This document shows, piece by piece, positions 1 through 64,000 of a DNA stretch of 64,000 nucleotides. The notes under the pieces were generated by a model, which saw only the letters and a program-made list of their open reading frames with translations, did not search any database and was not told where the DNA came from. Every line of letters begins with the position of its first letter. Positions within the stretch are counted from its first letter, which is position 1. The DNA is taken from positions 124,001 to 188,000 of the forward strand of contig NZ_JACZFR010000007.1 in NCBI RefSeq assembly GCF_014904815.1, written 5' to 3'. Made by a program: the position numbers and the translations under genes. The stretch is from Microbulbifer taiwanensis. GTDB taxonomy: Bacteria > Pseudomonadota > Gammaproteobacteria > Pseudomonadales > Cellvibrionaceae.

Positions 1-447
1 GTAGCTTGAACAGTGGGAATTGTCTTTCAGCGGAAACCAGCCACCTTTCTTGCGATTGCCGACATTACCGCAAGCTCGGAAGTTCATGTAATCGAAGGCC
101 AGCCACCAGTAGCCGTCCCGCTGACTTCCGTCCAGCGCCTTGGCTTCCTTTTTGGGACGGAAGTGTTCCACATCGTAGTGCGAATAGAGCTCTCGCACTT
201 CCGAAAACCAGCACTTTTTGGCGGAAAGCGCCAGCAGCCACTCCTTCAAGGCACCCCAGTGGGCGCTGTGTTGGTCGATCAGCACGTTGCGCTCTTCGCG
301 CTTGCCTGCATTGTCTAGGGCGGCCAGCTCGGCTACCAGCTGCTCCGACTTGGCCTGCCATGCCTGCCACTGCTCTTGGGTCCACGGCTCCCAACCGGGA
401 ATGTCGGTGTCGGTAGGCAGCCTGTTTTCCAAATCGATCCAGATCAC
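1..447 (-). CDS. HNH endonuclease-like protein of a restriction-associated ATPase pair (3' end outside window)
   Basis: The GTG start at 447-445 overlaps the TGA stop of the upstream ATPase gene (GTGA), so the two are translationally coupled. The frame is open for 149 codons to the window edge. Residue Cys79 is followed by DVEHFRPK (residues 92-99), then GYWWLAFDY (112-120) and NRKKG (131-135). This spacing is typical of the HNH nucleases (TIGR02646-like, PtuB-like) that partner SMC-like or OLD-like AAA ATPases in retron, Septu and restriction-linked defence modules. The expected role is a DNA or tRNA-cutting effector controlled by the ATPase; the effector target is inference. The second half of the HNH core and the C-terminus lie beyond the window. 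Confidence 0.75.
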   Translation of the reverse strand, partial: MIWIDLENRLPTDTDIPGWEPWTQEQWQAWQAKSEQLVAELAALDNAGKREERNVLIDQHSAHWGALKEWLLALSAKKCWFSEVRELYSHYDVEHFRPKKEAKALDGSQRDGYWWLAFDYMNFRACGNVGNRKKGGWFPLKDNSHCSSY

Positions 448-2192
448 TGGTCGGCCTCCTCGCGCAGGATTTCGTCGATGATTTCGTCGGCAATGCGGTC
501 CTGTTCGACCTGTTCTTCCGGCGTGAGTGTGGGTTTGCGGAAGCGGCGGTGCTCTGCCATCTTGCGTACGAACAGCGCGTAATCCGGGTCGCGGAAGTCG
601 GCGGTGGAAAAGCCAAGATCGGCCAGTTCTGTACTCAGACGGCTGAGTTCTGCATCTTCCTCAGGCGTGCGAGGTGATTTGACAAACAGCTCGTTGCGAC
701 GGAACAGCCGCCGCTCGGTTTCCGCATCCAGCGTGGATGAAAGGCCAAAGAGTTCGCTCTTGAGCAGGCCGGTAACGCCCATGCCTTGCGGGTGTTCCTC
801 CGGAATATCCACCACCGAGCGCTCATCGTCGCGGCGCAGGATGTGCACTTGGTCACGCTTGAGACTGCCCACCATTATTGGGTCGTGGGTGGTGATCAGG
901 ACCTGCGATTCGCCCTGTAGTGCAGCTTTATCAGTCCCAAGTACTCCCTCGATTTCATCGAAGTAGCGCAGCTTCCAGATGGGGTTCAGGTGGGTGTCTG
1001 GTTCGTCCAGCAGGAACAGGCAGTGGTCCTCGCGGGTGATGCGCATCAGGCCGAGCACGGTGAGCATTTGCAGTTCGCCTTCCGAAAGCTGGGTAAAACC
1101 CACATCGCCACCTTGCTTGTCGCTCTTCCTGACGGTGATGCGCACCTCCTCGATCAGGTCGCCGATATAGGCACCCTCGGCGTAGCGAAAGAAACTGTCG
1201 GTACTACCTGCCAGCTCACCCAGCTCCCTGAGTTTTTCGTGGCTGGGTACAAACAAATAGAGCTGTTTCTGTTTTTCGGTACGGCCTCGAAAGTCGATCT
1301 GCTTGCTGGCCTCCTGCTCGATGGGGGACCAGGCCACCTGCCACAGCTTGTCGAGGAATTCATTGACCACATTGCCGCGTGCGTACCAGAAGCGCGGGTC
1401 GCCCTCGCTCAACTCCTGTTCGTCGAACTTGCCATTCCTGCGCTTCTCTCGCAGGCGGTGCGGTTCTTTCAGTACGAACAGTGCGGACTCCAGCCTTTCT
1501 ATATGCAGATTGGCCAGTACCTTCTGGAACACTGGGTCGTCCGACAGCAGGCAGGCCAGCAGTACCAACTGGCTGTGTCCCCCGCGACAGTAGAAGAGGC
1601 GGCGCAGGCGGTCGTCACCGGAGCGCCGCGCGCGGCTTTCGATATCCTCGCGCAGCCTGGCGGCGGCGTCCGCGTCGAATTCCCCTTGGTGGTACAGGCT
1701 GGCGAGCGCTTCTTCGCTGAGTTTTTCCTCGGCCGTAATCTCCTGGCGGCGGTTGAAGCGGCGCTGGTGTTCCTGAAACAGCGTCTCGATACGCTCGTTG
1801 CGGCCAGAGTAGTAGGCAAAGATATGCGAGGGCAGCAGCTCGCGGTTTTTGAGCAGATAGCCCTGGGATTCGGCCTCGCCGTCCACCCACACGAAGGGGC
1901 GCTTCTGCCTGGCAGAGTCCGCCTGGATGCGCACGATGCGGTCGCGAATGCTGTATTCCAGTGTATAGTCGAGGGTGGCGTCCCGGTCCAGGTCGATATC
2001 GCGGAAGATGGTGATCAGCGCCTCGATCAGGTTGGACTTGCCGGTGCCATTCTGGCCGATCAGCGCGTGGCTGCGGATGGTCTTGCGTGGCGCGTCGGTA
2101 TGACCCGGCGTTGGCTCCAAGTGGGTGGCGAAATCCATCTGCAGTCCGCGCAGGTTGCGGAAAAGCGGAATTTCCAGGCGCAGCAGCTGCAT
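444..2192 (-). CDS. Restriction system-associated AAA family ATPase
   Basis: A 582-aa ABC/SMC-type ATPase. Walker A is GQNGTGKS (residues 46-53), the ABC-like signature LSEGE is at 369-373, Walker B CLFLLDEPDTH at 391-401 and an H-loop TTHDP at about 434-438. The region between is largely helical, as in OLD/RecF-like and PtuA-like proteins. It starts one base after the hsdS stop and overlaps the HNH gene, so it belongs to the type I restriction operon. Proteins of this type (TIGR04435-like) are known as restriction system-associated ATPases. The likely role is sensing DNA or phage and gating the HNH partner; this is inferred from context and from the Septu/PtuAB precedent. The C-terminal 60 residues are highly charged. 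Confidence 0.88.
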   Translation of the reverse strand: MQLLRLEIPLFRNLRGLQMDFATHLEPTPGHTDAPRKTIRSHALIGQNGTGKSNLIEALITIFRDIDLDRDATLDYTLEYSIRDRIVRIQADSARQKRPFVWVDGEAESQGYLLKNRELLPSHIFAYYSGRNERIETLFQEHQRRFNRRQEITAEEKLSEEALASLYHQGEFDADAAARLREDIESRARRSGDDRLRRLFYCRGGHSQLVLLACLLSDDPVFQKVLANLHIERLESALFVLKEPHRLREKRRNGKFDEQELSEGDPRFWYARGNVVNEFLDKLWQVAWSPIEQEASKQIDFRGRTEKQKQLYLFVPSHEKLRELGELAGSTDSFFRYAEGAYIGDLIEEVRITVRKSDKQGGDVGFTQLSEGELQMLTVLGLMRITREDHCLFLLDEPDTHLNPIWKLRYFDEIEGVLGTDKAALQGESQVLITTHDPIMVGSLKRDQVHILRRDDERSVVDIPEEHPQGMGVTGLLKSELFGLSSTLDAETERRLFRRNELFVKSPRTPEEDAELSRLSTELADLGFSTADFRDPDYALFVRKMAEHRRFRKPTLTPEEQVEQDRIADEIIDEILREEADQ

Positions 2193-2193
2193 C

Positions 2194-4182
2194 TTAAACC
2201 CCAGCCCCTTCGGCGAATACTTCGCGCATCTCGGCCGGCGCGGGTTCCTGAATCCAGCCGTGGTAGACCTCGGTTTTCAGTTGCGCATAGAAGGCGTCAA
2301 TCTCGCCGCCGAAACGCTGCCACAGGTCTTTGGCCATCATCTCGCCGCTGTGTCGGGCGAGGAGGGTGGCCAGCGGCGCCCGGGACTTGATATCCGGTGT
2401 CTGTCCCAGGCGCAGAGGTGATATCAGTTCGGTTTGCGGGGCTTTCACGGGTTTTTCCTCTTCTTGTTCGGTACTGATGCCGGTGAGAGCTGCCACAGCT
2501 GTGCTAGCTAACCGGTCAGAAAGCTCCTTAGTTTGGTGGAGTTGGGATTCCAGCGCACCACAGATATGCATTAATTTCTCAACTCGATCCACAATACGAT
2601 CTTGCTCCTCAAGCGGTGGAATTGGCAACTCAAGCTGCTTTAGCTTCGCCGCCTTGATGCCCTTTGCTGTCATTCCCGTCGAATTGTCTATAAGTAGCTT
2701 TTGAAAAGTGGGTGACAACATAAAATTCATCGCACAGCGCGTATTGAGATCAGCGAATGGCTGTAGATCAATAATGCGTTGTGCCAACGCGAATTTCGGG
2801 TCATTCTCGATCAGTGCAACATTTCCTAAGGGTGCCTCGGTAGTAAAAAGCAAATCTCCTATTCTGGGATATCCGCGAGTCATCCATACTCTATAAGATT
2901 CTTCTGAAATGTATTCCTTAGGATCTTTGTTCAATTGCCCTGAGCGCACGTTCTTAGCCGTGATAAGGGTAACTCCTGAGCTAGTTTTGGGCGGAGTTTT
3001 TCCTCGATAATCAATAAACTGAAAGAGTGCATCTAATGGGATACGTTGCCAGTGTTCGGGAAGGTTAATATCCAGCTGAGTAACGTCAGTTGCTTTGGCA
3101 GCTTTACGTTTCATCTTTCCTGCAGAAAGTCGATCAGATTTTCCGCTGATGCAGCGTTCTGTGAATAGCTCTACGGATTCATCATTGTCGTCTTTCTCGG
3201 AAAGTAAACCGTGAATTGAAAGGTCAAGCACAAGGTTTCGCAGTTCATCTACATCCTCCGGTGCACTAAATAGCTGCTCGAAATTTGCTTCCAGCCGTGC
3301 CCAGGAATCCTGAAGTTCGTGCGGACTTTCGGCACTGGAGACTGCTCGCAGGGTGGATTGGCGCAGGGCGTTTTGCAGCTTGCGGTGCTCTTGTTGCTGC
3401 GCTTCCAGCTTGTCGCATAGGGCCATCAGCTCATCGACCTTGGCGACGATACGCGTTTGCTCTTCGAGTGGTGGCAGTGGAAACGCCCGAGTAGCAAAAT
3501 AGTCTGTGGGAAGTCGTTTCTGACCAGCGGTGCCTGTCATACTCTCCTTGCCTTCAGCAACAAAAAGTGGAGAGCGGAGAAAAAGGTAGACGTAAGTAGG
3601 CAGGACACCGTCGTGTATCGGGCGAAATACATGGAGTTCCGTAGATCCAGCTCCAATACCTAGATCACTTCGAAGATCTGTGATGACAGCTGATTTGCCA
3701 TTCTCAAAACACGGAGTGATTTTAGCCAGCACTACGTCATGATTGGAAAAATGAGTATAGCCTTTCTTGATTTTGCTCCACTGTTTTATCTCGACAAAAA
3801 GCGCTCCGAGATGAGTTTGCGGGATGCCACTCATTGGTACAAACGCCACCAGGCTGTCATCCGGGGCGTCGTTCCTTGGGCTGATCTCTCCAACGTCCAG
3901 CAATCGAGTCCAGCGCCAGGATTCTGGAATTTTAAACTCGAGCGGAGGTTGGACAGGTTCATTTTCAAGCTTCTTTATTCGCTTGTATTTTTTCTCACGG
4001 ATCAGACGTTGACGCACCTGTTCGATATCTGCCAGCAAAATTTCAACATCAGAATCCTGATCGCGTCTAGTTGAGAGAGAGCCCGTTACAGCAAGCTGGT
4101 AAATCATCTCCCTTAGCTGGGCTATGCCTCCCGGCGCGTTAACAATATGCCCAAATTCCGCCAAAAACTGCTGAGCGTCCAT
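2194..4182 (-). CDS. hsdS: Type I restriction-modification specificity subunit S
   Basis: A 662-aa protein that recognises the bipartite DNA target of the type I enzyme. The ATG at 4182 shares one base with the TGA stop of the DUF1016 gene. The open frame continues further upstream, but there it only shadows that gene. Two Methylase_S modules are visible: target recognition domain 1 (about residues 85-250) ending in PLPPLEEQTRIVAKVDEL and a conserved helix, and domain 2 (about 350-510) ending in PIPPLEEQDRIVDRVEKL and a second helix. Beyond these is an unusual C-terminal tail of about 110 residues, found in some HsdS relatives. Part of the first domain is AT-richer than the flanks, which fits the known exchange of recognition domains. 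It should assemble with HsdM and HsdR. Confidence 0.93.
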   Translation of the reverse strand: MDAQQFLAEFGHIVNAPGGIAQLREMIYQLAVTGSLSTRRDQDSDVEILLADIEQVRQRLIREKKYKRIKKLENEPVQPPLEFKIPESWRWTRLLDVGEISPRNDAPDDSLVAFVPMSGIPQTHLGALFVEIKQWSKIKKGYTHFSNHDVVLAKITPCFENGKSAVITDLRSDLGIGAGSTELHVFRPIHDGVLPTYVYLFLRSPLFVAEGKESMTGTAGQKRLPTDYFATRAFPLPPLEEQTRIVAKVDELMALCDKLEAQQQEHRKLQNALRQSTLRAVSSAESPHELQDSWARLEANFEQLFSAPEDVDELRNLVLDLSIHGLLSEKDDNDESVELFTERCISGKSDRLSAGKMKRKAAKATDVTQLDINLPEHWQRIPLDALFQFIDYRGKTPPKTSSGVTLITAKNVRSGQLNKDPKEYISEESYRVWMTRGYPRIGDLLFTTEAPLGNVALIENDPKFALAQRIIDLQPFADLNTRCAMNFMLSPTFQKLLIDNSTGMTAKGIKAAKLKQLELPIPPLEEQDRIVDRVEKLMHICGALESQLHQTKELSDRLASTAVAALTGISTEQEEEKPVKAPQTELISPLRLGQTPDIKSRAPLATLLARHSGEMMAKDLWQRFGGEIDAFYAQLKTEVYHGWIQEPAPAEMREVFAEGAGV

Positions 4183-5252
4183 CAGGCGTCTTCCTCCCCA
4201 ATATCTTGATTTCTTGCCAGTCGCGCCCGCGAGCGCTCTACGGCCTCGTGCAACTTGGCCTGCAGTACTTCCCTGGGTGGCAGTACGGTCAGGTACTCGG
4301 CCACGTGAATACCGCTGGCGTCCAGTTCCAGCAGTTCTATCTGCTCTTTCTTTTTGCCGCTGCACAGAATGATGCCCAGTGGCGGCTCCTCGCCCTGTTC
4401 CCGTTCGTGTCTGGCCAGCCAGCGCAGGTAGAGCTCCATCTGCCCCTTGTCGGCGGCCTTGAAGTCGCCGAGCTTGAGATCGATGGCCACTAGGCGCTTG
4501 AGGCGGCGGTTGTAGAACAGCAGGTCTATATAGAAGTCGTCGTTGTCGATCTGGATGCGCTTTTGCCGCGCCACGAAGGTGAAGCCGGCTCCCAGCTCCA
4601 GTAGAAAGAGTTCCAGCTCGCGCAGTATGGCGTCTTCCAGGTCTTTTTCCAGGTAGCGGTCGCGCAGGCCCAGGAAGTCCAGCACATAGGGATCTTTCAA
4701 TACCAGCGCAGGGCTCAGGTCGCCATTGTCGCGCAGGGCGGCCAGTTCCCGGTTCAACAGTTGGTCCGGTTGTTGGGAGAGGGCGGTGCGCTCGAAGAGC
4801 ATGGAGTCCAGGCGCTCCTGCAGGGTGCGGGTGCTCCAGCGCTCCTGCTGGCACATTTGCAGGTAGAAGTCGCGCTTGAGCGGGTCTTCGATATAGATCA
4901 GGGTCTTGATATGGGTCCAGCTCAATTGTCTCCGCACCGCGGAGACAATCTCCTCGGTGGGGAAGACTTCTGCAAAGCGCAGCATATGGCGCAGGTTCTT
5001 GACAGAGAAGCCGCGCCCGTACTCGGCCTGCAGCTGCCCCGCCAGGGCGGGGACTATCTGCTCGCCGTAGGCGGCGCGGTCGCCCTGCAGCACTTCGCGC
5101 CGGATGCGCTGGCCGATATGCCAGTAGAGCATGGTCAGCGCGCTGTTGACGGTGCGGGCGAGCTGGCGGCGGCTCTGTTCGATCAGCTGGCGGATATCGC
5201 CCAGTAGTCGTTGCTGGGCTGCCGCTGGGGCCGGTTTCTTTCCTGAGCTCAT
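4182..5252 (-). CDS. DUF1016 / YhcG-type PD-(D/E)XK nuclease family protein
   Basis: A 356-aa protein with the N-terminal DUF1016 region (about residues 15-170: LYWHIGQRI, GFSVKNLRHMLRFAE, LSWTHIKTL) and a C-terminal PD-(D/E)XK fold around DDFYIDLLFYNRRLKRLVAIDLKLG, where the D and the D-x-K are the presumed catalytic residues. YhcG-family proteins often sit inside type I restriction loci, but their function there is not settled. Its start overlaps the hsdM stop (ATGA) and its stop overlaps the hsdS start, so it is expressed with the methylase. It could be a second nuclease, a repair factor or a modulator of the complex. Confidence 0.88.
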   Translation of the reverse strand: MSSGKKPAPAAAQQRLLGDIRQLIEQSRRQLARTVNSALTMLYWHIGQRIRREVLQGDRAAYGEQIVPALAGQLQAEYGRGFSVKNLRHMLRFAEVFPTEEIVSAVRRQLSWTHIKTLIYIEDPLKRDFYLQMCQQERWSTRTLQERLDSMLFERTALSQQPDQLLNRELAALRDNGDLSPALVLKDPYVLDFLGLRDRYLEKDLEDAILRELELFLLELGAGFTFVARQKRIQIDNDDFYIDLLFYNRRLKRLVAIDLKLGDFKAADKGQMELYLRWLARHEREQGEEPPLGIILCSGKKKEQIELLELDASGIHVAEYLTVLPPREVLQAKLHEAVERSRARLARNQDIGEEDA

Positions 5253-7030
5253 TCCGCGGTGGCCTCTGCAACAAAGTGATGCGCCAGTGCGGCTGCCAGT
5301 TCACTCTTCAGGCGGTTTTCGGTCTCCTCGATTTCTCCCAAGAGGGTCTTGTACTTCTCCAGCAGGATATCGGGGTCGTGGCTCTCCTCTGCTGGCGCAT
5401 TAGGGTTTTTCTGATCGAGGTTGTAGATGGGCCAGTAGAGGCGATCGCCGGCAGCTTGGGCGTCGCGGGCCTGGAGGCGCAGGACGTCGGCCTTGTCGCG
5501 CAGTTCGGCTATCTCGTCTTCGACCGGCTTGCGCTTTTTCTTGGTGCTGACTCCCTTGATGGAGTCCCGCAGCTCGCGTATCTGCGTTTCCAGGAGCGAG
5601 GCCTCATTGTTCAATGCCTCTGCGCGATCCCAGTGTGGCCTGGCCGCGGACACGGCCGTTTCGCGCTTGGCCTTGAAGTCTAGCTTCCAGGCGAATTCAT
5701 TTTCCACCCGGTCGGCGAAGTCGTTGTCCTCCGAGCCCCACCAATCCTGCTCGGGTTTGAATTCCTCGAAGCGGATGGGTTTGGTCTTGGAATAGCTCTT
5801 GTAGCCCGGCGGGTAGGGGTGTTCGTGAAACCAGATAGTGTCGGTGTGGAAGTGCTCGCTGCCGTCATCCACCGTGGCACCCTTGGTAAAGAACAGCAGG
5901 TTGGTTTTGATGGTGGTGTAGGGGGCGAAGACGCCCTTGGGCAGGCGCACTATGGTGTGCAGTCTGCACTCGCGCAGCAGCTGTTCTTTCAGGGTGGCCT
6001 TGATGCCCTCGCCGAACAGGAAGCCGTCCGGCAGCACTACGGCGGCGCGGCCGTTTTCTTTCAGCAGCTTCTTGACGATCAGCGCCATAAACATATCGGC
6101 GGTCTCGCGGGTGCGCAGATTTGCCGGGTAGTCGCTGCCGGCGCCATCGTCTTCGTAACCGCCAAAGGGCGGGTTGGTGATGACACAATCGACCTTGTCA
6201 TCGCGGCCCCAGTCGTTCCAGGCTCTACCCAGAGTGTTTCTGTGTTCTACCTGGCTGGGGACGTCGATACCGTGCAGCAGCATATTGGTGGTGCACAGCA
6301 GGTGTGGCAGTTGTTTTTTTTCGATGCCGCGGATGGCCGCCTCAATCGCGCGTTGCTCCCTGACGCCAGACTTGGTTGTTCGTTGATTCCGCAAGTAGTC
6401 AATCGTGGCAGTTAAGAAGCCACCGGTGCCGCAGGCCGGGTCTAGCACCACCTCTTTCTTTTTCAGCCTTGGATTGACTCTGTCTACCATAAACTGGGTG
6501 ATGGCGCGCGGCGTATAGAATTCGCCGGCATTGCCGGCGCCGCGCAAGTCATTGAGCAGCTGCTCGTACACATCCCCCAAGTTGGCGCGGGTCTTGAAGT
6601 CGTGGAAGTCGATGGCCTCTTCCAGTTTTTCGATCACGGCCAGCAACTGGGTGCCGGACTTCATGTAGTTGTTGGCGTCCTCGAAGACGCTGCGGATCAC
6701 CTTGTGCTGCGGGCTCCGACTGGCATCCAGCTCCTTCAGTGTGGGAAACAGATCGTTATTGACGAAATTGATGATGGCCATTCCGGGCCTCTGCGGCATT
6801 TTCTTGCCGTCCACGCCTGGCACATAGGCGGCCCAGTTGCGCCAGCGGTATTCACTGGGGAGGGGGGAGCGGTATTTGGGATTGTCGTCTTCCCACTCCT
6901 CTTCGCGCTGATCGAACACCTTGAGGAAAAGCATCCAGGTAAGCTGACCCAGGCGCTGGGCGTCGCCGTCGACGCCGTCGTCCTTGCGCATAATGTCCTG
7001 GATGGATTTGATGGTACTGCTGAGATTCAT
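5249..7030 (-). CDS. hsdM: Type I restriction-modification methyltransferase subunit M
   Basis: A 593-aa N6-adenine methyltransferase. The N-terminal HsdM helical domain (residues 1-160) is followed by the SAM-binding motif DPACGTGGF (about 197-205) and the catalytic motif NPPF (about 286). The C-terminus contains a coiled-coil segment (ETQIRELRDSIKGV, DEIAELRDKADVLRLQ) that would contact HsdS. It methylates the host recognition sites so that HsdR does not cut them, working as M2S1. It lies 24 bp after hsdR and overlaps the DUF1016 gene by four bases. Confidence 0.96.
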   Translation of the reverse strand: MNLSSTIKSIQDIMRKDDGVDGDAQRLGQLTWMLFLKVFDQREEEWEDDNPKYRSPLPSEYRWRNWAAYVPGVDGKKMPQRPGMAIINFVNNDLFPTLKELDASRSPQHKVIRSVFEDANNYMKSGTQLLAVIEKLEEAIDFHDFKTRANLGDVYEQLLNDLRGAGNAGEFYTPRAITQFMVDRVNPRLKKKEVVLDPACGTGGFLTATIDYLRNQRTTKSGVREQRAIEAAIRGIEKKQLPHLLCTTNMLLHGIDVPSQVEHRNTLGRAWNDWGRDDKVDCVITNPPFGGYEDDGAGSDYPANLRTRETADMFMALIVKKLLKENGRAAVVLPDGFLFGEGIKATLKEQLLRECRLHTIVRLPKGVFAPYTTIKTNLLFFTKGATVDDGSEHFHTDTIWFHEHPYPPGYKSYSKTKPIRFEEFKPEQDWWGSEDNDFADRVENEFAWKLDFKAKRETAVSAARPHWDRAEALNNEASLLETQIRELRDSIKGVSTKKKRKPVEDEIAELRDKADVLRLQARDAQAAGDRLYWPIYNLDQKNPNAPAEESHDPDILLEKYKTLLGEIEETENRLKSELAAALAHHFVAEATAE

Positions 7031-7054
7031 CTCGTTGTTCTCGTATTCCTGAAA

Positions 7055-9496
7055 TTACGCCGGCTCGGTCTGTTGCCGTTGCGGCGTGTTGTAGATTGCC
7101 TGTTCGAGTTCATGTAGGGCGTGGGTGTATTGTTCGACACCGCCAAAGATACCGCGCCGGATTTGTGTCTTGCTGCCAAATCCATCAAAGGGGGGCAGCT
7201 CCAGCACTTTTGCGTCTTCTATGTCCTGGACGCCGTGGTCTGCAAACTTGTCCAGCAAGGCTTCCAGTACTGCGCGGGCCTGTTCACCATACTTCCCGAA
7301 CACGTCCCGCTTTTTGACGTTGTTGGCGCGCTCGCGCCGGGTGAGCGGTTCCTGATCGAAGGCGACATGGGCCACCAGGTCGAATGCGTCGAGCTCATCT
7401 CCATTGGGGATTGCCTGTTGCAACACAGCAAGGGGGACGCCGTGTTCGGCCAGTTCCTCGAGCACGGCCTGCTTGCGCTCGGCATTGTTCCACCGGCGCA
7501 GGAAGTCCTTGAGGCTGCCGAACTCAGCTTGCAGTGCTCTTCTGATGTCGCCCCTGAGCAGGACTCGGTAGTCTTCGGTGATCAGTTTGCCCTCGGCATC
7601 CAGGTATTGGGAGCGCTCCACGGCCAGGCGCACGTCCACGTCGTCGATAATGTACTTGGTGCGGCCTTCACCTGCGTTTCCATTTCTATCGCCGCCAGTT
7701 GGTATGGCGTTATCCATCGGGTCCGGGCTATAGGGAGGAACTTCCGGCTCATCGGTGCTCGGCCCATCCATAGAATCCGGAGGGATTACGGGGTCGTCTG
7801 CCTTGGGCTCGTAGATCACTGTGGGTTCGCCGTCGAAGTCTGGATCGGCGAACAGGCGTGTGGCGCCTTTGAAGTCTATGATGGTGAAGTAGAGCTTCTG
7901 ATAGTCCTCGCGCAGGCGGGTGCCACGACCGATGATCTGTTTGAATTCCGTCATCGAGTTGATGTTCTGATCGAGCACGATCAACTTGCAGGTCTTGGCG
8001 TCGACGCCGGTGGTCAGCAGCTTGGAGGTGGTGGCGATGACCGGGTAGGGCTCGTCGTTGTCAATGAAGTAGGAGAGTTGGGCCTTGCCTTCCCTGTCGT
8101 CACCAGTGATGCGCATTACATAGCGACGGTTACTGGCGGCGGCCGGGATGATTTTTACCAGCGCTTGCCGCATGCGTTCTGCGTGGTCCTGGTTGTCGCA
8201 AAACACAATAGTCTTTGCCATCGGATCGGTGACCTTGAGATATTCCCAGACCTTAGTGGCAACTAGCTGTGTACGCTTTTCCAGTACCAGATTGCGGTCG
8301 AAGTCTTTGGTGTTGTACTGGCGCTGTTCCACGAGTTGGCCCAGCTTGTCGAACTTGCCTTTCTCGGGGGTATACCCCACCGCATCGACGTCGGTTGCGA
8401 TGCGAATGACCTTATAGGGAGCCAGGAAGCCATCCTCGATGCCCTGTTTTAGCGAGTAGGTATAAATGGGGTTCCCGAAGTAGGTGGTGTTGCTGGCCTC
8501 TTTCGTCTCTCTGGGTGTGGCGGTCAGCCCCAGGTGCGTGGCGCTGCTGAAATAGTCGAGTACTTCGCGCCAGGCGGAATCGTCTGCGGCGCTGCCGCGA
8601 TGGCATTCGTCGATGACGACCAGGTCAAAGAAGTCCGTGGGGAATTGCCGATAAATCTGCTTCCACTCTTCTTTCCCGGTAACGGCTTGGTAGAGCGCGA
8701 GGTAGATCTCGTAGTTCTTCTTTACCTTGCGGTTGGTGACCTTGTGCATGACCTCGCCGAAGGGGGCGAAATCCTGCTGTATGGTCTGGTCGACGAGGAT
8801 GTTGCGGTCGGCCAAAAACAGGATGCGTTTCCGAGTCTTGGCTTTCCATAGTCGCCAGATGATCTGGAAGGCCGTATAAGTTTTGCCTGTACCGGTGGCC
8901 ATGACCAGCAACACGCGCTCTTGGCCCTTAGCAATGGCTTCGATAGCGCGGTTAATGGCTACCCGCTGGTAGTAGCGAGGTTCCTTGCCGCTGCCGTCAG
9001 TGTGAAATGGCTGTTCTACAAGTTGTATGGCATCGGCTTCAGCGAGGTCCTTCCACTCCTGATACAGTTGCCATAGTTCATCCAGTGTAGGGAACTGGTC
9101 GAGTTTGAGCTCACGCTCGATGGGCTGGGTCAAAGCGGTGCGGTCGTGGAGCAGGAAGCCCTCGCCGTTGCTGCTGACGGCAAAGGGAGCATCCAGCATT
9201 TCAGCGTAGGTCAGCGCCTGCTGCATCCCGTGGCCGATTGAAAAGCGTGCCTGCTTGGCCTCGATTACTGCGATTGGCAGGTTGGAGCGCGCATAGAGCA
9301 CGTAATCGGCGCGCTTTGGGCCACCTTTGACTTTGGGATTGAGGATGCGCGCCGCGAGCTTGCCGCGGACCATCACTCGACCATCGGTCAAATTCACTTC
9401 TTCTCGAAACTGGTGCTGCTGCCAGCCGGCTTGTTGGAGGGCCGGAGTGATAAACTTGGTGCAGATATCGCGTTCAGAGAGTTCTTTTTTATTCAT
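7055..9496 (-). CDS. hsdR: Type I restriction enzyme subunit R (EcoEI-like)
   Basis: An 813-aa motor and nuclease subunit. The N-terminal nuclease domain has the PD-(D/E)XK pattern ADYVLY...AVIEAKQ (residues 63-82). The SF2 helicase domain has Walker A MATGTGKT (199-206), the DECH box VVIDECHRGS (about 293) and motif VI near IIGRGTRLRED. The C-terminal part matches the EcoEI_R_C type. It translocates unmethylated foreign DNA and cleaves it. It is the first gene of the operon, and nothing else reads into it within 200 bp. Confidence 0.96.
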   Translation of the reverse strand: MNKKELSERDICTKFITPALQQAGWQQHQFREEVNLTDGRVMVRGKLAARILNPKVKGGPKRADYVLYARSNLPIAVIEAKQARFSIGHGMQQALTYAEMLDAPFAVSSNGEGFLLHDRTALTQPIERELKLDQFPTLDELWQLYQEWKDLAEADAIQLVEQPFHTDGSGKEPRYYQRVAINRAIEAIAKGQERVLLVMATGTGKTYTAFQIIWRLWKAKTRKRILFLADRNILVDQTIQQDFAPFGEVMHKVTNRKVKKNYEIYLALYQAVTGKEEWKQIYRQFPTDFFDLVVIDECHRGSAADDSAWREVLDYFSSATHLGLTATPRETKEASNTTYFGNPIYTYSLKQGIEDGFLAPYKVIRIATDVDAVGYTPEKGKFDKLGQLVEQRQYNTKDFDRNLVLEKRTQLVATKVWEYLKVTDPMAKTIVFCDNQDHAERMRQALVKIIPAAASNRRYVMRITGDDREGKAQLSYFIDNDEPYPVIATTSKLLTTGVDAKTCKLIVLDQNINSMTEFKQIIGRGTRLREDYQKLYFTIIDFKGATRLFADPDFDGEPTVIYEPKADDPVIPPDSMDGPSTDEPEVPPYSPDPMDNAIPTGGDRNGNAGEGRTKYIIDDVDVRLAVERSQYLDAEGKLITEDYRVLLRGDIRRALQAEFGSLKDFLRRWNNAERKQAVLEELAEHGVPLAVLQQAIPNGDELDAFDLVAHVAFDQEPLTRRERANNVKKRDVFGKYGEQARAVLEALLDKFADHGVQDIEDAKVLELPPFDGFGSKTQIRRGIFGGVEQYTHALHELEQAIYNTPQRQQTEPA

Positions 9497-9643
9497 TTTA
9501 TCAGCTCTCCCTGCCTGTTATTTGTGCACAGTGTTGCTTAAACGATCTTTTGTTATTCCCGATAGGATTGGTAAGGATGCTATGCGATCCTTGCAGATCA
9601 TTGTCGCGAGGAAAGGGCCTGTATCGCCTACAGAAACCCACAG

Positions 9644-9671
9644 AATATAACATCTGCAATGAAGCCGGCAA
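9644..9671 (-). promoter_or_regulatory. Candidate promoter of the hsdR operon
   Basis: On the minus strand TTGCCG (9671-9666) and TATATT (9649-9644) are separated by 16 bp, about 140 bp upstream of the hsdR start. The hexamers resemble sigma-70 boxes but the -35 is imperfect. No other good candidate was seen in the 240-bp gap. Confidence 0.35.
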
Positions 9672-9735
9672 AACCGGAGCATGATTGGTACGGTAAGGTT
9701 GGAAGTGCTAATTGATTCCCAAGAGACATAAATAA

Positions 9736-9767
9736 AACGACCCACCGTCGCGAGACGCTGGGTCGTT
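9736..9767 (-). terminator. Intrinsic terminator, probably the original tmRNA terminator
   Basis: A 9-bp stem (9736-9744 with 9759-9767, AACGACCCA/TGGGTCGTT) with a 14-nt loop, followed on the minus strand by a T-rich tract (TTTTATTTATG). It lies just beyond the left att core, where the original sequence downstream of ssrA would be before the element integrated. Confidence 0.6.
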
Positions 9768-9778
9768 GGTATTGGTGG

Positions 9779-9794
9779 GATGGCGGGAGTCGAA
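9779..9794. other. attL core, with displaced ssrA 3' end
   Basis: The 16-bp sequence GATGGCGGGAGTCGAA is identical to 16654-16669 in the T-arm region of tmRNA. To its left, TTGGTGG (9772-9778) matches the tmRNA 3' end but lacks one A that is present at the functional copy. This side therefore looks like the displaced, slightly decayed original 3' end. Confidence 0.8.
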
Positions 9795-9845
9795 AAGCTG
9801 TCCTAAGCCTTTGATTTTCTGGGGATGCCTTTTGCTGTTTTTTCC

Positions 9846-9867
9846 CAACCCGTCACAAAACCCGTCC
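9846..9867. other. Candidate left integrase arm-binding sites
   Basis: Two tandem copies of an AACCCGTC(A/C) motif (9847-9855 and about 9860-9867), about 55-70 bp inside attL. The same motif occurs three times inside attR (16481-16494, 16510-16521, 16546-16559). Such clustered short repeats are typical of the arm sites bound by the N-terminal domain of tyrosine integrases. Assignment is by pattern only. The rest of 9,868-10,138 shows no gene or clear signal. Confidence 0.5.
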
Positions 9868-10138
9868 ACGCGAGCGAAGTAACCCCCAGTTGAGGTGTTC
9901 GGAGCCGGCACCGCGGCACGCTCTGGCGCCAGGTAACGCACGGGTGCGGGGTTGTAGTCGAGCCAGCACAGGGGCGAAAGCAGTCAGTGAAGACAGCGCT
10001 GTCAGTGCGGGGCGGTTGTCCGCAGGGGCGCCGGTGTGCAAGGGGGCAGGCCACCCCCACGCGAATCAGAGTGGGGCAGGCCCCGGCCGCCAGCAGATAC
10101 AGAGGGTGGCGAGGGATCGGCAGGCGGGGCTCCGGGGG

Positions 10139-10549
10139 TCATTGCGAGTCGTCGGTGAGGGTGTCGACGTGGCCCCACCTGAGGCGGTCCACATCGTCGA
10201 ACACATCCATACGCACAGCCTGTGCGTATAGCAGGCGCTCCAGGTGGGAGAAAAAGCCCACATGGCACCCCTTGGCGGCGGTGCTGTCCCGATAATCGAT
10301 ATCGGCCAGGATCAGGCCCAGCAGGTTCTTGCCCACCCAGAACGGATTGTCTTTCAGATACTGGACGAAGTGGGCGGCGTATTCGCGCCCAAGGTCGCAG
10401 GCCTGGCCGTAATCGTCGACTGGCGGCAGCTTCCAGTTACTGCGCCTGGCTTTCTTGTTGCGCCGGCCCGGACGGTAGACGAAGGGCAGGTTTTCCAACG
10501 GGGCGGGCTCAGGTCTGTATCCGCGGCGAGGGGGCAGGGTGATATCCAT
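10139..10549 (-). CDS. Unknown 136-aa island protein
   Basis: The ATG at 10549 is preceded by AAGGA at good spacing, so it is preferred to the longer open frame reaching 10654. The protein begins with a basic, proline-rich segment (about 35 residues, including RRNKKARR) and continues into a mostly helical domain with many aromatic residues (YAAHFVQYLKDNPFWVG, HVGFFSHLERLLYAQAV). There is no signal peptide or membrane segment. I do not recognise the family. It is the last gene before attL. Confidence 0.6.
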   Translation of the reverse strand: MDITLPPRRGYRPEPAPLENLPFVYRPGRRNKKARRSNWKLPPVDDYGQACDLGREYAAHFVQYLKDNPFWVGKNLLGLILADIDYRDSTAAKGCHVGFFSHLERLLYAQAVRMDVFDDVDRLRWGHVDTLTDDSQ

Positions 10550-10590
10550 GACTGGTTCCTTGTATGGGTGGCCACCCGGCGCGGTCTCAA

Positions 10591-10881
10591 TCACGGCAGG
10601 GTGGCAGGCTGAACGCAGGTTGAGACTACCGCTACAAGGGAACGGCGGGCGCAATGCCCCCTACGCCAGCCCGCCATAACAGGGAGCTGTCGCGCACAAA
10701 AAAAGCCGCATACACGGGTAGGCGACTTCGACGCGCCTTGTAATTTCGGGGTCTCAATCCCGGCTGCCGATTTTGCGACAGCGGATCCAGAATAGGCCAT
10801 TAGATTAACTGGGGTCAATAACTGCAGGGCTGCCCAGCGGGGGATTGTGGAGGCGGCGGCGCCAGAGGAGCTTATTGGCAC
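10591..10881 (-). CDS. Possible Ash-like small ORF
   Basis: A 96-codon frame ending 42 bp before the 136-aa gene. Its second half (SAVAKSAAGIETPKLQGAS, then TRVCGFFCARQLPVMAGWRRG) resembles small ORFs annotated as Ash-family proteins in phages and P4-like satellites. These typically read AVAKSAxGIxTP, then a cysteine/phenylalanine-rich segment and a VMAGW-like motif. The resemblance is from memory. The true start is unclear and the frame may be a relic or a regulatory leader. The segment also contains a 15-bp repeat also found at the right end of the island (10799-10813). Confidence 0.35.
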   Translation of the reverse strand: MPISSSGAAASTIPRWAALQLLTPVNLMAYSGSAVAKSAAGIETPKLQGASKSPTRVCGFFCARQLPVMAGWRRGHCARRSLVAVVSTCVQPATLP

Positions 10882-10910
10882 CCTCCGCGCCGGACCAGAA
10901 ACGGGCCCGA

Positions 10911-11984
10911 TTAGGCCAATCTGAGTTGTGGGGTACCCACCGGCCTGGTGCCGGTTGATGGGCTGGCCTCCGCCAGGTTGAATACCAGTCCGTCCACCTC
11001 CTCAAGGGGGAGGCACAACTCTTCGGCTACCTGCTCTCTGGTGGTGCGTTCCTTCCAGAGTTCCCGGAATATCTTTTCCCAGACGATGGAGCGCTCCCTG
11101 GGCAGCCCATCGGGTTCAGACCGGCCAAACTGCTTGTTGATGAGCATGCAGAAGTTTCGATACTGCCAGTCGCTTAGTTTGCCGGCCTTGTGTAGCCGAT
11201 AAGCCAGAGCAGCAACGGAAACCCCCCAGCGCTTCTTGGCCTGAACCAGCTGTTTCAGGGAGGTGACAAATGGAATGTTCGCAACCACATCCATAGAAGG
11301 CATCAGAAAATGGGAGGCGAAACTGTCCGCCTCGCTTTCCGCCTGGCGTCCCTGCGGCTTGCCGTGGCGGTGCAGAACCAAGTGGCCCAGCTCATGCATA
11401 GCGTCAAACCGACTGCGTTCTGAGGTCTTGAACGTGTTCAGGAAAATGTAGGGGACACCGTTTCGCCAGCAGGAGAAGGCGTCAACATTCTTGGTGTCTT
11501 CAGCCAGTGAAAAGACTCTGATCCCTTTGGACTCCAGTAGCTTTACTACATTGGATACCGGCCGCTCTCCGAGTCCCCAATAGGAACGCAGAGCTTTCGC
11601 AGCGGCCTCGGGGCTCATGCCATGCCGCGCATCAATCAAGTCCAGTTCTGGCAGATTGAAACGCTCAGACGCCCAGTCCGCCAGCAGATGCGCCAGGGAC
11701 CCGGCTGATAGGGCTGCCTCACGCTCCTTGGCTGACATGGCCGATAGGCTGCGGAAGGCCGCCGTATCCTTTGTGGGTATGTCTATATCGTCGCCCGCAA
11801 AAAAGGCGACCGGATAATTCAAGGCTTTGGCGAGCGCTTTGATTGTCGCATCCTCGACATTGTCGACCTTGCCCTTTTCGATCCGCGATAAATGTTCAGG
11901 CGTGATACCCGCAAAGCCAGCTAACTCCCTGCCAGTAAGCCGCCTGCGCTTTCTGGCAATAGTCAACCTTGAAGGATTGAACAT
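10911..11984 (-). CDS. XRE-family regulator fused to ImmA/IrrE metallopeptidase
   Basis: A 357-aa two-domain protein. An N-terminal helix-turn-helix of the XRE type (residues 7-60, LTGRELAGFAGITPEHLSRIEKG) is followed by an ImmA/IrrE-type zinc metallopeptidase with HELGH at 197-201 and a downstream acidic ESEAD segment that supplies the third ligand. ImmA-type proteins cleave phage or mobile-element repressors, and the XRE-fused form regulates neighbouring genes and often their toxicity. The ATG follows the upstream gene's stop by two bases, with AGAGG as ribosome site inside that gene's end. The pair occupies the cargo position of the island. A C-terminal helical region (about 280-340) has no family I recognise. 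Confidence 0.85.
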   Translation of the reverse strand: MFNPSRLTIARKRRRLTGRELAGFAGITPEHLSRIEKGKVDNVEDATIKALAKALNYPVAFFAGDDIDIPTKDTAAFRSLSAMSAKEREAALSAGSLAHLLADWASERFNLPELDLIDARHGMSPEAAAKALRSYWGLGERPVSNVVKLLESKGIRVFSLAEDTKNVDAFSCWRNGVPYIFLNTFKTSERSRFDAMHELGHLVLHRHGKPQGRQAESEADSFASHFLMPSMDVVANIPFVTSLKQLVQAKKRWGVSVAALAYRLHKAGKLSDWQYRNFCMLINKQFGRSEPDGLPRERSIVWEKIFRELWKERTTREQVAEELCLPLEEVDGLVFNLAEASPSTGTRPVGTPQLRLA

Positions 11985-11986
11985 GA

Positions 11987-12688
11987 CTACCTCTTTTTTG
12001 TAACCGTTATATCAAATTCTTCGCCCTGATAATCGGCGTCACTGTCATTGTCACTGTTACCCCCTGCCGGGTTCCAATCCTCATCCTGAATGATGAAAAT
12101 GCGTTCTGCAAAGGTGCCGAAATTCCCATTTTCAACGGCTCTCGGACGCGACAACTCCGCTCTCACCTCATCTCCATTACAGGATACACAAAAGAACCAT
12201 GTGTGCAGATTCTCGCATTGCCGAGCCTCTTCTGCCATGTAGTCCCAGAGGTAGCCAGAGGGATTGTCCACCAGAGCGGCCACACCTCTTCCCTTGCTAC
12301 TTACGGGGTTCGGATCGTGCCGGCCGCAGGCAAAATCCACATTCTGAAACAGGATCAGCTTTTCCAGCCGCTTGTTCGCAACCGCCTCAACGCCGTTCGG
12401 CCGGGCTATTTCCCAGTCTCGCTTCTGAATAAAAAGTGCTCTCAATGCGGCGACTCCGGCCATATAAGAGTACATTCCGGGGGCGTTCTGGGGATGCAGC
12501 GCAGTGGCCTCATTGCGGGCCGAAATCGCCGCCAGCGCGACCTGCTGAAGTTCTGAAACAGAGACATCAAACTGGGAAAGCTCTCCCGGAATCTCATGGG
12601 ACTCTCGATAGATTCGTGAAGGGTGCATAATGAAGCCTGGGTTAATTTTCTTGGCCTCGATTGTGGTGTCAAAAATTAACTTCGTCAA
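11987..12688 (-). CDS. Unknown 233-aa protein paired with the XRE/ImmA gene
   Basis: An acidic cytoplasmic protein with no signal peptide or membrane segment. The TTG at 12688-12686 overlaps the TGA of the frame before it (TTGA), giving a protein beginning (M)TKLIFDTTIEAKKINPG. An in-frame GTG lies 12 bp upstream (12700) and an ATG at 12628; the frame stays open to 12820. The middle has an Asn/Ala-rich helical region (ISARNEATALHPQNAP), then DPNPVSSKGRG and a segment with a Cys-x2-Cys-like pattern (WFFCVSCNGDEVRAE). The C-terminus is Asp-rich. I do not recognise the family. Tight coupling to the XRE/ImmA protein suggests a two-gene module, perhaps toxin or sensor plus regulator-protease. Confidence 0.65.
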   Translation of the reverse strand: MTKLIFDTTIEAKKINPGFIMHPSRIYRESHEIPGELSQFDVSVSELQQVALAAISARNEATALHPQNAPGMYSYMAGVAALRALFIQKRDWEIARPNGVEAVANKRLEKLILFQNVDFACGRHDPNPVSSKGRGVAALVDNPSGYLWDYMAEEARQCENLHTWFFCVSCNGDEVRAELSRPRAVENGNFGTFAERIFIIQDEDWNPAGGNSDNDSDADYQGEEFDITVTKKR

Positions 12689-13005
12689 GTGTTTCCCCAC
12701 TGCGTCCGGATAAACTCCCCCAGAATCTCGATGGCGCTTTTCCGCCGCCGGCGGAGGGCAACAGCAGAAACGGTCGCGTGGGTATGTCGCTCCGGGGTGT
12801 GGCCTCCCCTGAATATCCATTCAACCTGTATTTCCTTACAGAGCTGCGCTGTTGGTAACGCCGGGTGCGTTATCAGATCGTCACCCTCTCCCCTCTGGGG
12901 GTGTCCGCCGGCGGCTGCCAGGCTGCGCGGAATAGCCAACCCCGCCAAGGGGCTAGGTTGGTCATTACAGCGGCCCCACGACTGCGCAGCGGTGCGCTGT
13001 CGCAC
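12685..13005 (-). CDS. Possible small Ash/Icd-like ORF overlapping the cargo gene start
   Basis: A 106-codon frame with a GTG start at 13005 (start uncertain), ending in TGA that overlaps the TTG start of the 233-aa gene. It contains CNDQPSPLAGLAIPRSLAAAGGHP and SAVALRRRRKSAIEILGEFIR, a pattern I associate with the small ORFs called host cell division inhibitor Icd-like or Ash family in satellites and prophages. A second frame (minus, 12873-13241) with GGWLLVIGRTGYSETRRKP overlaps it. At most one is likely to be the real product, and both may be remnants. The name is from memory and weak. Confidence 0.35.
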   Translation of the reverse strand: MRQRTAAQSWGRCNDQPSPLAGLAIPRSLAAAGGHPQRGEGDDLITHPALPTAQLCKEIQVEWIFRGGHTPERHTHATVSAVALRRRRKSAIEILGEFIRTQWGNT

Positions 13006-13062
13006 TTATAAAGCAGGGGTTTTCTGCGCGTCTCGCTGTATCCGGTGCGGCCAATGACCAAC
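12957..13062. repeat. 10-bp inverted repeat in the island's central gap
   Basis: GTTGGTCATT (12957-12966) is matched in inverted orientation by AATGACCAAC (13053-13062), with 86 bp between. Both arms are next to C-rich or G-rich runs. The stretch 12,821-13,203 otherwise holds only the overlapping Ash-like frames. It could be a replication or regulator-binding site. Confidence 0.35.
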
Positions 13063-13203
13063 AACCAACCCCCTGAAAAAAAATCCCGTAAATAGCGGAA
13101 CCTCGCGCTGCTGCGGACCCGTATGAGCGAAGGCGTGGGAAGGACCCGCGCCACCTCAGTGACTGAACCGGTCGCCTGGCAGAGTGGCGCCCCGATGACT
13201 GAA

Positions 13204-14109
13204 TCAGCCCGCGCCCTCAAAGTCAGCCAGCCACTCCTCATTGGTTTGTTCTTGGGGGAGAGTGGGGGAGGGGAAGGGGGTGCCCGTATACCCGCGTTCC
13301 CTTATTACCGTATTACCGTGCTTTTCTCGCCCCGTACTTTCATCCGGCTCTATCCCCCGTGGTTGCTGGCTTTGCGCGGCTTCCTTGTCCGGCGCGCTTG
13401 TCCGGAAGTTGTCCGGCAGTTGTCCGGGAGTTGTCCGGCAATTGTCCGGGAGTTGTCCGGCGCCAAACTCTACCGGCAGGGTGTCCCCCCTTGTCACAGT
13501 GACCACCCCGGCTCCAGGTGCCGCCCCGGCATCTGGTACCGTATTCACCCCCAGCAGCCGCACCAGGTCGTTATGGCTCAGGGACAGCGGGCACAGGTCG
13601 CCCACCCGCTCGCCATCGGTGGCGGTACCGGTGAATACCAGGCCGGCCAGCTTGCCCATGTAATCGTGAAAGGCGCTCAGGCGCCGGGGCACAGGTAACC
13701 CGGTGGACAGCCAGAAGCCGTAGAACTTGAAGCGCTCGGTCACCCGGAACTGTCCTCGAGGTAGGGGGGCGCCCTTCTTGCCGTGCTGTGTGTTCCTGTC
13801 CCGGCGCGTCTCCGCGTTGAATACGGAATAGCGCTCGCTGCCGTCAACCAGGTTGCGGAATTGCAGCGACACGCCGCCGCGCTTGCTGGGGCCATAATTG
13901 CCGACCGAATAGCCCAGATACTCCAGGGCATCCACTCCAGCAGCGCGGGCGGCCTCTGTGGTTATCTGGTGCTGGTGCTCTCGCAGCCACTCAGGCGGCA
14001 CAGGGAGGCCGCTGGCTGGCGTTATCGTCAGTACCCCGCGCACCACTTCCACAACATCGCCGCGGGCCAGCAGGGGCGGCAATAGCGGCTTGCTTGGATC
14101 CACTGTCAC
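13204..14109 (-). CDS. Unknown 301-aa island protein with short tandem repeat
   Basis: The GTG start at 14109 overlaps the TGA of the 62-aa gene (GTGA). The N-terminal 190 residues look globular, with motifs LPPLLARGDVVEVVRGVLTI, ALEYLGYSVGNYG and RLSAFHDYMGKLAGLVFTG. The C-terminal 110 residues are low-complexity and contain two and a half 11-aa repeats (GQLPDNCRTTP, GQLPDNFRTSA) encoded by 11-bp DNA repeats. No catalytic motif is recognised. Because it is the last gene of the AlpA operon and contains iteron-like DNA, a replication or excision role is possible but unproven. Confidence 0.7.
   Translation of the reverse strand: MTVDPSKPLLPPLLARGDVVEVVRGVLTITPASGLPVPPEWLREHQHQITTEAARAAGVDALEYLGYSVGNYGPSKRGGVSLQFRNLVDGSERYSVFNAETRRDRNTQHGKKGAPLPRGQFRVTERFKFYGFWLSTGLPVPRRLSAFHDYMGKLAGLVFTGTATDGERVGDLCPLSLSHNDLVRLLGVNTVPDAGAAPGAGVVTVTRGDTLPVEFGAGQLPDNCRTTPGQLPDNFRTSAPDKEAAQSQQPRGIEPDESTGREKHGNTVIRERGYTGTPFPSPTLPQEQTNEEWLADFEGAG
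13385..13460. repeat. Seven direct repeats of TTGTCCGG (11-bp period)
   Basis: TTGTCCGG occurs at 13385, 13398, 13409, 13420, 13431, 13442 and 13453. The spacing is 13 bp once and then exactly 11 bp five times, so the sites repeat on nearly the same face of the helix. They lie within the 3' part of the 301-aa gene. Confidence 0.9.
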
Positions 14110-14294
14110 CCCCCCAGCTTTCGCACACTGCGAATGTGGGGCGCCTCTGCTATTGGGTCGCCCACGGCCTCGGGGGCGCCCTCAGTGCTGCGCTGCAGTA
14201 GCTGCGTTGCCACTGCCCGCGCTTCACGCTGAGAGCTGGCGTCTACCACCATGGGGATCGTGATTACCTGCTCTATTTCGACGACATATCTCAC
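14106..14294 (-). CDS. Small unknown island protein (62 aa)
   Basis: The GTG at 14294-14292 overlaps the stop of the 108-aa gene and its own TGA overlaps the GTG of the 301-aa gene. The N-terminus (RYVVEIEQVITIPMVVDA) looks like a beta strand pair, followed by a helix rich in Ala, Arg and Gln. It has no family I recognise. The double GTGA overlap is good evidence that it is translated. Confidence 0.6.
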   Translation of the reverse strand: MRYVVEIEQVITIPMVVDASSQREARAVATQLLQRSTEGAPEAVGDPIAEAPHIRSVRKLGG

Positions 14295-14617
14295 AGTACA
14301 CCCCCAAGGCGCCGCCTCTCGCTTTCCGGCAGCCTGTAGACGCCGTGCCAGCCTTTCACCCCGTCACGGTCGGTGTGGCTCACGTGCTCGCACAGAATGG
14401 TAATTCCGCGTTTCCTAAGCCGTCCCACAAGGTCCGGGCTGTTGCTGGTGCCAGCTATCCGGTCCAAGTCTTCACGACTGCGGGGGCGATCCAGGAGGGC
14501 CACCAATGCCCGCCGCTGGCGAGGGCTGAGGCGAAGCCGCTTGGGGGTGATATCATTACCGGTGCTATCCGCTGTAACGGGGCCGCCCTGTGCCGGGGCG
14601 GTTCTGATTCCTTCCAT
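14291..14617 (-). CDS. Small protein with winged-helix-like segment (108 aa)
   Basis: The ATG at 14617 follows AGGAG by six bases and lies ten bases after alpA. The residues 28-85 region (LSPRQRRALVALLDRPRSREDLDRIAGTSN then LVGRLRKRGITILCE) has the helix-turn-helix plus wing layout seen in small DNA-binding proteins that control satellites. It probably binds DNA; the target is unknown. Confidence 0.65.
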   Translation of the reverse strand: MEGIRTAPAQGGPVTADSTGNDITPKRLRLSPRQRRALVALLDRPRSREDLDRIAGTSNSPDLVGRLRKRGITILCEHVSHTDRDGVKGWHGVYRLPESERRRLGGVL

Positions 14618-14626
14618 GGCGCTCTC

Positions 14627-14848
14627 CTAACATTGTGCTTCCGCGATAAGTTCCCGCTTCAGCTCCAGCAGATAGGAGCCTTCCCATACGGTGGTTTTCG
14701 GGCCCAGCTTGATTCCGCGCTGGGCGCGTCCGGTCTTGGTCCAGTTCCACCAGGTGGAAAGGCCAATGCCAAACAGGCGCGCACATTCCGGCGCCCGATA
14801 CATGGCCGCGGGGTTAACGGTTGGTGGTTGGGACAGGTCTTTTTGCAT
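14627..14848 (-). CDS. alpA: AlpA-family transcriptional regulator
   Basis: A 73-aa MerR/excisionase-type winged helix protein: YRAPECARLFGIGLSTWWNWTKTG contains the helix-turn-helix, followed by a basic wing (GIKLGPKTTVW). AlpA proteins activate int or serve as excisionases of satellites such as P4-like islands. It heads a compact operon of four genes. Only 25 bp separate its ATG from a strong terminator at 14878-14898, and no promoter fits in that gap. Its expression must therefore depend on read-through of terminators. Confidence 0.85.
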   Translation of the reverse strand: MQKDLSQPPTVNPAAMYRAPECARLFGIGLSTWWNWTKTGRAQRGIKLGPKTTVWEGSYLLELKRELIAEAQC

Positions 14849-14877
14849 GGTCAGTTCTCCAGCCTTCAGGCATAAAA

Positions 14878-14898
14878 AAACCGGCTCGAGGCCGGTTT
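14878..14898 (-). terminator. Terminator T4, directly before alpA
   Basis: An 8-bp stem (AAACCGGC 14878-14885 with GCCGGTTT 14891-14898), a 5-nt loop and a run of seven T on the minus strand (14874-14880). Confidence 0.8.
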
Positions 14899-14910
14899 AC
14901 AGGTACAAAA

Positions 14911-14932
14911 AAACCCGCACAGAGGCGGGTTT
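14911..14932 (-). terminator. Terminator T3 in the alpA leader
   Basis: An 8-bp stem (AAACCCGC 14911-14918 with GCGGGTTT 14925-14932), a 6-nt loop and a T run on the minus strand. It sits about 10 bases upstream of T4 in the direction of transcription. Confidence 0.8.
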
Positions 14933-14952
14933 ACGGATGAAATTTGGGGCAC

Positions 14953-15017
14953 AAAAAAGCCCGCTATTTGCGGGCTTCAGATGATTCTGGTCGTGCGCCT
15001 ACAGCTTTCGCGCAGCG
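14953..15017 (-). ncRNA. Putative small RNA A (about 65 nt) of the island
   Basis: It is bounded by a consensus promoter (15024-15052) and an intrinsic terminator (stem 14957-14964 with 14970-14977, then six T). The RNA would contain a 5-bp hairpin UGCGC/GCGCA whose loop carries AGCUGUAG. It is paralogous to RNA B in size, layout and the conserved GCUGUA(A/G)GCGCA core. No coding frame of note is present. Size and position recall the CI immunity RNA of satellite P4 (about 69 nt), but no sequence similarity is claimed. Confidence 0.6.
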
Positions 15018-15023
15018 TAGCAA

Positions 15024-15052
15024 AATTTACCCACTCAAAGGTCACAGGTCAA
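15024..15052 (-). promoter_or_regulatory. Sigma-70 promoter of small RNA A
   Basis: Minus-strand TTGACC (15052-15047), 17-bp spacer, TAAATT (15029-15024). Start expected near 15017. Confidence 0.7.
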
Positions 15053-15085
15053 CGCATTTAAGATAAGTGGGGAGGTTTGAGGATT

Positions 15086-15150
15086 AAAAAAGCCCGCGAG
15101 GTGCGGGCTTTCGGGTGTCTGGTTGATGCGCTTACAGCTCTTGCAAGCTA
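15086..15150 (-). ncRNA. Putative small RNA B (about 65 nt) of the island
   Basis: The second copy of the unit, 133 bp upstream of RNA A. The promoter is at 15157-15185 and the terminator stem AAAGCCCGC (15089-15097) with GCGGGCTTT (15103-15111) has a 5-nt loop and a T run. It shares the conserved core GCUGUAAGCGCA with RNA A, while the 5' half and the spacer before the terminator have diverged. It lies about 80 bp after the integrase stop. Confidence 0.6.
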
Positions 15151-15156
15151 TAGCAG

Positions 15157-15185
15157 AATTTACCCTCAACTCCGCCAACTGTCAA
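15157..15185 (-). promoter_or_regulatory. Sigma-70 promoter of small RNA B
   Basis: Minus-strand TTGACA (15185-15180), a perfect -35, 17-bp spacer, TAAATT (15162-15157). Start expected near 15150. Confidence 0.75.
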
Positions 15186-15227
15186 CGCTGCCTGAGACGG
15201 CTTTAGCGGGCTTTAGCTTAATAATGG

Positions 15228-16457
15228 CTACCGCTCGCCAAACGCCGCGGTAATCACGTTGTCGGCGCCGGCCTGTACCTGCAGGTTGTCCAGGTAGTCC
15301 GCCCATTTCTGCATCATTGCGGCCCGCTGGGGCAGATGCTTGGTGCGGTTGTAAGCGCGCCCCAGAGTGTCCTTCACTCCGTGCGCCAGCTGGTGCTCGA
15401 TGTAGTCCACCCGGAAGCCCAGAACCTCGTCCAGCAGTGTTCTCGCCATTGCGCGGAAGCCGTGGGCGGTCATGGTGTCGTTGTCATAGCCCAGGGAGCG
15501 TAGCGCAGTCCTGACGCCGTTATCGGACAGGGGGCGGCTCTGGCCCCGGGCAGATGGGAAAACATACTTGCCGCGGCCGGTGAGGGGCTCCAGCTCCCGC
15601 AGCAGCGCCAGCGCCTGCTCCGCCAGCGGGATAATATGCGGCTCACCCATTTTCATCTTCTCGGCCGGCAGCTCTATCTGGCAGGCCTCCCAGTTGATTT
15701 CCGACCACTCCAGCTTGCGCAGCTCCCCGGGGCGGCAGAACAGCAGCGGGGACAGCTTGAGGGCCGTTCTCACCACAGGGGTTCCCTGATACCCGTCTAT
15801 GGAGGCCATCAGGCGGCCCGCCCCCACGGGGTCGGTAATCGCGGCCAGGTGCTTTTTCTTGGTGGGGGTGAGTGCGCCGCTCAGGTCGCTGGTGGGGTCG
15901 CGGTCGGCCTTGCCGGTGGCCACAGCGAAGCGGAATACCTGGCTGGCTACCCGCTTCACCCGGTGGGCGGTTTCCAGGGCGCCGCGGCTCTCGATCCGGC
16001 GCAGGCATCGCAGCACTTCCGGGGCGGTGATTTCGGCAATGGGGCGTTTGCCCAGGTAGGGCAGCAGGTCGCTGTGGAGGGCGCGCTGGGCGCGGTCTTT
16101 GGATGATTTGGACAGGTGCGCCATCCGGGCCGCGAACCACTCCCCACTGACGGCGGCGAAGCTGTTGCGGTTGGCCTCGAGAGCGGATTCCTTGCGGGCG
16201 CGCTTCACGTCGCGGGGGTCTATGCCGGCGGCCACGTGCTGGCGGGCCTCGTCGCGGAGTTCCCGCGCGCGCTTCAGGCTCACATCAGGGTAAAGCCCCA
16301 GGGCCATCTCGGGGCGTTTGCCGTGAAGGCGGAAGCGGAATACCCAGCGCTTTGCACCGGTGGGGGTGACCTCAACGGCCAGGCCTTTCTCGTCGACCTC
16401 GATGTACTTCCTGTCGCGGGGCTTGAGCGCCCGGATCTTGGTATCTGACAGGGGCAT
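15228..16457 (-). CDS. int: Tyrosine-type site-specific integrase (P4-like)
   Basis: A 409-aa integrase that recombines the element with ssrA. The N-terminal DUF4102 arm-binding domain (residues 1-90) precedes a SAM-like core-binding domain (about 100-185) and the catalytic domain. The catalytic residues are visible: Arg242 (CRPGELRKLEW), His332-x2-Arg335 (HGFR), His359 (QLAHG) and the nucleophile Tyr369 (GRAYNR). The ATG follows AAGGAAGG. It stands 190 bp from the tmRNA 3' end, the usual place next to attR, and its upstream region holds three candidate arm sites. Confidence 0.95.
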   Translation of the reverse strand: MPLSDTKIRALKPRDRKYIEVDEKGLAVEVTPTGAKRWVFRFRLHGKRPEMALGLYPDVSLKRARELRDEARQHVAAGIDPRDVKRARKESALEANRNSFAAVSGEWFAARMAHLSKSSKDRAQRALHSDLLPYLGKRPIAEITAPEVLRCLRRIESRGALETAHRVKRVASQVFRFAVATGKADRDPTSDLSGALTPTKKKHLAAITDPVGAGRLMASIDGYQGTPVVRTALKLSPLLFCRPGELRKLEWSEINWEACQIELPAEKMKMGEPHIIPLAEQALALLRELEPLTGRGKYVFPSARGQSRPLSDNGVRTALRSLGYDNDTMTAHGFRAMARTLLDEVLGFRVDYIEHQLAHGVKDTLGRAYNRTKHLPQRAAMMQKWADYLDNLQVQAGADNVITAAFGER

Positions 16458-16480
16458 GGCTGCGCCTTCCTTGCTGGGGT

Positions 16481-16559
16481 TTGGACGGGTTGGACGGTGT
16501 CGGTGGGCTCAACCCGTCCAATAACCCGGCCAACTGGGGTTAGATTTGGACGGGTTGGA
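16481..16559. other. Candidate right integrase arm-binding sites
   Basis: TTGGACGGGTTGGA occurs at 16481-16494 and 16546-16559, and the inverted form CAACCCGTCCAA at 16510-16521. The left end of the island has two related AACCCGTC copies. The sites also overlap the likely promoter zone of int, which would allow autoregulation. Confidence 0.55.
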
Positions 16560-16588
16560 TTAGATTAACTGGGATGGGTCTGATAAGC

Positions 16589-16623
16589 AAAAGCCCCGAG
16601 AGCACTAGGCTTCCGGGGCTTTT
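16589..16623 (-). terminator. Island-encoded terminator downstream of tmRNA
   Basis: A 10-bp stem AAAAGCCCCG (16589-16598) with CGGGGCTTTT (16614-16623), 15-nt loop and a T-rich tail on the minus strand. It lies 24 bp after the tmRNA 3' end and inside the island. Confidence 0.75.
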
Positions 16624-16646
16624 GTGGTCTGTCTGGGACAGGTAGT

Positions 16647-17036
16647 TGGTGGAGATGGCGGGAGTCGAACCCGCGTCCGTCAGCACTCTGCCAGAGGCTC
16701 TACATGCTTAGTTCCGTCTATTGATTTAGCCGCATACAGCCCGACGGGCAAGACGTAATTGGCGAGCCTGTGAAAGTTTTAGCGGATCCCCGACAGGCGC
16801 GGTTCACAGCGATCCAGTTCTGTATAACAGCCTGCAGCGCGGTACTGGAACCTTGCTGAAGGCCGCTAAGGGACGAACCCTTAGTTAGTGCTTCACAAGC
16901 TGCTTACGCAGCGAGTTGGGCACCGTAGTTGTCGTCGTTGGCAACTAATAAATTGCAGCTTTGGATTTACGTGATTGGCTGCCATCACGGCATGCACCCA
17001 TGGTTTCGTTACCGGCGTCGAATCCAAGTCATCCCC
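16647..17036 (-). ncRNA. ssrA: Transfer-messenger RNA (tmRNA)
   Basis: A 390-nt RNA that rescues stalled ribosomes with SmpB. The 5' end GGGGATGACTTGGATTCGAC is the conserved tmRNA start and the 3' end has a T-arm (GTTCGACTCCCGCC) and an encoded CCA. The acceptor stem 5' GGGGAUG pairs with CAUCUCC. The tag reading frame (16942-16904) encodes ANDDNYGAQLAA and stops at TAA. The last 23 bases overlap the attachment site of the neighbouring island, which supplies the 3' end and a new terminator. Confidence 0.97.
16654..16669. other. attR core inside the ssrA T-arm
   Basis: GATGGCGGGAGTCGAA, identical to 9779-9794. The bases to its left (16647-16653) complete a tmRNA 3' end with CCA that pairs well with the 5' end, so the island restores a functional gene. 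Confidence 0.8.
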
Positions 17037-17126
17037 GATAAGAAACACTCTTGTGTCACTAAATTATACCTGAAATGTCCCCTTAACAACACGTCTCAGG
17101 CGCCCCGGTGGAGATCTTCTGCTCAC

Positions 17127-18473
17127 TTACATGACTGACTGGGCGAAGGCGGTCAGTATCAGTAGCGGGCAGACGATGCGCACATACCAGGGCCAGATCT
17201 TCCAGAATAGTGTCTGTTCTATGTTCTCGTGGCCCTTCTTGAGCTCCGCCAGCAGCTGGTCGCGACGCCAGATCCAGCCGGCGAAGACGCACAGGGCCAC
17301 GCCCAGCAGCGGCTGGCCGTATTCGGTGCTGATGCTGACCACCAGGCCGAACAGTGTGTCGAAATTGACAATGATGGTGCTGCTGATGGCAAAGATGATC
17401 AGTCCCACCAATGGGGTCGCGAGGCGGCGCGGCACGCCCAGGTTCTCGATGGTGAAGGCCACCGGCACCTCCAGCATGGAGATTGAGGAGGTCAGGGAGG
17501 CGATCACCATCAGGGCGAAAAAGGCGATGGCCACGAACAGGCCGGCGGTGCCCATGGTGTCGAACAGGGCCGGCAGTACCTGCAGAATCAGGCCGGGGCC
17601 GGCGATCAGTTCACCGGATTCCGAGAAAATCTGCGTGCCGGCTTCCTGGGCCACATACATGGCCGGCAGAATCAGCAGGCCGGCGGTAAAGGCGATACCC
17701 ACGTCGATCAGGGTCACCAGGGCGCCGAGGCGCGGCAGGCTCTCCTGCTGGCTCAGGTAAGAGCCGTAGATCAGCATGGTGCCGACCCCCAGTGACAGGG
17801 AGAAAAAGGCCTGGCCCATGGCCGCGATCAGCAGCTTGGGTGACAGGTGGCTGAAGTCCGGCATCAGGTAGACCTCGAGGCCGGTCACCGCGCCGGGCTG
17901 GGTCAGTACATAGGCGATCAGCAGCAGCAGCAGGATGATCAGCGACGGCATCAGCAGGGTGGACCAGCGCTCTATCCCCTTTTCCACGCCGGCGGCAATG
18001 ATCAGCATGGTCAGGCCGCTGAATATCGCGGTAAAGGTGAGGTTGCGCGCGGTGCTGTTGCCGGTGAGCCACTCCACGGCGCCACTGGCACCGAACAGGC
18101 TGGCGAAGGGTTCCGCCAGGTGGGCGACCATCCAGCCGGCCACGATCGCATAAAAGCTCAGGATCAGGGAGGCCACCAATATGCCGCCGAAACCGGCGAG
18201 GCTGCCGAAGAAGCGGCTGATGGGGCCGATGGAAATCTCGCGCAGTGCCTGCACCATATTACGGCGCGCGTGGCGACCGATGGTCAGTTCGGCCATCAGT
18301 GCCGGGTAGGCGAGCAGGAAGGCCAGCAGTAGGTAGACCACCACAAAGGCGGCGCCGCCGTTGCTGGCAGCCTTGGTGGGGAAGCCCCAGATATTGCCCA
18401 GCCCAACGGCGGAGCCCGCCGCAGCCATCAGGAAGCCGATGTTGGAGCTGAATTGTCCTCGCGGTGCACTCAT
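17127..18473 (-). CDS. Sodium-dependent transporter, NSS/SNF family (first copy)
   Basis: An inner-membrane symporter of about 448 aa with some 11-12 membrane segments. The N-terminal motif (SNIGFLMAAAGSAVGLGNIWGFP) is the sodium and substrate-binding unwound TM1 of LeuT-like proteins. It lacks a large soluble domain and ends WPWYVRIVCPLLILTAFAQS. The substrate is probably an amino acid but cannot be told. I prefer the ATG at 18473 (GAGAG ahead) to the one at 18488. It follows smpB on the same strand and precedes ssrA. Confidence 0.93.
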   Translation of the reverse strand: MSAPRGQFSSNIGFLMAAAGSAVGLGNIWGFPTKAASNGGAAFVVVYLLLAFLLAYPALMAELTIGRHARRNMVQALREISIGPISRFFGSLAGFGGILVASLILSFYAIVAGWMVAHLAEPFASLFGASGAVEWLTGNSTARNLTFTAIFSGLTMLIIAAGVEKGIERWSTLLMPSLIILLLLLIAYVLTQPGAVTGLEVYLMPDFSHLSPKLLIAAMGQAFFSLSLGVGTMLIYGSYLSQQESLPRLGALVTLIDVGIAFTAGLLILPAMYVAQEAGTQIFSESGELIAGPGLILQVLPALFDTMGTAGLFVAIAFFALMVIASLTSSISMLEVPVAFTIENLGVPRRLATPLVGLIIFAISSTIIVNFDTLFGLVVSISTEYGQPLLGVALCVFAGWIWRRDQLLAELKKGHENIEQTLFWKIWPWYVRIVCPLLILTAFAQSVM

Positions 18474-18556
18474 GGTAACTCTCTTCATTATTCTTCTGTC
18501 AGTGCGGGTGTAATCTGGTGCGCGCGGCGCACCCTACGTCCGTCGCTCTGTTGAAA

Positions 18557-19036
18557 TTACTTGTGTTCGCTGCGCATCAGGCGCTGCTTCTCGCGGTTCC
18601 AGTCGCGCGACTTTTCGGTTTCGCGCTTGTCGTGCTTGGCCTTGCCCTTGCCCAGGGCTATCTCGCACTTGATCAGGTGTTTCTTCCAGTAGAGCGCCGT
18701 GGCCACTACTGCGTGACCCTTCTGCTCTACGGCAGCGATCAGTTTTGCCAGCTCGCGCTTGTTGAGCAGCAGGCGGCGGGTGCGGTCCGGCTCGGTAACG
18801 AAGTGGGTTGAGGCGCTGGGCAGCGGCTGGATACGCGCGCCCAGCAGCCAGGCCTCGCCATTCTTGAAAATGACGTAGCTGTCGGTGAGCTGGGCCTTGC
18901 CCTCGCGGCAGCTCTTCACCTCCCATCCCTGCATCTCCAGGCCCGCCTCGAACTTCTCCTCGATGAAGTAGTCGTGCTTGGCCTTTTTGTTCAGGGCTAT
19001 GGTGTTGGAAGTCGGGGCCTTTTTCTTTTTCGCCAT
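18557..19036 (-). CDS. smpB: SsrA-binding protein SmpB
   Basis: A 159-aa RNA-binding protein that delivers tmRNA to stalled ribosomes. It shows the conserved N-terminal [27 protein letters not shown] region as expected, the central LLLNKREL and a basic C-terminal tail ([20 protein letters not shown]) that reads the empty mRNA channel. Its RNA partner gene lies 1.5 kb downstream on the same strand. It starts three bases after the stop of the second NSS transporter. Confidence 0.98.
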
Positions 19037-19039
19037 AAA

Positions 19040-20458
19040 CTAGATAAAACTGTGTCCAAAAAACTTCAGGGCCACGGTGTTGATAAAGATCAACAGCAGG
19101 AGCAGTGGGATAAAGGTTCCCAGGGAGAAGTTGATGTATTTTTGTGAGACGGAGCCGGTGAAGGTGCTGTCGCCCTCCTGCAGCTCCTGGTCGAAGTTGG
19201 CCTTCTTCCACTTGTAGATCACGAACAGGCACACCAGCAGGCCGTTGAGCGGCAGTATGGTGTCGTAGAAGATGATCTCCACCAGGTCGAAGAAAGACTT
19301 GTCGGCGCCCGCAAGCTGCACGAACTGGGTGAAGAAGTTGACCATGCCAAAGGATACGGCGCAACCGATGGCCAGCACAAACTGTACCGCGGCAATGGTG
19401 TAAATGGCCTTCCTGCGGCTCATGCCGCGCTCGTCGCGCAGGGTGGCGATGGGCACCTCGATGATGGACACCAGGGAGGTGATCGCAGCTACCAGCACCA
19501 GGAAAAAGAACGCGGCGGCGAAGGCGCTGGCGCCGAAATAGCCGACGCTGTCCTGCAGGGAGAGGAAGATCTTGGGCAGGAACAGGAAGATCATGCCCGC
19601 GGAGGAGTCGCTCAGCTCGGACGGGTCAATTTGCGGGTCGAAGTGGAAAATGCTCGGCAGTATCAGCAGGCCGGCGGTAAAGGCCACCAGCGTATCGGTG
19701 ATCGCCACGGCGCGGGAGGAGCCCGGAATCGAGTCCCGCTTCTTCATATAGGAGCCGTAGGTGATCATGATGCCCATGCCGAGGGACAGGGAGAAGAAGG
19801 CCTGGGCCATGGCCTTGCTGACCACGGCACTGTCGATCTTGCCGAAGTCCGGTATCAGGTAATACTTTACGCCGAGCATGGCATTCTCGCGGGTGAGGAC
19901 GAAGAGCACCAACCCCAGCAGCATCACGAACAGCATCGGCATCAGGGTCTTGGCCGCGCGCTCGATACCGTCCTTGACCCCCATGGCGAGAATCCCGTTG
20001 ATCGCCACCATCAGTACTACCAGGTAGAGAAAGACTACCGGCGAGTTGATAAACTGGCCGAAGTGGGCTTCAGTGGCGAGCAGGTCGAGGTTGCCGCGCA
20101 GGGTCTCAATCAGGTAGCCCAGTACCCAGACGGTGACCACCAGGTAGAAGACCGCGATCATAAACGGCGTGGCCAGGGCCATCCAACCGGGAATGCTCCA
20201 CCCACGCGAGCCGCCGGAGAGCTGCCGGTAAGCGCCCACCGGGTCCTTGTCGGCGCGACGCCCCATCGCCAGTTCCGCCATCATCACCGGCAGGCAGATA
20301 AAAAAGACAAAGAGCGCGTACATCAGCAGGAAGGCGCCGCCCCCGCTCTTGGTGGCCGCCACCGGGAAGGCCACCAGGTTGCCGATCCCCACGGCAGAAC
20401 CCGCAGCGGCCAGGATAAAGCCCAGCCGCGATCCAAAATGCTCTCTCACTGCGGACAT
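19040..20458 (-). CDS. Sodium-dependent transporter, NSS/SNF family (second copy)
   Basis: A 472-aa LeuT-fold symporter with the TM1 motif GSRLGFILAAAGSAVGIGNLVAFP and about 12 membrane segments. It shares architecture with the gene at 17127-18473 but is clearly divergent (for example PFMIAVFYLVVTVWVLGYL in TM3), so it is probably an older duplication with a different substrate. It heads a minus-strand cluster transporter-smpB-transporter-ssrA and is divergent from ratA. Confidence 0.93.
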   Translation of the reverse strand: MSAVREHFGSRLGFILAAAGSAVGIGNLVAFPVAATKSGGGAFLLMYALFVFFICLPVMMAELAMGRRADKDPVGAYRQLSGGSRGWSIPGWMALATPFMIAVFYLVVTVWVLGYLIETLRGNLDLLATEAHFGQFINSPVVFLYLVVLMVAINGILAMGVKDGIERAAKTLMPMLFVMLLGLVLFVLTRENAMLGVKYYLIPDFGKIDSAVVSKAMAQAFFSLSLGMGIMITYGSYMKKRDSIPGSSRAVAITDTLVAFTAGLLILPSIFHFDPQIDPSELSDSSAGMIFLFLPKIFLSLQDSVGYFGASAFAAAFFFLVLVAAITSLVSIIEVPIATLRDERGMSRRKAIYTIAAVQFVLAIGCAVSFGMVNFFTQFVQLAGADKSFFDLVEIIFYDTILPLNGLLVCLFVIYKWKKANFDQELQEGDSTFTGSVSQKYINFSLGTFIPLLLLLIFINTVALKFFGHSFI

Positions 20459-20641
20459 AGTATTCTCGCTATTATTTTTCTCAGACTTTCTTGTCGTGTG
20501 ATTTTGATCCGGCCCGACCGGCCAGTTAAAACCGCGATTGTTGCAGGAATTGCCTTGCTTGAGTAGCGCCGACTGGCAAAATCGCCCGCTCGACGCACAG
20601 GACAGGCAATTCTACCTACAGTATTGGAATTGACAGTAAGA

Positions 20642-21094
20642 ATGACCGAAATAGAGCGCAGCGCGCTGGTGATGCACAGTGCGGAGCAGATGTTTGACCT
20701 GGTCAACGATGTGGCCAGCTATCCGCAATTCCTGCCCGGCTGTCGCGGTGCTGAAGTTTTGTACAGCGACGAACACACCCTGGAGGCGCGCCTCGATCTG
20801 GCGCGCGCCGGCATTCGCCAGAGCTTTGTTACGCGCAATCAACTTGTGCGGCCGCAGAGCATGACGCTGACACTGGTGGACGGTCCCTTCGAGTCCTTTT
20901 CAGGCCACTGGCAGTTTGTGCCGCTGGCGGAGGATGCCTGCAAGGTGACCTTCTCCCTGTCCTTCAGCCTCAAGAGCCGCCTGATCGCCGCCGCGGTGGG
21001 CAAGCTTTTCAGCGATCTCGCCAGCCAGATGGTGGGCGCCATGTGCGAGCGTGCCGAACAGGTGTATGGCGAACAGAATGGGAGGAACGCATGA
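20642..21094 (+). CDS. ratA: RatA-family SRPBCC protein (coenzyme Q-binding / ribosome association toxin family)
   Basis: About 150 aa with the START/Polyketide_cyc fold (VMHSAEQMFDLVNDVASYPQFLPGCRGAEVL and the conserved SFVTRN and GPFESFSGHW region). The family includes RatA of E. coli and the mitochondrial Coq10, which binds ubiquinone. The ATG at 20642 is chosen over the upstream TTG at 20624. Its stop overlaps the rnfH start (ATGA), the usual ratA-rnfH arrangement. Confidence 0.9.
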   Translation: MTEIERSALVMHSAEQMFDLVNDVASYPQFLPGCRGAEVLYSDEHTLEARLDLARAGIRQSFVTRNQLVRPQSMTLTLVDGPFESFSGHWQFVPLAEDACKVTFSLSFSLKSRLIAAAVGKLFSDLASQMVGAMCERAEQVYGEQNGRNA

Positions 21095-21426
21095 CAGATA
21101 TAAAGACAATCGCGGTGGAAGTGGTCTATGCGCTACCCCATGAGCAGCGATTGATGCACCTGCTGGTGCAGCCGGGTACCACGGCGCTGGAGGCGCTGGT
21201 GCGCTCTGGTATTCCGGAGGAGTATCCGGAGGTGGACCCGGCCAGTGCCAAACTGGGCATATTCGGACAGGCACTGGGTACCAAGGGGCTGGCCCCGCCG
21301 GATCAGTATGTGCTGCAGCCGGGAGACAGGGTGGAAGTCTACCGGCCGCTGATTGCCGACCCGAAGGAGGCGCGCAAGCAGCGCGCAGAGAAGGCGAGGA
21401 AGCTCGCAGAGCGAAAACAGCAGTAG
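21091..21426 (+). CDS. rnfH: RnfH family protein (UPF0125)
   Basis: A 111-aa ubiquitin-like fold protein (IAVEVVYALPHEQRLMHLLV, then LGIFGQALG and LQPGDRVEVYRPL), with a basic tail. The ATG is placed by GGAGG six bases upstream and the four-base overlap with ratA. The function of RnfH is not settled. It is always found next to RatA, as here. Confidence 0.92.
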   Translation: MTDIKTIAVEVVYALPHEQRLMHLLVQPGTTALEALVRSGIPEEYPEVDPASAKLGIFGQALGTKGLAPPDQYVLQPGDRVEVYRPLIADPKEARKQRAEKARKLAERKQQ

Positions 21427-21449
21427 CAGGAGCCCTTATGAGCGGCCGC

Positions 21450-21794
21450 TTACGGCCAGCCCGCCGGCTGCCAGTCGCCGCTGGTGGCGATCAGCATGTC
21501 GCCATTGAAGTAGACGCTGAAGCGCTTCTGGCTGACTTCGCCCTTGGGGTCGCGCACGCGATTGAGGTAATCCCAGCGATTCGGGTTGAAGGTGTCCTCC
21601 AGCAGCGGGGTGCCCAGTACGAAGCGCACCTGGCGGCGGGTCATGCCGGGCTTCAACTGGTCGACCATTTCCTGGGTGATGATATTGCCCTGTTGCACCT
21701 CGATGCGGTGCACGCCGGGAAACTTGAACAGGCTGCAGGCGCCGAGCAGGGCACACAGGCCCGCAATGGCGAGGATTCTCAGGCTAGACGGCAT
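21450..21794 (-). CDS. bamE: Outer-membrane assembly factor BamE (OmlA/SmpA)
   Basis: A 114-aa lipoprotein: signal peptide with lipobox LLGAC (Cys20), then the SmpA/OmlA domain with GNIITQEMVDQLKPGMTRRQV and the conserved FVLGTP and FNPNRWDYL segments. It is part of the BAM complex that inserts beta-barrel proteins. It is convergent with rnfH (23-bp gap) and divergent from fur. Confidence 0.96.
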   Translation of the reverse strand: MPSSLRILAIAGLCALLGACSLFKFPGVHRIEVQQGNIITQEMVDQLKPGMTRRQVRFVLGTPLLEDTFNPNRWDYLNRVRDPKGEVSQKRFSVYFNGDMLIATSGDWQPAGWP

Positions 21795-22108
21795 TCATTG
21801 CTCCATTATCGATTGTCGGCCAGCGGTTGCCCGACCCGGGATCGCGGCCATGGTCGCCCCCGGTTGTTTGCGGTTAAAAGGAATAGGCGCTTTCCGGTGA
21901 GGAAAGTTCCCCCGGCCCGCAGGTGGAGGCGCCTCGAGAGTGACCCGGAAGAGTCTGGGGTTCCGCTGACTCCGCTGGGCATGGATAATACCCGAAGAGT
22001 TCGCGCGCTGACAGACGCCAATGGGGCGCCTGCTCCGGGGCCTGGCCCCTGTAGCGGATCAATGAACGTAACGAAAAACCAGAGAACCCGGCCGGGAAAA
22101 ACCTATTC
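21795..22108. other. Divergent bamE/fur intergenic region
   Basis: A 314-bp gap that must hold both promoters. A GATAAT box at about 21,982 could be the fur -10, but the -35 is weak. No gene or clear Fur box was seen. Confidence 0.4.
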
Positions 22109-22513
22109 ATGTCTAACGAAAATCAGGAACTGCGCAAGGCAGGCCTCAAAGTCACACTGCCCCGAGTCAAAATACTGCAGCTGCTGGAGAGCGCCAGCGA
22201 GCAGCATCTGAGTGCGGAAGATGTCTACAAAATGCTGCTCGAGGCGGGTGAGGATGTCGGCCTGGCCACCGTATACCGGGTGCTGACCCAGTTTGAGAGT
22301 GCAGGCCTGGTGATGCGCCACAATTTCGATGGCGGCCACTCGGTGTTCGAACTGGATCGCGGTGACCACCACGACCATATGGTGTGCACCGATACCGGCA
22401 AGGTGATCGAATTCCACAATGAGGAAATCGAGAAGCTGCAGCAGCAGATCGCCGAGGAACACGGCTACGAGCTGACCGGCCACAGCCTGGTGCTCTATGT
22501 GAAGAAAAAGTAG
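22109..22513 (+). CDS. fur: Ferric uptake regulator Fur
   Basis: A 134-aa iron-sensing repressor. The N-terminal winged helix (LRKAGLKVTLPRVKILQLLE and GLATVYRVLTQFESAGLV) is followed by the metal-binding HHDHM segment and a HNEEIEKLQ dimerisation helix. The C-terminus is slightly shorter than in E. coli and lacks the usual CxxC clusters, as in Pseudomonas Fur. Divergent from bamE, the conserved order in gamma-proteobacteria. Confidence 0.98.
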   Translation: MSNENQELRKAGLKVTLPRVKILQLLESASEQHLSAEDVYKMLLEAGEDVGLATVYRVLTQFESAGLVMRHNFDGGHSVFELDRGDHHDHMVCTDTGKVIEFHNEEIEKLQQQIAEEHGYELTGHSLVLYVKKK

Positions 22514-22565
22514 TGGTTGGTGGGTGGGATGGGCATGCTGCGCTTTGCCCATCCTGCGTCTAACC

Positions 22566-23159
22566 TCAGGCCGGCGGCGTATAGCGCTCCGGGAATTTGC
22601 CGATCTTGTCCGCGTAAAAGTCCCTGAATCTGGCCAGTTCCGCGGCCAGGTTTTCCCCCATTTCCAGTACCGGACCCAGCCCTACTTCCTTCCTGGGGAA
22701 ATTGATGAAGCCGCACACCACCGGCACCTGGGCACCGCGGGCTATATAGTAGAAGCCGGTCTTCCAGCGCTCCTTACGTCCCCGGGTACCCTCCGGCGGC
22801 ACCGCGACAATCAGCGATTTGCTCTCATTGAAATGATCGACGGTGGCCTGGACCAGGTTGTTGGCCTTGCTGCGATCCACCGCTATGCCCCCGAACCAGC
22901 GCATGGTGGCGCCGAGGGGGAACTTGAACAGCTTGTCCTTGCCCATCCACTGCGGTGTCAGCTTGAGCTTGAGGGCGGTGAGAATAAAGTAGTAGCCATC
23001 CCAATTGCTGGTGTGCGGGGCGCCCAGCAACACGTATTTCTTTAGCTTCAGCGCCTTCTGGTCGCAGACCACGCGCCAGCCGTGCAGTTTTAGCAGCAGC
23101 CTGGCGATCTGGCGCAGGATGGGGGTCACTATGGGAGTGTTGAAAATGGTTCTTTGCAT
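22566..23159 (-). CDS. 1-acyl-sn-glycerol-3-phosphate acyltransferase family protein
   Basis: About 197 aa, PlsC-like. The catalytic motif is HTSNWDG (variant of H-x4-D) and the second motif is PPEGTRGR. The ATG at 23159 is used; a GTG four codons upstream is possible. The short form with HTSNWDG is typical of the lysophospholipid acyltransferases found near recN or in other loci; the exact lipid substrate is unknown. Confidence 0.88.
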   Translation of the reverse strand: MQRTIFNTPIVTPILRQIARLLLKLHGWRVVCDQKALKLKKYVLLGAPHTSNWDGYYFILTALKLKLTPQWMGKDKLFKFPLGATMRWFGGIAVDRSKANNLVQATVDHFNESKSLIVAVPPEGTRGRKERWKTGFYYIARGAQVPVVCGFINFPRKEVGLGPVLEMGENLAAELARFRDFYADKIGKFPERYTPPA

Positions 23160-23241
23160 CTCGAGAGTCACGGTTACTACAAAATGCGTTGCAGTATAGT
23201 GTGACTTGAGGCGTCAGTCCCGGTCATTTCCGGTCTGCGCC

Positions 23242-23330
23242 TGTAGGAACTGCGGGGCGGCCGTCCGCCCATGGCCGCGGTCGGCCTGTTCTGACACCAC
23301 CATTGATCGCGGCCAACGGCCGCTCCTTCA
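23242..23330. repeat. REP-like palindromic element, family A (degenerate copy)
   Basis: TGTAGGAACTGCGGGGCGG on the left and GGCCGCTCCTTCA on the right form an imperfect inverted pair around GATCGCGGCC. It is related to copies at 28091, 35040, 38371 and 62294. Confidence 0.7.
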
Positions 23331-23350
23331 GGGTAATCTTTCCGGTGCCG

Positions 23351-23402
23351 TAGGGTGCACCGTGCGCACCATTGGCCCGGCGGTGCGCACGGCGCAACCT
23401 AC
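23351..23402. repeat. REP-like palindromic element, family B
   Basis: TAGGGTGCACCGTGCGCACC (23351-23370) and the inverted TGCGCACGGCGCAACCTA (about 23383-23400) flank a short GC-rich loop. A cleaner copy is at 31162-31215 and a half copy at about 18516-18538. Confidence 0.7.
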
Positions 23403-23403
23403 G

Positions 23404-23434
23404 AGAGTCCCGAGTCCCGAGTCCCGAGTCCCGA
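23404..23434. repeat. Heptanucleotide tandem repeat GAGTCCC
   Basis: Four consecutive GAGTCCC units followed by a degenerate GACTC directly after the recN stop codon. Confidence 0.9.
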
Positions 23435-23435
23435 C

Positions 23436-25118
23436 TCAAGCCCGGCTCAGCATCTCTTTCGCATGGGCCAGGGACTGGGCGGTGGTCTCACCGCCGAGCA
23501 TACGCGCTATCTCCTCGCGGCGCTCGACATCCTTCAGTTCGCGCAGGGATACGAAAGCCCTCACACCTTTGCCTGCGGTGCCGTCGCTGTGCTTCTCCAC
23601 CAGGTACTGCCGGTGGGCCCGCGCGGCAACCTGGGCCAGGTGGGTGACGCAGATGACCTGGCCGGCGCGGCCATTGCGGGTTTCGCCCAGCTGGCGCAGC
23701 AGGCGCCCGACTACATCGCCGGTGGCGCCGCCGATACCCACGTCCACTTCGTCGAATACCAGTGTGGGGGTGCGCGATGTCTGCGCGGTGACCACCTGGA
23801 TCGCCAGGCTCACACGTGACAGTTCGCCGCCTGAGGCGATCTTGCCCAGGGGGCGCGGTGACTGGCCCGGGTTGGTGGCGATCAGTATCTCCACCTCCTC
23901 GAGGCCGCTGGCGGCGGGCTTCTCCTGCGGCTGCAGTGCCAGCTCCACCTGCGCGTGGGGCATGGCCAGTTCCGCCAGTTGGTGGTTGACTGCTGCCGCC
24001 AGTTCCGCGGCGGCTTTCCCGCGCAGTTTGCTCAGCTTGCCGGCGGCCCGGCGGTAGTGGGTCTCCAGCTTTTCGCACTCGGCGGCCAGTCTGTCGAGGG
24101 CGTCCGGCGTGCCTATTTCCTCCAGTTCCGCCTGCAGCTGTTGTTGCAGGCCCGGTAGCTGGTCCGGCTGCACCCGGTGCTTGCGCGCCGCCTGGTAGAT
24201 GGCACTGAGGCGCTCTTCCACCTCGGCCAGGCGCTCAGGATCCATTTCGAAGCGGTCGATATGCCGCGACAGGGAGCCGGCGGCTTCGTCCACCTGTATG
24301 CGTGCGTTGTCCAGCATCTGCGCCACTTCCGCCAGCGCCGGTGATTGTTCCGGCATGGCCGACAGCAGCTGCAGCGCCCGGTGCAACTGCTCGGCGATAT
24401 CCCCCTCGCCGCCGGACAGCAGTGCCGCCAGCTGGTAGCTGCCGCTCATTATCTGCCCGGCATTGGCGAGGGTGCGTTGCTCGCTCTCCAGTTCTTCTAT
24501 CTCGCCCGGCTGCAGGTTCAGCTGGTCCAGTTCGTCGAGCTGGTACTGCAGCAGTTGGCGGCGGGCCTCTGTCTCCTCGGCGCTGTCCGCCAGGGCGCGG
24601 TAGCGGCGGTGCTGGTCCTGCCAGGTCTTGAAGTGGATGCGGGTCTCGGCGGCCAGCTCCTGGGCCGCGGCGAATTCGTCCAGCAGGCGGCGGTGGGTGT
24701 CCTTCTTCAGTAGCGACTGGTGCTCGTGCTGGCTGTGGATATCGATCAACTGTTCGCCCAGGGAGCGCAGCTGCAGCAGGGTCACTGGCTGGCCGTTGAT
24801 GTAGGCGCGGGAGCGGCCGTCGGCGCCGATGGTGCGGCGCAGTATCACCTCGCGCCCGGCGTCCAGCTCCTGTTCCTCGAGCCAGGCGGTGGCGGAAGGG
24901 TGATCGCCGATATCGAAAGTGGCGCTGATATCGGCCCGGTTGGCGCCGGCGCGCACCAGTTCGGCATTGCCGCGATCGCCGAGGGCCAGCCCGAGGGCGT
25001 CGAGGGTGATGGACTTGCCGGCGCCGGTCTCGCCGGTCAGGGTGCTGGTGCCGGGTCCGAATTCCAGCTCCAGCTGGTCCACCAGGGTGAATTGACTGAT
25101 AGACAGGTGCAGCAACAT
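23436..25118 (-). CDS. recN: DNA repair protein RecN
   Basis: A 560-aa SMC-like ATPase acting in double-strand break repair. Walker A GETGAGKSI is at about residues 28-36, a central coiled-coil region spans about 150-380, and the C-terminal half has the signature LASGGELSRV and Walker B TLVFDEVDVGIGG. It lies opposite grpE, the conserved recN-grpE-dnaK neighbourhood of this group. An upstream LexA site was not recognised. Confidence 0.98.
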   Translation of the reverse strand: MLLHLSISQFTLVDQLELEFGPGTSTLTGETGAGKSITLDALGLALGDRGNAELVRAGANRADISATFDIGDHPSATAWLEEQELDAGREVILRRTIGADGRSRAYINGQPVTLLQLRSLGEQLIDIHSQHEHQSLLKKDTHRRLLDEFAAAQELAAETRIHFKTWQDQHRRYRALADSAEETEARRQLLQYQLDELDQLNLQPGEIEELESEQRTLANAGQIMSGSYQLAALLSGGEGDIAEQLHRALQLLSAMPEQSPALAEVAQMLDNARIQVDEAAGSLSRHIDRFEMDPERLAEVEERLSAIYQAARKHRVQPDQLPGLQQQLQAELEEIGTPDALDRLAAECEKLETHYRRAAGKLSKLRGKAAAELAAAVNHQLAELAMPHAQVELALQPQEKPAASGLEEVEILIATNPGQSPRPLGKIASGGELSRVSLAIQVVTAQTSRTPTLVFDEVDVGIGGATGDVVGRLLRQLGETRNGRAGQVICVTHLAQVAARAHRQYLVEKHSDGTAGKGVRAFVSLRELKDVERREEIARMLGGETTAQSLAHAKEMLSRA

Positions 25119-25249
25119 AGCTTTCGTGGCCGTTCTTATTGGTTGGCGCCGGGGCGCGAATTAGTGGTTATTTATACAGTAATTGATGCTGGTTAGCTAT
25201 AGGGCTGGTGGCACATTACTTTACTGGGTCAATCCGCTCCGCAGGCCCA

Positions 25250-25277
25250 CTTGAACTGCAAGGGCCCGACCCCATAT
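25250..25277 (+). promoter_or_regulatory. Sigma-32 heat-shock promoter of grpE
   Basis: CTTGAA (25250-25255), 14-bp spacer, CCCCATAT (25270-25277), a near-perfect match to the sigma-32 consensus, 65 bp before the grpE start. Confidence 0.8.
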
Positions 25278-25342
25278 AGGGCTGCATTGCCCGCAACCCG
25301 GGTTGATACCGTTAACTGACAATCGACGCGACGGAGAAAGCA

Positions 25343-25984
25343 GTGGCCAAAGAGCGCAGCGAAGAAGATCAGAAGCATGAAGAGGGGATGCAGCCGGAGG
25401 TTCTGACTGACGAGCACACCCCTGTCGAGGAGGCTCCTTCCATCGAGATAGAGGAGCCCACTGCGGAGGAGCAGCATCAGGCTGAGGAATCCCTGCACGC
25501 GGGGGCCGAAAGTGCCGACGCCCTGCACGAGGACATCATCAAGCTGCAGGAACAGCTGGCGCTGCAGAAGGACCTGGCCATGCGCGCCCAGGCCGAGGCC
25601 CAGAACGCCCGCCGCCGCGCCCAGCAGGATGTGGAGAAGGCGCACAAGTTCGCGGTAGAGAAGCTGCTGCAGGACCTGCTGCCGGTGGTGGACAACCTGG
25701 AGCGGGCCCTGGCCACCTCCAATCCCGACGACGAGGCGCAGAAGGCCATTGTGGAAGGTGTGGAGCTGACCCACAAATCCTTCGTCGACAGCCTGGCCAA
25801 GCACTCGGTGGAAGTGGTGGACCCGGCCGGCGAGCCCTTCGATCCGGAACTGCACCAGGCCATGACCCAGGTGCCCAGCGGCGATGTGGAGCCGAATACC
25901 GTGCTGGAAGTCTTCCAGAAGGGCTACCGCCTGAACGGCCGCCTGGTGCGCCCGGCCATGGTGGTCGTGAGCAAGGCGCCCTGA
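25343..25984 (+). CDS. grpE: Nucleotide exchange factor GrpE
   Basis: A 213-aa DnaK cochaperone with a GTG start preceded by GGAG. A long acidic N-terminal tail (about 60 residues) precedes the coiled-coil stalk ([34 protein letters not shown]) and the beta-domain ([33 protein letters not shown]). It releases ADP from DnaK. Confidence 0.98.
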
Positions 25985-26024
25985 GGTCCCAGTCGGAGAA
26001 TCGGGCAAGCGGGCAAGAAAGCCC

Positions 26025-26053
26025 CTTGAAATTGTAGGGCCGGCACCAATATA
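26025..26053 (+). promoter_or_regulatory. Sigma-32-like promoter of dnaK
   Basis: CCCCTTGAA at 26022-26030, 13-bp spacer, CACCAATAT at 26044-26052. The -10 is a weaker match (consensus CCCCATNT). About 80 bp upstream of dnaK. Confidence 0.6.
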
Positions 26054-26131
26054 GCTGGCATCGAGAATACTAACGCGCGGCAGGACTCTCCCGCAGCCGC
26101 CGGCGCGAAACGCAAACGAGGAATCAATCAG

Positions 26132-28069
26132 ATGGCAAAAATTATCGGCATCGACCTGGGTACCACCAACAGCTGTGTCGCGGTACTGGATGGTGACAAG
26201 GCGCGCGTGATCGAGAATGCCGAGGGCGATCGCACCACCCCCTCCATCGTCGCCTTTACCGACGACAATGAAGTGCTGGTGGGCCAGTCCGCCAAGCGCC
26301 AGGCGGTGACCAACCCGACCAACACCCTGTTCGCGGTCAAGCGCCTGATTGGCCGCCGCTTCAAGGACGACGTGGTGCAGAAGGACATCAAGATGGTGCC
26401 CTACAGCATCGTCGGGGCCGACAACGGCGACGCCTGGGTGGAAGTGAAGGGCGACAAGAAGGCCCCGCCGCAGATCTCCGCCGAAGTGCTGAAAAAAATG
26501 AAGAAGACCGCCGAGGACTTCCTCGGTGAGAAGGTCGAGGCCGCGGTCATCACCGTGCCGGCCTACTTCAACGACTCCCAGCGCCAGGCCACCAAGGACG
26601 CCGGTCGCATCGCCGGCCTGGACGTGAAGCGCATCATCAACGAGCCCACCGCCGCGGCCCTGGCCTACGGCCTGGACAAGAAGGGCGGCGACCGCACCGT
26701 GGCGGTCTACGACCTGGGTGGTGGTACCTTCGATATCTCCATTATTGAGATCGCCGACGTCGATGGCGAGATGCAGTTCGAGGTGCTGTCCACCAACGGC
26801 GACACCTTCCTCGGCGGTGAAGATTTCGACCTGCGCCTCATCAACTACCTGGCGGACGAGTTCAAGAAAGACCAGGGCATTGACCTGTCCGGCGACCCGC
26901 TGGCGATGCAACGCCTGAAGGAAGCGGCCGAGAAGGCCAAGATCGAGCTGTCTTCCAGCCAGCAGACCGAAGTGAACCTGCCCTATATCACCGCCGACGC
27001 CACTGGTCCGAAGCACCTGGTGGTGAAACTGACCCGCGCCAAGCTGGAGAGCCTGGTGGAAGAGCTGGTGGCGCGCACCATCGAGCCGGTGAAGATCGCC
27101 CTGCGCGACGCCGACCTGGCCGCTTCCGGCGTGGACGATGTGATCCTGGTCGGTGGCCAGACCCGCATGCCGCTGGTGCAGCAGAAGGTCACCGAGTTCT
27201 TCGGCAAGGAGCCGCGCAAGGACGTCAACCCGGATGAAGCGGTAGCCATGGGCGCAGCCATCCAGGGCGCGGTGCTGGGCGGCGACGTGAAAGACGTGCT
27301 GCTGCTGGACGTGACCCCGCTGACCCTGGGTATCGAGACCATGGGCGGCGTGGCCACTCCGCTGATCGACAAGAACACTACCATCCCGACCAAGAAGTCC
27401 CAGACCTTCTCCACTGCCGAGGACAACCAGACCGCGGTGACCATCCACGTGGTGCAGGGTGAGCGCAAGCAGGCGGCACAGAACAAGTCCCTGGGCCGCT
27501 TTGATCTGGCCGACATTCCGCCGGCGCCGCGCGGCATGCCGCAGATCGAGGTGACCTTCGATATCGATGCCAACGGCATTCTGCACGTTCACGCGAAGGA
27601 CAAGGCCACCGGCAAGGAGCAGTCCATCGTGATCAAGGCCTCCTCCGGCCTGTCCGAGGAGGAGATCGACAAGATGGTGGCGGACGCCGAGGCCAACGCC
27701 GAGGCGGACAAGCAGTTCGAGGAGCTGGTGCAGACCCGCAACACCCTCGACGGCCTGATTTCCGCGACCAAGAAGACACTGGAAGAGGCCGGTGACAAGG
27801 CCACCGCCGACGAGAAGTCCGCCATCGAGGCAGCCATCTCCGAGGCCGAAGAGGCTGTCAAAGGTAACGACAAGGCGGCGATGGATGCCGCCACCACCAA
27901 GCTGACCGAGGCTTCCGGCCCGCTGGCGCAGAAGATGTACGCCGAGCAGGCCCAGGCGGCCCAGGGCGCGGAAGGTGCCGCCGAGCAGGGCGCGGAGCAG
28001 TCCGGTGGCGACGACGCAGTGGATGCCGAGTTCGAGGAAGTGAAGGAAGACAAGAAAGAGGACAAGTAA
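26132..28069 (+). CDS. dnaK: Molecular chaperone DnaK (Hsp70)
   Basis: A 645-aa chaperone. The N-terminal ATPase domain has [14 protein letters not shown], the phosphate-2 motif [13 protein letters not shown] and VGGQTRMP; the substrate domain follows the [11 protein letters not shown] linker region. The C-terminal lid ends in the usual EEV-containing acidic tail ([11 protein letters not shown]). The start has GAGGAA upstream. It lies between grpE and dnaJ in the common order. Confidence 0.99.
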
Positions 28070-28090
28070 GCGCCAGCTTACCCCCTCTTT

Positions 28091-28181
28091 TGTAGGAGCG
28101 GCGGGGCGGCCGTCCGCCCATGGCCGCGATCTGACTTTCCGCATCCCCGGAAATTGATCGCGGCCATGGGCCGCTCCTACA
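28091..28181. repeat. REP-like palindromic pair, family A
   Basis: TGTAGGAGCGGCGGGGCGG at the left and CCATGGGCCGCTCCTACA at the right form an inverted pair around GATCGCGG, in the dnaK-dnaJ gap. It could form a hairpin that affects dnaJ expression or mRNA stability. Confidence 0.85.
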
Positions 28182-28260
28182 GCGAATGTAGATAGAAAGG
28201 CGCGGTGGCCGGACAATGGCCGCCGCGCCTTACGCCGTTTAAAAAGAACACACGATTAAT

Positions 28261-29379
28261 ATGTCGAAACGCGATTACTACGAAGTCCTCGGCGTCTCCA
28301 AGGGGGCGGATGAAAAGGACCTGAAGAAGGCCTACCGCCGGGTGGCAATGAAATTCCACCCGGACCGCAACCCCGATGACAAGGAGGCGGAGAACAAGTT
28401 CAAGGAGGCCAATGAGGCCTACGAGGTGCTGTCCGACCCGCAGAAAAAGGCGGCCTACGACCAGTTCGGCCACGCCGGTGTGGAAGGTCAGATGGGCGGT
28501 GGCGCCGGCGGTTTCGGCGGTTTCTCCGATATTTTCGGCGACGTATTCGGCGATATTTTCGGCGGCGGCGGTGGCCGCCGCAGCGGGCCGGCGCGCGGTT
28601 CCGACCTGCGCTACGATCTGGAGCTGGACCTGGAAGACGCGGTGCGCGGCACCAACGTCAAGATCCGCGTGCCCACCCTGGCCTCCTGTAACAGCTGCCA
28701 TGGTTCCGGCGCCAAGCCCGGCTCATCGCCGCAGACCTGTGGTACCTGTGGTGGCGTCGGCCAGGTGCGTATGCAGCAGGGTTTCTTCTCGGTACAGCAG
28801 ACCTGTCCCAATTGCCGCGGGCGCGGCACCATCATCTCCGACCCCTGTGGCAGCTGTCACGGGCGCGGGCGTGTGGAGGAGACCAAGACGCTGTCGGTGA
28901 AGGTGCCGCCGGGCGTCGACACTGGCGACCGCATCCGCCTGTCCGGCGAGGGCGAGGCGGGTCCGGACGGCGGTCCCGCCGGTGATCTCTATGTGCAGGT
29001 GGTGGTGAAGGAGCACGAGCTGTTCCAGCGCGACGGCAAGAACCTCTACTGCGAGGTGCCGATCAGTTTCGCTGCCGCGGCACTGGGCGGCGAGCTGGAA
29101 GTGCCGACACTGGACGGCAAGGTCAAGCTGAAGATCCCCGCCGAGAGCCAGACCGGCAAGCTGTTCCGCCTGCGCGGCAAGGGCGTCACCCCGGTACGCG
29201 GCGGCGCTCCCGGTGACCTGCTGTGCCGGGTAGTGGTGGAGACGCCGGTGAACCTGTCCGGCAAGCAGAAGGAGCTGCTGGAGGAATTCGCCAACACCCT
29301 GAGCGAGAAGAAAAACTCCCCGCGCCAGACCGGCTGGTTCGAGGGGGTAAAGAACTTCTTCGGTGATATGAAGCTCTGA
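28261..29379 (+). CDS. dnaJ: Chaperone protein DnaJ
   Basis: A 372-aa Hsp40. The J-domain has the HPD motif ([10 protein letters not shown]), then a Gly/Phe-rich linker with [22 protein letters not shown] and four zinc-finger repeats ([32 protein letters not shown]). The C-terminal substrate domain is intact. It stimulates the ATPase of DnaK. Confidence 0.99.
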
Positions 29380-29433
29380 TTCCGGGACTCGTACTATAGG
29401 GGTGAGCAGAAGGTTTGCCCCAATAGCGTATTT

Positions 29434-29580
29434 TCGTCATTCCGGCGCAGGCCGGACCGCGCAGGCATGGATGCCGCAGCGAGCATTCGCGAAGCGAATG
29501 GCCCGAAGGGCCTGGGCGCAGGAGCGCCAGCTAATCCAAGTGCCACCACACTGGATACCGGCCTGCGCCGGTATGACGAG
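29434..29580. repeat. Inverted-repeat element of about 147 bp (MITE/BIME-like)
   Basis: The left end TCGTCATTCCGGCGCAGGCC and the right end GGCCTGCGCCGGTATGACGA are inverted copies (one mismatch region near TTCC/GTAT). The centre carries AATGGCCCGAAGGGCC and related dyads. It has no gene. It lies in the 226-bp gap between dnaJ and the Spy-like gene. Confidence 0.75.
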
Positions 29581-29605
29581 AGCGACGCAGCGCATTGCGC
29601 AGGTC

Positions 29606-30043
29606 CTACTCCTCCGCCAGCCGCTTGCGGAACTCCTCGTGGAATTCCTCCTGTACTTTTTTCAGCTCCTTCAGCTGGTCCGCGTTTAACAGGGGCACCA
29701 GCTTCGCACGGGTCTCGGCGCGAATCGCGATCATCTTCGCGTCCAGCTCCTCCCGCTGTTTGACCGACAGCTTCGGTTTTTCCTTCTCCTTTCCGACCTC
29801 GATGCCATATTCCTTCAGCAGCGCCAACTGGTCGTCGAAGGTTTTGTCCAGGATCGGTAGTGCCTTGTCCTCTTGCTCAGGGGTCAGTTTAAGGCGCAGG
29901 GTCAGCCAGTCGGCAATGTCGTCATACTTCTCCCAGAAATCTGTACCGAGCTCCTTGTCGTCGGCCTGCGCCATTCCTCCGCAGATCAACAGGGCGGCAG
30001 TCAACAGCAGTGTGGTCAGTCGGCAGTTTGTGAGTGCTTGCAT
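29606..30043 (-). CDS. Spy/CpxP-like periplasmic protein
   Basis: About 145 aa with a signal peptide (cleaved near GGMAQADD) and a helical LTxxQ-like domain: LRLKLTPEQEDKALPILDKT, then AKMIAIRAETRAKLVPLLNADQLKELKKVQ, rich in charged residues. The pattern is that of Spy and CpxP, stress-linked periplasmic chaperones. The start at 30043 is chosen to give a normal signal peptide; a start six codons earlier is possible. Confidence 0.75.
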   Translation of the reverse strand: MQALTNCRLTTLLLTAALLICGGMAQADDKELGTDFWEKYDDIADWLTLRLKLTPEQEDKALPILDKTFDDQLALLKEYGIEVGKEKEKPKLSVKQREELDAKMIAIRAETRAKLVPLLNADQLKELKKVQEEFHEEFRKRLAEE

Positions 30044-30114
30044 ACTTGGCGCTCCTTTCATTCAGCTCCTAGAAGACTAGCAGTTGTGGTTTTTGGCGGC
30101 CGGTGGTCTGTTAA

Positions 30115-31104
<990 letters not shown>

Positions 31105-31161
31105 TTTAGTGATACTTCGGTAGCCTGAATGGCAGCGCAGAGGCTCCATCCAGGTCGCTCT

Positions 31162-31215
31162 TGTAGGGTGCGCCGTGCGCACCACGATTGAAAATGGTGC
31201 GCACGGCGCACCCTT
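31162..31215. repeat. REP-like palindromic element, family B
   Basis: TGTAGGGTGCGCCGTGCGCACC and the inverted GGTGCGCACGGCGCACCCTTCG around a short loop, in the dapB-rimK gap. Related to 23351-23402. Confidence 0.8.
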
Positions 31216-31233
31216 CGTGAGGAGTAACGTGGG

Positions 31234-32649
31234 TTGGAAAAGAAGTTAATCGTCGGCAGTGAGGAGTGGTGCGGTTTTCCCTCCCTGGGTATCCCCGCCA
31301 TCAAGGCGCGGGTGGACTCCGGGGCCAAGACGTCCTGTCTGCACGCCTACAATATCCAGACGTTCAAGCGCGACGGTGAGCCCTGGGTCAGCTTCGAGGC
31401 CCATCCGCTGCAGCACCTGCGCCGGCCGTCGGTGCGCTGCGAGGCGCGCCTGCTGGACAAGCGTATGGTGCGCAGCTCTTCGGGGGAGAGCGAGAAGCGC
31501 CCGGTAATCCGCACGGCTCTTTCCATCGGTGGCAGTGTCTGGGATATAGAGCTGACCCTGACCAACCGCGACTCCATGGGTTACCGCATGCTGCTCGGAC
31601 GCGAGGCGATGCTCGGGCGCATGCTGGTGGATCCTTCGGAGAGCTTCTGTCTCGGCGATATGCCCCAGAGCCAGCTGGAGGAATACTACCGCGACGAGCA
31701 CCATATGGCCGGTACCGGCCTGCGCATCGGCCTGCTGGCATCCAACCCGGATCTCTACAGCAACCAGCGCATCATGGAGGCTGGTGCCGAGCGCGGTCAC
31801 CGCATGACTTTCCTGGATATCCGCCAGTGCTATATGAAGCTGGATCCGCAAGAGCCGGAAGTTCACTACCGCGACGGGCGGATACTCAACAACCTGGATG
31901 CGGTGATTCCGCGCATTCGCCCCAGCCAGACTTTCTACGGCTGTGCGCTTACGCGCCACTTCGAGAGCATCAGCGTCTTTGCGCTGAACGGCTCGGCGCC
32001 GATCAGCCAGTCGCGGGACAAGCTGTTCTCCCTGCAGCTGCTGCAGCAGAACGGCCTGAATATCCCCACCTCCGGTTTCGCCAACTCGCCGGTGGATACC
32101 GGTGAGCTGATCGAGATGGTCGGTGGCGCGCCGCTGATCGTGAAGCTACTCGAGGGCACCCAGGGCCGGGGCGTGGTGCTGGCGGAGACCCGCAAGGCGA
32201 GCGAGTCGGTGATCAATGCCTTCAAGTCATTGAAGGCCAACCTGCTGGTGCAGGAATTCATTCGCGAGGCCCAGGGCAAGGACCTGCGCCTGTTCGTGAT
32301 CGACAACAAGGTGGTCGCGGCGATACAGCGCGAGGCGGCGCCGGGGGAATTCCGTGCCAATATCCACCAGGGCGGCACTGCCTCGGTGGTCAAGGTGACC
32401 GCCGAGGAGAAGCGCCTGGCAGTGAAGGCGGCCAAGGTGCTGGGACTCAAGGTGGCCGGTGTGGACATCATTCGCTCGAAGAAGGGGCCGCTGCTGTTGG
32501 AAGTGAACTCCTCACCGGGCCTGGAGGGTATCGAGAGTGCCACACGCAAGGATGTGGCCGGCGCCATGATCGTTTCGATCGAGAAGGCGCTCAAGTGGCG
32601 ACCCGCCATTGCACCGGAAAGCGACAGCTCGCTGGCGACCGGGGAATAG
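31234..32649 (+). CDS. Retropepsin-like zinc protease domain fused to RimK-type ATP-grasp ligase
   Basis: A 471-aa fusion. The N-terminal domain (residues 1-145) matches the RimB/Zn_protease (PF05618) family with the active-site motif DSGAKTSCLHA (28-38). The C-terminal part (about 165-465) is a RimK ATP-grasp ligase with NSPVDTGELI, VKLLEGTQGRGVVLA and the metal-binding LLEVNSSPGLEG. RimK ligases add glutamate to ribosomal protein S6 and other proteins; in this fusion the ligase and hydrolase sit together. The start is a TTG with GAGGAG upstream. This form is known in gamma-proteobacteria, and the two activities and substrate here are inferred. Confidence 0.88.
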   Translation: MEKKLIVGSEEWCGFPSLGIPAIKARVDSGAKTSCLHAYNIQTFKRDGEPWVSFEAHPLQHLRRPSVRCEARLLDKRMVRSSSGESEKRPVIRTALSIGGSVWDIELTLTNRDSMGYRMLLGREAMLGRMLVDPSESFCLGDMPQSQLEEYYRDEHHMAGTGLRIGLLASNPDLYSNQRIMEAGAERGHRMTFLDIRQCYMKLDPQEPEVHYRDGRILNNLDAVIPRIRPSQTFYGCALTRHFESISVFALNGSAPISQSRDKLFSLQLLQQNGLNIPTSGFANSPVDTGELIEMVGGAPLIVKLLEGTQGRGVVLAETRKASESVINAFKSLKANLLVQEFIREAQGKDLRLFVIDNKVVAAIQREAAPGEFRANIHQGGTASVVKVTAEEKRLAVKAAKVLGLKVAGVDIIRSKKGPLLLEVNSSPGLEGIESATRKDVAGAMIVSIEKALKWRPAIAPESDSSLATGE

Positions 32650-32929
32650 CCGCTCCCCAACGCCTCCTGCAGCCAAAAGGACTTGGCCGCAGGGTTTTCC
32701 CCCTTTCTTTTCGGGCCGCTGTGCCGGAAGTCCCAGCTTGGCGCGCAACCCTTTGCGTCGTTTGGCGAAGCCTTATCTCCGAGACTAACCTTCTATAGAT
32801 GCCGGACTGTATATCTGGCGCAGAATGTAACTCTATCCCTGGCTGCTAAGGATGGTGGGTCGGTGGAGCGCGACAGCGCGTTTCTGCTCTCGGTAGCCAG
32901 ATGGTGCACACCATAAGGCTTGAAGCTGC

Positions 32930-33517
32930 ATGAATAATCGCCAATTCCACTACTTCCTGAATAACCTTGCTCTGCTGATCTCGCACCTGGCGGTCCTGCT
33001 GGTCGTGGTGATGGCCACCAGCGCCCAGGCATCGGCCCAGCTGTCCGGCTCGGAAACCGGGCGCCGGGTGATGGTGGACTACATAGTGCACTTCGCCTAC
33101 CACCTGCAGTGGCCCATCCAGGCCTTTACCGGAGCGGATGCGCCTTTTCGTATCTGTGTCATGGGTGGCGACAGCCTGAGCGTGCCGCTGGCAGAGCGCT
33201 TGAAACACCAGCGCATCAACGGCCGCCCTGTGGCGCTGGAAAGTGTCAGCCAGGGTGAGCCGATGCGCGCCCGCAGCTGCCAGATCGTCGTCCTCGGGGA
33301 AATGGAGCGCTCCAACCTGCTGAAAGCGGTGGGGGCCCTGGAGTTCTTTCCTGTGTTGACGGTCAGCGACGCCGAGCGCTTCGCGGTCACCGGCGGCATG
33401 ATCGAGTTTACCGGCAAGGGGGACAGCGTATCCCTGCAGCTGAACAAGACCATGCTCGACCGGGCGGAGCTGAAGGTGGGCAACAGTCTCTTCCGCCTGA
33501 GCCGGGAGGTGGATTGA
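32930..33517 (+). CDS. YfiR-like periplasmic protein (DUF4154)
   Basis: A 195-aa protein with an N-terminal signal peptide or anchor (LALLISHLAVLLVVVMATSAQASAQ) and the YfiR domain: YIVHFAYHLQWP, FRICVMGGDSL, SCQIVVLG, FPVLTVSDAERFAVTGGMIEF. YfiR proteins repress partner diguanylate cyclases, but no yfiN gene is nearby. A link to biofilm signalling is only suggested by the curli cluster 6 kb away. Confidence 0.82.
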   Translation: MNNRQFHYFLNNLALLISHLAVLLVVVMATSAQASAQLSGSETGRRVMVDYIVHFAYHLQWPIQAFTGADAPFRICVMGGDSLSVPLAERLKHQRINGRPVALESVSQGEPMRARSCQIVVLGEMERSNLLKAVGALEFFPVLTVSDAERFAVTGGMIEFTGKGDSVSLQLNKTMLDRAELKVGNSLFRLSREVD

Positions 33518-33681
33518 GTGGGATGATAAACCTCTGGCGCTAGTCGATCTTTTCGCGTAGAATCTGCGCCCGTTTGGACTGGCTCCGCGCCCATCGCCGA
33601 CAGGTGTGGGAGTCGCGGCAGTAAGCCCATCAATGTCGGCGGCAAGCGCCGGCCACAGTGTGCAAAGTGCGAGAGCCACGC

Positions 33682-33708
33682 GTGAATAAATTCAAAAAAG
33701 CGAGATGA
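33682..33708 (+). CDS. Possible carA leader peptide (8 aa)
   Basis: GTG at 33682 encodes a short frame (M)NKFKKAR and stops at TGA within the left arm of the hairpin at 33698-33731. A leader peptide before carA is described in pseudomonads. Here a short frame that ends in a terminator-like stem suggests attenuation, but there is no clear ribosome site, so it is tentative. Confidence 0.35.
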   Translation: MNKFKKAR

Positions 33709-33731
33709 AGCCGCGGAGTTTCATCTCGCTT
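33698..33731 (+). terminator. Attenuator-like hairpin in the carA leader
   Basis: A perfect 12-bp stem (AAGCGAGATGAA 33698-33709 with TTCATCTCGCTT 33720-33731), a 10-nt loop and a T run to 33735. It sits 120 bp before carA, and the flanking gap 33,518-33,851 otherwise holds no gene. Confidence 0.7.
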
Positions 33732-33851
33732 TTTTATAGGCGCACAACAGGCTTGAAGTCCTGCGCCGGCTCCGCACAAACCCCCGCCCGGAAACAGTTC
33801 TGAAGACTGGAGATCGAATTGACTAAAGCTGTCCCCACGCCGGAGGCCTCC

Positions 33852-35018
33852 ATGCCCCACAACTTTATGCAGAGTATTCGTACAACCCCGGCCCTGTTGG
33901 TACTCGCGGATGGCAGCGTTTTTGAAGGGCGCGCGATAGGCGCCCACGGCAGCGCAGTCGGCGAGGTGGTTTTCAATACCTCCATGACCGGTTACCAGGA
34001 AATCCTGACCGATCCCTCCTATGCCCGCCAGATAGTCACCCTGACTTATCCCCATATCGGCAATACCGGCACCAACTCGGAAGATGAGGAGTGCGGTGAG
34101 ATCTGGGCCGCGGGTCTGGTGATCCGCGACCTGCCGCTGCTGGCCAGCAGCTTCCGCAAGGAGCAGTCGCTGGAGGACTATCTCAAGGCGCGCAATATCG
34201 TCGGTATCGCCGATATCGACACCCGCCGCCTGACCCGCCTGCTGCGGGACAAGGGCGCCCAGAGCGGCTGCATTATCGCCGGCGACTCGGTGAACACAGA
34301 GTCCGACCGGGAAGCCGCGCTGGCCAAGGCGAAAGCCTTTGCCGGCCTCAAGGGCATGGACCTGGCCAGGGTGGTCTCCACCAAGCAGAAGTACCCGTTT
34401 AACGAGGGCACCTGGGAGTTGGGCCTGGGCCACAAGCCGGCGCCGGAACAGCCGTTCAAGGTTGTGGCCTATGACTTCGGCGTCAAACGCAACATCCTGC
34501 GCATGCTGGTGGACCGCGGCTGCGACATCACCGTGGTGCCGGCGGAGACCCCGGCCTCCGAGGCGCTGGCCCTCAATCCCGACGGTATCTTCCTGTCCAA
34601 CGGCCCCGGCGACCCGGAGCCCTGCGACTACGCCATCACCGCAATCAGGGAATTCCTCGAGGTGGGTATTCCCACCTACGGCATCTGCCTCGGTCACCAG
34701 CTGCTGGGTCTGGCCGTGGGCGGCCGCTCGGCGAAGATGAAGTTCGGCCACCACGGCGGCAACCACCCGGTACAGGACCTGGACAGCGGCAAGGTCATGA
34801 TTACAGCCCAGAACCACGGTTTCGAGGTGGACGCCGACTCGCTGCCGGCCAATGTGGAAGTGACCCACAAATCCCTGTTCGACGGCACCCTGCAGGGTAT
34901 GCGCCTGAAGGACAAGCCTGCCTTCAGCTTCCAGGGCCACCCGGAAGCCAGTCCGGGCCCGCACGATGTGGCGCCGCTGTTCGACCAGTTTATCGAGCTG
35001 ATGCAGGAGCGCCGTTAG
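33852..35018 (+). CDS. carA: Carbamoyl-phosphate synthase small chain (glutaminase)
   Basis: About 388 aa. It provides ammonia from glutamine for CarB in arginine and pyrimidine synthesis. The amidotransferase nucleophile is in GICLGHQ and the His-Glu pair in GHPEASPGP. The ATG at 33852 has GGAGG at good spacing; a TTG at 33819 would add 11 residues. The upstream leader hairpin suggests transcriptional attenuation. Confidence 0.98.
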
Positions 35019-35039
35019 GCGCAGCCCGCTTGGATCCTT

Positions 35040-35073
35040 TGTAGGAGCGGCGGGGCGGAAGGCCGCCCCTACA
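35040..35073. repeat. REP-like element, family A (short copy)
   Basis: TGTAGGAGCGGCGGGGCGG paired with GGCCGCCCCTACA, between carA and carB. Confidence 0.8.
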
Positions 35074-35127
35074 GCAAGACCGAAATTAAGCGCTGCCGGC
35101 AACAGCCGGCGCAAGAACGGAAGAAAG

Positions 35128-38100
35128 ATGCCAAAACGCACAGACCTCAAAAGTATTCTGATTATCGGCGCCGGCCCCATCGTCATCGGCCAGGCGTGCG
35201 AGTTCGACTATTCCGGCGCCCAGGCCTGTAAGGCACTGCGGGAGGAGGGCTACCGGGTCATCCTGGTGAACTCCAACCCGGCCACCATCATGACCGACCC
35301 GGCCATGGCCGACGCCACCTATATCGAGCCGGTTGAATGGCGTACTGTGGCCAAGATTATCGAGAAGGAGCGCCCCGACGCGATCCTGCCCACCATGGGT
35401 GGCCAGACGGCCCTCAACTGTGCCCTGGACCTGGACAAAAACGGCATTCTGAACAAGTTCGACGTGGAGCTGATCGGCGCCGACAAGAATGCCATCGAGA
35501 AGGCCGAGGACCGCGACCTGTTCGACAAGGCCATGAAGGCCATCGGCCTGGAGACACCGCGGGCGAGAATCGTCCACTCGATGGAGGAGGCGAAGAAGGT
35601 CCCGGAGGAGTTCGGCTTCCCGGTCATCATCCGTCCGTCCTTCACCATGGGCGGCTCCGGCGGCGGCGTGGCCTACAACTGGCCCGAGTTCGAGGAAATC
35701 TGCAAGCGCGGCCTCGACCTGTCGCCCACCAACGAGCTGCTGATCGACGAGTCACTGCTCGGCTGGAAAGAGTACGAGATGGAGGTGGTTCGCGACAGGA
35801 ACGACAACTGTATCATCGTCTGCTCCATCGAGAACTTTGATCCGATGGGGGTGCACACCGGTGACTCCATCACCGTGGCCCCGGCGCAGACCCTGACCGA
35901 CAAGGAATACCAGCTGATGCGCAACGCCTCCATCGCGGTGTTGCGCGAGATCGGCGTGGAGACCGGCGGCTCCAACGTACAGTTCGGCGTCTGCCCCGAG
36001 ACCGGTCGCATGGTGATCATCGAGATGAACCCGCGGGTGTCCCGCTCCTCGGCGCTGGCTTCCAAGGCCACCGGTTTCCCCATCGCCAAGGTGGCGGCCA
36101 AGCTGGCAGTCGGCTACACCCTGGACGAGTTGCAGAACGACATCACCGGTGGTGCCACCCCGGCCTCTTTCGAGCCGACCATCGATTACGTGGTCACCAA
36201 GATACCGCGCTTCACCTTCGAGAAGTTCGGCGAGGCGGATGCGCGCCTGACCACCCAGATGAAGTCGGTGGGTGAAGTAATGGCCATCGGCCGCACCTTT
36301 CAGGAGTCCATGCAGAAGGCCCTGCGTGGCCTGGAAGTGGGCTCCTTCGGCTTCGAGAGCAAGATTGACCCGAATGAAGACGGCGCCCAGGAGCGCCTGC
36401 GCCGCGAGTTGTCGGTGCCCGGTGCCGAGCGCATCTGGTATGTCGGCGACGCCTTCCGCATGGGTATGAGTGTCGGGGAAGTCTACGAGTTGTCCGGCAT
36501 AGATCCATGGTTCCTGGTGCAGATAGAGGAGCTGGTCAGGATCGAGGAGCCGCTCAAGTCGCTGCCCACTTCGGCATTGACCGCCGAGCACATGCGCTTC
36601 CTGAAGCGCAAGGGCTTCTCCGACCGGCGCCTGGCGGACCTACTTGGCGTCAGCCAGAAAACCGTGCGCGAGTTCCGCCACAAGCTGGGCGTCTTCCCGG
36701 CCTACAAGCGTGTCGATACCTGCGCGGCGGAGTTCGCCACCAGCACAGCCTATATGTACTCCACCTATGACGAGGAGTGTGAGGCCAACCCGTCCGACAA
36801 GCAGAAGATCATGGTGCTCGGCGGTGGCCCCAACCGCATCGGCCAAGGTATCGAGTTCGACTATTGCTGCGTGCACGCCGCGCTGGCGATGCGCGATGAC
36901 GGTTACGAGACCATCATGGTCAACTGCAACCCGGAAACCGTCTCCACCGATTACGACACCTCCGACCGCCTCTACTTCGAGCCGGTGACTTTGGAGGATG
37001 TGCTGGAAATCGTGCGCAAGGAAAAGCCCGCCGGTGTCATCGTGCAGTTTGGCGGCCAGACGCCGCTGAACCTGGCCCGCTACCTGGCCGCCGAGGGTGT
37101 GCCGATCATCGGTACTACCCCGGAGCAGATCGACCGCGCCGAGGACCGCGAGCGCTTCCAGCAGATGATCATGCGCCTGGGGCTGAAGCAGCCACAGAAC
37201 GCCATTGTGCGCTCCGAACTGGAAGCGATTCAGCGCGCCAAGGATGTCGGCTACCCGCTGGTGGTGCGCCCCTCCTATGTACTGGGCGGCCGCGCCATGG
37301 AGATCGTCTACAAGGAAGACGAGCTCAAAACCTATATGAAAGAGGCGGTGCAGGTGTCCGACGAGGCGCCGGTACTGCTGGACCACTTCCTCAATGCCGC
37401 CATAGAGGTGGATATCGACGCGGTATCCGACGGCCAGGACGTGGTGATCGGCGCCATCATGCAGCATATCGAGCAGTGCGGTGTGCACTCCGGCGACTCC
37501 GCCTGCTCCCTGCCGCCCTACAGCCTGCCGTCCGATGTGCAGGACCGGATGCGCGAGGAGGTCAAGGCCATGGCGCGGGAACTGGGCGTCGTGGGCCTGA
37601 TGAACACCCAGCTGGCATACCAGGACGGCGAGATCTACGTGATCGAGGTGAACCCGCGGGCGTCGCGCACCGTGCCCTTCGTGTCAAAGTGTATCGGCAC
37701 CTCGTTGGCCAAGGTGGCGGCGCGCTGCCAGGCGGGCATCAGCCTGAAAGAGCAGGGTTTTACCGAGGAAATCGTGCCCGACTACTTCTCGGTCAAGGAG
37801 TCGGTGTTCCCGTTCAACAAGTTCCCGAAAGTGGACCCGATCCTGGGCCCGGAGATGAAGTCCACCGGCGAGGTGATGGGCGTGGGCGCGACCTTCGCCG
37901 AGGCCTTCGACAAGGGGCTGCTCGCCGCCGGCGACACACTGCCGGAATCCGGCCGGGTATTCATCTCGGTGCGCGACTTCGACAAGCCCGAGGTGCTGCC
38001 GGTTGCGCGCGACCTGGTTGCGCTCGGTTTCGAGCTGGTGGCCACCCGCGGCACCGCCAGGGTCTTGCAAGAAAGCGATATTCCCGTTACAACCGTCAAC

Positions 38101-38358
38101 AAGATGAGCGAGGGCCGGCCCCATATCGTCGATATGATCAAAAACGACGAGATAGCCCTGGTGGTCAACACGACCGAGGGGCGCCAGGCCATTCGCGATT
38201 CCGCCGATATCCGCCGCAGCGCGGAGAATCACCAGGTGTGCTACACCACCACGCTGGCCGCGGCCAAGGCCATGGCCCTGGCCATGCAGCAGGGCGAAAA
38301 CCTCGAGGTTCGCCGCCTGCAGGACCTGCACCAGCGGGTGGTCAAGCTGCCTGAATAA
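35128..38358 (+). CDS. carB: Carbamoyl-phosphate synthase large chain
   Basis: A 1,076-aa duplicated ATP-grasp protein that makes carbamoyl phosphate from bicarbonate, ATP and ammonia. Both halves show the N-terminal ([20 protein letters not shown] and [19 protein letters not shown]), both ATP-grasp domains ([17 protein letters not shown] and [16 protein letters not shown]) and the C-terminal allosteric MGS-like domain. The length is normal. It follows carA by 109 bp and precedes greA. Confidence 0.99.
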
Positions 38359-38370
38359 GGCTGGCGCCTT

Positions 38371-38404
38371 TGTAGGAGCGGCGGGCTGCCCCGCCGCTCC
38401 TACA
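38371..38404. repeat. REP-like perfect palindrome, family A
   Basis: TGTAGGAGCGGCGGG and CCCGCCGCTCCTACA enclose a 4-base loop, extended by CCTT/AAGG. It probably acts as a terminator or mRNA stabiliser after carB. Confidence 0.85.
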
Positions 38405-38491
38405 AAGGCAAAATCAAACTCTGAGATACCGGCCAGGCTTTGCCGATAGGTGAAGCCTGGCTTTCTAGTTATAAAAATTGGAGGTCCCACT

Positions 38492-38968
38492 TTGAACCGG
38501 GTACCAATGACTGTCGAGGGCGCAGAGGCACTGCGCGCCGAACTGGAAAATCTGAAAAAGGTCGAACGTCCTGCAGTTGTCCAGGCCATCGCCGAAGCGC
38601 GAGAACACGGCGACCTGAAAGAGAACGCCGAGTACCACGCCGCGCGCGAGAAACAGGGTTTTATCGAGGGTCGCATCCAGGAGATTGAGGGCAAGCTGTC
38701 CCTCGCCCAGGTGATCGATGTAAAGGCCATAGAGCCCAGTGACAAGGTGATCTTCGGCACTACCGTGACCATCATCCATATGGATAACGATCAGGAAGTA
38801 ACTTACAAGATTGTTGGTGACGATGAGGCCGATGTGAAAAAACAGAAAATTTCTGTCAATTCACCCATTGCCCGCGCGCTGATCGGCAAGGAAGTCGGCG
38901 ATGTTGCCGTGGTGCAGACGCCTTCTGGTGCGGTGGAATACGAGATCGATGAGGTTCAGCATATCTGA
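38492..38968 (+). CDS. greA: Transcription elongation factor GreA
   Basis: A 158-aa factor that rescues backtracked RNA polymerase. The TTG at 38492 lies nine bases after GGAGG and gives the normal length; an ATG at 38450 would add 14 residues without a family match. The N-terminal coiled coil carries the [11 protein letters not shown] tip motif with acidic residues, followed by the FKBP-like C-terminal domain ([17 protein letters not shown]). Confidence 0.97.
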
Positions 38969-39000
38969 TCCGAAAAAGGTTCACTTTTCCCACTCGTAAA

Positions 39001-39028
39001 GGGCGGCCGCAGTGGCCGCCCTTTTTTT
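39001..39028 (+). terminator. Rho-independent terminator of greA
   Basis: GGGCGGCC (39001-39008) with GGCCGCCC (39014-39021) and seven T. Confidence 0.88.
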
Positions 39029-39127
39029 GGCTGCGCCCTTATACTGGATGATCACCCCACTGTTGCCGGACCTTTTCAAAGGGACGGCAAGGGCGCTTCA
39101 GAAAAGCAGTTGGGTAGTGATTGCGAG

Positions 39128-39171
39128 CCCGCGGATTGCGAGAAGCCCGGCTTCTCACAACAATCCGCGGG
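39128..39171. repeat. Nested inverted repeat 3' of the curlin genes
   Basis: The outer arms CCCGCGGATT (39128-39137) and AATCCGCGGG (39162-39171) enclose an inner stem GAGAAGCC/GGCTTCTC (39140-39147, 39149-39156). It sits 35 bp beyond the curlin stop. No T run follows, so it may process or protect the mRNA instead of simply terminating it. Confidence 0.6.
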
Positions 39172-39205
39172 TCACAAAGCAAGAAATTTTTATCCGGTTA
39201 TACGG

Positions 39206-40096
39206 CTACTGCACAACGATCGCAGTATTGCCATTTCCCGTCTGGCTCACGATGGCGGTTTCGGAATGTCCGCTCTGGATAACCGTGGCTTCGTTGAGGC
39301 TGCCGGACTGGCTGACGATGGCCATATGCCCGCCGCCCATACCGAAGGCGCCGGACTGCGTCACGTTGGCGCTGTTGCCGAAGCCATCCTGGCTGATCCT
39401 GGCACTGCTACCCCAGTCAACCTGAACCACATAGGCCTGGTTGCCAAAGCCGCTCTGCAGGATTTCGGCCTCGTGGTACATGCCGCTCTGGTCCGTGTAG
39501 GCGCGGTTGAAGCCACCCTGCTGGTTGATGGTGGAGAAATGCCCGTTGCCGCTCTGGGCTATCTGCGCCTCATTGCCGGTGCCCTCCTGGTAGATGAGTG
39601 CATCGGAATCAAAGCTGGTATTCTGGCCTATGTAGGCGCCGTGCAGCTGGCCGTGCTGCTCTATCCGCGCCACATTGCCCGCGCCCAGTATCTGAGCGAT
39701 TTCCGCCTGGTTGCCGAAGCCGGACTGGAGTATCCACGCCTCACTGTCCTGGCTGCCCATCTGGTAGATAGCTGCGTCGTTGAGCGCGCCTCCCTGGTGG
39801 ATATGGGCGCTGTTGTAGTTGCCGCCCTGCTGTAGCGTGTAGGCGCTGTTCAAGTCGCCTTCCTGCACCTGGTAGATGCTGGATCCCACCTCGGCCTGCT
39901 GCCGGGCTTGGGCGTTATGAAAGTTACCGGTTTGCTGTTGCGAAATGAAATTGTCGGTGGCGCCGGGGTCCGTCTGGTCGGCGTAAGCGGTATTGCCGGT
40001 GCCGTTCTGGTTGAGTTCGGCGGTGTTGGTCGCCGCCAGCACTATGCCGCTTGTGGCCAGCAACAGTGCCGCGGCTATGGGGGTTATGGGTTTCAC
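39206..40096 (-). CDS. Curlin-repeat protein (CsgA-like, copy 3)
   Basis: A 296-aa secreted amyloid subunit. The GTG at 40096 has GAGGAG upstream and gives a start matching the other copies; the longer frame to 40198 is not needed. Signal peptide (ITPIAAALLLATSGIVLA), then many curlin repeats of the form Q.G..N.A...Q (for example LQQGGNYNSAHIHQGGALND). It has exactly the same coding length as the copy at 41922-42812 and similar motifs near the C-terminus (SGAFGMGG), so these two are close paralogs. It is the last gene of the curli operon. Confidence 0.85.
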   Translation of the reverse strand: MKPITPIAAALLLATSGIVLAATNTAELNQNGTGNTAYADQTDPGATDNFISQQQTGNFHNAQARQQAEVGSSIYQVQEGDLNSAYTLQQGGNYNSAHIHQGGALNDAAIYQMGSQDSEAWILQSGFGNQAEIAQILGAGNVARIEQHGQLHGAYIGQNTSFDSDALIYQEGTGNEAQIAQSGNGHFSTINQQGGFNRAYTDQSGMYHEAEILQSGFGNQAYVVQVDWGSSARISQDGFGNSANVTQSGAFGMGGGHMAIVSQSGSLNEATVIQSGHSETAIVSQTGNGNTAIVVQ

Positions 40097-40203
40097 AAAT
40101 GGCTCCTCTACTGCCTCACCTACAGGATCCCTGTGGTGTCCGGGTACTCCGTTTCCCGCGCCTGTGCCTTGTGGGCCAGCCGGCGGGTTCCCTGCCAATT
40201 GTT

Positions 40204-40230
40204 AAAACGGGCGGCCACAAGGGCCGCCCG
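40204..40230 (-). terminator. Terminator between two curlin genes
   Basis: A 9-bp stem CGGGCGGCC (40208-40216) with GGCCGCCCG (40222-40230), 5-nt loop, and TTTTAAC on the minus strand, 23 bp after the stop of the copy-2 curlin. Partial termination here would reduce copy 3. Confidence 0.75.
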
Positions 40231-40253
40231 GAGTTTGGTTTCACGCAATGCGC

Positions 40254-41138
40254 TTACTGGATGATAACACCGACGTTGTTGTCGCCGGTCTGGGCTGCGA
40301 CTGCGGTTTCGTTGAAGCCCTGCTGATGGGTAAAGTGGAAGTTGCCATTGCCGTTCTGGACGGTGAGGGAGAAGTGGCCCACGTCCTCCTGGTGGGTATG
40401 GGCTTCGTTAAGAACGCCATTCTGGAATTCCGCGGCGAAGTGGCCGAAGCCTGATTGCATGATGTGTCCGGAGTTAAGAATACCGACCTGTACCTTCAAT
40501 GCCGAGCTGCCAACAGCGAAGATCTGGTCGATCTCGCCTTCGTTCAGTACGCCGCCCTGTATGATGGTGGCGTCGTTAGCGAGGGCAAAAACCTGGTTGA
40601 TTTCGGCCTCGTTCAGTACGCCGCCCTGAATGATAAGGGCGTCGTTAGCGGCGGCAAAAACCTGGTTGACGTCGGCATCGTTCAGTACACCACCCTGAAT
40701 AACAGTGGCATCGTTAAAGGCGGCGAAAACCTGGTTGATTTCGGCATCGTTCAGTACACCACCCTGGATGACAGTGGCATCGTTGGCTAACGCGAATGTC
40801 TGGTTGGTGACCGCCGAGTTGAGCAAACCGCCCTGAATGACAAGGGCATCGTTGAAGGCGCCGCCGAACTGAACGGAGACACCCAGGTTGAGGAGGCCGA
40901 ACTGGATCTGGATGATGTCGCTGTCATTCTCGCCACCTTGTTGCACGGCGACTTGCGTGTTCAAGTCTCCGTTCTGATCCTGCACAATCAGGTTGTCATT
41001 ATTGCCGGGACCGACCTGAACGGCTACCTGGGTGTTCATGTCACCGTTCTGGTTCTGGATGGCGGTGTTGCCGGCCGCGAGTACGCTGCCGCTGGCGGCG
41101 AAAAGTACTGCTGCGGCGATGGGGGTAAACGTCTTCAT
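40254..41138 (-). CDS. Curlin-repeat protein (CsgA-like, copy 2)
   Basis: A 294-aa secreted curlin with signal peptide (TPIAAAVLFAASGSVLA). The central part has four to five tandem repeats of 23 residues (NDATVIQGGVLNDAEINQVF) that are also highly similar in DNA (69-bp unit). The ends carry the more ordinary Q-N-rich repeats. Its start has AAGGAG. Unlike copies 1 and 3 it has hydrophobic VFA segments in every unit, so its fibre could have different surface properties. Confidence 0.85.
   Translation of the reverse strand: MKTFTPIAAAVLFAASGSVLAAGNTAIQNQNGDMNTQVAVQVGPGNNDNLIVQDQNGDLNTQVAVQQGGENDSDIIQIQFGLLNLGVSVQFGGAFNDALVIQGGLLNSAVTNQTFALANDATVIQGGVLNDAEINQVFAAFNDATVIQGGVLNDADVNQVFAAANDALIIQGGVLNEAEINQVFALANDATIIQGGVLNEGEIDQIFAVGSSALKVQVGILNSGHIMQSGFGHFAAEFQNGVLNEAHTHQEDVGHFSLTVQNGNGNFHFTHQQGFNETAVAAQTGDNNVGVIIQ
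40497..40800. repeat. 69-bp tandem repeats in the copy-2 curlin
   Basis: Successive units begin with TCGTTCAGTACGCC or TCGTTCAGTACACC and continue through a shared CCTGGTTGA segment. There are four good units and partial ones at the ends. They encode the 23-aa curlin repeats. Confidence 0.85.
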
Positions 41139-41173
41139 GAGTTGCTCCTTACTTAAGTCCGACGTTGGAAGAA

Positions 41174-41500
41174 TCAGTACTGCTCATACTGATTTACGTT
41201 GGTGCTGGTTTCAGCGCCAAGTTGGGTTACAGCTGGGTGCAGGTCACGTCCGTCCTGGGCCTTGCCTGCGCTGTAGATACTGCGGGTCTGTCGTTCCGGC
41301 TCGGGGCGCCAGTTTTCGAACTCGATGGCGTTCAAATCCCTGAAGCGTCCGGGCTGCGCATTCGCCAGCTCGCGACTGGCGTCTGTCGTGTGGAACTCTG
41401 GCTCACTGCCACTGGCGGGCTCCAGGCCGCCTGTCCGCTCTCCGGCGACTGCCTTGGAGAAGACGTGGGCGGAGGGAGAAAGTCGTGGTAGTGAATTCAT
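41174..41500 (-). CDS. Unknown 108-aa protein within the curli cluster
   Basis: An ATG preceded by CAGGGG, between the curlins of copy 1 and copy 2 and on the same strand. It has no signal peptide or membrane segment and is rich in Glu, Arg and Ser, with a C-terminal VTQLGAETSTNVNQYEQY. The end resembles the VNQYN end of the csgB-like protein in this operon, suggesting a curlin-derived tail. I recognise no family. It may be an assembly accessory or a false frame. Confidence 0.5.
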   Translation of the reverse strand: MNSLPRLSPSAHVFSKAVAGERTGGLEPASGSEPEFHTTDASRELANAQPGRFRDLNAIEFENWRPEPERQTRSIYSAGKAQDGRDLHPAVTQLGAETSTNVNQYEQY

Positions 41501-41921
41501 AAACCCCTGGTCAAATTTGAAACACTTTGTGTGAAAAGCGATCGAATGCTGAGTTGAGTCTTGTCGTTCAGCAGGGAGGTCGCTATAGGAGGGAAGTGTC
41601 GAAACTCTAGGAAAAAAGTTCGATTTTTGAGCAGTTGTTTTTTAAGGCGCTAGGAAAGAAAGGGAATCGCGCCAGTGGAGGTGGTTCGTGACGCCAAAAG
41701 GCGAATTGCCGCCTTGACGGGGGGGACAAAGTTGGCAGGAAATGTGCGGGACGTCGGCGGGCTAGTGGGCCATGCGGGAAGTTCGGTAACAAAGGAGCAC
41801 AGCCAAAGCGTTCAGATCAAGGCGAGAAAGCGCAGGAATAGCCGCGTTATTTCAAGCTTTCTCAACGCAGAGCTGGGCGCTTTGGCGACGCGAACTGTTA
41901 CACAATTTTCCGCATGGCCCA
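41501..41921. other. Curlin intergenic region (421 bp)
   Basis: No gene is supported. It is likely to carry a promoter for the downstream curlins; no clear CsgD or sigma site was recognised. Confidence 0.5.
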
Positions 41922-42812
41922 CTAGTGCACCAGAGATACAGAATTGCCGTTACCTGATTGGGTAACTATCGCCGTCGATGAAAATCCGCCCTGAATAATT
42001 GTCGCTTGGTTCAGCCCGCCGGACTGGCTGATCACGGTCAGGTGGCTGCCGCCCATGCCGAAGGCGCCTGACTGCATGACAGTGGCGCCGTTGAAAAATC
42101 CATCCTGGGTGACGACGGCGCGATTGTACCAGTCTTCCTGAATCACCGCGGCTTCGTTGGCAAAGCCGCTTTGGGCGATATCGGATTCCTGGGCGTAATT
42201 CTCCTGGTCTGTGCTTGCCCTGTTGAAGGAACCGCGCTGGGCTGTACTTGAAAAGTGGCCTATGCCGGTATGGGCGGTTCTGGCGTCATTATCGGACCCT
42301 TCCTGGTCGACAATGGCTTCGGCGTGAAAGCTGCCTGTCTGCCCGACAGTGGCGCTGTGGGCCAGGCCGCGCTGTTCGATTACCGCAGTATTGCCCATAC
42401 CGACAATCTGGTTGATTTCCGCCGAATTGTTGAAGCCCCGCTGCCCGACATTCGCCCGGGTACCTTTGGTGGCCGCCTGCAGGCTCACGGCTTCGTTGAG
42501 TGCGCCGGCCTGGTGGACCTCACTGCTGTTGCCCGATCCGCCGAACTGCAGGGCACTGGCCCTGTTCAGCGCGCCCTTCTGGACCTGTTTTATGCTGCTG
42601 TCCGACTCGTCCCGCTGGCTGGCGTCGGCAGCGTTGTAGATGCCATCCTGTTCCTGGCGGAGACTGTTGCCGGTAGCGCCCGGCATGAACTGTTCGGCGT
42701 AGGTGGTATTGCCAGATCCGCCCTGTTTCTGTTCTGCGCTGTTGTCTGTCGCGCCAGCAAAGGCGCTGGCCAGGAGTGCCGCTACCGCGGCTGTGACAGG
42801 AAATATCTTCAC
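41922..42812 (-). CDS. Curlin-repeat protein (CsgA-like, copy 1)
   Basis: A 296-aa secreted amyloid subunit. I use the GTG at 42812 because its start (VKIFPVTAAVAALLASAFAG) aligns with the starts of copies 2 and 3 and gives the same length as copy 3; the TTG at 42836 is the alternative. Repeats of the curlin type (GSGNTTYAEQF, FNNSAEINQIVGMGNTAVIEQRG) fill the mature region. It follows the csgB-like gene by 36 bp. Confidence 0.82.
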   Translation of the reverse strand: MKIFPVTAAVAALLASAFAGATDNSAEQKQGGSGNTTYAEQFMPGATGNSLRQEQDGIYNAADASQRDESDSSIKQVQKGALNRASALQFGGSGNSSEVHQAGALNEAVSLQAATKGTRANVGQRGFNNSAEINQIVGMGNTAVIEQRGLAHSATVGQTGSFHAEAIVDQEGSDNDARTAHTGIGHFSSTAQRGSFNRASTDQENYAQESDIAQSGFANEAAVIQEDWYNRAVVTQDGFFNGATVMQSGAFGMGGSHLTVISQSGGLNQATIIQGGFSSTAIVTQSGNGNSVSLVH

Positions 42813-42848
42813 GATGGAGAACCCGCATTGTGACAATAACCGCCAGGG

Positions 42849-43397
42849 TCAGTTGTACTGGTTGACGGTAGTGGTGATTGCTGTGCCCTTCTGGGTGACT
42901 GCGGTGTGCAGGCCGTTGCCGCTCTGGTAGATATTCACGTTGTGGTAGACGCCCAACTGGTTCACCAGCACGGAATTCTGTATGCCAAATTGGGATATGC
43001 CCGCCTCGTTCGCGAAACCGATCTGATTGAGGCGAATCTGGTTCTCGTATCCCGCCTGGAGCAGGGCGGCGATATTGTCCTCGCCCTTCTGGCGTGAAAT
43101 TACCGCGTTTTCGTTACCCGCCTGGGTGACAGACAGCCTGTTCTTCTGCCCGTCCTGCAACGCGGACAGGTAATTCAGCAGCCCGTACTGCCTGGCATTC
43201 ACATCATTGAGGTTGCCCTCCTGATGGGCGACTGCCAGGTTGGCGACTGAAATGACGCTGTTGAAGTCCAGCTCGCTGCCACCGGCCAGTTCCGACCCGG
43301 AATCCAGATCTCCTCCCCAGGCGCTGCTGAGCGCAACCAGGGGCAGGGCCAGGGCCAGTGTGAAGCTGTGGACGGCGCTTCGGGTTGTGGCTTTCAT
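42849..43397 (-). CDS. csgB: CsgB-like minor curlin (nucleator)
   Basis: A 182-aa secreted curlin with a signal peptide (TLALALPLVALSSAWG) and about five imperfect curlin repeats (NRLSVTQAGNENAVISRQKG, NIAALLQAGYENQIRLNQIG) ending VNQYN. Its shorter length, position before the major curlins and ending fit the nucleator CsgB, which anchors CsgA fibres on the cell surface. The longer frame to 43517 lacks support. Confidence 0.8.
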   Translation of the reverse strand: MKATTRSAVHSFTLALALPLVALSSAWGGDLDSGSELAGGSELDFNSVISVANLAVAHQEGNLNDVNARQYGLLNYLSALQDGQKNRLSVTQAGNENAVISRQKGEDNIAALLQAGYENQIRLNQIGFANEAGISQFGIQNSVLVNQLGVYHNVNIYQSGNGLHTAVTQKGTAITTTVNQYN

Positions 43398-43494
43398 CTT
43401 ACATCTTCCGCAAATTCCCCGGAAAGGCGAATGGCTGGATCCGGGTGTGGTCGTATTCAACTGCCCGACAGAAGGTCGGACAGCGTAAGGATAG

Positions 43495-44364
43495 CTACAT
43501 GATGTGAATGCTTTCATTCAGATAGTATTGCAACACAGGGTTGTTGATGTCGTCGGGGTTTTTCAGCGCCCAGGAATTGTTGACGATACCTTCGCCGATC
43601 AGGTGGATGACCGCGGCTTCCATGGCCGAGAGCATCGCCAGCTGCGCGGGCTCATTAGTTGTGGTTCCGGCCTCCATTTCGAGCAGGCGGCGGAATTTGA
43701 CGAAGCGATAGACGTCCGCGCTGATGGCTTTCGAATAGACGGTTTTCGATGTCAGCACCGAGTGCAGCACCCTCCCAGAGCGAATGTCGATGACCCTCAG
43801 GTTCACAGTGACCTGGTCGACGCGATACTGGTCGTCGATACCGATGCCGAAGTACCGGGCACCCGCTCCGCCAGTGCGGATGTTAGTGTCGTAAGCGACA
43901 ATCCCGCCCTCCAGAAGAACGTTGGCTGCGACCAGGGAGGGCAGTGCCATACTGTTGTTGCTTGGGGTGTCCGGCTTGGCCTGGGCGGCGCGGATGATCT
44001 TGCGCTCCGTCAGCAGGTTCTGCAGGCCTTCCCGCTCCAATGGAACAAACCAGCCGGATTCGTTCAGCACATCCATCAACATGGAGGCGCCCCCCTGGGT
44101 GACGGCGGTGGAAAAACTGCTGTTCGGGGCTGGCTTGTACTGCCCAGTCTGGTCACGAAAGCCGTACACCGCAGCCAGAATCTTCCCATTTGGGGCGGGA
44201 AGGTTGAGGAGGTCTCTGTAGGTGCTGTTTCTCGGTGTGAGCTGTGCGTCAGACCTGCCCGGTCCAAACAGGGCATCGCCGGTGCTCTTCACGGCCGTGC
44301 AGCCACTCAAGGTGGTCATCGCAGCCAGGATGGGCAAAGCAAACCTTTTTATTGCAATACGCAT
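43495..44364 (-). CDS. csgG: Curli secretion channel lipoprotein CsgG
   Basis: A 289-aa outer-membrane lipoprotein (signal peptide with lipobox LSGC). The CsgG domain is intact, including AVYGFRDQTGQYKPAPNSSFSTAVTQG, WFVPLEREGLQNLLTER and the YFGIGIDDQYRVDQVTVNLRVIDIRSG region. It forms the nonameric pore for curlins together with CsgE and CsgF. Confidence 0.96.
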   Translation of the reverse strand: MRIAIKRFALPILAAMTTLSGCTAVKSTGDALFGPGRSDAQLTPRNSTYRDLLNLPAPNGKILAAVYGFRDQTGQYKPAPNSSFSTAVTQGGASMLMDVLNESGWFVPLEREGLQNLLTERKIIRAAQAKPDTPSNNSMALPSLVAANVLLEGGIVAYDTNIRTGGAGARYFGIGIDDQYRVDQVTVNLRVIDIRSGRVLHSVLTSKTVYSKAISADVYRFVKFRRLLEMEAGTTTNEPAQLAMLSAMEAAVIHLIGEGIVNNSWALKNPDDINNPVLQYYLNESIHIM

Positions 44365-44410
44365 TGCCGTTATCTCCTACTTTTATATATGGCGTAAAGC
44401 GGTTGAGTTT

Positions 44411-44830
44411 CTAATTGGTCGGGTTCAGCCCGCTTACGATGATTTCACTTTTATCACCGGTGTTTCGATCGGTTATCAAGACCGTCAGTACACCGTCGTT
44501 ATCGACGATCTGGACGACGAAGTCGTCCGTAACCAGTTCCCCGCTGTTGCCGTTGCCAACATCTGTCAACAGCTGGTTCAGGAGTCGAGTTTCCAGAGAA
44601 TCTGTAAACCGGTCCAGGGCGCTCGGCTGTTCGTAGACCAAGTCCTCTTGATCCGGATCCTTGTGCTTGTCTTGCGCCTGGGCGTTATTCAGTAGATAGG
44701 TTCCGTTGAGCGGATTGCCGCCAAAATTTGGGTTCACCGGTTCATAGATCAGCTCGGTTGCGGATGCCAACCCGGAGGCGAATGGGAGGAGGGGGGCAAG
44801 AATAAGGCCTGCCAGTCTTGCGGATTTCAT
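44411..44830 (-). CDS. csgF: Curli assembly protein CsgF
   Basis: A 139-aa secreted protein with signal peptide (LILAPLLPFASGLASA) and the CsgF start ELIYEPVNPNFGGNPLNGTYLLNNAQAQ. It couples CsgB to the CsgG pore. The ATG shares a base with the csgE stop. Confidence 0.93.
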   Translation of the reverse strand: MKSARLAGLILAPLLPFASGLASATELIYEPVNPNFGGNPLNGTYLLNNAQAQDKHKDPDQEDLVYEQPSALDRFTDSLETRLLNQLLTDVGNGNSGELVTDDFVVQIVDNDGVLTVLITDRNTGDKSEIIVSGLNPTN

Positions 44831-45273
44831 CAGAATTCATCCTTACCTATGTCAAAGTGATCGGTGAGGGCGCTACGTATTTTTTCCTGCAGCACCGTTT
44901 CGTGAATATGCTTGGATACTTCTTCCGCCAAGCGGCGAATATTGTTCGTGCTCGGGCTGATAAACTGCCGAAAGACGGTTTTTTCGTTGTAGGTGACCCA
45001 AATCAAGTTCCCCCACCTCGCGGAGGGGCGCTCAAAAATCGTCAGGTTGTAGTCGCTGTCCGGGTAGTGCAGGTTGCGATATTCGCTCATATAACGGGCG
45101 AAATCGTGGCCTGTCCGCGTAATGGTCCGGTCGATATTGAAGCCGCTAATTTCGTCTTCAATACGGCCGCTGCTCTCCTCCAGGGCACCGTCGTTAACAT
45201 CTGTTCCTTCGTCCGCTTCTTGAGCTGACGCCAGGGCGGGAAGTAGTATGAGTAAGAGCGCCAGCCGTTTCAT
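44830..45273 (-). CDS. csgE: Curli assembly protein CsgE
   Basis: A 147-aa periplasmic protein (signal LALLLILLPALASA) with the CsgE core: GFNIDRTITRTGHDFARYMSEYRN, LTIFERPSARWGNLIWVTYNEK and VFRQFISPSTNNI. It caps the CsgG channel and selects curlins. It overlaps csgD by four bases. Confidence 0.93.
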   Translation of the reverse strand: MKRLALLLILLPALASAQEADEGTDVNDGALEESSGRIEDEISGFNIDRTITRTGHDFARYMSEYRNLHYPDSDYNLTIFERPSARWGNLIWVTYNEKTVFRQFISPSTNNIRRLAEEVSKHIHETVLQEKIRSALTDHFDIGKDEF

Positions 45274-45863
45274 ATTCGTTCAGCCTGGAGATGCAGCTTG
45301 GCCCAGTTGCTGGCCTGGAGTCGGTTTCTGACGCCGATCTTGCGGAATATGTTGTACATATGGTTCTTCACCGTATGCTCGCTAAGGTGCAGTCTGGTAG
45401 CGATGACGCTGTTAGGCTCGCCGGAAGTTAGCTGATGCAATATTTCCTGTTCACGCTTGGTGAGCAGCAGTCCGTTTTTCAAATCTTCGATGAGGGCACT
45501 GTCTGCGCTCTGGATGGCAGCGCCGAGCTTTTTTATCAGGTTCTCCTGATTAGTTGTGGCATCGCATAGCAGGTGGAAATTTTTCCGTTTCAGCTTTTCT
45601 GCCATATGGCTGGAAATGTCCGATGGGAAATTGATAAGTAGGGTTTTGGGATGGTTGAGATTTTTTAAATAGGAAAAAAACTGGTTTGACTCAGAGTTCA
45701 TCGCAATCTGCCAGCAATCAATGACGATTGCCTGGTAGTGCTGTAGACAGTGTCTCTGCTTGCCTATTTCCGATTTTTCCCAGTTTGATGGGAGTGAATT
45801 TGATATCAGTGAAAACAACAACTCTCCGTGCAGGCCAGAGTTGCTGAAAAAAAGAACCGGCAT
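45270..45863 (-). CDS. csgD: LuxR-family regulator CsgD
   Basis: A 197-aa transcription regulator with an N-terminal receiver-like domain without a normal phosphorylation pocket (YQAIVIDCW) and a C-terminal LuxR helix-turn-helix (residues 133-195, LTKREQEILHQLTSGEPNSV and LSEHTVKNHMYNIFRKIGVR). It is the first gene of the curli operon, and its translation is coupled to csgE. The gene is AT-richer than its neighbours. Confidence 0.9.
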   Translation of the reverse strand: MPVLFFSNSGLHGELLFSLISNSLPSNWEKSEIGKQRHCLQHYQAIVIDCWQIAMNSESNQFFSYLKNLNHPKTLLINFPSDISSHMAEKLKRKNFHLLCDATTNQENLIKKLGAAIQSADSALIEDLKNGLLLTKREQEILHQLTSGEPNSVIATRLHLSEHTVKNHMYNIFRKIGVRNRLQASNWAKLHLQAERI

Positions 45864-46365
45864 ATACCTCTTACCTCTCCTTGGCTAGATCAATAACAAA
45901 ATTTCTGGATCTAGATATTTTCTGCGACTCCGTGTCGCGAGAATTTCTCCGACTGTCCCGCCTGGATATCTATCTGGGGTAGTTCAGTTTCCGTCGTCAG
46001 GAGTAGTCAAAATGGGTTAAATAACTCAGTGAATGAGAAGTTAGTTTGGAGTGTAGACCCTGCTGGCGTATTTTCTAGACAAAATAAGTGTCATATTTTC
46101 AGGGTACTTCAGTCGATTAATTTGATTTTCTCAGCGTCTGGTTTCTGTTGGTTGTGATGCCTTGGATATTACTGCTAAGGACTTGAGTGGCGGTTAGGCA
46201 GGTTGTTGGAGCGCCAGTATAGACTCTCCTGTTGGGGGCCTGCGATGCATCGGGTTGTGAAGTGATGGATGTGTGTTCGCTATGCTATAGGATGATTGCC
46301 GCGGCACAGTGCAGTTTACAATCAGAGGCAGTGCATACTGGCGGCTCAGGGTGTCGGGGATTTAA
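45864..46365. other. csgD upstream region (502 bp, AT-rich)
   Basis: Long gap between divergent csgD and the HlyD-like gene. It has runs of AT (for example AAATAACTCAGTG and GATTTTCTCAG) and no supported gene. A complex csgD promoter with several regulator sites would fit here, as in E. coli; individual sites were not identified. Confidence 0.5.
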
Positions 46366-47421
46366 GTGCAACGAATTGATCCACTGCCCAGGAAATTTCC
46401 ACTGTGGCGATATCCGGCTGCCACCGGTCGTCGGGGCTATCTTTACCCGCTACTACTGCTGGCATTGTTGGGCGCCTGCCAACCGAAGCCCGATCGCGCG
46501 CTGGGAACCCTGGAGTGGGACCGTATAGCGTTGCCAGCGCCGGCAGCGGAAAAAATAGTCGAAATCCACGTGCGCGAAGGCGAGCGCGTCGGCTACGGCC
46601 AGGTGCTGTTGCAACTGGATGCCAGTCGCAGCAGGGCACAGCTCGCCGCGGCGCGGGATGAGGTGGCGCGACGCAAGGCCGTACTGGATGAACTGGAGGT
46701 GGGCCCGCGCATCGAGGAAATCCAGCGCGCAGAGGCGAGCCTGGCCGCGGCGATCGCAGAGGAGAAAGACGCCCGGCAAAACTACCAGCGCCTGCGCAAA
46801 TTGGGTGGAGAGGACTATATCTCCCAGTCGGATATCGATCGCGCCGAGGCCGCAGCCGACAGTGCCGCGGCGCAGGTGGACTCCAGCCGGGCTGCGTTGC
46901 TGGAGTTGCAGCGCGGAACCCGCAGCGAAGACATAGCCCAGGGGCAGGCTGCACTGGCGCAGGCCAGTGCCGAGGCGGAAGCCCAGTTGGTTCTGTTACA
47001 GAAGCTTACAGTGCAGGCTCCACGCAGCGGGCTGGTGGACGACCTGCCGTTCAAGCTCGGGGATGAGGCGCCGATTGGCGGTCCCCTGGCGGTGATGCTG
47101 GTCGGCGAAACGCCCTATGCCCGCGTCTATATTCCGCAACTGTTGCGGCCCGGTATTCAGGTGGGAGATGAAGCAAGGGTCTATATCCAGGGAATGGAAA
47201 CATCCTTTGCCGGACGAGTGCGCATGATCCGCAGTGAGCCCAGCTTTACGCCCTACTATGCGCTGACCGGTGAGGATGTGGCGCGGCTCAGTTACCTGGC
47301 GGAAATCCAGCTGGGTGAGGACGCGGCGGAACTGCCCGCTGGCCTGCCGCTGTCGGCGGAGTTTGACCGCATCCGCGAAAGTGCGCCGCAAAATACTCCG
47401 GAAAGCACCGATGGAAACTGA
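46366..47421 (+). CDS. HlyD-family membrane fusion lipoprotein
   Basis: A 351-aa periplasmic adaptor. A GTG start is preceded by GGGGA. The N-terminal signal ends in lipobox LLGAC. A biotinyl-lipoyl-like half (IVEIHVREGERVGYGQVLLQLD), a long coiled coil (about residues 85-190) and the second half (VQAPRSGLVDDLPFKLGDEAPIGG) are visible. It connects the downstream ABC exporter to the outer membrane; resembles YbhG. Confidence 0.88.
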   Translation: MQRIDPLPRKFPLWRYPAATGRRGYLYPLLLLALLGACQPKPDRALGTLEWDRIALPAPAAEKIVEIHVREGERVGYGQVLLQLDASRSRAQLAAARDEVARRKAVLDELEVGPRIEEIQRAEASLAAAIAEEKDARQNYQRLRKLGGEDYISQSDIDRAEAAADSAAAQVDSSRAALLELQRGTRSEDIAQGQAALAQASAEAEAQLVLLQKLTVQAPRSGLVDDLPFKLGDEAPIGGPLAVMLVGETPYARVYIPQLLRPGIQVGDEARVYIQGMETSFAGRVRMIRSEPSFTPYYALTGEDVARLSYLAEIQLGEDAAELPAGLPLSAEFDRIRESAPQNTPESTDGN

Positions 47422-48361
47422 CATCGCCATCCGCGCCCGCGACCTCAGCAAGAAATTTGGCGCGCTGCGCGCGGTGGACAACCTGAATCTGACCGTTAAT
47501 CACCGCCAGGTGTATGGATTCCTGGGCCCCAACGGTTCGGGGAAATCCACCAGCATCCGCATGTTGTGCGGCCTGCTGACACCCAGTGCCGGCGAAATCG
47601 AAGTGCTCGGCCTGCGCATACCCGAACAGGCCGAGGAACTGCGCCGGCATATCGGCTATATGACACAGCAATTCTCCCTGTTCACTGACCTGACCCTGCG
47701 TGAAAACCTGGACTTTCTCGCCGCGGTACAGAACCTGCCATCGGCGCAGGCGCGGCAGCGGGTGGAGGAGCTGCTGCAGGAATACGGCTTCGCCGGACGT
47801 GCGGAGCAGATGGCGGCTACCCTGAGCGGCGGGCAGAAACAGCGCCTGGCGCTAGCCGGCAGCGTAATCCACAAGCCGGAACTGCTGTTTCTGGACGAGC
47901 CCACCAGTGCGGTGGACCCGGAATCGCGGCGGGACTTCTGGGAAAAGCTGTTCGAGCTGGCGGATGCCGGCACCACTATCCTGGTTTCCTCCCACTATAT
48001 GGACGAGGCAGAGCGTTGCCACCGGCTGGCGATCCTCGATCATGGCCGCCTGGTAGCGGACGGCAGCCCCGCGGCGCTGACCGGTGCGCTGGAAGGGCGC
48101 ACCCTGGAAGTGCGCGCCGAGCGACCGCGCCATGCAAAACAGGTGTTGCTGCAGGTGCCGGGCGTGATCAGCGCGGCGCAGATCGGTAACAGCCTGCGAG
48201 TGTTGTGCGAGGAGACCGATGACTGCGCGGCGCGTATCGAGCGCGCCTTCGGCGAGCGGCAGGTGCGTGCCGAGGTGCGCCCGACGGTGCCCAGCCTGGA
48301 GGACGTTTTTGTCGCCGCGACCAGTCAGGCACCCGAAGAGCCTGTCGGGGAGGGCTCGTGA
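47411..48361 (+). CDS. ABC transporter ATP-binding protein
   Basis: About 316 aa with one ATPase domain: Walker A GPNGSGKST, signature LSGGQKQRLALA, Walker B LLFLDEPTSAVD and H-loop VSSHYMDEA. The C-terminal 80 residues form the extra domain typical of exporters of the YbhF or DrrA type. It overlaps the HlyD gene by 11 bases and the permease by four. Confidence 0.95.
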   Translation: METDIAIRARDLSKKFGALRAVDNLNLTVNHRQVYGFLGPNGSGKSTSIRMLCGLLTPSAGEIEVLGLRIPEQAEELRRHIGYMTQQFSLFTDLTLRENLDFLAAVQNLPSAQARQRVEELLQEYGFAGRAEQMAATLSGGQKQRLALAGSVIHKPELLFLDEPTSAVDPESRRDFWEKLFELADAGTTILVSSHYMDEAERCHRLAILDHGRLVADGSPAALTGALEGRTLEVRAERPRHAKQVLLQVPGVISAAQIGNSLRVLCEETDDCAARIERAFGERQVRAEVRPTVPSLEDVFVAATSQAPEEPVGEGS

Positions 48362-49479
48362 ACTGGCGTCGTCTCTGGGCGGTGGTGATCAAGGAGCTGC
48401 GCCAACTGCGCCGGGATCGCATCACCCTGGGGATGATCGTCGGCGTGCCGATAGTGCAGCTGATGCTATTCGGCTATGCCATCAACCTCAACCCGCGCCA
48501 CCTGCCCGCCGCCATCGCCGACCAGGCGCAGACCAGCGGCTCGCGCCAGCTGGTCATGGACTTATTGGCCACCGGGGTGATAGAGCCGGTGGCGAACGCC
48601 AGGAGTCCACAGCAGCTGATGATCATGCTGCGCCGCGGCGAGATCAGCGTCGGCGTGGTGATTCCGCGGGATTTCGAGCGCCGCAGGACCCAGGGCGAAG
48701 AGGCGGTACAGGTGCTAGTGGACGGCAGCGATACGGTGGTGCAGAACGCCGCCATACAATTGGCGCAGATGCCGCTCACCTACGTGCCGGCCCAGCCCAG
48801 GGGGGCGGCGGGGAGGGGGGCCTCCGTGCCGCTGCCGCAGCTGCCGATCAGCGTGGTGGCCTTTTACAACCCGCAGCGGGTGTCGGCAATCAATATCGTG
48901 CCGGGGCTGATCGGCATCATCCTGACGATGACCATGGTGATGTTTACGGCCATCTCCATAGTGCGCGAGCGGGAGCGGGGCAATATGGAGCTCCTGATCG
49001 CGACGCCGGTCAGCAGCGCCGAGCTGATGCTGGGCAAAGTGCTGCCCTACGGCGTCATCGGCCTTATCCAGACCAGCCTGGTGCTGCTGGCGGGGGTGCT
49101 GTTGTTCCAGGTGCCCATTCGCGGCAGCCTGCTGGATGTCTACTGGTCGGCGATACTGCTGATTCTCGCCAACCTGAGTCTGGGCCTGCTGATCTCCACC
49201 CGCGCCCAGTCCCAGTTCCAGGCCATGCAGATGACCTTCTTCGTCTTCGTGCCGTCGATACTGCTGTCCGGCTTTATGTTTCCCTTCGAGGGTATGCCGA
49301 AGCCGGCGCAGTGGATAGCGGAGTTCCTGCCCCTGACCCATTTCCTGCGCCTGATCCGCGGCGTCATGCTGCGCGGTGCCGATCTCTCGGAGCTGTGGCC
49401 GGACTGGTTGGCGCTAGTGGTGTTTATTGTGCTGATGATGACTCTGGCTATAGCGCGCTTTCGTAAGAGGCTGGATTAA
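48358..49479 (+). CDS. ABC-2 type transporter permease
   Basis: A 373-aa membrane protein with a GTG start that overlaps the ATPase stop (GTGA). One N-terminal helix (ITLGMIVGVPIVQLMLFGYAI), a large periplasmic loop, then five helices (IVPGLIGIILTMTMVMFTAI and so on). It forms the YbhS/YhhJ-type exporter, probably for a drug or other hydrophobic compound. Only one permease gene is present, so the pore is probably a homodimer. Confidence 0.92.
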   Translation: MNWRRLWAVVIKELRQLRRDRITLGMIVGVPIVQLMLFGYAINLNPRHLPAAIADQAQTSGSRQLVMDLLATGVIEPVANARSPQQLMIMLRRGEISVGVVIPRDFERRRTQGEEAVQVLVDGSDTVVQNAAIQLAQMPLTYVPAQPRGAAGRGASVPLPQLPISVVAFYNPQRVSAINIVPGLIGIILTMTMVMFTAISIVRERERGNMELLIATPVSSAELMLGKVLPYGVIGLIQTSLVLLAGVLLFQVPIRGSLLDVYWSAILLILANLSLGLLISTRAQSQFQAMQMTFFVFVPSILLSGFMFPFEGMPKPAQWIAEFLPLTHFLRLIRGVMLRGADLSELWPDWLALVVFIVLMMTLAIARFRKRLD

Positions 49480-49727
49480 GTCCCGTTCGTTCATTGGGCT
49501 GACTATTTAGTAAACGATCAATTACACGCTATTACAAATTAAGGTTAAAAGTTGCTCTGTCAAAAATCGTTTGGCGTATAAATCAACTTACTGTTTCCGC
49601 AGTCTTAGCAATCCTCACGCATTTGTGATTCTATTCATCGCTCTTGAATATACCGAAATTCGGCATATTGATATTTGGCCTGGCGATTTGTCGGGCGTTT
49701 GCCTTTTGGGGCTTTCTTGGGGGAAAC

Positions 49728-52700
49728 ATGCAGCGCTTCTATTCAGCGGCTATTCGACCGGCTTTCTATCTTTTTCATTTCCTATTAATGAAACTTCTCT
49801 TTTGCCGAAAAAAGACCGCGTTGTTTCCATCCCTCTTGGCTTCGTTCTTACTACTGTGTTCGGCAGTGCTGAGTTCTCCTGCCTCGGCCACCGAGTACAG
49901 CATTTACGGTCCCGAGCCTTTCGTGCGCACCTCACTGCTCGTACCGTTGAACGAAAGCCGTCAAATTCCCGCGGCACCTGGCGGCGGCTACCTACTGCGG
50001 GTGCAAAACGGTTTTTGCGATGGGGAGTCGAACATACTCAATCAGCTCTTGAGTTTACTGGGACTGAGCGGCGATTGCGTGGGGCCAGTGGGGCTGCTCA
50101 GCCAGGTAACCCTCAATGGCGAGGTAGCTGTTTCCGGCCTCGAACTACTGCTATCCGGTGCAGTGATAGAGAAAAGCGTTACTCTGGCTGCGGACAACAC
50201 GCTGCGTGTAGAGATCGGCGATCTCGTAAACCACGGTCTGGTCGTCGAAATACTGGGCTACGATAACGCGGCACCGCAGATCGAAGCCAACGCGACCCCC
50301 CAGCCCAACGCTCACGGTTGGCATAACAGCGATGTGACCGTCACCTTCACTTGTAGCGATTCCGGGGCCGGTGTCCAAAGTTGCAGTGAGCCGGTACTGG
50401 TCGATGAAGAGGCTGCTAGTCAACTGATAATTGGCACTGGCGTAGACAATGCTGGCAACACGGCCAGCGTGGAAGTCACCATCAATTTGGACAAGACCCC
50501 GCCCTCTGTCGCCATAGTAGAACCTGCCGCTGGTACCGTATTGCTGAACCGACGCGCGGATATCGGCCTCTCGATTTCCGACAATCTGGCCCTGGATGGA
50601 GCCTCCCTCTCACTGACCGCCAACGGTGTCGCCCTGGCTGCCGAGTGCACGGTGGACAGCGGCGCAGCAGTCTGTACTCCGCAGAGCGATCTCCCCCTTG
50701 GCCAGCTCAACCTGGCAGCCGTCGTTTCCGACCTCGCCGGCAACAGTGCCAGCAGCGAAATCACCCTGACGATTGCTGCCGACAGCGATGGCGATGGCGT
50801 TATCGACGAACAGGACCAATGTCCCGGCACCCCCGCGGGCACGCAAGTAGACGATACAGGCTGCGAACCCGGTGGCCAGCTGCCCCCGGACCCGATCGAT
50901 GTGGCCACACCGATAGACACCACTGGCACCTCCAGCCTCAAGAGCACAACCGAATTTCTCTACACCGGCAGCAACCCGATACAGACCGGCGTGGACCCGG
51001 AAACCATAGAGGAACGCCGCGCTTCGGTGATCCGCGGCACAGTGCGGGATAAGGAAAACAACCCGCTGCCCAGCGTCACCATCACCATCAAGGACCACCC
51101 GGAATTCGGCCGCACCCTGAGCCGCGAGAGCGGCGGCTTCGATATGGCCGTCAACGGCGGTGGCTACCTGGTGATCAGCTATGAGAAAGAGGGTTTTCTT
51201 CCTGCCCAGCGTCGGGTCAAGGCTCCCTGGAATGATTTCGCCCTGGCCGAAGACGTGGTGCTGATCCCGCTGGACAGCCAGGTCACCGCCATCGACCTCA
51301 CCGACAGCAGCCAGCCCTTCCAGGTGCATCAGGGCAGCCTGCAGGCCGACGAGGACGGCAGTCGCCAGGCCACTATTCTATTCCCGGCCGGTACCACGGC
51401 CACAATGACTTTGCCGGGCGGCAGTGTGACGTCCATCGACCAGCTGAGCGTGCGCGCCACCGAATACACCGTCGGCGAAAACGGCCCGGAAACCATGCCC
51501 GGCCCGCTGCCGCCCACCAGCGGCTACACCTATGCTGTCGAGCTCAGCGTGGACCAGGCCATCGCCGCCGGCGCCACCCGCGTGGACTTCAGCCAGCCGC
51601 TGCCGGTGTACGTGGACAACTTCCTCGAATTCCCCGCCGGCACCATAGTGCCCGCCGGCTGGTACGACCGGGAGAAGGCTGCGTGGATACCCTCGGACAA
51701 CGGTGTGGTGGTCGAGATCATTGGCGTTGTCGATGGGATCGCCGAGTTGGATGTGGATGGCAGCGGGGTTGCTGCCGATGCGGCTGCTCTGGACGAACTG
51801 GGAATTGCCGATGCCGAGCGGCGGCAGCTGGCGCAGCTCTATGAAGTGGGTAAGAGCCTCTGGCGCACGCCCATAACTCACTTTACACCTTGGGATTGCA
51901 ACTGGCCCTATGGCCCGCCGGAAGACGCGGAGAGGCCAGATGAACCGGAACCCGAAACCGATGAACCGGAATCCGAACCGGATTGCGAAGATGGATCCAT
52001 TATCGAATGCCAGGGACAGATATTACGTGAGCGGATACCTGTTGCTGGTACATCTTTTACTCTGAACTACCGCAGTGACCGGGTACGGGGGCGGAAGGCT
52101 TATGCGGATGTTCAGCTTACAGGGGAGACGATCCCCGCCTCGCTGCAAAGCGTTGTATTGGGAGTATCCATAGCTGGTCGTACTTTTAGTTATGGATTCA
52201 ATCCACAAGCCAATCTCAGCTATCGCTATGTATGGGATGGGAAGGATTCTTACGGTCGACAACTAACAGGCAACCATAAGGCAACTATCCGTATCGGTTA
52301 TGTATATGAGGCTGTGTATTATGAGCCGGATGAATTTGAGCGTGCATTTGGGAGGGTTGGCAACGGACCAATTACCCGCTCTGCTGGGGGTGATTCTCTC
52401 TCAGCACGTCAGCCAATCATTTTATGGCAATCAAATCAGAGGTTTCTTAAGGCGGCCGATTCTGGAATAAAGGAATTTAGTGGGTGGCAGATCTCTCCTG
52501 TGCATCGTTACGATTTGGATAGCCATAACCTTTTGCTTGGAACAGGAAGCTATTTCTCCGCAATAAGACAGCCAGTGTTTGACGGAGTCCTTGGTACTAC
52601 AGCTGGTAACGGTGATAGAAACTTTAGCGGCGATGGGGGGCAGGCGACAGATGCCAGTTTTGCTTGGCCGCATGGTTTGGATTTTGGCCCTGATGGTAGT

Positions 52701-55700
52701 TTGTATATTGCGGATTACAGTAATCATAGAATTCGCCGGGTTGATCCTACAGGCGTTGTAACCACTATCGCTGGTTCAGGTGATGGAGGAGCCGATCGTG
52801 GATATGGTGGCGATGGTGGGGTTGCGACCGAGGCCCGGCTAAGTGACCCAGAATCTGTAGTCTATGGACCTGATGGTAACGTATATTTTACGGACACCCT
52901 GAACAACAGAGTTCGTCGAATTGATTTAAATGGGATTATTACTACTGTTGCGGGCAATGGTATCGGGGGGTTCAGTGGTGATGGCGGACTGGCTATCGAA
53001 GCTTCCTTGAATCGTCCCTCAGGTATTGCTTACGGGGATGACGGCAGTCTGTATATTGCAGACAGCTCAAACTATCGTGTCCGCCGTGTTAGCCCTGAGG
53101 GCATTATCAGCACAATCGCCGGAATCGGTGAGAGAGGCTTTAGCGGCGATGGAGGACCAGCCACCCAGGCAATGCTGAGTTCTATATCTGGAATTGAACT
53201 TGGCGTAAACGGTGATATCTACATTGTAGACCGTGGCAATGACCGCATTCGTCGAATTGGGTCTGATGGCATTATTAGTACAATAGCTGGGAATGGTGCC
53301 AATTTGTGGAGGGGGTATGGAGAAGGTCGTTTGGCGCCAGATGCCCAGCTTGTTTCCCCAACAGATATCGCTTTTGGTCCAGATGGTAACCTGTATATTG
53401 CCGATATGTGGAATTGGACGATTCGGCGAGTTGGTCTGGATGGAGCTATGGAGACAGTGGTGGGAACACCGCTTACGGACGGCTACAGTGAAGACGGCGT
53501 GCTGGCCGCAGAAGCATTCCTTGAAAACCCTTTCGGACTCGCCTTTGCGCCTGATGGTACGCTCTATATTGCGGACCACACGAATAATCGTATTCGCAAT
53601 GTTAAAATAACAGAATCAGTAGCAGCGGGTAGCCTACTGGTGCCGTCACAAAATGGCTCGGAACAGTACCTTTTTGACATTTCCGGCCGTCACCTGGAAA
53701 CCCGTAATACCACAACCGGTGCCTTGAGATACCGTTTCCGCTACGATATCAACAACTTGCTAATTCGCATCGAAGACGCCGACGGCAACAACACCATTAT
53801 CGAGCGCGATCCCGACGGAACTCCACGCGCCATAGTCGCCCCCGACGGCCAGCGCACAACCCTGGCGCTGGACCCCAATGGTTACCTCGCCAGCGTCACC
53901 AATCCGGCTGGCGAAAGCTACACCATGGCCTATACCGAAGACGGCCTGCTTACCCGCTTCACCGATCCCAACCAGCACAGCTCCACCATGACCTACGACG
54001 AGCTGGGCTACCTGCTTACGGATATCAATGCAGCAGGTGGCGGCTGGACCCTGGAAAAGGAAAGCCTCTCCCCCGGCCAGGAATACCGTATGACCTCCGC
54101 CGAGGGCCGCACCACCCGCTACCAGGTAGTGCCACAGAGCATCGGCGGCCGCCTGCGCACTAATATCCACCCGGACGGCACCGAGACAACAACCCTGTTC
54201 GGCACGGGCGGCGATGTGATTACGATTGCGCCCGACGGCACCGAGAGCTACCGAAAGCGCGGCCCCGATCCCCGTTTCGGCATGGGCGCTCCGGTCCCGG
54301 AAAATGTCACCGTCACCACGCCCGCCGGCCTGGAGCAGGTGACCACTACCAGCCGAAGCGCGGAGCTTGCAGACGAGGCAGACCCGCTGAGCCACACCGC
54401 GCTGGGTCAGACGGTCACTATTAACGGGCGCACCACAACGGCTGAGTACGACACCGCAAGCCGCACTTGGCTGAGCGCCACACCCGAAGGGCGCCAGAGC
54501 ACGACGGTGCTCAATGAAAAGGGCCGCCCGGTATCCCAGCAGTCTGGTGGTTTGGCGCCCCTCGGCTTCGGCTACGATACTCGCGGAAGACTGGTCGCCT
54601 CTACTGCAGGCACAGGTGCGGAGCAGCGCAGTGTGGACTACAGCTACGGCTCCGACGGTTTCCTGGAGAGCATCACCGACACACTGCAGCGCACCACCAG
54701 CTTCGACTACGACCTCGCCGGCCGTGTCACCCGCCAGACATATCACGACGGTCGCAGCGTCGGCTACCAGTACGACCCCGCCGGCAACCTGACCGCGATC
54801 ACTCCGCCGGGGCGCGAGGCGCATATATTCAATTACACAGACGTCAACTTGGAGGAGGACTACACCCCGCCGGACCTGGACGGCGCGGAAACCGTAACCA
54901 GCTACCAGTACAACAAGGACAAACAGCTGACCTTGGTCCAGCGCCCGGACGGCCGCAGCATCGCCTACGGCTATGACAGCGGCGGCCGCCTCGCCAACCG
55001 CACCATCGCCCGCGGCAGCTACGGCTACGCCTACGGAGCTAACACTGGCCAGCTGAGCACTATCACCGCCCCCGGCGGCGGCACCCTGAGCTACACCTAC
55101 GACGGCTTCCTGCCCTTGTCCGAAACCTGGGGCGGCAGCATCACCGGCAGCGTCTCCTGGAGCTACGACAACAACTTCTGGCTCACCGAGCAGTGTGTCA
55201 ACACCGACAACTGCGTTAGCTTTGGATACGACCAGGACGGCCTGCTCACCCAGGCCGGCGCTTTTAGCCAGACCCGTCACGCCCAGAGTGGGTTGCTGAC
55301 GAATGCGGAACTGGGCAACACCACCTCCGAATACGGCTATAACGACTTCGGCGAATTGCTGACAGCGGATAGCGAGGTTTCGGGCAGTGTCCTGGCCAGC
55401 TTCGGCTACCAGCGCGACAGTCTCGGCCGTATCGGCAGCAAAGCCGAAACGCTGAACGGCGGCACGGTAATTGAGAGCTACGAATATGATACCGTGGGTC
55501 GTCTGAAGTCCGTAACCCGCGATGGCGTGACCACCAGTTGGCAATACGACAGCAACGGCAACCGCACCCACGAAAACGGCCAACAGATCGCCGCCTATGA
55601 CGAACAGGATCGCCTGCTCATCTACAAAGAGGCCAGTTACAGCTACACCGCCAACGGGGAGCTAAAGAGTAAAGCCGAAAGCGGTGCAGTTACCAGTTAC

Positions 55701-56594
55701 GGCTACGATGAGTTCGGCAACCTGATCAGCGCCAGCTTGCCTGGCGATTTACAGATTGAATACCTGATTGATGGACGCGATCGTCGAATTGGTAAGAAGG
55801 TCAGCGGCCAACTGGTTCAGGGATTCCTCTATGGCGACCAGCTCAACCCAGTTGCCGAGCTAGATGGCAGCGGTAATGTAACGGCTCGCTTCGTTTACGG
55901 CGAAAAAGCCAACGTGCCTGTCTACATGATCAAAGGCGGTGCTACTTATCGCATTATTAGCGACCACCTCGGCAGCCCTCGGCTGGTTGTCAACGCCAGC
56001 ACGGGAGAGGTTGCCCAGCGCATGAGTTACGATGCATGGGGCAACATAATCACGGACACAAACCCCGGCTTTCAGCCGTTTGGTTTCGCTGGCGGTATCT
56101 ACGACCAGCATACCCAGCTGACGCGATTTGGTGCTCGGGATTACGATGCGGAAACCGGGCGATGGACGACTAAGGATCCAATTCGGTTTTTTGGCGGAAT
56201 AAATCTATTTGCATACTCTTTTTCCGACTCGGTTAACTTTATTGATGTTGACGGATTAGAGGGGGAGACAATAAATAGATCTGGACCGACTGATCAATCT
56301 GGACGTTCTGGCCGAACAGGAGGGGCGATATCTGAGCCTCCTGGAGGGAGCAGCGCGCCTCGAACTACAGGGGAGCAAGCTGCAAACAGGGCAGCGAGTA
56401 AGATTGTCGAAAAAGTTTCAGGTAAGCTCGCAAAAATCGACCCAAAAACCGGACGAGTGGTTCCAAATCCTGTTGGGTTTGTAATATGGGGGCTTACTTA
56501 CTCTCCTAAGGTCGGGTGTGCTGAGTTGGACTGTGATGGGGATGGAGTTCCAGATCAAGTTTGGGATGATTCTTTAATGTGCCCGGCGAACTAA
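49728..56594 (+). CDS. Giant exported RHS-repeat protein with NHL and calcium-binding-like domains
   Basis: A 2,288-aa protein. The ATG at 49728 has GGGGG five bases upstream and begins a long signal sequence (hydrophobic core LLASFLLLCSAVLSS, cleavage near ASA-TEYS). Domains in order: Ig-like segments with calcium-type Asp-rich thrombospondin repeats (DSDGDGVIDEQDQCPG, about residue 353), a carboxypeptidase-regulatory-like domain (about 435-490), a spacer, six NHL beta-propeller repeats (GPDGSLYIADYSNHRIRRV type, about 950-1290), many RHS/YD repeats (about 1300-2130) and the RHS core end (ARDYDAETGRWTTKDPIRF, about 2135). The variable C-terminus of about 110 residues has another calcium-type motif (DCDGDGVPDQ) and no known toxin fold. 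It should be a surface or secreted polymorphic toxin-like or adhesion protein; the activity is unknown. Confidence 0.9.
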   Translation: MQRFYSAAIRPAFYLFHFLLMKLLFCRKKTALFPSLLASFLLLCSAVLSSPASATEYSIYGPEPFVRTSLLVPLNESRQIPAAPGGGYLLRVQNGFCDGESNILNQLLSLLGLSGDCVGPVGLLSQVTLNGEVAVSGLELLLSGAVIEKSVTLAADNTLRVEIGDLVNHGLVVEILGYDNAAPQIEANATPQPNAHGWHNSDVTVTFTCSDSGAGVQSCSEPVLVDEEAASQLIIGTGVDNAGNTASVEVTINLDKTPPSVAIVEPAAGTVLLNRRADIGLSISDNLALDGASLSLTANGVALAAECTVDSGAAVCTPQSDLPLGQLNLAAVVSDLAGNSASSEITLTIAADSDGDGVIDEQDQCPGTPAGTQVDDTGCEPGGQLPPDPIDVATPIDTTGTSSLKSTTEFLYTGSNPIQTGVDPETIEERRASVIRGTVRDKENNPLPSVTITIKDHPEFGRTLSRESGGFDMAVNGGGYLVISYEKEGFLPAQRRVKAPWNDFALAEDVVLIPLDSQVTAIDLTDSSQPFQVHQGSLQADEDGSRQATILFPAGTTATMTLPGGSVTSIDQLSVRATEYTVGENGPETMPGPLPPTSGYTYAVELSVDQAIAAGATRVDFSQPLPVYVDNFLEFPAGTIVPAGWYDREKAAWIPSDNGVVVEIIGVVDGIAELDVDGSGVAADAAALDELGIADAERRQLAQLYEVGKSLWRTPITHFTPWDCNWPYGPPEDAERPDEPEPETDEPESEPDCEDGSIIECQGQILRERIPVAGTSFTLNYRSDRVRGRKAYADVQLTGETIPASLQSVVLGVSIAGRTFSYGFNPQANLSYRYVWDGKDSYGRQLTGNHKATIRIGYVYEAVYYEPDEFERAFGRVGNGPITRSAGGDSLSARQPIILWQSNQRFLKAADSGIKEFSGWQISPVHRYDLDSHNLLLGTGSYFSAIRQPVFDGVLGTTAGNGDRNFSGDGGQATDASFAWPHGLDFGPDGSLYIADYSNHRIRRVDPTGVVTTIAGSGDGGADRGYGGDGGVATEARLSDPESVVYGPDGNVYFTDTLNNRVRRIDLNGIITTVAGNGIGGFSGDGGLAIEASLNRPSGIAYGDDGSLYIADSSNYRVRRVSPEGIISTIAGIGERGFSGDGGPATQAMLSSISGIELGVNGDIYIVDRGNDRIRRIGSDGIISTIAGNGANLWRGYGEGRLAPDAQLVSPTDIAFGPDGNLYIADMWNWTIRRVGLDGAMETVVGTPLTDGYSEDGVLAAEAFLENPFGLAFAPDGTLYIADHTNNRIRNVKITESVAAGSLLVPSQNGSEQYLFDISGRHLETRNTTTGALRYRFRYDINNLLIRIEDADGNNTIIERDPDGTPRAIVAPDGQRTTLALDPNGYLASVTNPAGESYTMAYTEDGLLTRFTDPNQHSSTMTYDELGYLLTDINAAGGGWTLEKESLSPGQEYRMTSAEGRTTRYQVVPQSIGGRLRTNIHPDGTETTTLFGTGGDVITIAPDGTESYRKRGPDPRFGMGAPVPENVTVTTPAGLEQVTTTSRSAELADEADPLSHTALGQTVTINGRTTTAEYDTASRTWLSATPEGRQSTTVLNEKGRPVSQQSGGLAPLGFGYDTRGRLVASTAGTGAEQRSVDYSYGSDGFLESITDTLQRTTSFDYDLAGRVTRQTYHDGRSVGYQYDPAGNLTAITPPGREAHIFNYTDVNLEEDYTPPDLDGAETVTSYQYNKDKQLTLVQRPDGRSIAYGYDSGGRLANRTIARGSYGYAYGANTGQLSTITAPGGGTLSYTYDGFLPLSETWGGSITGSVSWSYDNNFWLTEQCVNTDNCVSFGYDQDGLLTQAGAFSQTRHAQSGLLTNAELGNTTSEYGYNDFGELLTADSEVSGSVLASFGYQRDSLGRIGSKAETLNGGTVIESYEYDTVGRLKSVTRDGVTTSWQYDSNGNRTHENGQQIAAYDEQDRLLIYKEASYSYTANGELKSKAESGAVTSYGYDEFGNLISASLPGDLQIEYLIDGRDRRIGKKVSGQLVQGFLYGDQLNPVAELDGSGNVTARFVYGEKANVPVYMIKGGATYRIISDHLGSPRLVVNASTGEVAQRMSYDAWGNIITDTNPGFQPFGFAGGIYDQHTQLTRFGARDYDAETGRWTTKDPIRFFGGINLFAYSFSDSVNFIDVDGLEGETINRSGPTDQSGRSGRTGGAISEPPGGSSAPRTTGEQAANRAASKIVEKVSGKLAKIDPKTGRVVPNPVGFVIWGLTYSPKVGCAELDCDGDGVPDQVWDDSLMCPAN

Positions 56595-56642
56595 CCTTCG
56601 CTGAGATGGGATGGGTATGTGCTTAAGTTTTAGAGGAAACGG

Positions 56643-56942
56643 ATGAGAGTTAATTATTCAAATAACTTTATCGTAGCGTTTTCAATGCTTCCATCGTATT
56701 TTTGCATTGCGTTGCTTGTTTCTAGATTTAATCTTGTTCTATCATTTATCATATATATATCGATTGTTTATTTTTCTGATCTCATTTACAACAAGATGGT
56801 TTTGCAAAGGATTAGTGGTGGGGGGGGGAAGGCGTTCTCCTACTGGACATTTACATTACTTCAGTGGCTGATTTTTACTCTTCTGGCATACGTTATTTAC
56901 AGATTTGGTCAGAATGACACTGATTTAAGCGCAAGAGTTTGA
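56643..56942 (+). CDS. Small hydrophobic membrane protein (99 aa), possible RHS immunity protein
   Basis: ATG with GAGGAAAC upstream, 48 bp after the RHS gene. Three or four hydrophobic stretches (FSMLPSYFCIALLVSRF, LVLSFIIYISIVYF, YWTFTLLQWLIFTLLAYVIY) make it an integral membrane protein. It is AT-rich like the RHS C-terminus. Such a gene directly after an RHS C-terminus is often the cognate immunity protein; this is inference. A run of nine G at 56820-56828 within it encodes a glycine stretch and could cause frame slips. Confidence 0.6.
   Translation: MRVNYSNNFIVAFSMLPSYFCIALLVSRFNLVLSFIIYISIVYFSDLIYNKMVLQRISGGGGKAFSYWTFTLLQWLIFTLLAYVIYRFGQNDTDLSARV
56820..56828 (+). repeat. Homopolymeric tract G9
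   Basis: Nine G in a row within the small membrane gene, a candidate for slipped-strand variation. Confidence 0.9.
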
Positions 56943-57052
56943 AAATATGAAGAGTAAAGGGGATAAGAATAAAGGCAAATAAGGGGGCGGATCTATTTAT
57001 GGCGCATATTCTTCTTTGCAATAACGCGGCGGGCTCGTTTTCAGGAAATCTG

Positions 57053-57868
57053 ATGCGATTCTTCATGGTAATGGCTATATCAACGATACTAGCGATGGCT
57101 ATGTTTTCGCCGGCAAGCCATGCGTCTTCAACATTTGAAGACGCATACTTCCGTCTTGAAGCCAATGTATTTGACAGGAACCTGCTGGGGGAGGTTGTCG
57201 AGGAGCTTAATTTGTCCACTGATGGGCTCGATAAGGATCCCTGGATTTACCTGTGCGCATCAATGGCTACACTGGTATCCGGCTACCGGATTGGAGACTG
57301 GTATTCCGAAAAAACCTTCGCTCCGGGGGCGGCTGAACGAGCCCTCGATCTTGCTGAAAAGGCGAAGTCTGTTGCCCCGGACCTGAGCCAGGCCCACGCA
57401 CATTATGCCAGGATATTGATTATCCAGCGTAAGTACAAAATGGCCTGGGAGTCCCTGGGAAAGGCGCACGAGCTGGACCCGAATAGCTTCTACTCCTGGT
57501 ACTTTAGGGGCATTATTGCCGAGAAAATGCGCGATGCAGGCAGGGCTTCCGGCTATTTTGATGAGGCCGAGCAGCGGGTTGCCTTCGACCACCAGAGGAA
57601 TCTTATCAATATCCATCGCCAGAAGGTAGCGAGGTTCACAAAAGACTACGCAGAGCAGGAAAAGCTGCTCAAGCAAAATATCGAGAATAGCCCCAATAAA
57701 TCCACTTATTATGGAAACTATGCGCAGTTTTTGATGGCTCACAAACGCTATGAAGAAGCGGTGGAGTATTGGGAGAAGGCAATGAAAATAGGCCCTTATC
57801 CGCATGCAGCCCAAAAGCTCTCAGAGGCCAGGCAGTTGCTTGAATCGGAGTCTTCTTCTGCTAAATGA
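57053..57868 (+). CDS. Periplasmic tetratricopeptide-repeat protein
   Basis: About 271 aa. ATG at 57053 has AGGAAA at good spacing and starts a signal peptide (MVMAISTILAMAMFSPASHA); an ATG at 56999 would give a longer N-terminus. Several TPR-like helix pairs follow (AERALDLAEKAKSVAPDLSQAHAHYARIL, AWESLGKAHELDPNSFYSWYFRG, YEEAVEYWEKAMKIGP). The partner is unknown; its position after the RHS module suggests it may help in that system. Confidence 0.75.
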   Translation: MRFFMVMAISTILAMAMFSPASHASSTFEDAYFRLEANVFDRNLLGEVVEELNLSTDGLDKDPWIYLCASMATLVSGYRIGDWYSEKTFAPGAAERALDLAEKAKSVAPDLSQAHAHYARILIIQRKYKMAWESLGKAHELDPNSFYSWYFRGIIAEKMRDAGRASGYFDEAEQRVAFDHQRNLINIHRQKVARFTKDYAEQEKLLKQNIENSPNKSTYYGNYAQFLMAHKRYEEAVEYWEKAMKIGPYPHAAQKLSEARQLLESESSSAK

Positions 57869-58075
57869 TAGCTGAGTGGCCTGGATGCTCTAGTCGTCGG
57901 CTATGAGAGCTTGGCCGATCTAACAAAAATCGAGCCGGGAAGGGCCGTTAGTGGATACCGGCCATTCGGAAAGCTGCCCGGAGGTTGCCGTTGCCCAGGT
58001 TTTCGTGAAATGAGGGTTTGGTGGCCGGACGGGGGCTGATCCGGTCCATAGGGGGCTGCCGGCGGTATGGCTTTT

Positions 58076-59053
58076 TCACACCGGCAGAGGCGTATCGCCT
58101 TGAAGTACCGACGCGAATTGGTCCGAGTCGATATTACCGCCGGTAAGAATCACTCCCACTGTCTTGCCGCTCAATGTCTGCGATTCCTGCAGGGCCGCCG
58201 CCAGTGACGCGGCCCCGGCGCCCTCCGCGAGGTTGTGGGTACAGGCGTAATAGAGTCGCATGGCCTCGGCCACTTCCCGGTCGCTGACTGCGAGAATCCG
58301 GCTCGCGCTTTTCGAGTAGAGTTCAAAGGCCTCTTCGACGGGCGAGCGGACCGCCATGCCGTCGGCGAAAGTACGGGCAGTCGCGGTTTCAAGGATGCGG
58401 CCCGCTTCGAATGACTGCTTGGCGGCATCGGCTTCGGTGGAGACGACACCGACGATCTCGGTCTTGAGTTTCAGCGCATCGCGGGCCCGGATCACCCCGC
58501 AAATCCCCGAGCCGCAACCGATGGGCACATAGACGACATCCAGCTCCGGCGCCGCGGTGAAGAGTTCCAGCGCGTAGGAGGCCACTCCCGACACGATGCG
58601 GGAATGATAGGGCGGCACGATAAACAGGCCTTCGGCATCGGCCAGTCTCGCTGCCTCCGAGCGGGCCTCGTCAAAGTCCTGCCCGAATTCGATGACCTTG
58701 GCCCCGAAGGCGCGCATGGCGGTGTTCTTTTCCCTGGAATTGCCGTGGGGCACGACGATTGTGGCCTTTAAACCCATGGCCCCGGCCGCCCTGGCCTGAC
58801 TCTGGCCGTGGTTGCCCCGCGTTGCCGTGACGATGCCGTTGGCCCCCGGATGCGCTTTCGACAGCCAATCCAGGAAAGTGATGCCTCCCCGTATCTTGAA
58901 GGCTCCCGTTGCCGTATGGTTTTCATGCTTGACCCACAGTGTCGCTCCCAGTTTTTCGCACAGCTGGGGCCATACGTATTGAGGCGTAGGTGACATCTGC
59001 TGGTAGACGAGCCGGCTGGCCTGTTCGAGCGCCTCCAGTGAATATTCTGACAT
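58076..59053 (-). CDS. PLP-dependent threonine/serine dehydratase family enzyme
   Basis: A 325-aa fold-type II PLP enzyme. The start at 59053 has GGAG. The cofactor lysine is in TATGAFKIRGG (Lys53) and the phosphate loop is GCGSGICGV (about 178). There is no C-terminal ACT domain, so it is the short catabolic type. It is divergently transcribed from an AraC regulator, which probably controls it; the natural substrate (threonine, serine or a related hydroxy amino acid) cannot be decided. Confidence 0.88.
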   Translation of the reverse strand: MSEYSLEALEQASRLVYQQMSPTPQYVWPQLCEKLGATLWVKHENHTATGAFKIRGGITFLDWLSKAHPGANGIVTATRGNHGQSQARAAGAMGLKATIVVPHGNSREKNTAMRAFGAKVIEFGQDFDEARSEAARLADAEGLFIVPPYHSRIVSGVASYALELFTAAPELDVVYVPIGCGSGICGVIRARDALKLKTEIVGVVSTEADAAKQSFEAGRILETATARTFADGMAVRSPVEEAFELYSKSASRILAVSDREVAEAMRLYYACTHNLAEGAGAASLAAALQESQTLSGKTVGVILTGGNIDSDQFASVLQGDTPLPV

Positions 59054-59190
59054 GATGGCTCCAGGAAAACTGTGGGACGCACAGAATAGTGGATCGCCAA
59101 TCTGTCTCGCTTTCAAAAATCTGATCTTTAAGTTTTCAGTGAGACAGGTTAAAAAGTACGGGAGCAATCCGTTACGGTTTTCAGGTAGCC

Positions 59191-60003
59191 ATGAGTATTC
59201 ATCAGGAGCCTCTTCGTACGCTTCACTGTGAGCTGGCCGATATACAGCTGTTGCCGGGGCAGGGATATGCGGCCCGGTTTATCCAGGACAGGCCGAGTAT
59301 CGGCTTTGCCTTTGAACCCCAGTCCGGGGAGCACGCCGTTGCCACCAGCGCTGTGAGGGCCTTTGCCGCCAGGGCAAACAGTATGGCTTTCCTGCCGGCG
59401 GGTTGTGATGTCTACTCGCAATCGGAACAGGGCGGCGAGTATTTGAAAATCACCTTTTTTGAACAGCCAGAAACTGTTCCGGTGGTCGCGCGGGACTTTA
59501 ACAACCTGATGGATTGCCGTTCAATCAGGGCCGCTCATGCATTGAGACGGATGCTGCTCGGGAGCGACAGGCCGGATGCGTTTGCTCTTGAATACCATAT
59601 TTTTCAGTTGCTCGGTGTTGCACAGGAAGTATTGCAGTCCGCGCCTTCGGCTACGGTCGTGGAAAAGGGCCTCTCGATTGAGCGGTTGCAGTCGATTCAA
59701 ACCGTTATTGAACAGCAGCTCGATCGGCCCCTGACGGTTTCCATGTTGGCGAATCACTGCCGGCTTTCCACGGCGCATTTCGCGCGGGCCTTCAGAAAGG
59801 CGCTGGGACAGTCACCGCATGATTATGTGATGGACCGACGCATCGCCCGTGCCAGGCGTTGCCTGGGGGTATCTGATAGGAAACTGGTCGATATCGCCAT
59901 TGAATGCGGCTTTTCTTCCCATGCCCATATGACGGCGGTGTTTCGGGCCCGTTTGGGCGTTGCGCCGAGTGCACTCAGGTGTGAAGCAGCGGGATCGCAT
60001 TAA
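59191..60003 (+). CDS. AraC-family transcriptional regulator
   Basis: A 270-aa regulator with a C-terminal pair of helix-turn-helices (LTVSMLANHCRLSTAHFARAFRKALGQSPHDYV and LVDIAIECGFSSHAHMTAVFRARLG). The N-terminal part resembles a cupin-like sensor. It is divergent from the dehydratase with a 137-bp shared gap, suggesting control of that gene and itself. Confidence 0.92.
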   Translation: MSIHQEPLRTLHCELADIQLLPGQGYAARFIQDRPSIGFAFEPQSGEHAVATSAVRAFAARANSMAFLPAGCDVYSQSEQGGEYLKITFFEQPETVPVVARDFNNLMDCRSIRAAHALRRMLLGSDRPDAFALEYHIFQLLGVAQEVLQSAPSATVVEKGLSIERLQSIQTVIEQQLDRPLTVSMLANHCRLSTAHFARAFRKALGQSPHDYVMDRRIARARRCLGVSDRKLVDIAIECGFSSHAHMTAVFRARLGVAPSALRCEAAGSH

Positions 60004-60228
60004 CCCTGGTGAATAAACCCGCAACCGCCCCATGGCTGCCCTGGCTACCAGCTGTTGCAGCAGGGATGGCTACGCCATCCCGGTCCGCGCAAATCCGCCC
60101 TTATCCGTCCAGAAATGATACGATGGCGCCATATCTATCTCGTGTATAAAGTGTGAACTTCTGGACGATTGTGTTGCCTTCTGCTGTTAGGATGGAGACC
60201 AACCGGCCCTTCTCGAGGAGGCAAAACC

Positions 60229-61635
60229 GTGACTCAACTTCTGGATAGCCTGCCGCTCTGGCTGTGGTTTCTGCTGGCGCTGGTGGCATTGTTTGTCGCA
60301 CGCAAACCGGTGCACCAGGGGGTCTTCGCCCTGGCGCGCTTCTTTCACCAGTCCCTGCGCCTGGGCGCCAATGCGGTGGCGAACGCGGAACAGCGGCTGC
60401 AGGATCGCAACCGCGAGGTGCTGCTGGCCGCCGGCCGCGAGGCGGCAGAGCGTCATGTGGAGCGGGAGTTCGACCGCATAGAAGCCACGATGAAGAAGGA
60501 GCTGGCACAGTATCCGGCCCTGCACCGCAAGCTGTGTGAACAGCTGACCGCCATCGACGAGGACTATGTGCGCAGCGCCGAGGTGCCGCCGGAGCCCACC
60601 AACTGGGCCAAGGCCATCAAGGCAGTGGCGGAAATTCCCGCCAAGAGCGACCCTGTGGTGGGGGATGTATTGGAGACCATCCACCACTCGATGCGCAAGG
60701 CGGAGGCCAAGGCCCTGGAGGCCTACCGGGAGTCCGCCCGCGAGCGCCACCAGCTGCTGAAGCGCATGATGCCCAATTGGCGCTCCATGTTGTCCACCCT
60801 GGGGCGGGTCAACAAGAGTGTCGACTCGGTGATCCACCGCGCCAAGGTGCTGGACGGCCATATGGAGCGCTACGAGGAAATTGTACAGGGCAGCGACCGC
60901 GCCCTGCGCATGCTGTCCTCCTCCTCCCTGGTCCAATTCTTTATTGCTTCCTTTGTGCTTGCCATTGCCGTCGGCGGTGCCCTGATCAACTTTCACCTGA
61001 TAGCGCGGCCGATGACCGAGATGGTCGGCGGCACCAGCTACATCGGCAGCTTCAAGGTAGCGGATATCTCCGCGCTGGTGATTATCCTGGTGGAAATCAC
61101 CATGGGCCTGTTTGTGATGGAGTGCCTGCGTATCACGCGCCTCTTCCCGGTGATCAGTGCGCTGAGCGACAAGCTGCGTATGCGTATGATGTGGGCGGCT
61201 TTCGTATTGCTGTTTTTCCTCGCCTCGGTGGAGGCCGGCCTGGCCTTTATGCGCGAGATACTGATGCAGGAGGACCTGGCGGTCAGTGCGCAGTTGCGCG
61301 GCGGTGAGGTGGAGGCGGCCACCAGCGGCGTCTACTGGATCACCACGGCGGCGCAGATGGGTATGGGCTTTATACTGCCGTTTGCGCTCACCTTTGTCGC
61401 CATTCCGCTGGAGAACTTTATTGCCTCGGCGCGCACGGTGATCGGCCTGCTGACCACCTTCTTCCTGCGCATCCTGTCGGTGGTGTTGCGCCTGACCGGT
61501 ACCGCCGCTCTGCGCACCGGCTCCCTGCTGGTGCGACTGTACGATATTGTGATTTTCCTGCCGCTGTGGCTGGAGAACCTGTATTTCAACTGGCGTGCCG
61601 GTTCGGCCAGCGAGGCAACGGCGGAGGAGGCCTGA
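60229..61635 (+). CDS. Unknown multi-pass membrane protein with coiled coil (468 aa)
   Basis: The GTG at 60229 has GGAGG upstream. One N-terminal helix (LPLWLWFLLALVALFVA) is followed by about 220 soluble residues with coiled-coil character (LQDRNREVLLAAGREAAERHVEREFDRIEATMKKE and later SARERHQLLKRMMPNWRSM), then five or six membrane helices (FFIASFVLAIAVGGALINF, ADISALVIILVEITMGLFV, MWAAFVLLFFLASVEAGLAF and others). I do not recognise the family. Its stop overlaps the start of a vWA lipoprotein, so they probably work together at the inner membrane. Confidence 0.75.
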   Translation: MTQLLDSLPLWLWFLLALVALFVARKPVHQGVFALARFFHQSLRLGANAVANAEQRLQDRNREVLLAAGREAAERHVEREFDRIEATMKKELAQYPALHRKLCEQLTAIDEDYVRSAEVPPEPTNWAKAIKAVAEIPAKSDPVVGDVLETIHHSMRKAEAKALEAYRESARERHQLLKRMMPNWRSMLSTLGRVNKSVDSVIHRAKVLDGHMERYEEIVQGSDRALRMLSSSSLVQFFIASFVLAIAVGGALINFHLIARPMTEMVGGTSYIGSFKVADISALVIILVEITMGLFVMECLRITRLFPVISALSDKLRMRMMWAAFVLLFFLASVEAGLAFMREILMQEDLAVSAQLRGGEVEAATSGVYWITTAAQMGMGFILPFALTFVAIPLENFIASARTVIGLLTTFFLRILSVVLRLTGTAALRTGSLLVRLYDIVIFLPLWLENLYFNWRAGSASEATAEEA

Positions 61636-62273
61636 TGAAAAGACTGATAACAATCGCGAGCCTATTGCTGCTGGCCGCCTGCGGCGAGCCGGTGGCGCGC
61701 AACCAGGGTGTTTATATGCTGATCGACACCTCCGGCACCTATACCCAGGAGCTGGACAAAGCGCAGCAGGTGATCAATTACACCCTGGCCAGGATGAATC
61801 CCGGCGACACCTTTGCGGTGGCCAGTATCAACACCGGCAGTTTCAGCGAGAAAAATATCAAGGCCAAGGTCACCTTCGACGACAGGCCCAGCGTGACCAA
61901 CAAGCAGAAGCAGGCATTCCAGCAGTCCATACAGCAGTTTGTCGATGAGACTAAGCCCGCCGCCTATACGGATATCACCGGCGGCCTGCTGCAGGCAGTG
62001 GAATACCTGAATGAGAAGGAGCCCGGGCGCAAGACCATCCTGATCTTTTCCGACCTGAAAGAAGAGATCAAGGAGGGCTACAACCGCGACGTACCGTTGC
62101 AGCTGGATGGCTTCAGCCTGGTCGCCCTGAATGTGACCAAGCTGCGCAGCGACAATATGGACCCCAACGAATACCTGGGGCGCCTGCAGGCGTGGCAGGG
62201 CAAGGTGGAGCAGGGCGGCGGCAGCTGGCGGGTGGTCAACGACCTGGAGCGCCTGGAAAAAATTCTTCCCTAG
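61635..62273 (+). CDS. vWA-like domain lipoprotein (unknown)
   Basis: A 212-aa lipoprotein (LLLLAACGEP lipobox). The domain begins with the MIDAS-like motif DTSGTYTQEL (D-T-S-G-T; usual D-x-S-x-S), followed by a vWA-type pattern YTDITGGLLQAVEYLNE and GRKTILIFSDLKEE. Its ATG shares one base with the preceding stop (TGATG). It should face the periplasm. The pairing with the membrane protein suggests a sensor or scaffold; no family name can be given. Confidence 0.75.
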   Translation: MKRLITIASLLLLAACGEPVARNQGVYMLIDTSGTYTQELDKAQQVINYTLARMNPGDTFAVASINTGSFSEKNIKAKVTFDDRPSVTNKQKQAFQQSIQQFVDETKPAAYTDITGGLLQAVEYLNEKEPGRKTILIFSDLKEEIKEGYNRDVPLQLDGFSLVALNVTKLRSDNMDPNEYLGRLQAWQGKVEQGGGSWRVVNDLERLEKILP

Positions 62274-62293
62274 CAGATTATTAGACTATTCAC

Positions 62294-62370
62294 TGTAGGA
62301 GCGGCCCATGGCCGCGATCGAATTCCAGAAGAATCTGATAGATCGATCGCGGCCATGGGCCGCTCCTACT
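62294..62370. repeat. REP-like palindromic pair, family A
   Basis: TGTAGGAGCGGCCCATGGCC at the left and GGCCATGGGCCGCTCCTACT at the right, with GCGATCG and CGATCGC facing each other. It fills most of the 129-bp gap. Confidence 0.85.
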
Positions 62371-62402
62371 ATGGGTTTTCTGCAAAACCATATTGGTGAT
62401 CG

Positions 62403-63275
62403 ATGTTCTGGTTATTCCTTTTCTGTGTAATTCTGCTGGTACTCTGGCTCCACGCCAGATCGCGCCCCGCCCCTCCCTCGCTGCTCAACCTGCCGCAAAA
62501 AGACAGTCCACTGGTCATCGCCCACGGCGACGAGGCCGGCAACGGCCTCTACCCGGGCAATACGCTGCTGTACCTGCAGAAAATGGTCGAGCTGGGGGTG
62601 GATGCGCTGGAGATAGATGTCAATCTCACCGCCGACGGCCACCTGGTGCTGATACACGATGCGGAGCTGGAGCGCACCACAGATGGTGAAGGTGCCGTCG
62701 GGGACAAGACACTGGCGCAGCTGCGCCAGCTGAATATGGGGCACCATTGGACGCAGGACGGCGAGACCTATCCCTATCGCGACCGGCCTCTGCAGATTGT
62801 CACCATCGACGAGGCTTTCGCGGCACTGCCGGAGACGCCGATGATCATCGAGTTGAAGAACAGCGAGAGGCGCGCGGCGGAGGTTATGTGCGAGAGCCTG
62901 CGCAGGTCGAACAAGCGCAGCCAGGTAATCGTCTCCTCTTTCCACCAGGGCGTGATCAATCACTTCCGTCGCCTGTGTCCTGAAGTCGCCACCGGTGCTG
63001 CGACACTGGATGCGATGCTGTTCTTTGCCGCCCAGCTGCTGCACGGGGAAAAACTGCTGCGACCCGCCTACCAGACAATGCAGTTGCCGATGCGCTACTA
63101 CGGCATCCCGGTTTTTTCCAGGCGCTTTATGTACGCGGCGAGAAGGCTCAATCTGCATGTGTCCGCATGGACGGTTAACGAGGCGGAGGATATGCGGCGC
63201 TATATCGACCTGGGGTTGGACGGCCTGGTTACCGACCGCCCGGATAAATTCATGGCGCTTCTCAAAGGCGGCTGA
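62403..63275 (+). CDS. Glycerophosphodiester phosphodiesterase family protein
   Basis: A 290-aa membrane-anchored GDPD (N-terminal helix FWLFLFCVILLVLWLHA). The TIM-barrel motifs are AHGDEAGNGLYPGNT (a variant of the usual HRG..PENT), EIDVNLTADGHLVLIHD with Glu, Asp and the catalytic His, and late VSAWTVNEAEDMRRYIDLGLDGLVTDRPD. It hydrolyses glycerophosphodiesters to glycerol-3-phosphate and an alcohol. The changed first motif belongs to a known subgroup. Confidence 0.9.
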   Translation: MFWLFLFCVILLVLWLHARSRPAPPSLLNLPQKDSPLVIAHGDEAGNGLYPGNTLLYLQKMVELGVDALEIDVNLTADGHLVLIHDAELERTTDGEGAVGDKTLAQLRQLNMGHHWTQDGETYPYRDRPLQIVTIDEAFAALPETPMIIELKNSERRAAEVMCESLRRSNKRSQVIVSSFHQGVINHFRRLCPEVATGAATLDAMLFFAAQLLHGEKLLRPAYQTMQLPMRYYGIPVFSRRFMYAARRLNLHVSAWTVNEAEDMRRYIDLGLDGLVTDRPDKFMALLKGG

Positions 63276-63278
63276 GCA

Positions 63279-64000
63279 TCAATGCGAGGGGCTTTGTTCG
63301 AGCCTGGCGCGCAGTACCAGGAGGCCGCCGAGAATAATAATGACAAAGCCGATACTGGCGTGTATTCCGGGCACCTGCCCCCAGATGGCCCAGTCGAGGA
63401 GTGCGGCCAGAATGACCGCGGTATAGCGAAAAGGCGAAACCCTGGCCACGCTGGCGTACTGCAGGCCGAGCGTCAGGAAGTAGCTCTGCAACATGGCCGC
63501 CGCGCCGAGGGCGACTACTGCGGCCAGTATCACACTGTCGACCAGCCAGGGGCGCAGCATTTCCCGCGGGCTGAACAGGTGCCCCTCCCAATTGCCGATA
63601 TGGGTGCCGCTCAGTACCCAGACCAGCAGGCACGCCAACAGACCGACCAGCAGCGAATAAAAGGTGGTGCGTTGCTTGGGGTCTGATTCGTTCAGCTGGG
63701 CATTGAAGTATATCCGCAGCGCCAGCAGCAAGCCGCCGAGCAGTGCGATCGCTGCCATCGGGTTGAAGATGGCGGCGCCCGGCCGCAATACCACCAACAC
63801 ACCCAAAAACCCTATGGCGATACCCGCCCATACCATCGGCGGCTCTTTCTTGCCGCCCAGAGCGCGTGCGATCAGTGGTGCAAACAACGAGGCGGTATTG
63901 AGCAGCAGGGTGGCATCCATCATCGGGATATAGCGCAGCGACAGGTAGTAGCAGAATACCGCGCCTGTCCAGCAGAGGGCGGTGGCGATCTGCTTGGCCG
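63279..64000 (-). CDS. EamA/DMT-family transporter (start outside window)
   Basis: The frame is open to the right edge, where it reads CWTGAVFCYYLSLRYIPMMDATLL, so the N-terminus is missing. About seven of ten membrane helices are visible, in the EamA layout (for example PMVWAGIAIGFLGVLVVLRPG and LGLQYASVARVSPFRYTAVILAALLDWAIWG). It exports a metabolite, substrate unknown. It is convergent with the phosphodiesterase gene. Confidence 0.88.
   Translation of the reverse strand, partial: AKQIATALCWTGAVFCYYLSLRYIPMMDATLLLNTASLFAPLIARALGGKKEPPMVWAGIAIGFLGVLVVLRPGAAIFNPMAAIALLGGLLLALRIYFNAQLNESDPKQRTTFYSLLVGLLACLLVWVLSGTHIGNWEGHLFSPREMLRPWLVDSVILAAVVALGAAAMLQSYFLTLGLQYASVARVSPFRYTAVILAALLDWAIWGQVPGIHASIGFVIIILGGLLVLRARLEQSPSH

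What the first reader, a model, noticed from the sequence alone, without database searches (positions are those of the whole stretch)
14873..15190. Two tandem paralogous small-RNA units and stacked terminators before alpA
Between int and alpA lie two units with a consensus promoter (TTGACA or TTGACC, 17 bp, TAAATT), about 65 transcribed bases and an intrinsic terminator. The units are 133 bp apart, share a conserved core GCUGUA(A/G)GCGCA and differ elsewhere. Two more terminators (14911-14932, 14878-14898) follow, and alpA starts 25 bp later with no space for its own promoter. The alpA operon must therefore be reached by read-through of up to four terminators. This recalls the termination-based, RNA-mediated immunity of P4, but with duplicated RNAs and no P4 sequence likeness that I can claim. 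Seen: promoters, stems, duplication. Inferred: immunity or antitermination role.
Basis: partly seen in the sequence, partly recalled or inferred. Interest (0 to 1): 0.85.

Follow-up and report, generated by a model that had tools for sequence, protein, structure and literature searches.

The report
Terminator gate before an excision-type gene
In a small mobile island beside the tmRNA gene, two strong promoters point at an excision-type gene but run into four stacked stop signals, so the gene probably opens only when something makes RNA polymerase ignore the stops; similar gates sit at the same place in a few other islands.

Summary
Between int and the alpA-like gene lie two sigma70-type promoters 133 bp apart, each about 66 nt ahead of an intrinsic terminator, then two more terminators; alpA starts 29 nt after the last stem, with no promoter-like site found in between. 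Four terminators in 379 bp compare with 0.05 in shuffles.

The units are not the Rfam int-alpA RNA (RF02996), which fills this slot in some relatives, nor the island's P4-CI/C4-type RNA: a C4/isrK module lies 4 kb downstream in the same 6.9-kb element. No exact copy of the shared core was found in 80 related integrase loci, but the architecture recurs: 8 of 161 integrase loci, window included, carry two or more terminators after int; four other elements have two or three tandem units, mostly 132-137 bp apart.

Best reading: a terminator gate on the alpA operon, crossed by antitermination (Q-like protein; inferred). It would bear on an open question, how helper phages switch on alpA. Against it: no antiterminator gene was recognised, the pause element is only suggestive, and E. 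coli PICI EcCICFT073 lacks such a gate.

The parts
15157..15185 (-). promoter 1, TTGACA-17-TAAATT
15085..15151 (-). unit 1 RNA, about 66 nt, start inferred; ends at terminator 1 (stem 15110-15090)
   Evidence: 5' hairpin plus terminator, fold z -4.1
15024..15052 (-). promoter 2, TTGACC-17-TAAATT
14952..15018 (-). unit 2 RNA, about 66 nt, start inferred; ends at terminator 2 (stem 14977-14957)
   Evidence: fold z -2.7
15127..15138 (-). shared core GCTGTAAGCGCA of unit 1
14994..15005 (-). shared core GCTGTAGGCGCA of unit 2
15014..15022 (-). TGCTACGCT, extended -10-like site near the start of unit 2 (candidate pause element; unit 1 has TGCTATAGC at 15155-15147)
   Evidence: enrichment over units only suggestive
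14905..14932 (-). terminator 3
14872..14898 (-). terminator 4
14627..14848 (-). AlpA-like (excisionase-type) gene, 73 aa
   Evidence: weak family evidence
15228..16457 (-). integrase
   Evidence: PF00589, PF22022, PF13356
10597..10795 (-). isrK, a1/b1 target and C4 antisense RNA of the same element
   Evidence: Rfam gathering hits
9773..9794 (.). left end repeat TGGTGGGATGGCGGGAGTCGAA
   Evidence: one base fewer than the tmRNA end
16647..16669 (.). right end repeat, 3' end of the tmRNA gene

Best explanation
It is a terminator gate on the alpA operon of a 6.9-kb ssrA-integrated mobile element. Two sigma70-type promoters fire towards alpA, and each makes a short RNA that stops at the first terminator; two further terminators catch leakage. 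No promoter was found for alpA itself, so it is expressed when RNA polymerase passes the stack. The most likely opener is a processive antiterminator loaded at the unit promoters, as with lambda Q, 21Q or Pseudomonas AlpA: promoter, -10-like pause sequence near the start, terminators close by. Loading at either promoter would let polymerase cross every terminator after it. Shown: promoters, terminators, duplication, recurrence of the layout. Inferred: that alpA needs read-through, that the opener is Q-like, and whether the element or a helper phage supplies it.
For: Four terminators and two promoters in 379 bp, far above shuffles; no promoter-like site in the last 135 bp before alpA. Same layout after int in L039, L040, L060, L366, L369, L374, L383 and L450, with two or three tandem units in L060, L366, L374 and L383. 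Within L374/L383 unit 2 the promoter and first ~20 transcribed bases are nearly unchanged while the terminator stem changes with compensation. Layout matches published Q-type promoters (PMC7969949 section 8; PMC9371919 passages). Unit 2 holds the only TGNTANNNT site of the gap.
Against: No antiterminator gene was recognised in the element (PDB sequence searches of two proteins; fold search of the 301-aa protein). Pause element only suggestive: TGCT in 8 of 12 units (0 of 1000 shuffles), but the best 4-mer in 300 shuffles also reached 8; TA...T 8 of 12 (22 of 1000), T[AG]...T 9 of 12 (312 of 1000); units, -10 sites and motif were chosen after looking. The -35/-10 fit is weak in L060, L366 and L450. 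The gate is rare and EcCICFT073 lacks it. L366/L369 conserve the whole RNA body, which hints at an RNA role.
Confidence: 0.45

Rival explanations
1. Two trans-acting small RNAs. The units are duplicated sRNA genes whose core pairs with host or helper mRNAs; the extra terminators only insulate alpA.
For: Complete promoter-RNA-terminator units; shared core beyond chance; 5' hairpins with fold z -4.1 and -2.7; conserved RNA body in L366/L369.
Against: No complementarity to the rest of the element beyond shuffles (36 of 60 and 13 of 60 shuffles as good; host and helper targets not searched). Tandem RNA bodies in L374 are poorly alike (units 1 and 2, 46% identity). It leaves alpA without a promoter.
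Confidence: 0.22
2. Passive insulator: the terminators keep int and upstream transcription out of alpA, which is driven by a promoter not recognised by consensus scans.
For: Stacked terminators; many relatives have no gate and alpA is reached some other way.
Against: Two near-consensus promoters inside the array point at alpA; no promoter-like site in the last 135 bp; the scan covers sigma70-type sites only.
Confidence: 0.18
3. P4-type immunity: the short RNAs act in trans to make transcripts terminate before alpA.
For: Short RNAs ahead of an operon, terminators, and an element that carries a C4/isrK module.
Against: C4 itself lies 4 kb away. The units match no Rfam family at gathering score; the best weak hits are Trp_leader 24.7 bits (cut-off 41) and isrK 22.4 bits (cut-off 50) over terminators 2-3. 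No complementarity above shuffles in the element (the alpA leader, C4 and isrK were also paired, without their own shuffles). The terminators are plain intrinsic ones.
Confidence: 0.1

Closest known systems
Q-type antitermination promoters (lambda, 21, 82; Pseudomonas AlpA at alpB and PA0807)
   Same: sigma70 promoter making a short terminated RNA, terminators at tens to hundreds of bases, candidate -10-like site near the start (PMC7969949 section 8; PMC9371919 passages)
   Different: Controls an alpA-type gene instead of late or lysis genes; tandem units and up to four terminators; no antiterminator or binding element identified. Pseudomonas AlpA is not related by name to the AlpA-like gene here.
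int-alpA RNA, RF02996
   Same: Occupies the same slot after int in related islands
   Different: Different sequence and structure; no match in the window even at E 10
P4 CI / C4 antisense RNA immunity
   Same: Gene control by transcription termination in a P4-like element (from general knowledge)
   Different: The C4 RNA of this element is a separate module at 10597-10681
Gifsy-1 isrK locus
   Same: Short terminated RNA plus read-through transcript, beside a Q-like antiterminator gene (PMC4825925 abstract and section 6)
   Different: One unit, ahead of anrP; units here reach isrK only at 22.4 and 15.8 bits against a cut-off of 50

Membership tests
Q-type antitermination promoter | sigma70 promoter followed by a nearby intrinsic terminator | tested here: met
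Q-type antitermination promoter | -10-like pause element in the first transcribed bases | tested here: inconclusive
   TGNTANNNT in unit 2; enrichment over 12 units weak after allowing for choice of motif
Q-type antitermination promoter | binding element and a cognate antiterminator protein | tested here: inconclusive
   No family hit among 8 element proteins; Q proteins are very diverse, helper phages not examined
int-alpA RNA RF02996 | covariance-model match | tested here: not met
   no hit at gathering nor at E 10; best in own genome E 0.64 on another contig
P4 CI / C4 antisense RNA | covariance-model match of the units | tested here: not met
   C4 found at 10597-10681 instead
P4 CI / C4 antisense RNA | complementarity to its target transcript | tested here: not met
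   no better than shuffles within the element
PICI/PICMI satellite | int next to alpA, small size, attachment repeats | tested here: inconclusive
   6.9 kb between repeats; AlpA-like only weakly supported; no primase recognised among 8 proteins
PICI/PICMI satellite | mobilisation by a helper phage | not testable with these tools
   needs induction or infection experiments

The most novel reading that the evidence does not exclude
The gate is a helper-phage sensor. A helper's Q-like antiterminator loads at the unit promoters and carries polymerase across the terminator stack, so the element excises only when a helper runs its late programme. Tandem non-identical units (two here, three in L374) would be separate receptors, any one of which opens what lies after it, widening the range of helpers sensed.
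Probability: 0.13. Interest if true: 0.88.

Novelty: new variant of a known kind. Interest (0 to 1): 0.58.

Why it matters
AlpA expression decides when several satellites leave the chromosome. In EcCICFT073 helper phages raise alpA expression and the inducer was unknown at the time (PMC6092414 passages); the PICMI paper asks outright how the helper activates the alpA regulon (PMC10803314 passages). A terminator gate on an alpA operon makes one answer, antitermination, testable with a simple reporter, at least for elements of this type; EcCICFT073 itself lacks the gate.

Tried and rejected
Covariance model of the two units: 155 of 244 order genomes match at E up to 0.05, but apart from the units (119-122 bits) nothing listed exceeds 37.9 bits; I read these as terminator hairpins and dropped them without inspecting each. 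The post-terminator motif GGGTTTTTTTRTGCCTG looked alpA-specific at first; reading the ORFs after 144 matches showed many different genes, so I dropped it. Pseudomonas AlpA element GGGACGN5GGTA: only the GGTA end is shared, by eye. The 301-aa protein: predicted fold (mean pLDDT 68) had no PDB match at E 0.001. EcCICFT073 as a positive case failed: 0 terminators in its gap. A promoter consensus with up to 3 mismatches finds only the two units in the own genome, reversed control 5, so no helper-like promoter was found there.

Mended on checking: an earlier count of 59 int-alpA gaps was wrong; it is 56 (55 loci and the window), and the Fisher test used the wrong total; one search replaces both. 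The AlpA profile was seeded with window-type proteins, so its E-values are circular and not used. In one search the L060 start was off by one; one search gives 27 nt.

Not in print, as far as three searches of the held library show (12 of 33, 10 of 53 and 10 of 10 papers listed): no listed title or abstract start describes a terminator gate on alpA. Passages or sections seen: PMC7969949, PMC9371919, PMC10803314, PMC7567579, PMC6092414, PMC4825925, PMC12370729, PMC2864571; in PMC11773190 a term search found none of its terms. The paper that defined the int-alpA motif is recalled, not seen.

Full report
Setting. The window lies in a genome placed in the genus of Microbulbifer (closest integrase 92% identical; genus mates share contigs with named Microbulbifer loci). 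A tmRNA gene (16647-17036) is followed on the minus strand by an integrase (15228-16457). A copy of the tmRNA 3' end lacking one base lies at 9773-9794, so the element is about 6.9 kb: int, the gate, an AlpA-like gene, a winged-helix protein, 62-aa, 301-aa and 277-aa proteins, an HTH-M78 protein, isrK, C4 and a 171-aa ORF. I looked for the repeat in the window and 20 kb to its left only; a whole-genome search with the 22-base tmRNA end and up to 3 mismatches found just the tmRNA itself.

Observation. The 379-bp gap has four intrinsic terminators against mean 0.05 and maximum 1 in 400 dinucleotide shuffles, and two promoter-like sites against 0.11. The simpler scan listed only terminators 3 and 4 on this strand and was not above chance over 2.8 kb. 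Unit bodies without promoter hexamers and terminators align with z 5.4 (0 of 2000 shuffles). No promoter-like site lies in the last 135 bp before alpA.

What it is not. Rfam's int-alpA RNA (RF02996) matches right after int in 2 of 16 relatives scanned (L038, L068) and passes its cut-off in 7 of 48 genomes of the genus (0 of 14 control genomes), but not in the window, even at E 10. The best weak Rfam hits of the units are Trp_leader (24.7 bits, cut-off 41) and isrK (22.4 bits, cut-off 50). C4, its a1/b1 target and isrK lie at 10597-10795, so the P4-CI-like part of the element is not at the units. Best pairings of the units with the rest of the element are matched by 36 of 60 and 13 of 60 shuffled units.

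Recurrence. Of 80 integrase loci (the best 80 of 223), 55 have an AlpA-like ORF within 4 kb by a profile that I seeded from both AlpA types. With the window that makes 56 gaps. Four have two or more terminators: the window (4), L060 (4), L039 (3) and L040 (2); these are 4 of 11 gaps up to 600 bp and 0 of 45 longer ones (Fisher p 0.0009; the 600-bp limit was chosen afterwards). Five longer gaps have one terminator. Many of the longer gaps hold another ORF between int and alpA. In 161 loci scanned together (80, 80, the window), 8 have two or more terminators within 1200 bp after int: those four and L366, L369, L374, L383. Of 19 loci I scanned 14 (four were the query loci, one a partial match; some share contigs): none has a terminator. 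Of 32 further loci (29 of 30, the window left out, and 3) one, L565, has two terminators about 700 bp apart and two have one. Of 108 alpA loci (78 of 80, the query-derived two left out, and 30) one, L450, has a stack of three. Of 30 Microbulbifer alpA loci only the window, L040 and L039 show a stack. So the gate is rare and scattered.

Tandem units. L060 has two units 91% alike; L374 three; L383, with a 97% identical integrase, two; L366 two by terminators and eye. Periods are 133 (window), 135 (L060), 137 and 135 by -35 but 155 by terminator for the third unit (L374), 134 by terminator or 132 by -35 (L383) and 135 (L366). The alpA start follows the last detected stem by 29 nt in the window, 22 in L366 and L369, 56 in L374 and 27 in L060; in L374 a further terminator-like hairpin with a longer loop sits closer, by eye.

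Conservation. In L374/L383 unit 2 the stretch from the -10 through about 20 transcribed bases is nearly unchanged and the terminator stem changes with compensation; in L366/L369 the whole body is conserved, which hints at an RNA role there. The window's 12-base core has no exact copy in the 80 loci (1 with one mismatch, 11 with two).

Mechanism. The layout is that of Q-type antitermination promoters: promoter, a -10-like sequence in the first transcribed bases that pauses polymerase, terminators close by. In Pseudomonas AlpA the pause sequence is CACGAT at -1 to +5 and at PA0807 terminators begin 26 and 247 bp after the start. Unit 2 of the window has TGCTACGCT near its start, the only TGNTANNNT in the gap. 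Over 12 units (15 collected, three near-duplicates dropped) TGCT lies within 22 nt of the -10 in 8 (shuffle mean 3.3, 0 of 1000 as high), but the best 4-mer in shuffles also reaches 8; TA...T is in 8 (22 of 1000) and T[AG]...T in 9 (312 of 1000). Units, -10 sites and motif were picked after looking, and some promoters (L060, L366, L450) are weak, so the pause is suggestive only. No antiterminator gene was recognised; it may come from a helper phage. Gifsy-1 isrK offers a precedent for a terminated RNA with read-through beside a Q-like gene (PMC4825925).

Against. EcCICFT073, whose alpA is raised by helper phages (PMC6092414 passages), has no terminator in its 365-bp gap. Seven of the 11 short gaps have no gate. 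The AlpA-like protein lies outside PF05930, so its role rests on position and a weak PHROG hit.

Verdict. A real and recurrent arrangement, not found in print. It most likely works as a termination/antitermination gate; the Q-type opener is inferred; P4-type immunity at this spot is unlikely.

Noticed in passing
window 10597-10795: An isrK / a1-b1 / C4 antisense RNA module, the relative of P4 CI immunity, lies downstream in the same element; L038 and L039 have isrK and C4 too.
   Followed up: partly
alpA leaders of L116-L118, L121-L129, L131, L134: In many Microbulbifer islands without the gate the alpA start codon follows a stem-loop whose loop holds the ribosome-binding site (GTATCAGC...GCTGATAC-ATG), with matching changes on both sides between islands; seen by eye, pairs not counted.
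   Followed up: no
int-alpA gaps of L035-L038, L041-L045, L055, L059: The slot between int and alpA holds different ORFs in different islands, so it looks like a cargo site.
   Followed up: no
L179-L298, L163-L178: Terminators followed by GGGTTTTTTTRTGCCTG recur in phage contigs ahead of many different genes; 11 of 244 order genomes have it, with 0 for the reversed pattern in the rows shown.
   Followed up: partly
window 2194-9496: A type I restriction-modification cluster (read from the ORF list, not family-searched) lies just outside the left end repeat of the element.
   Followed up: no
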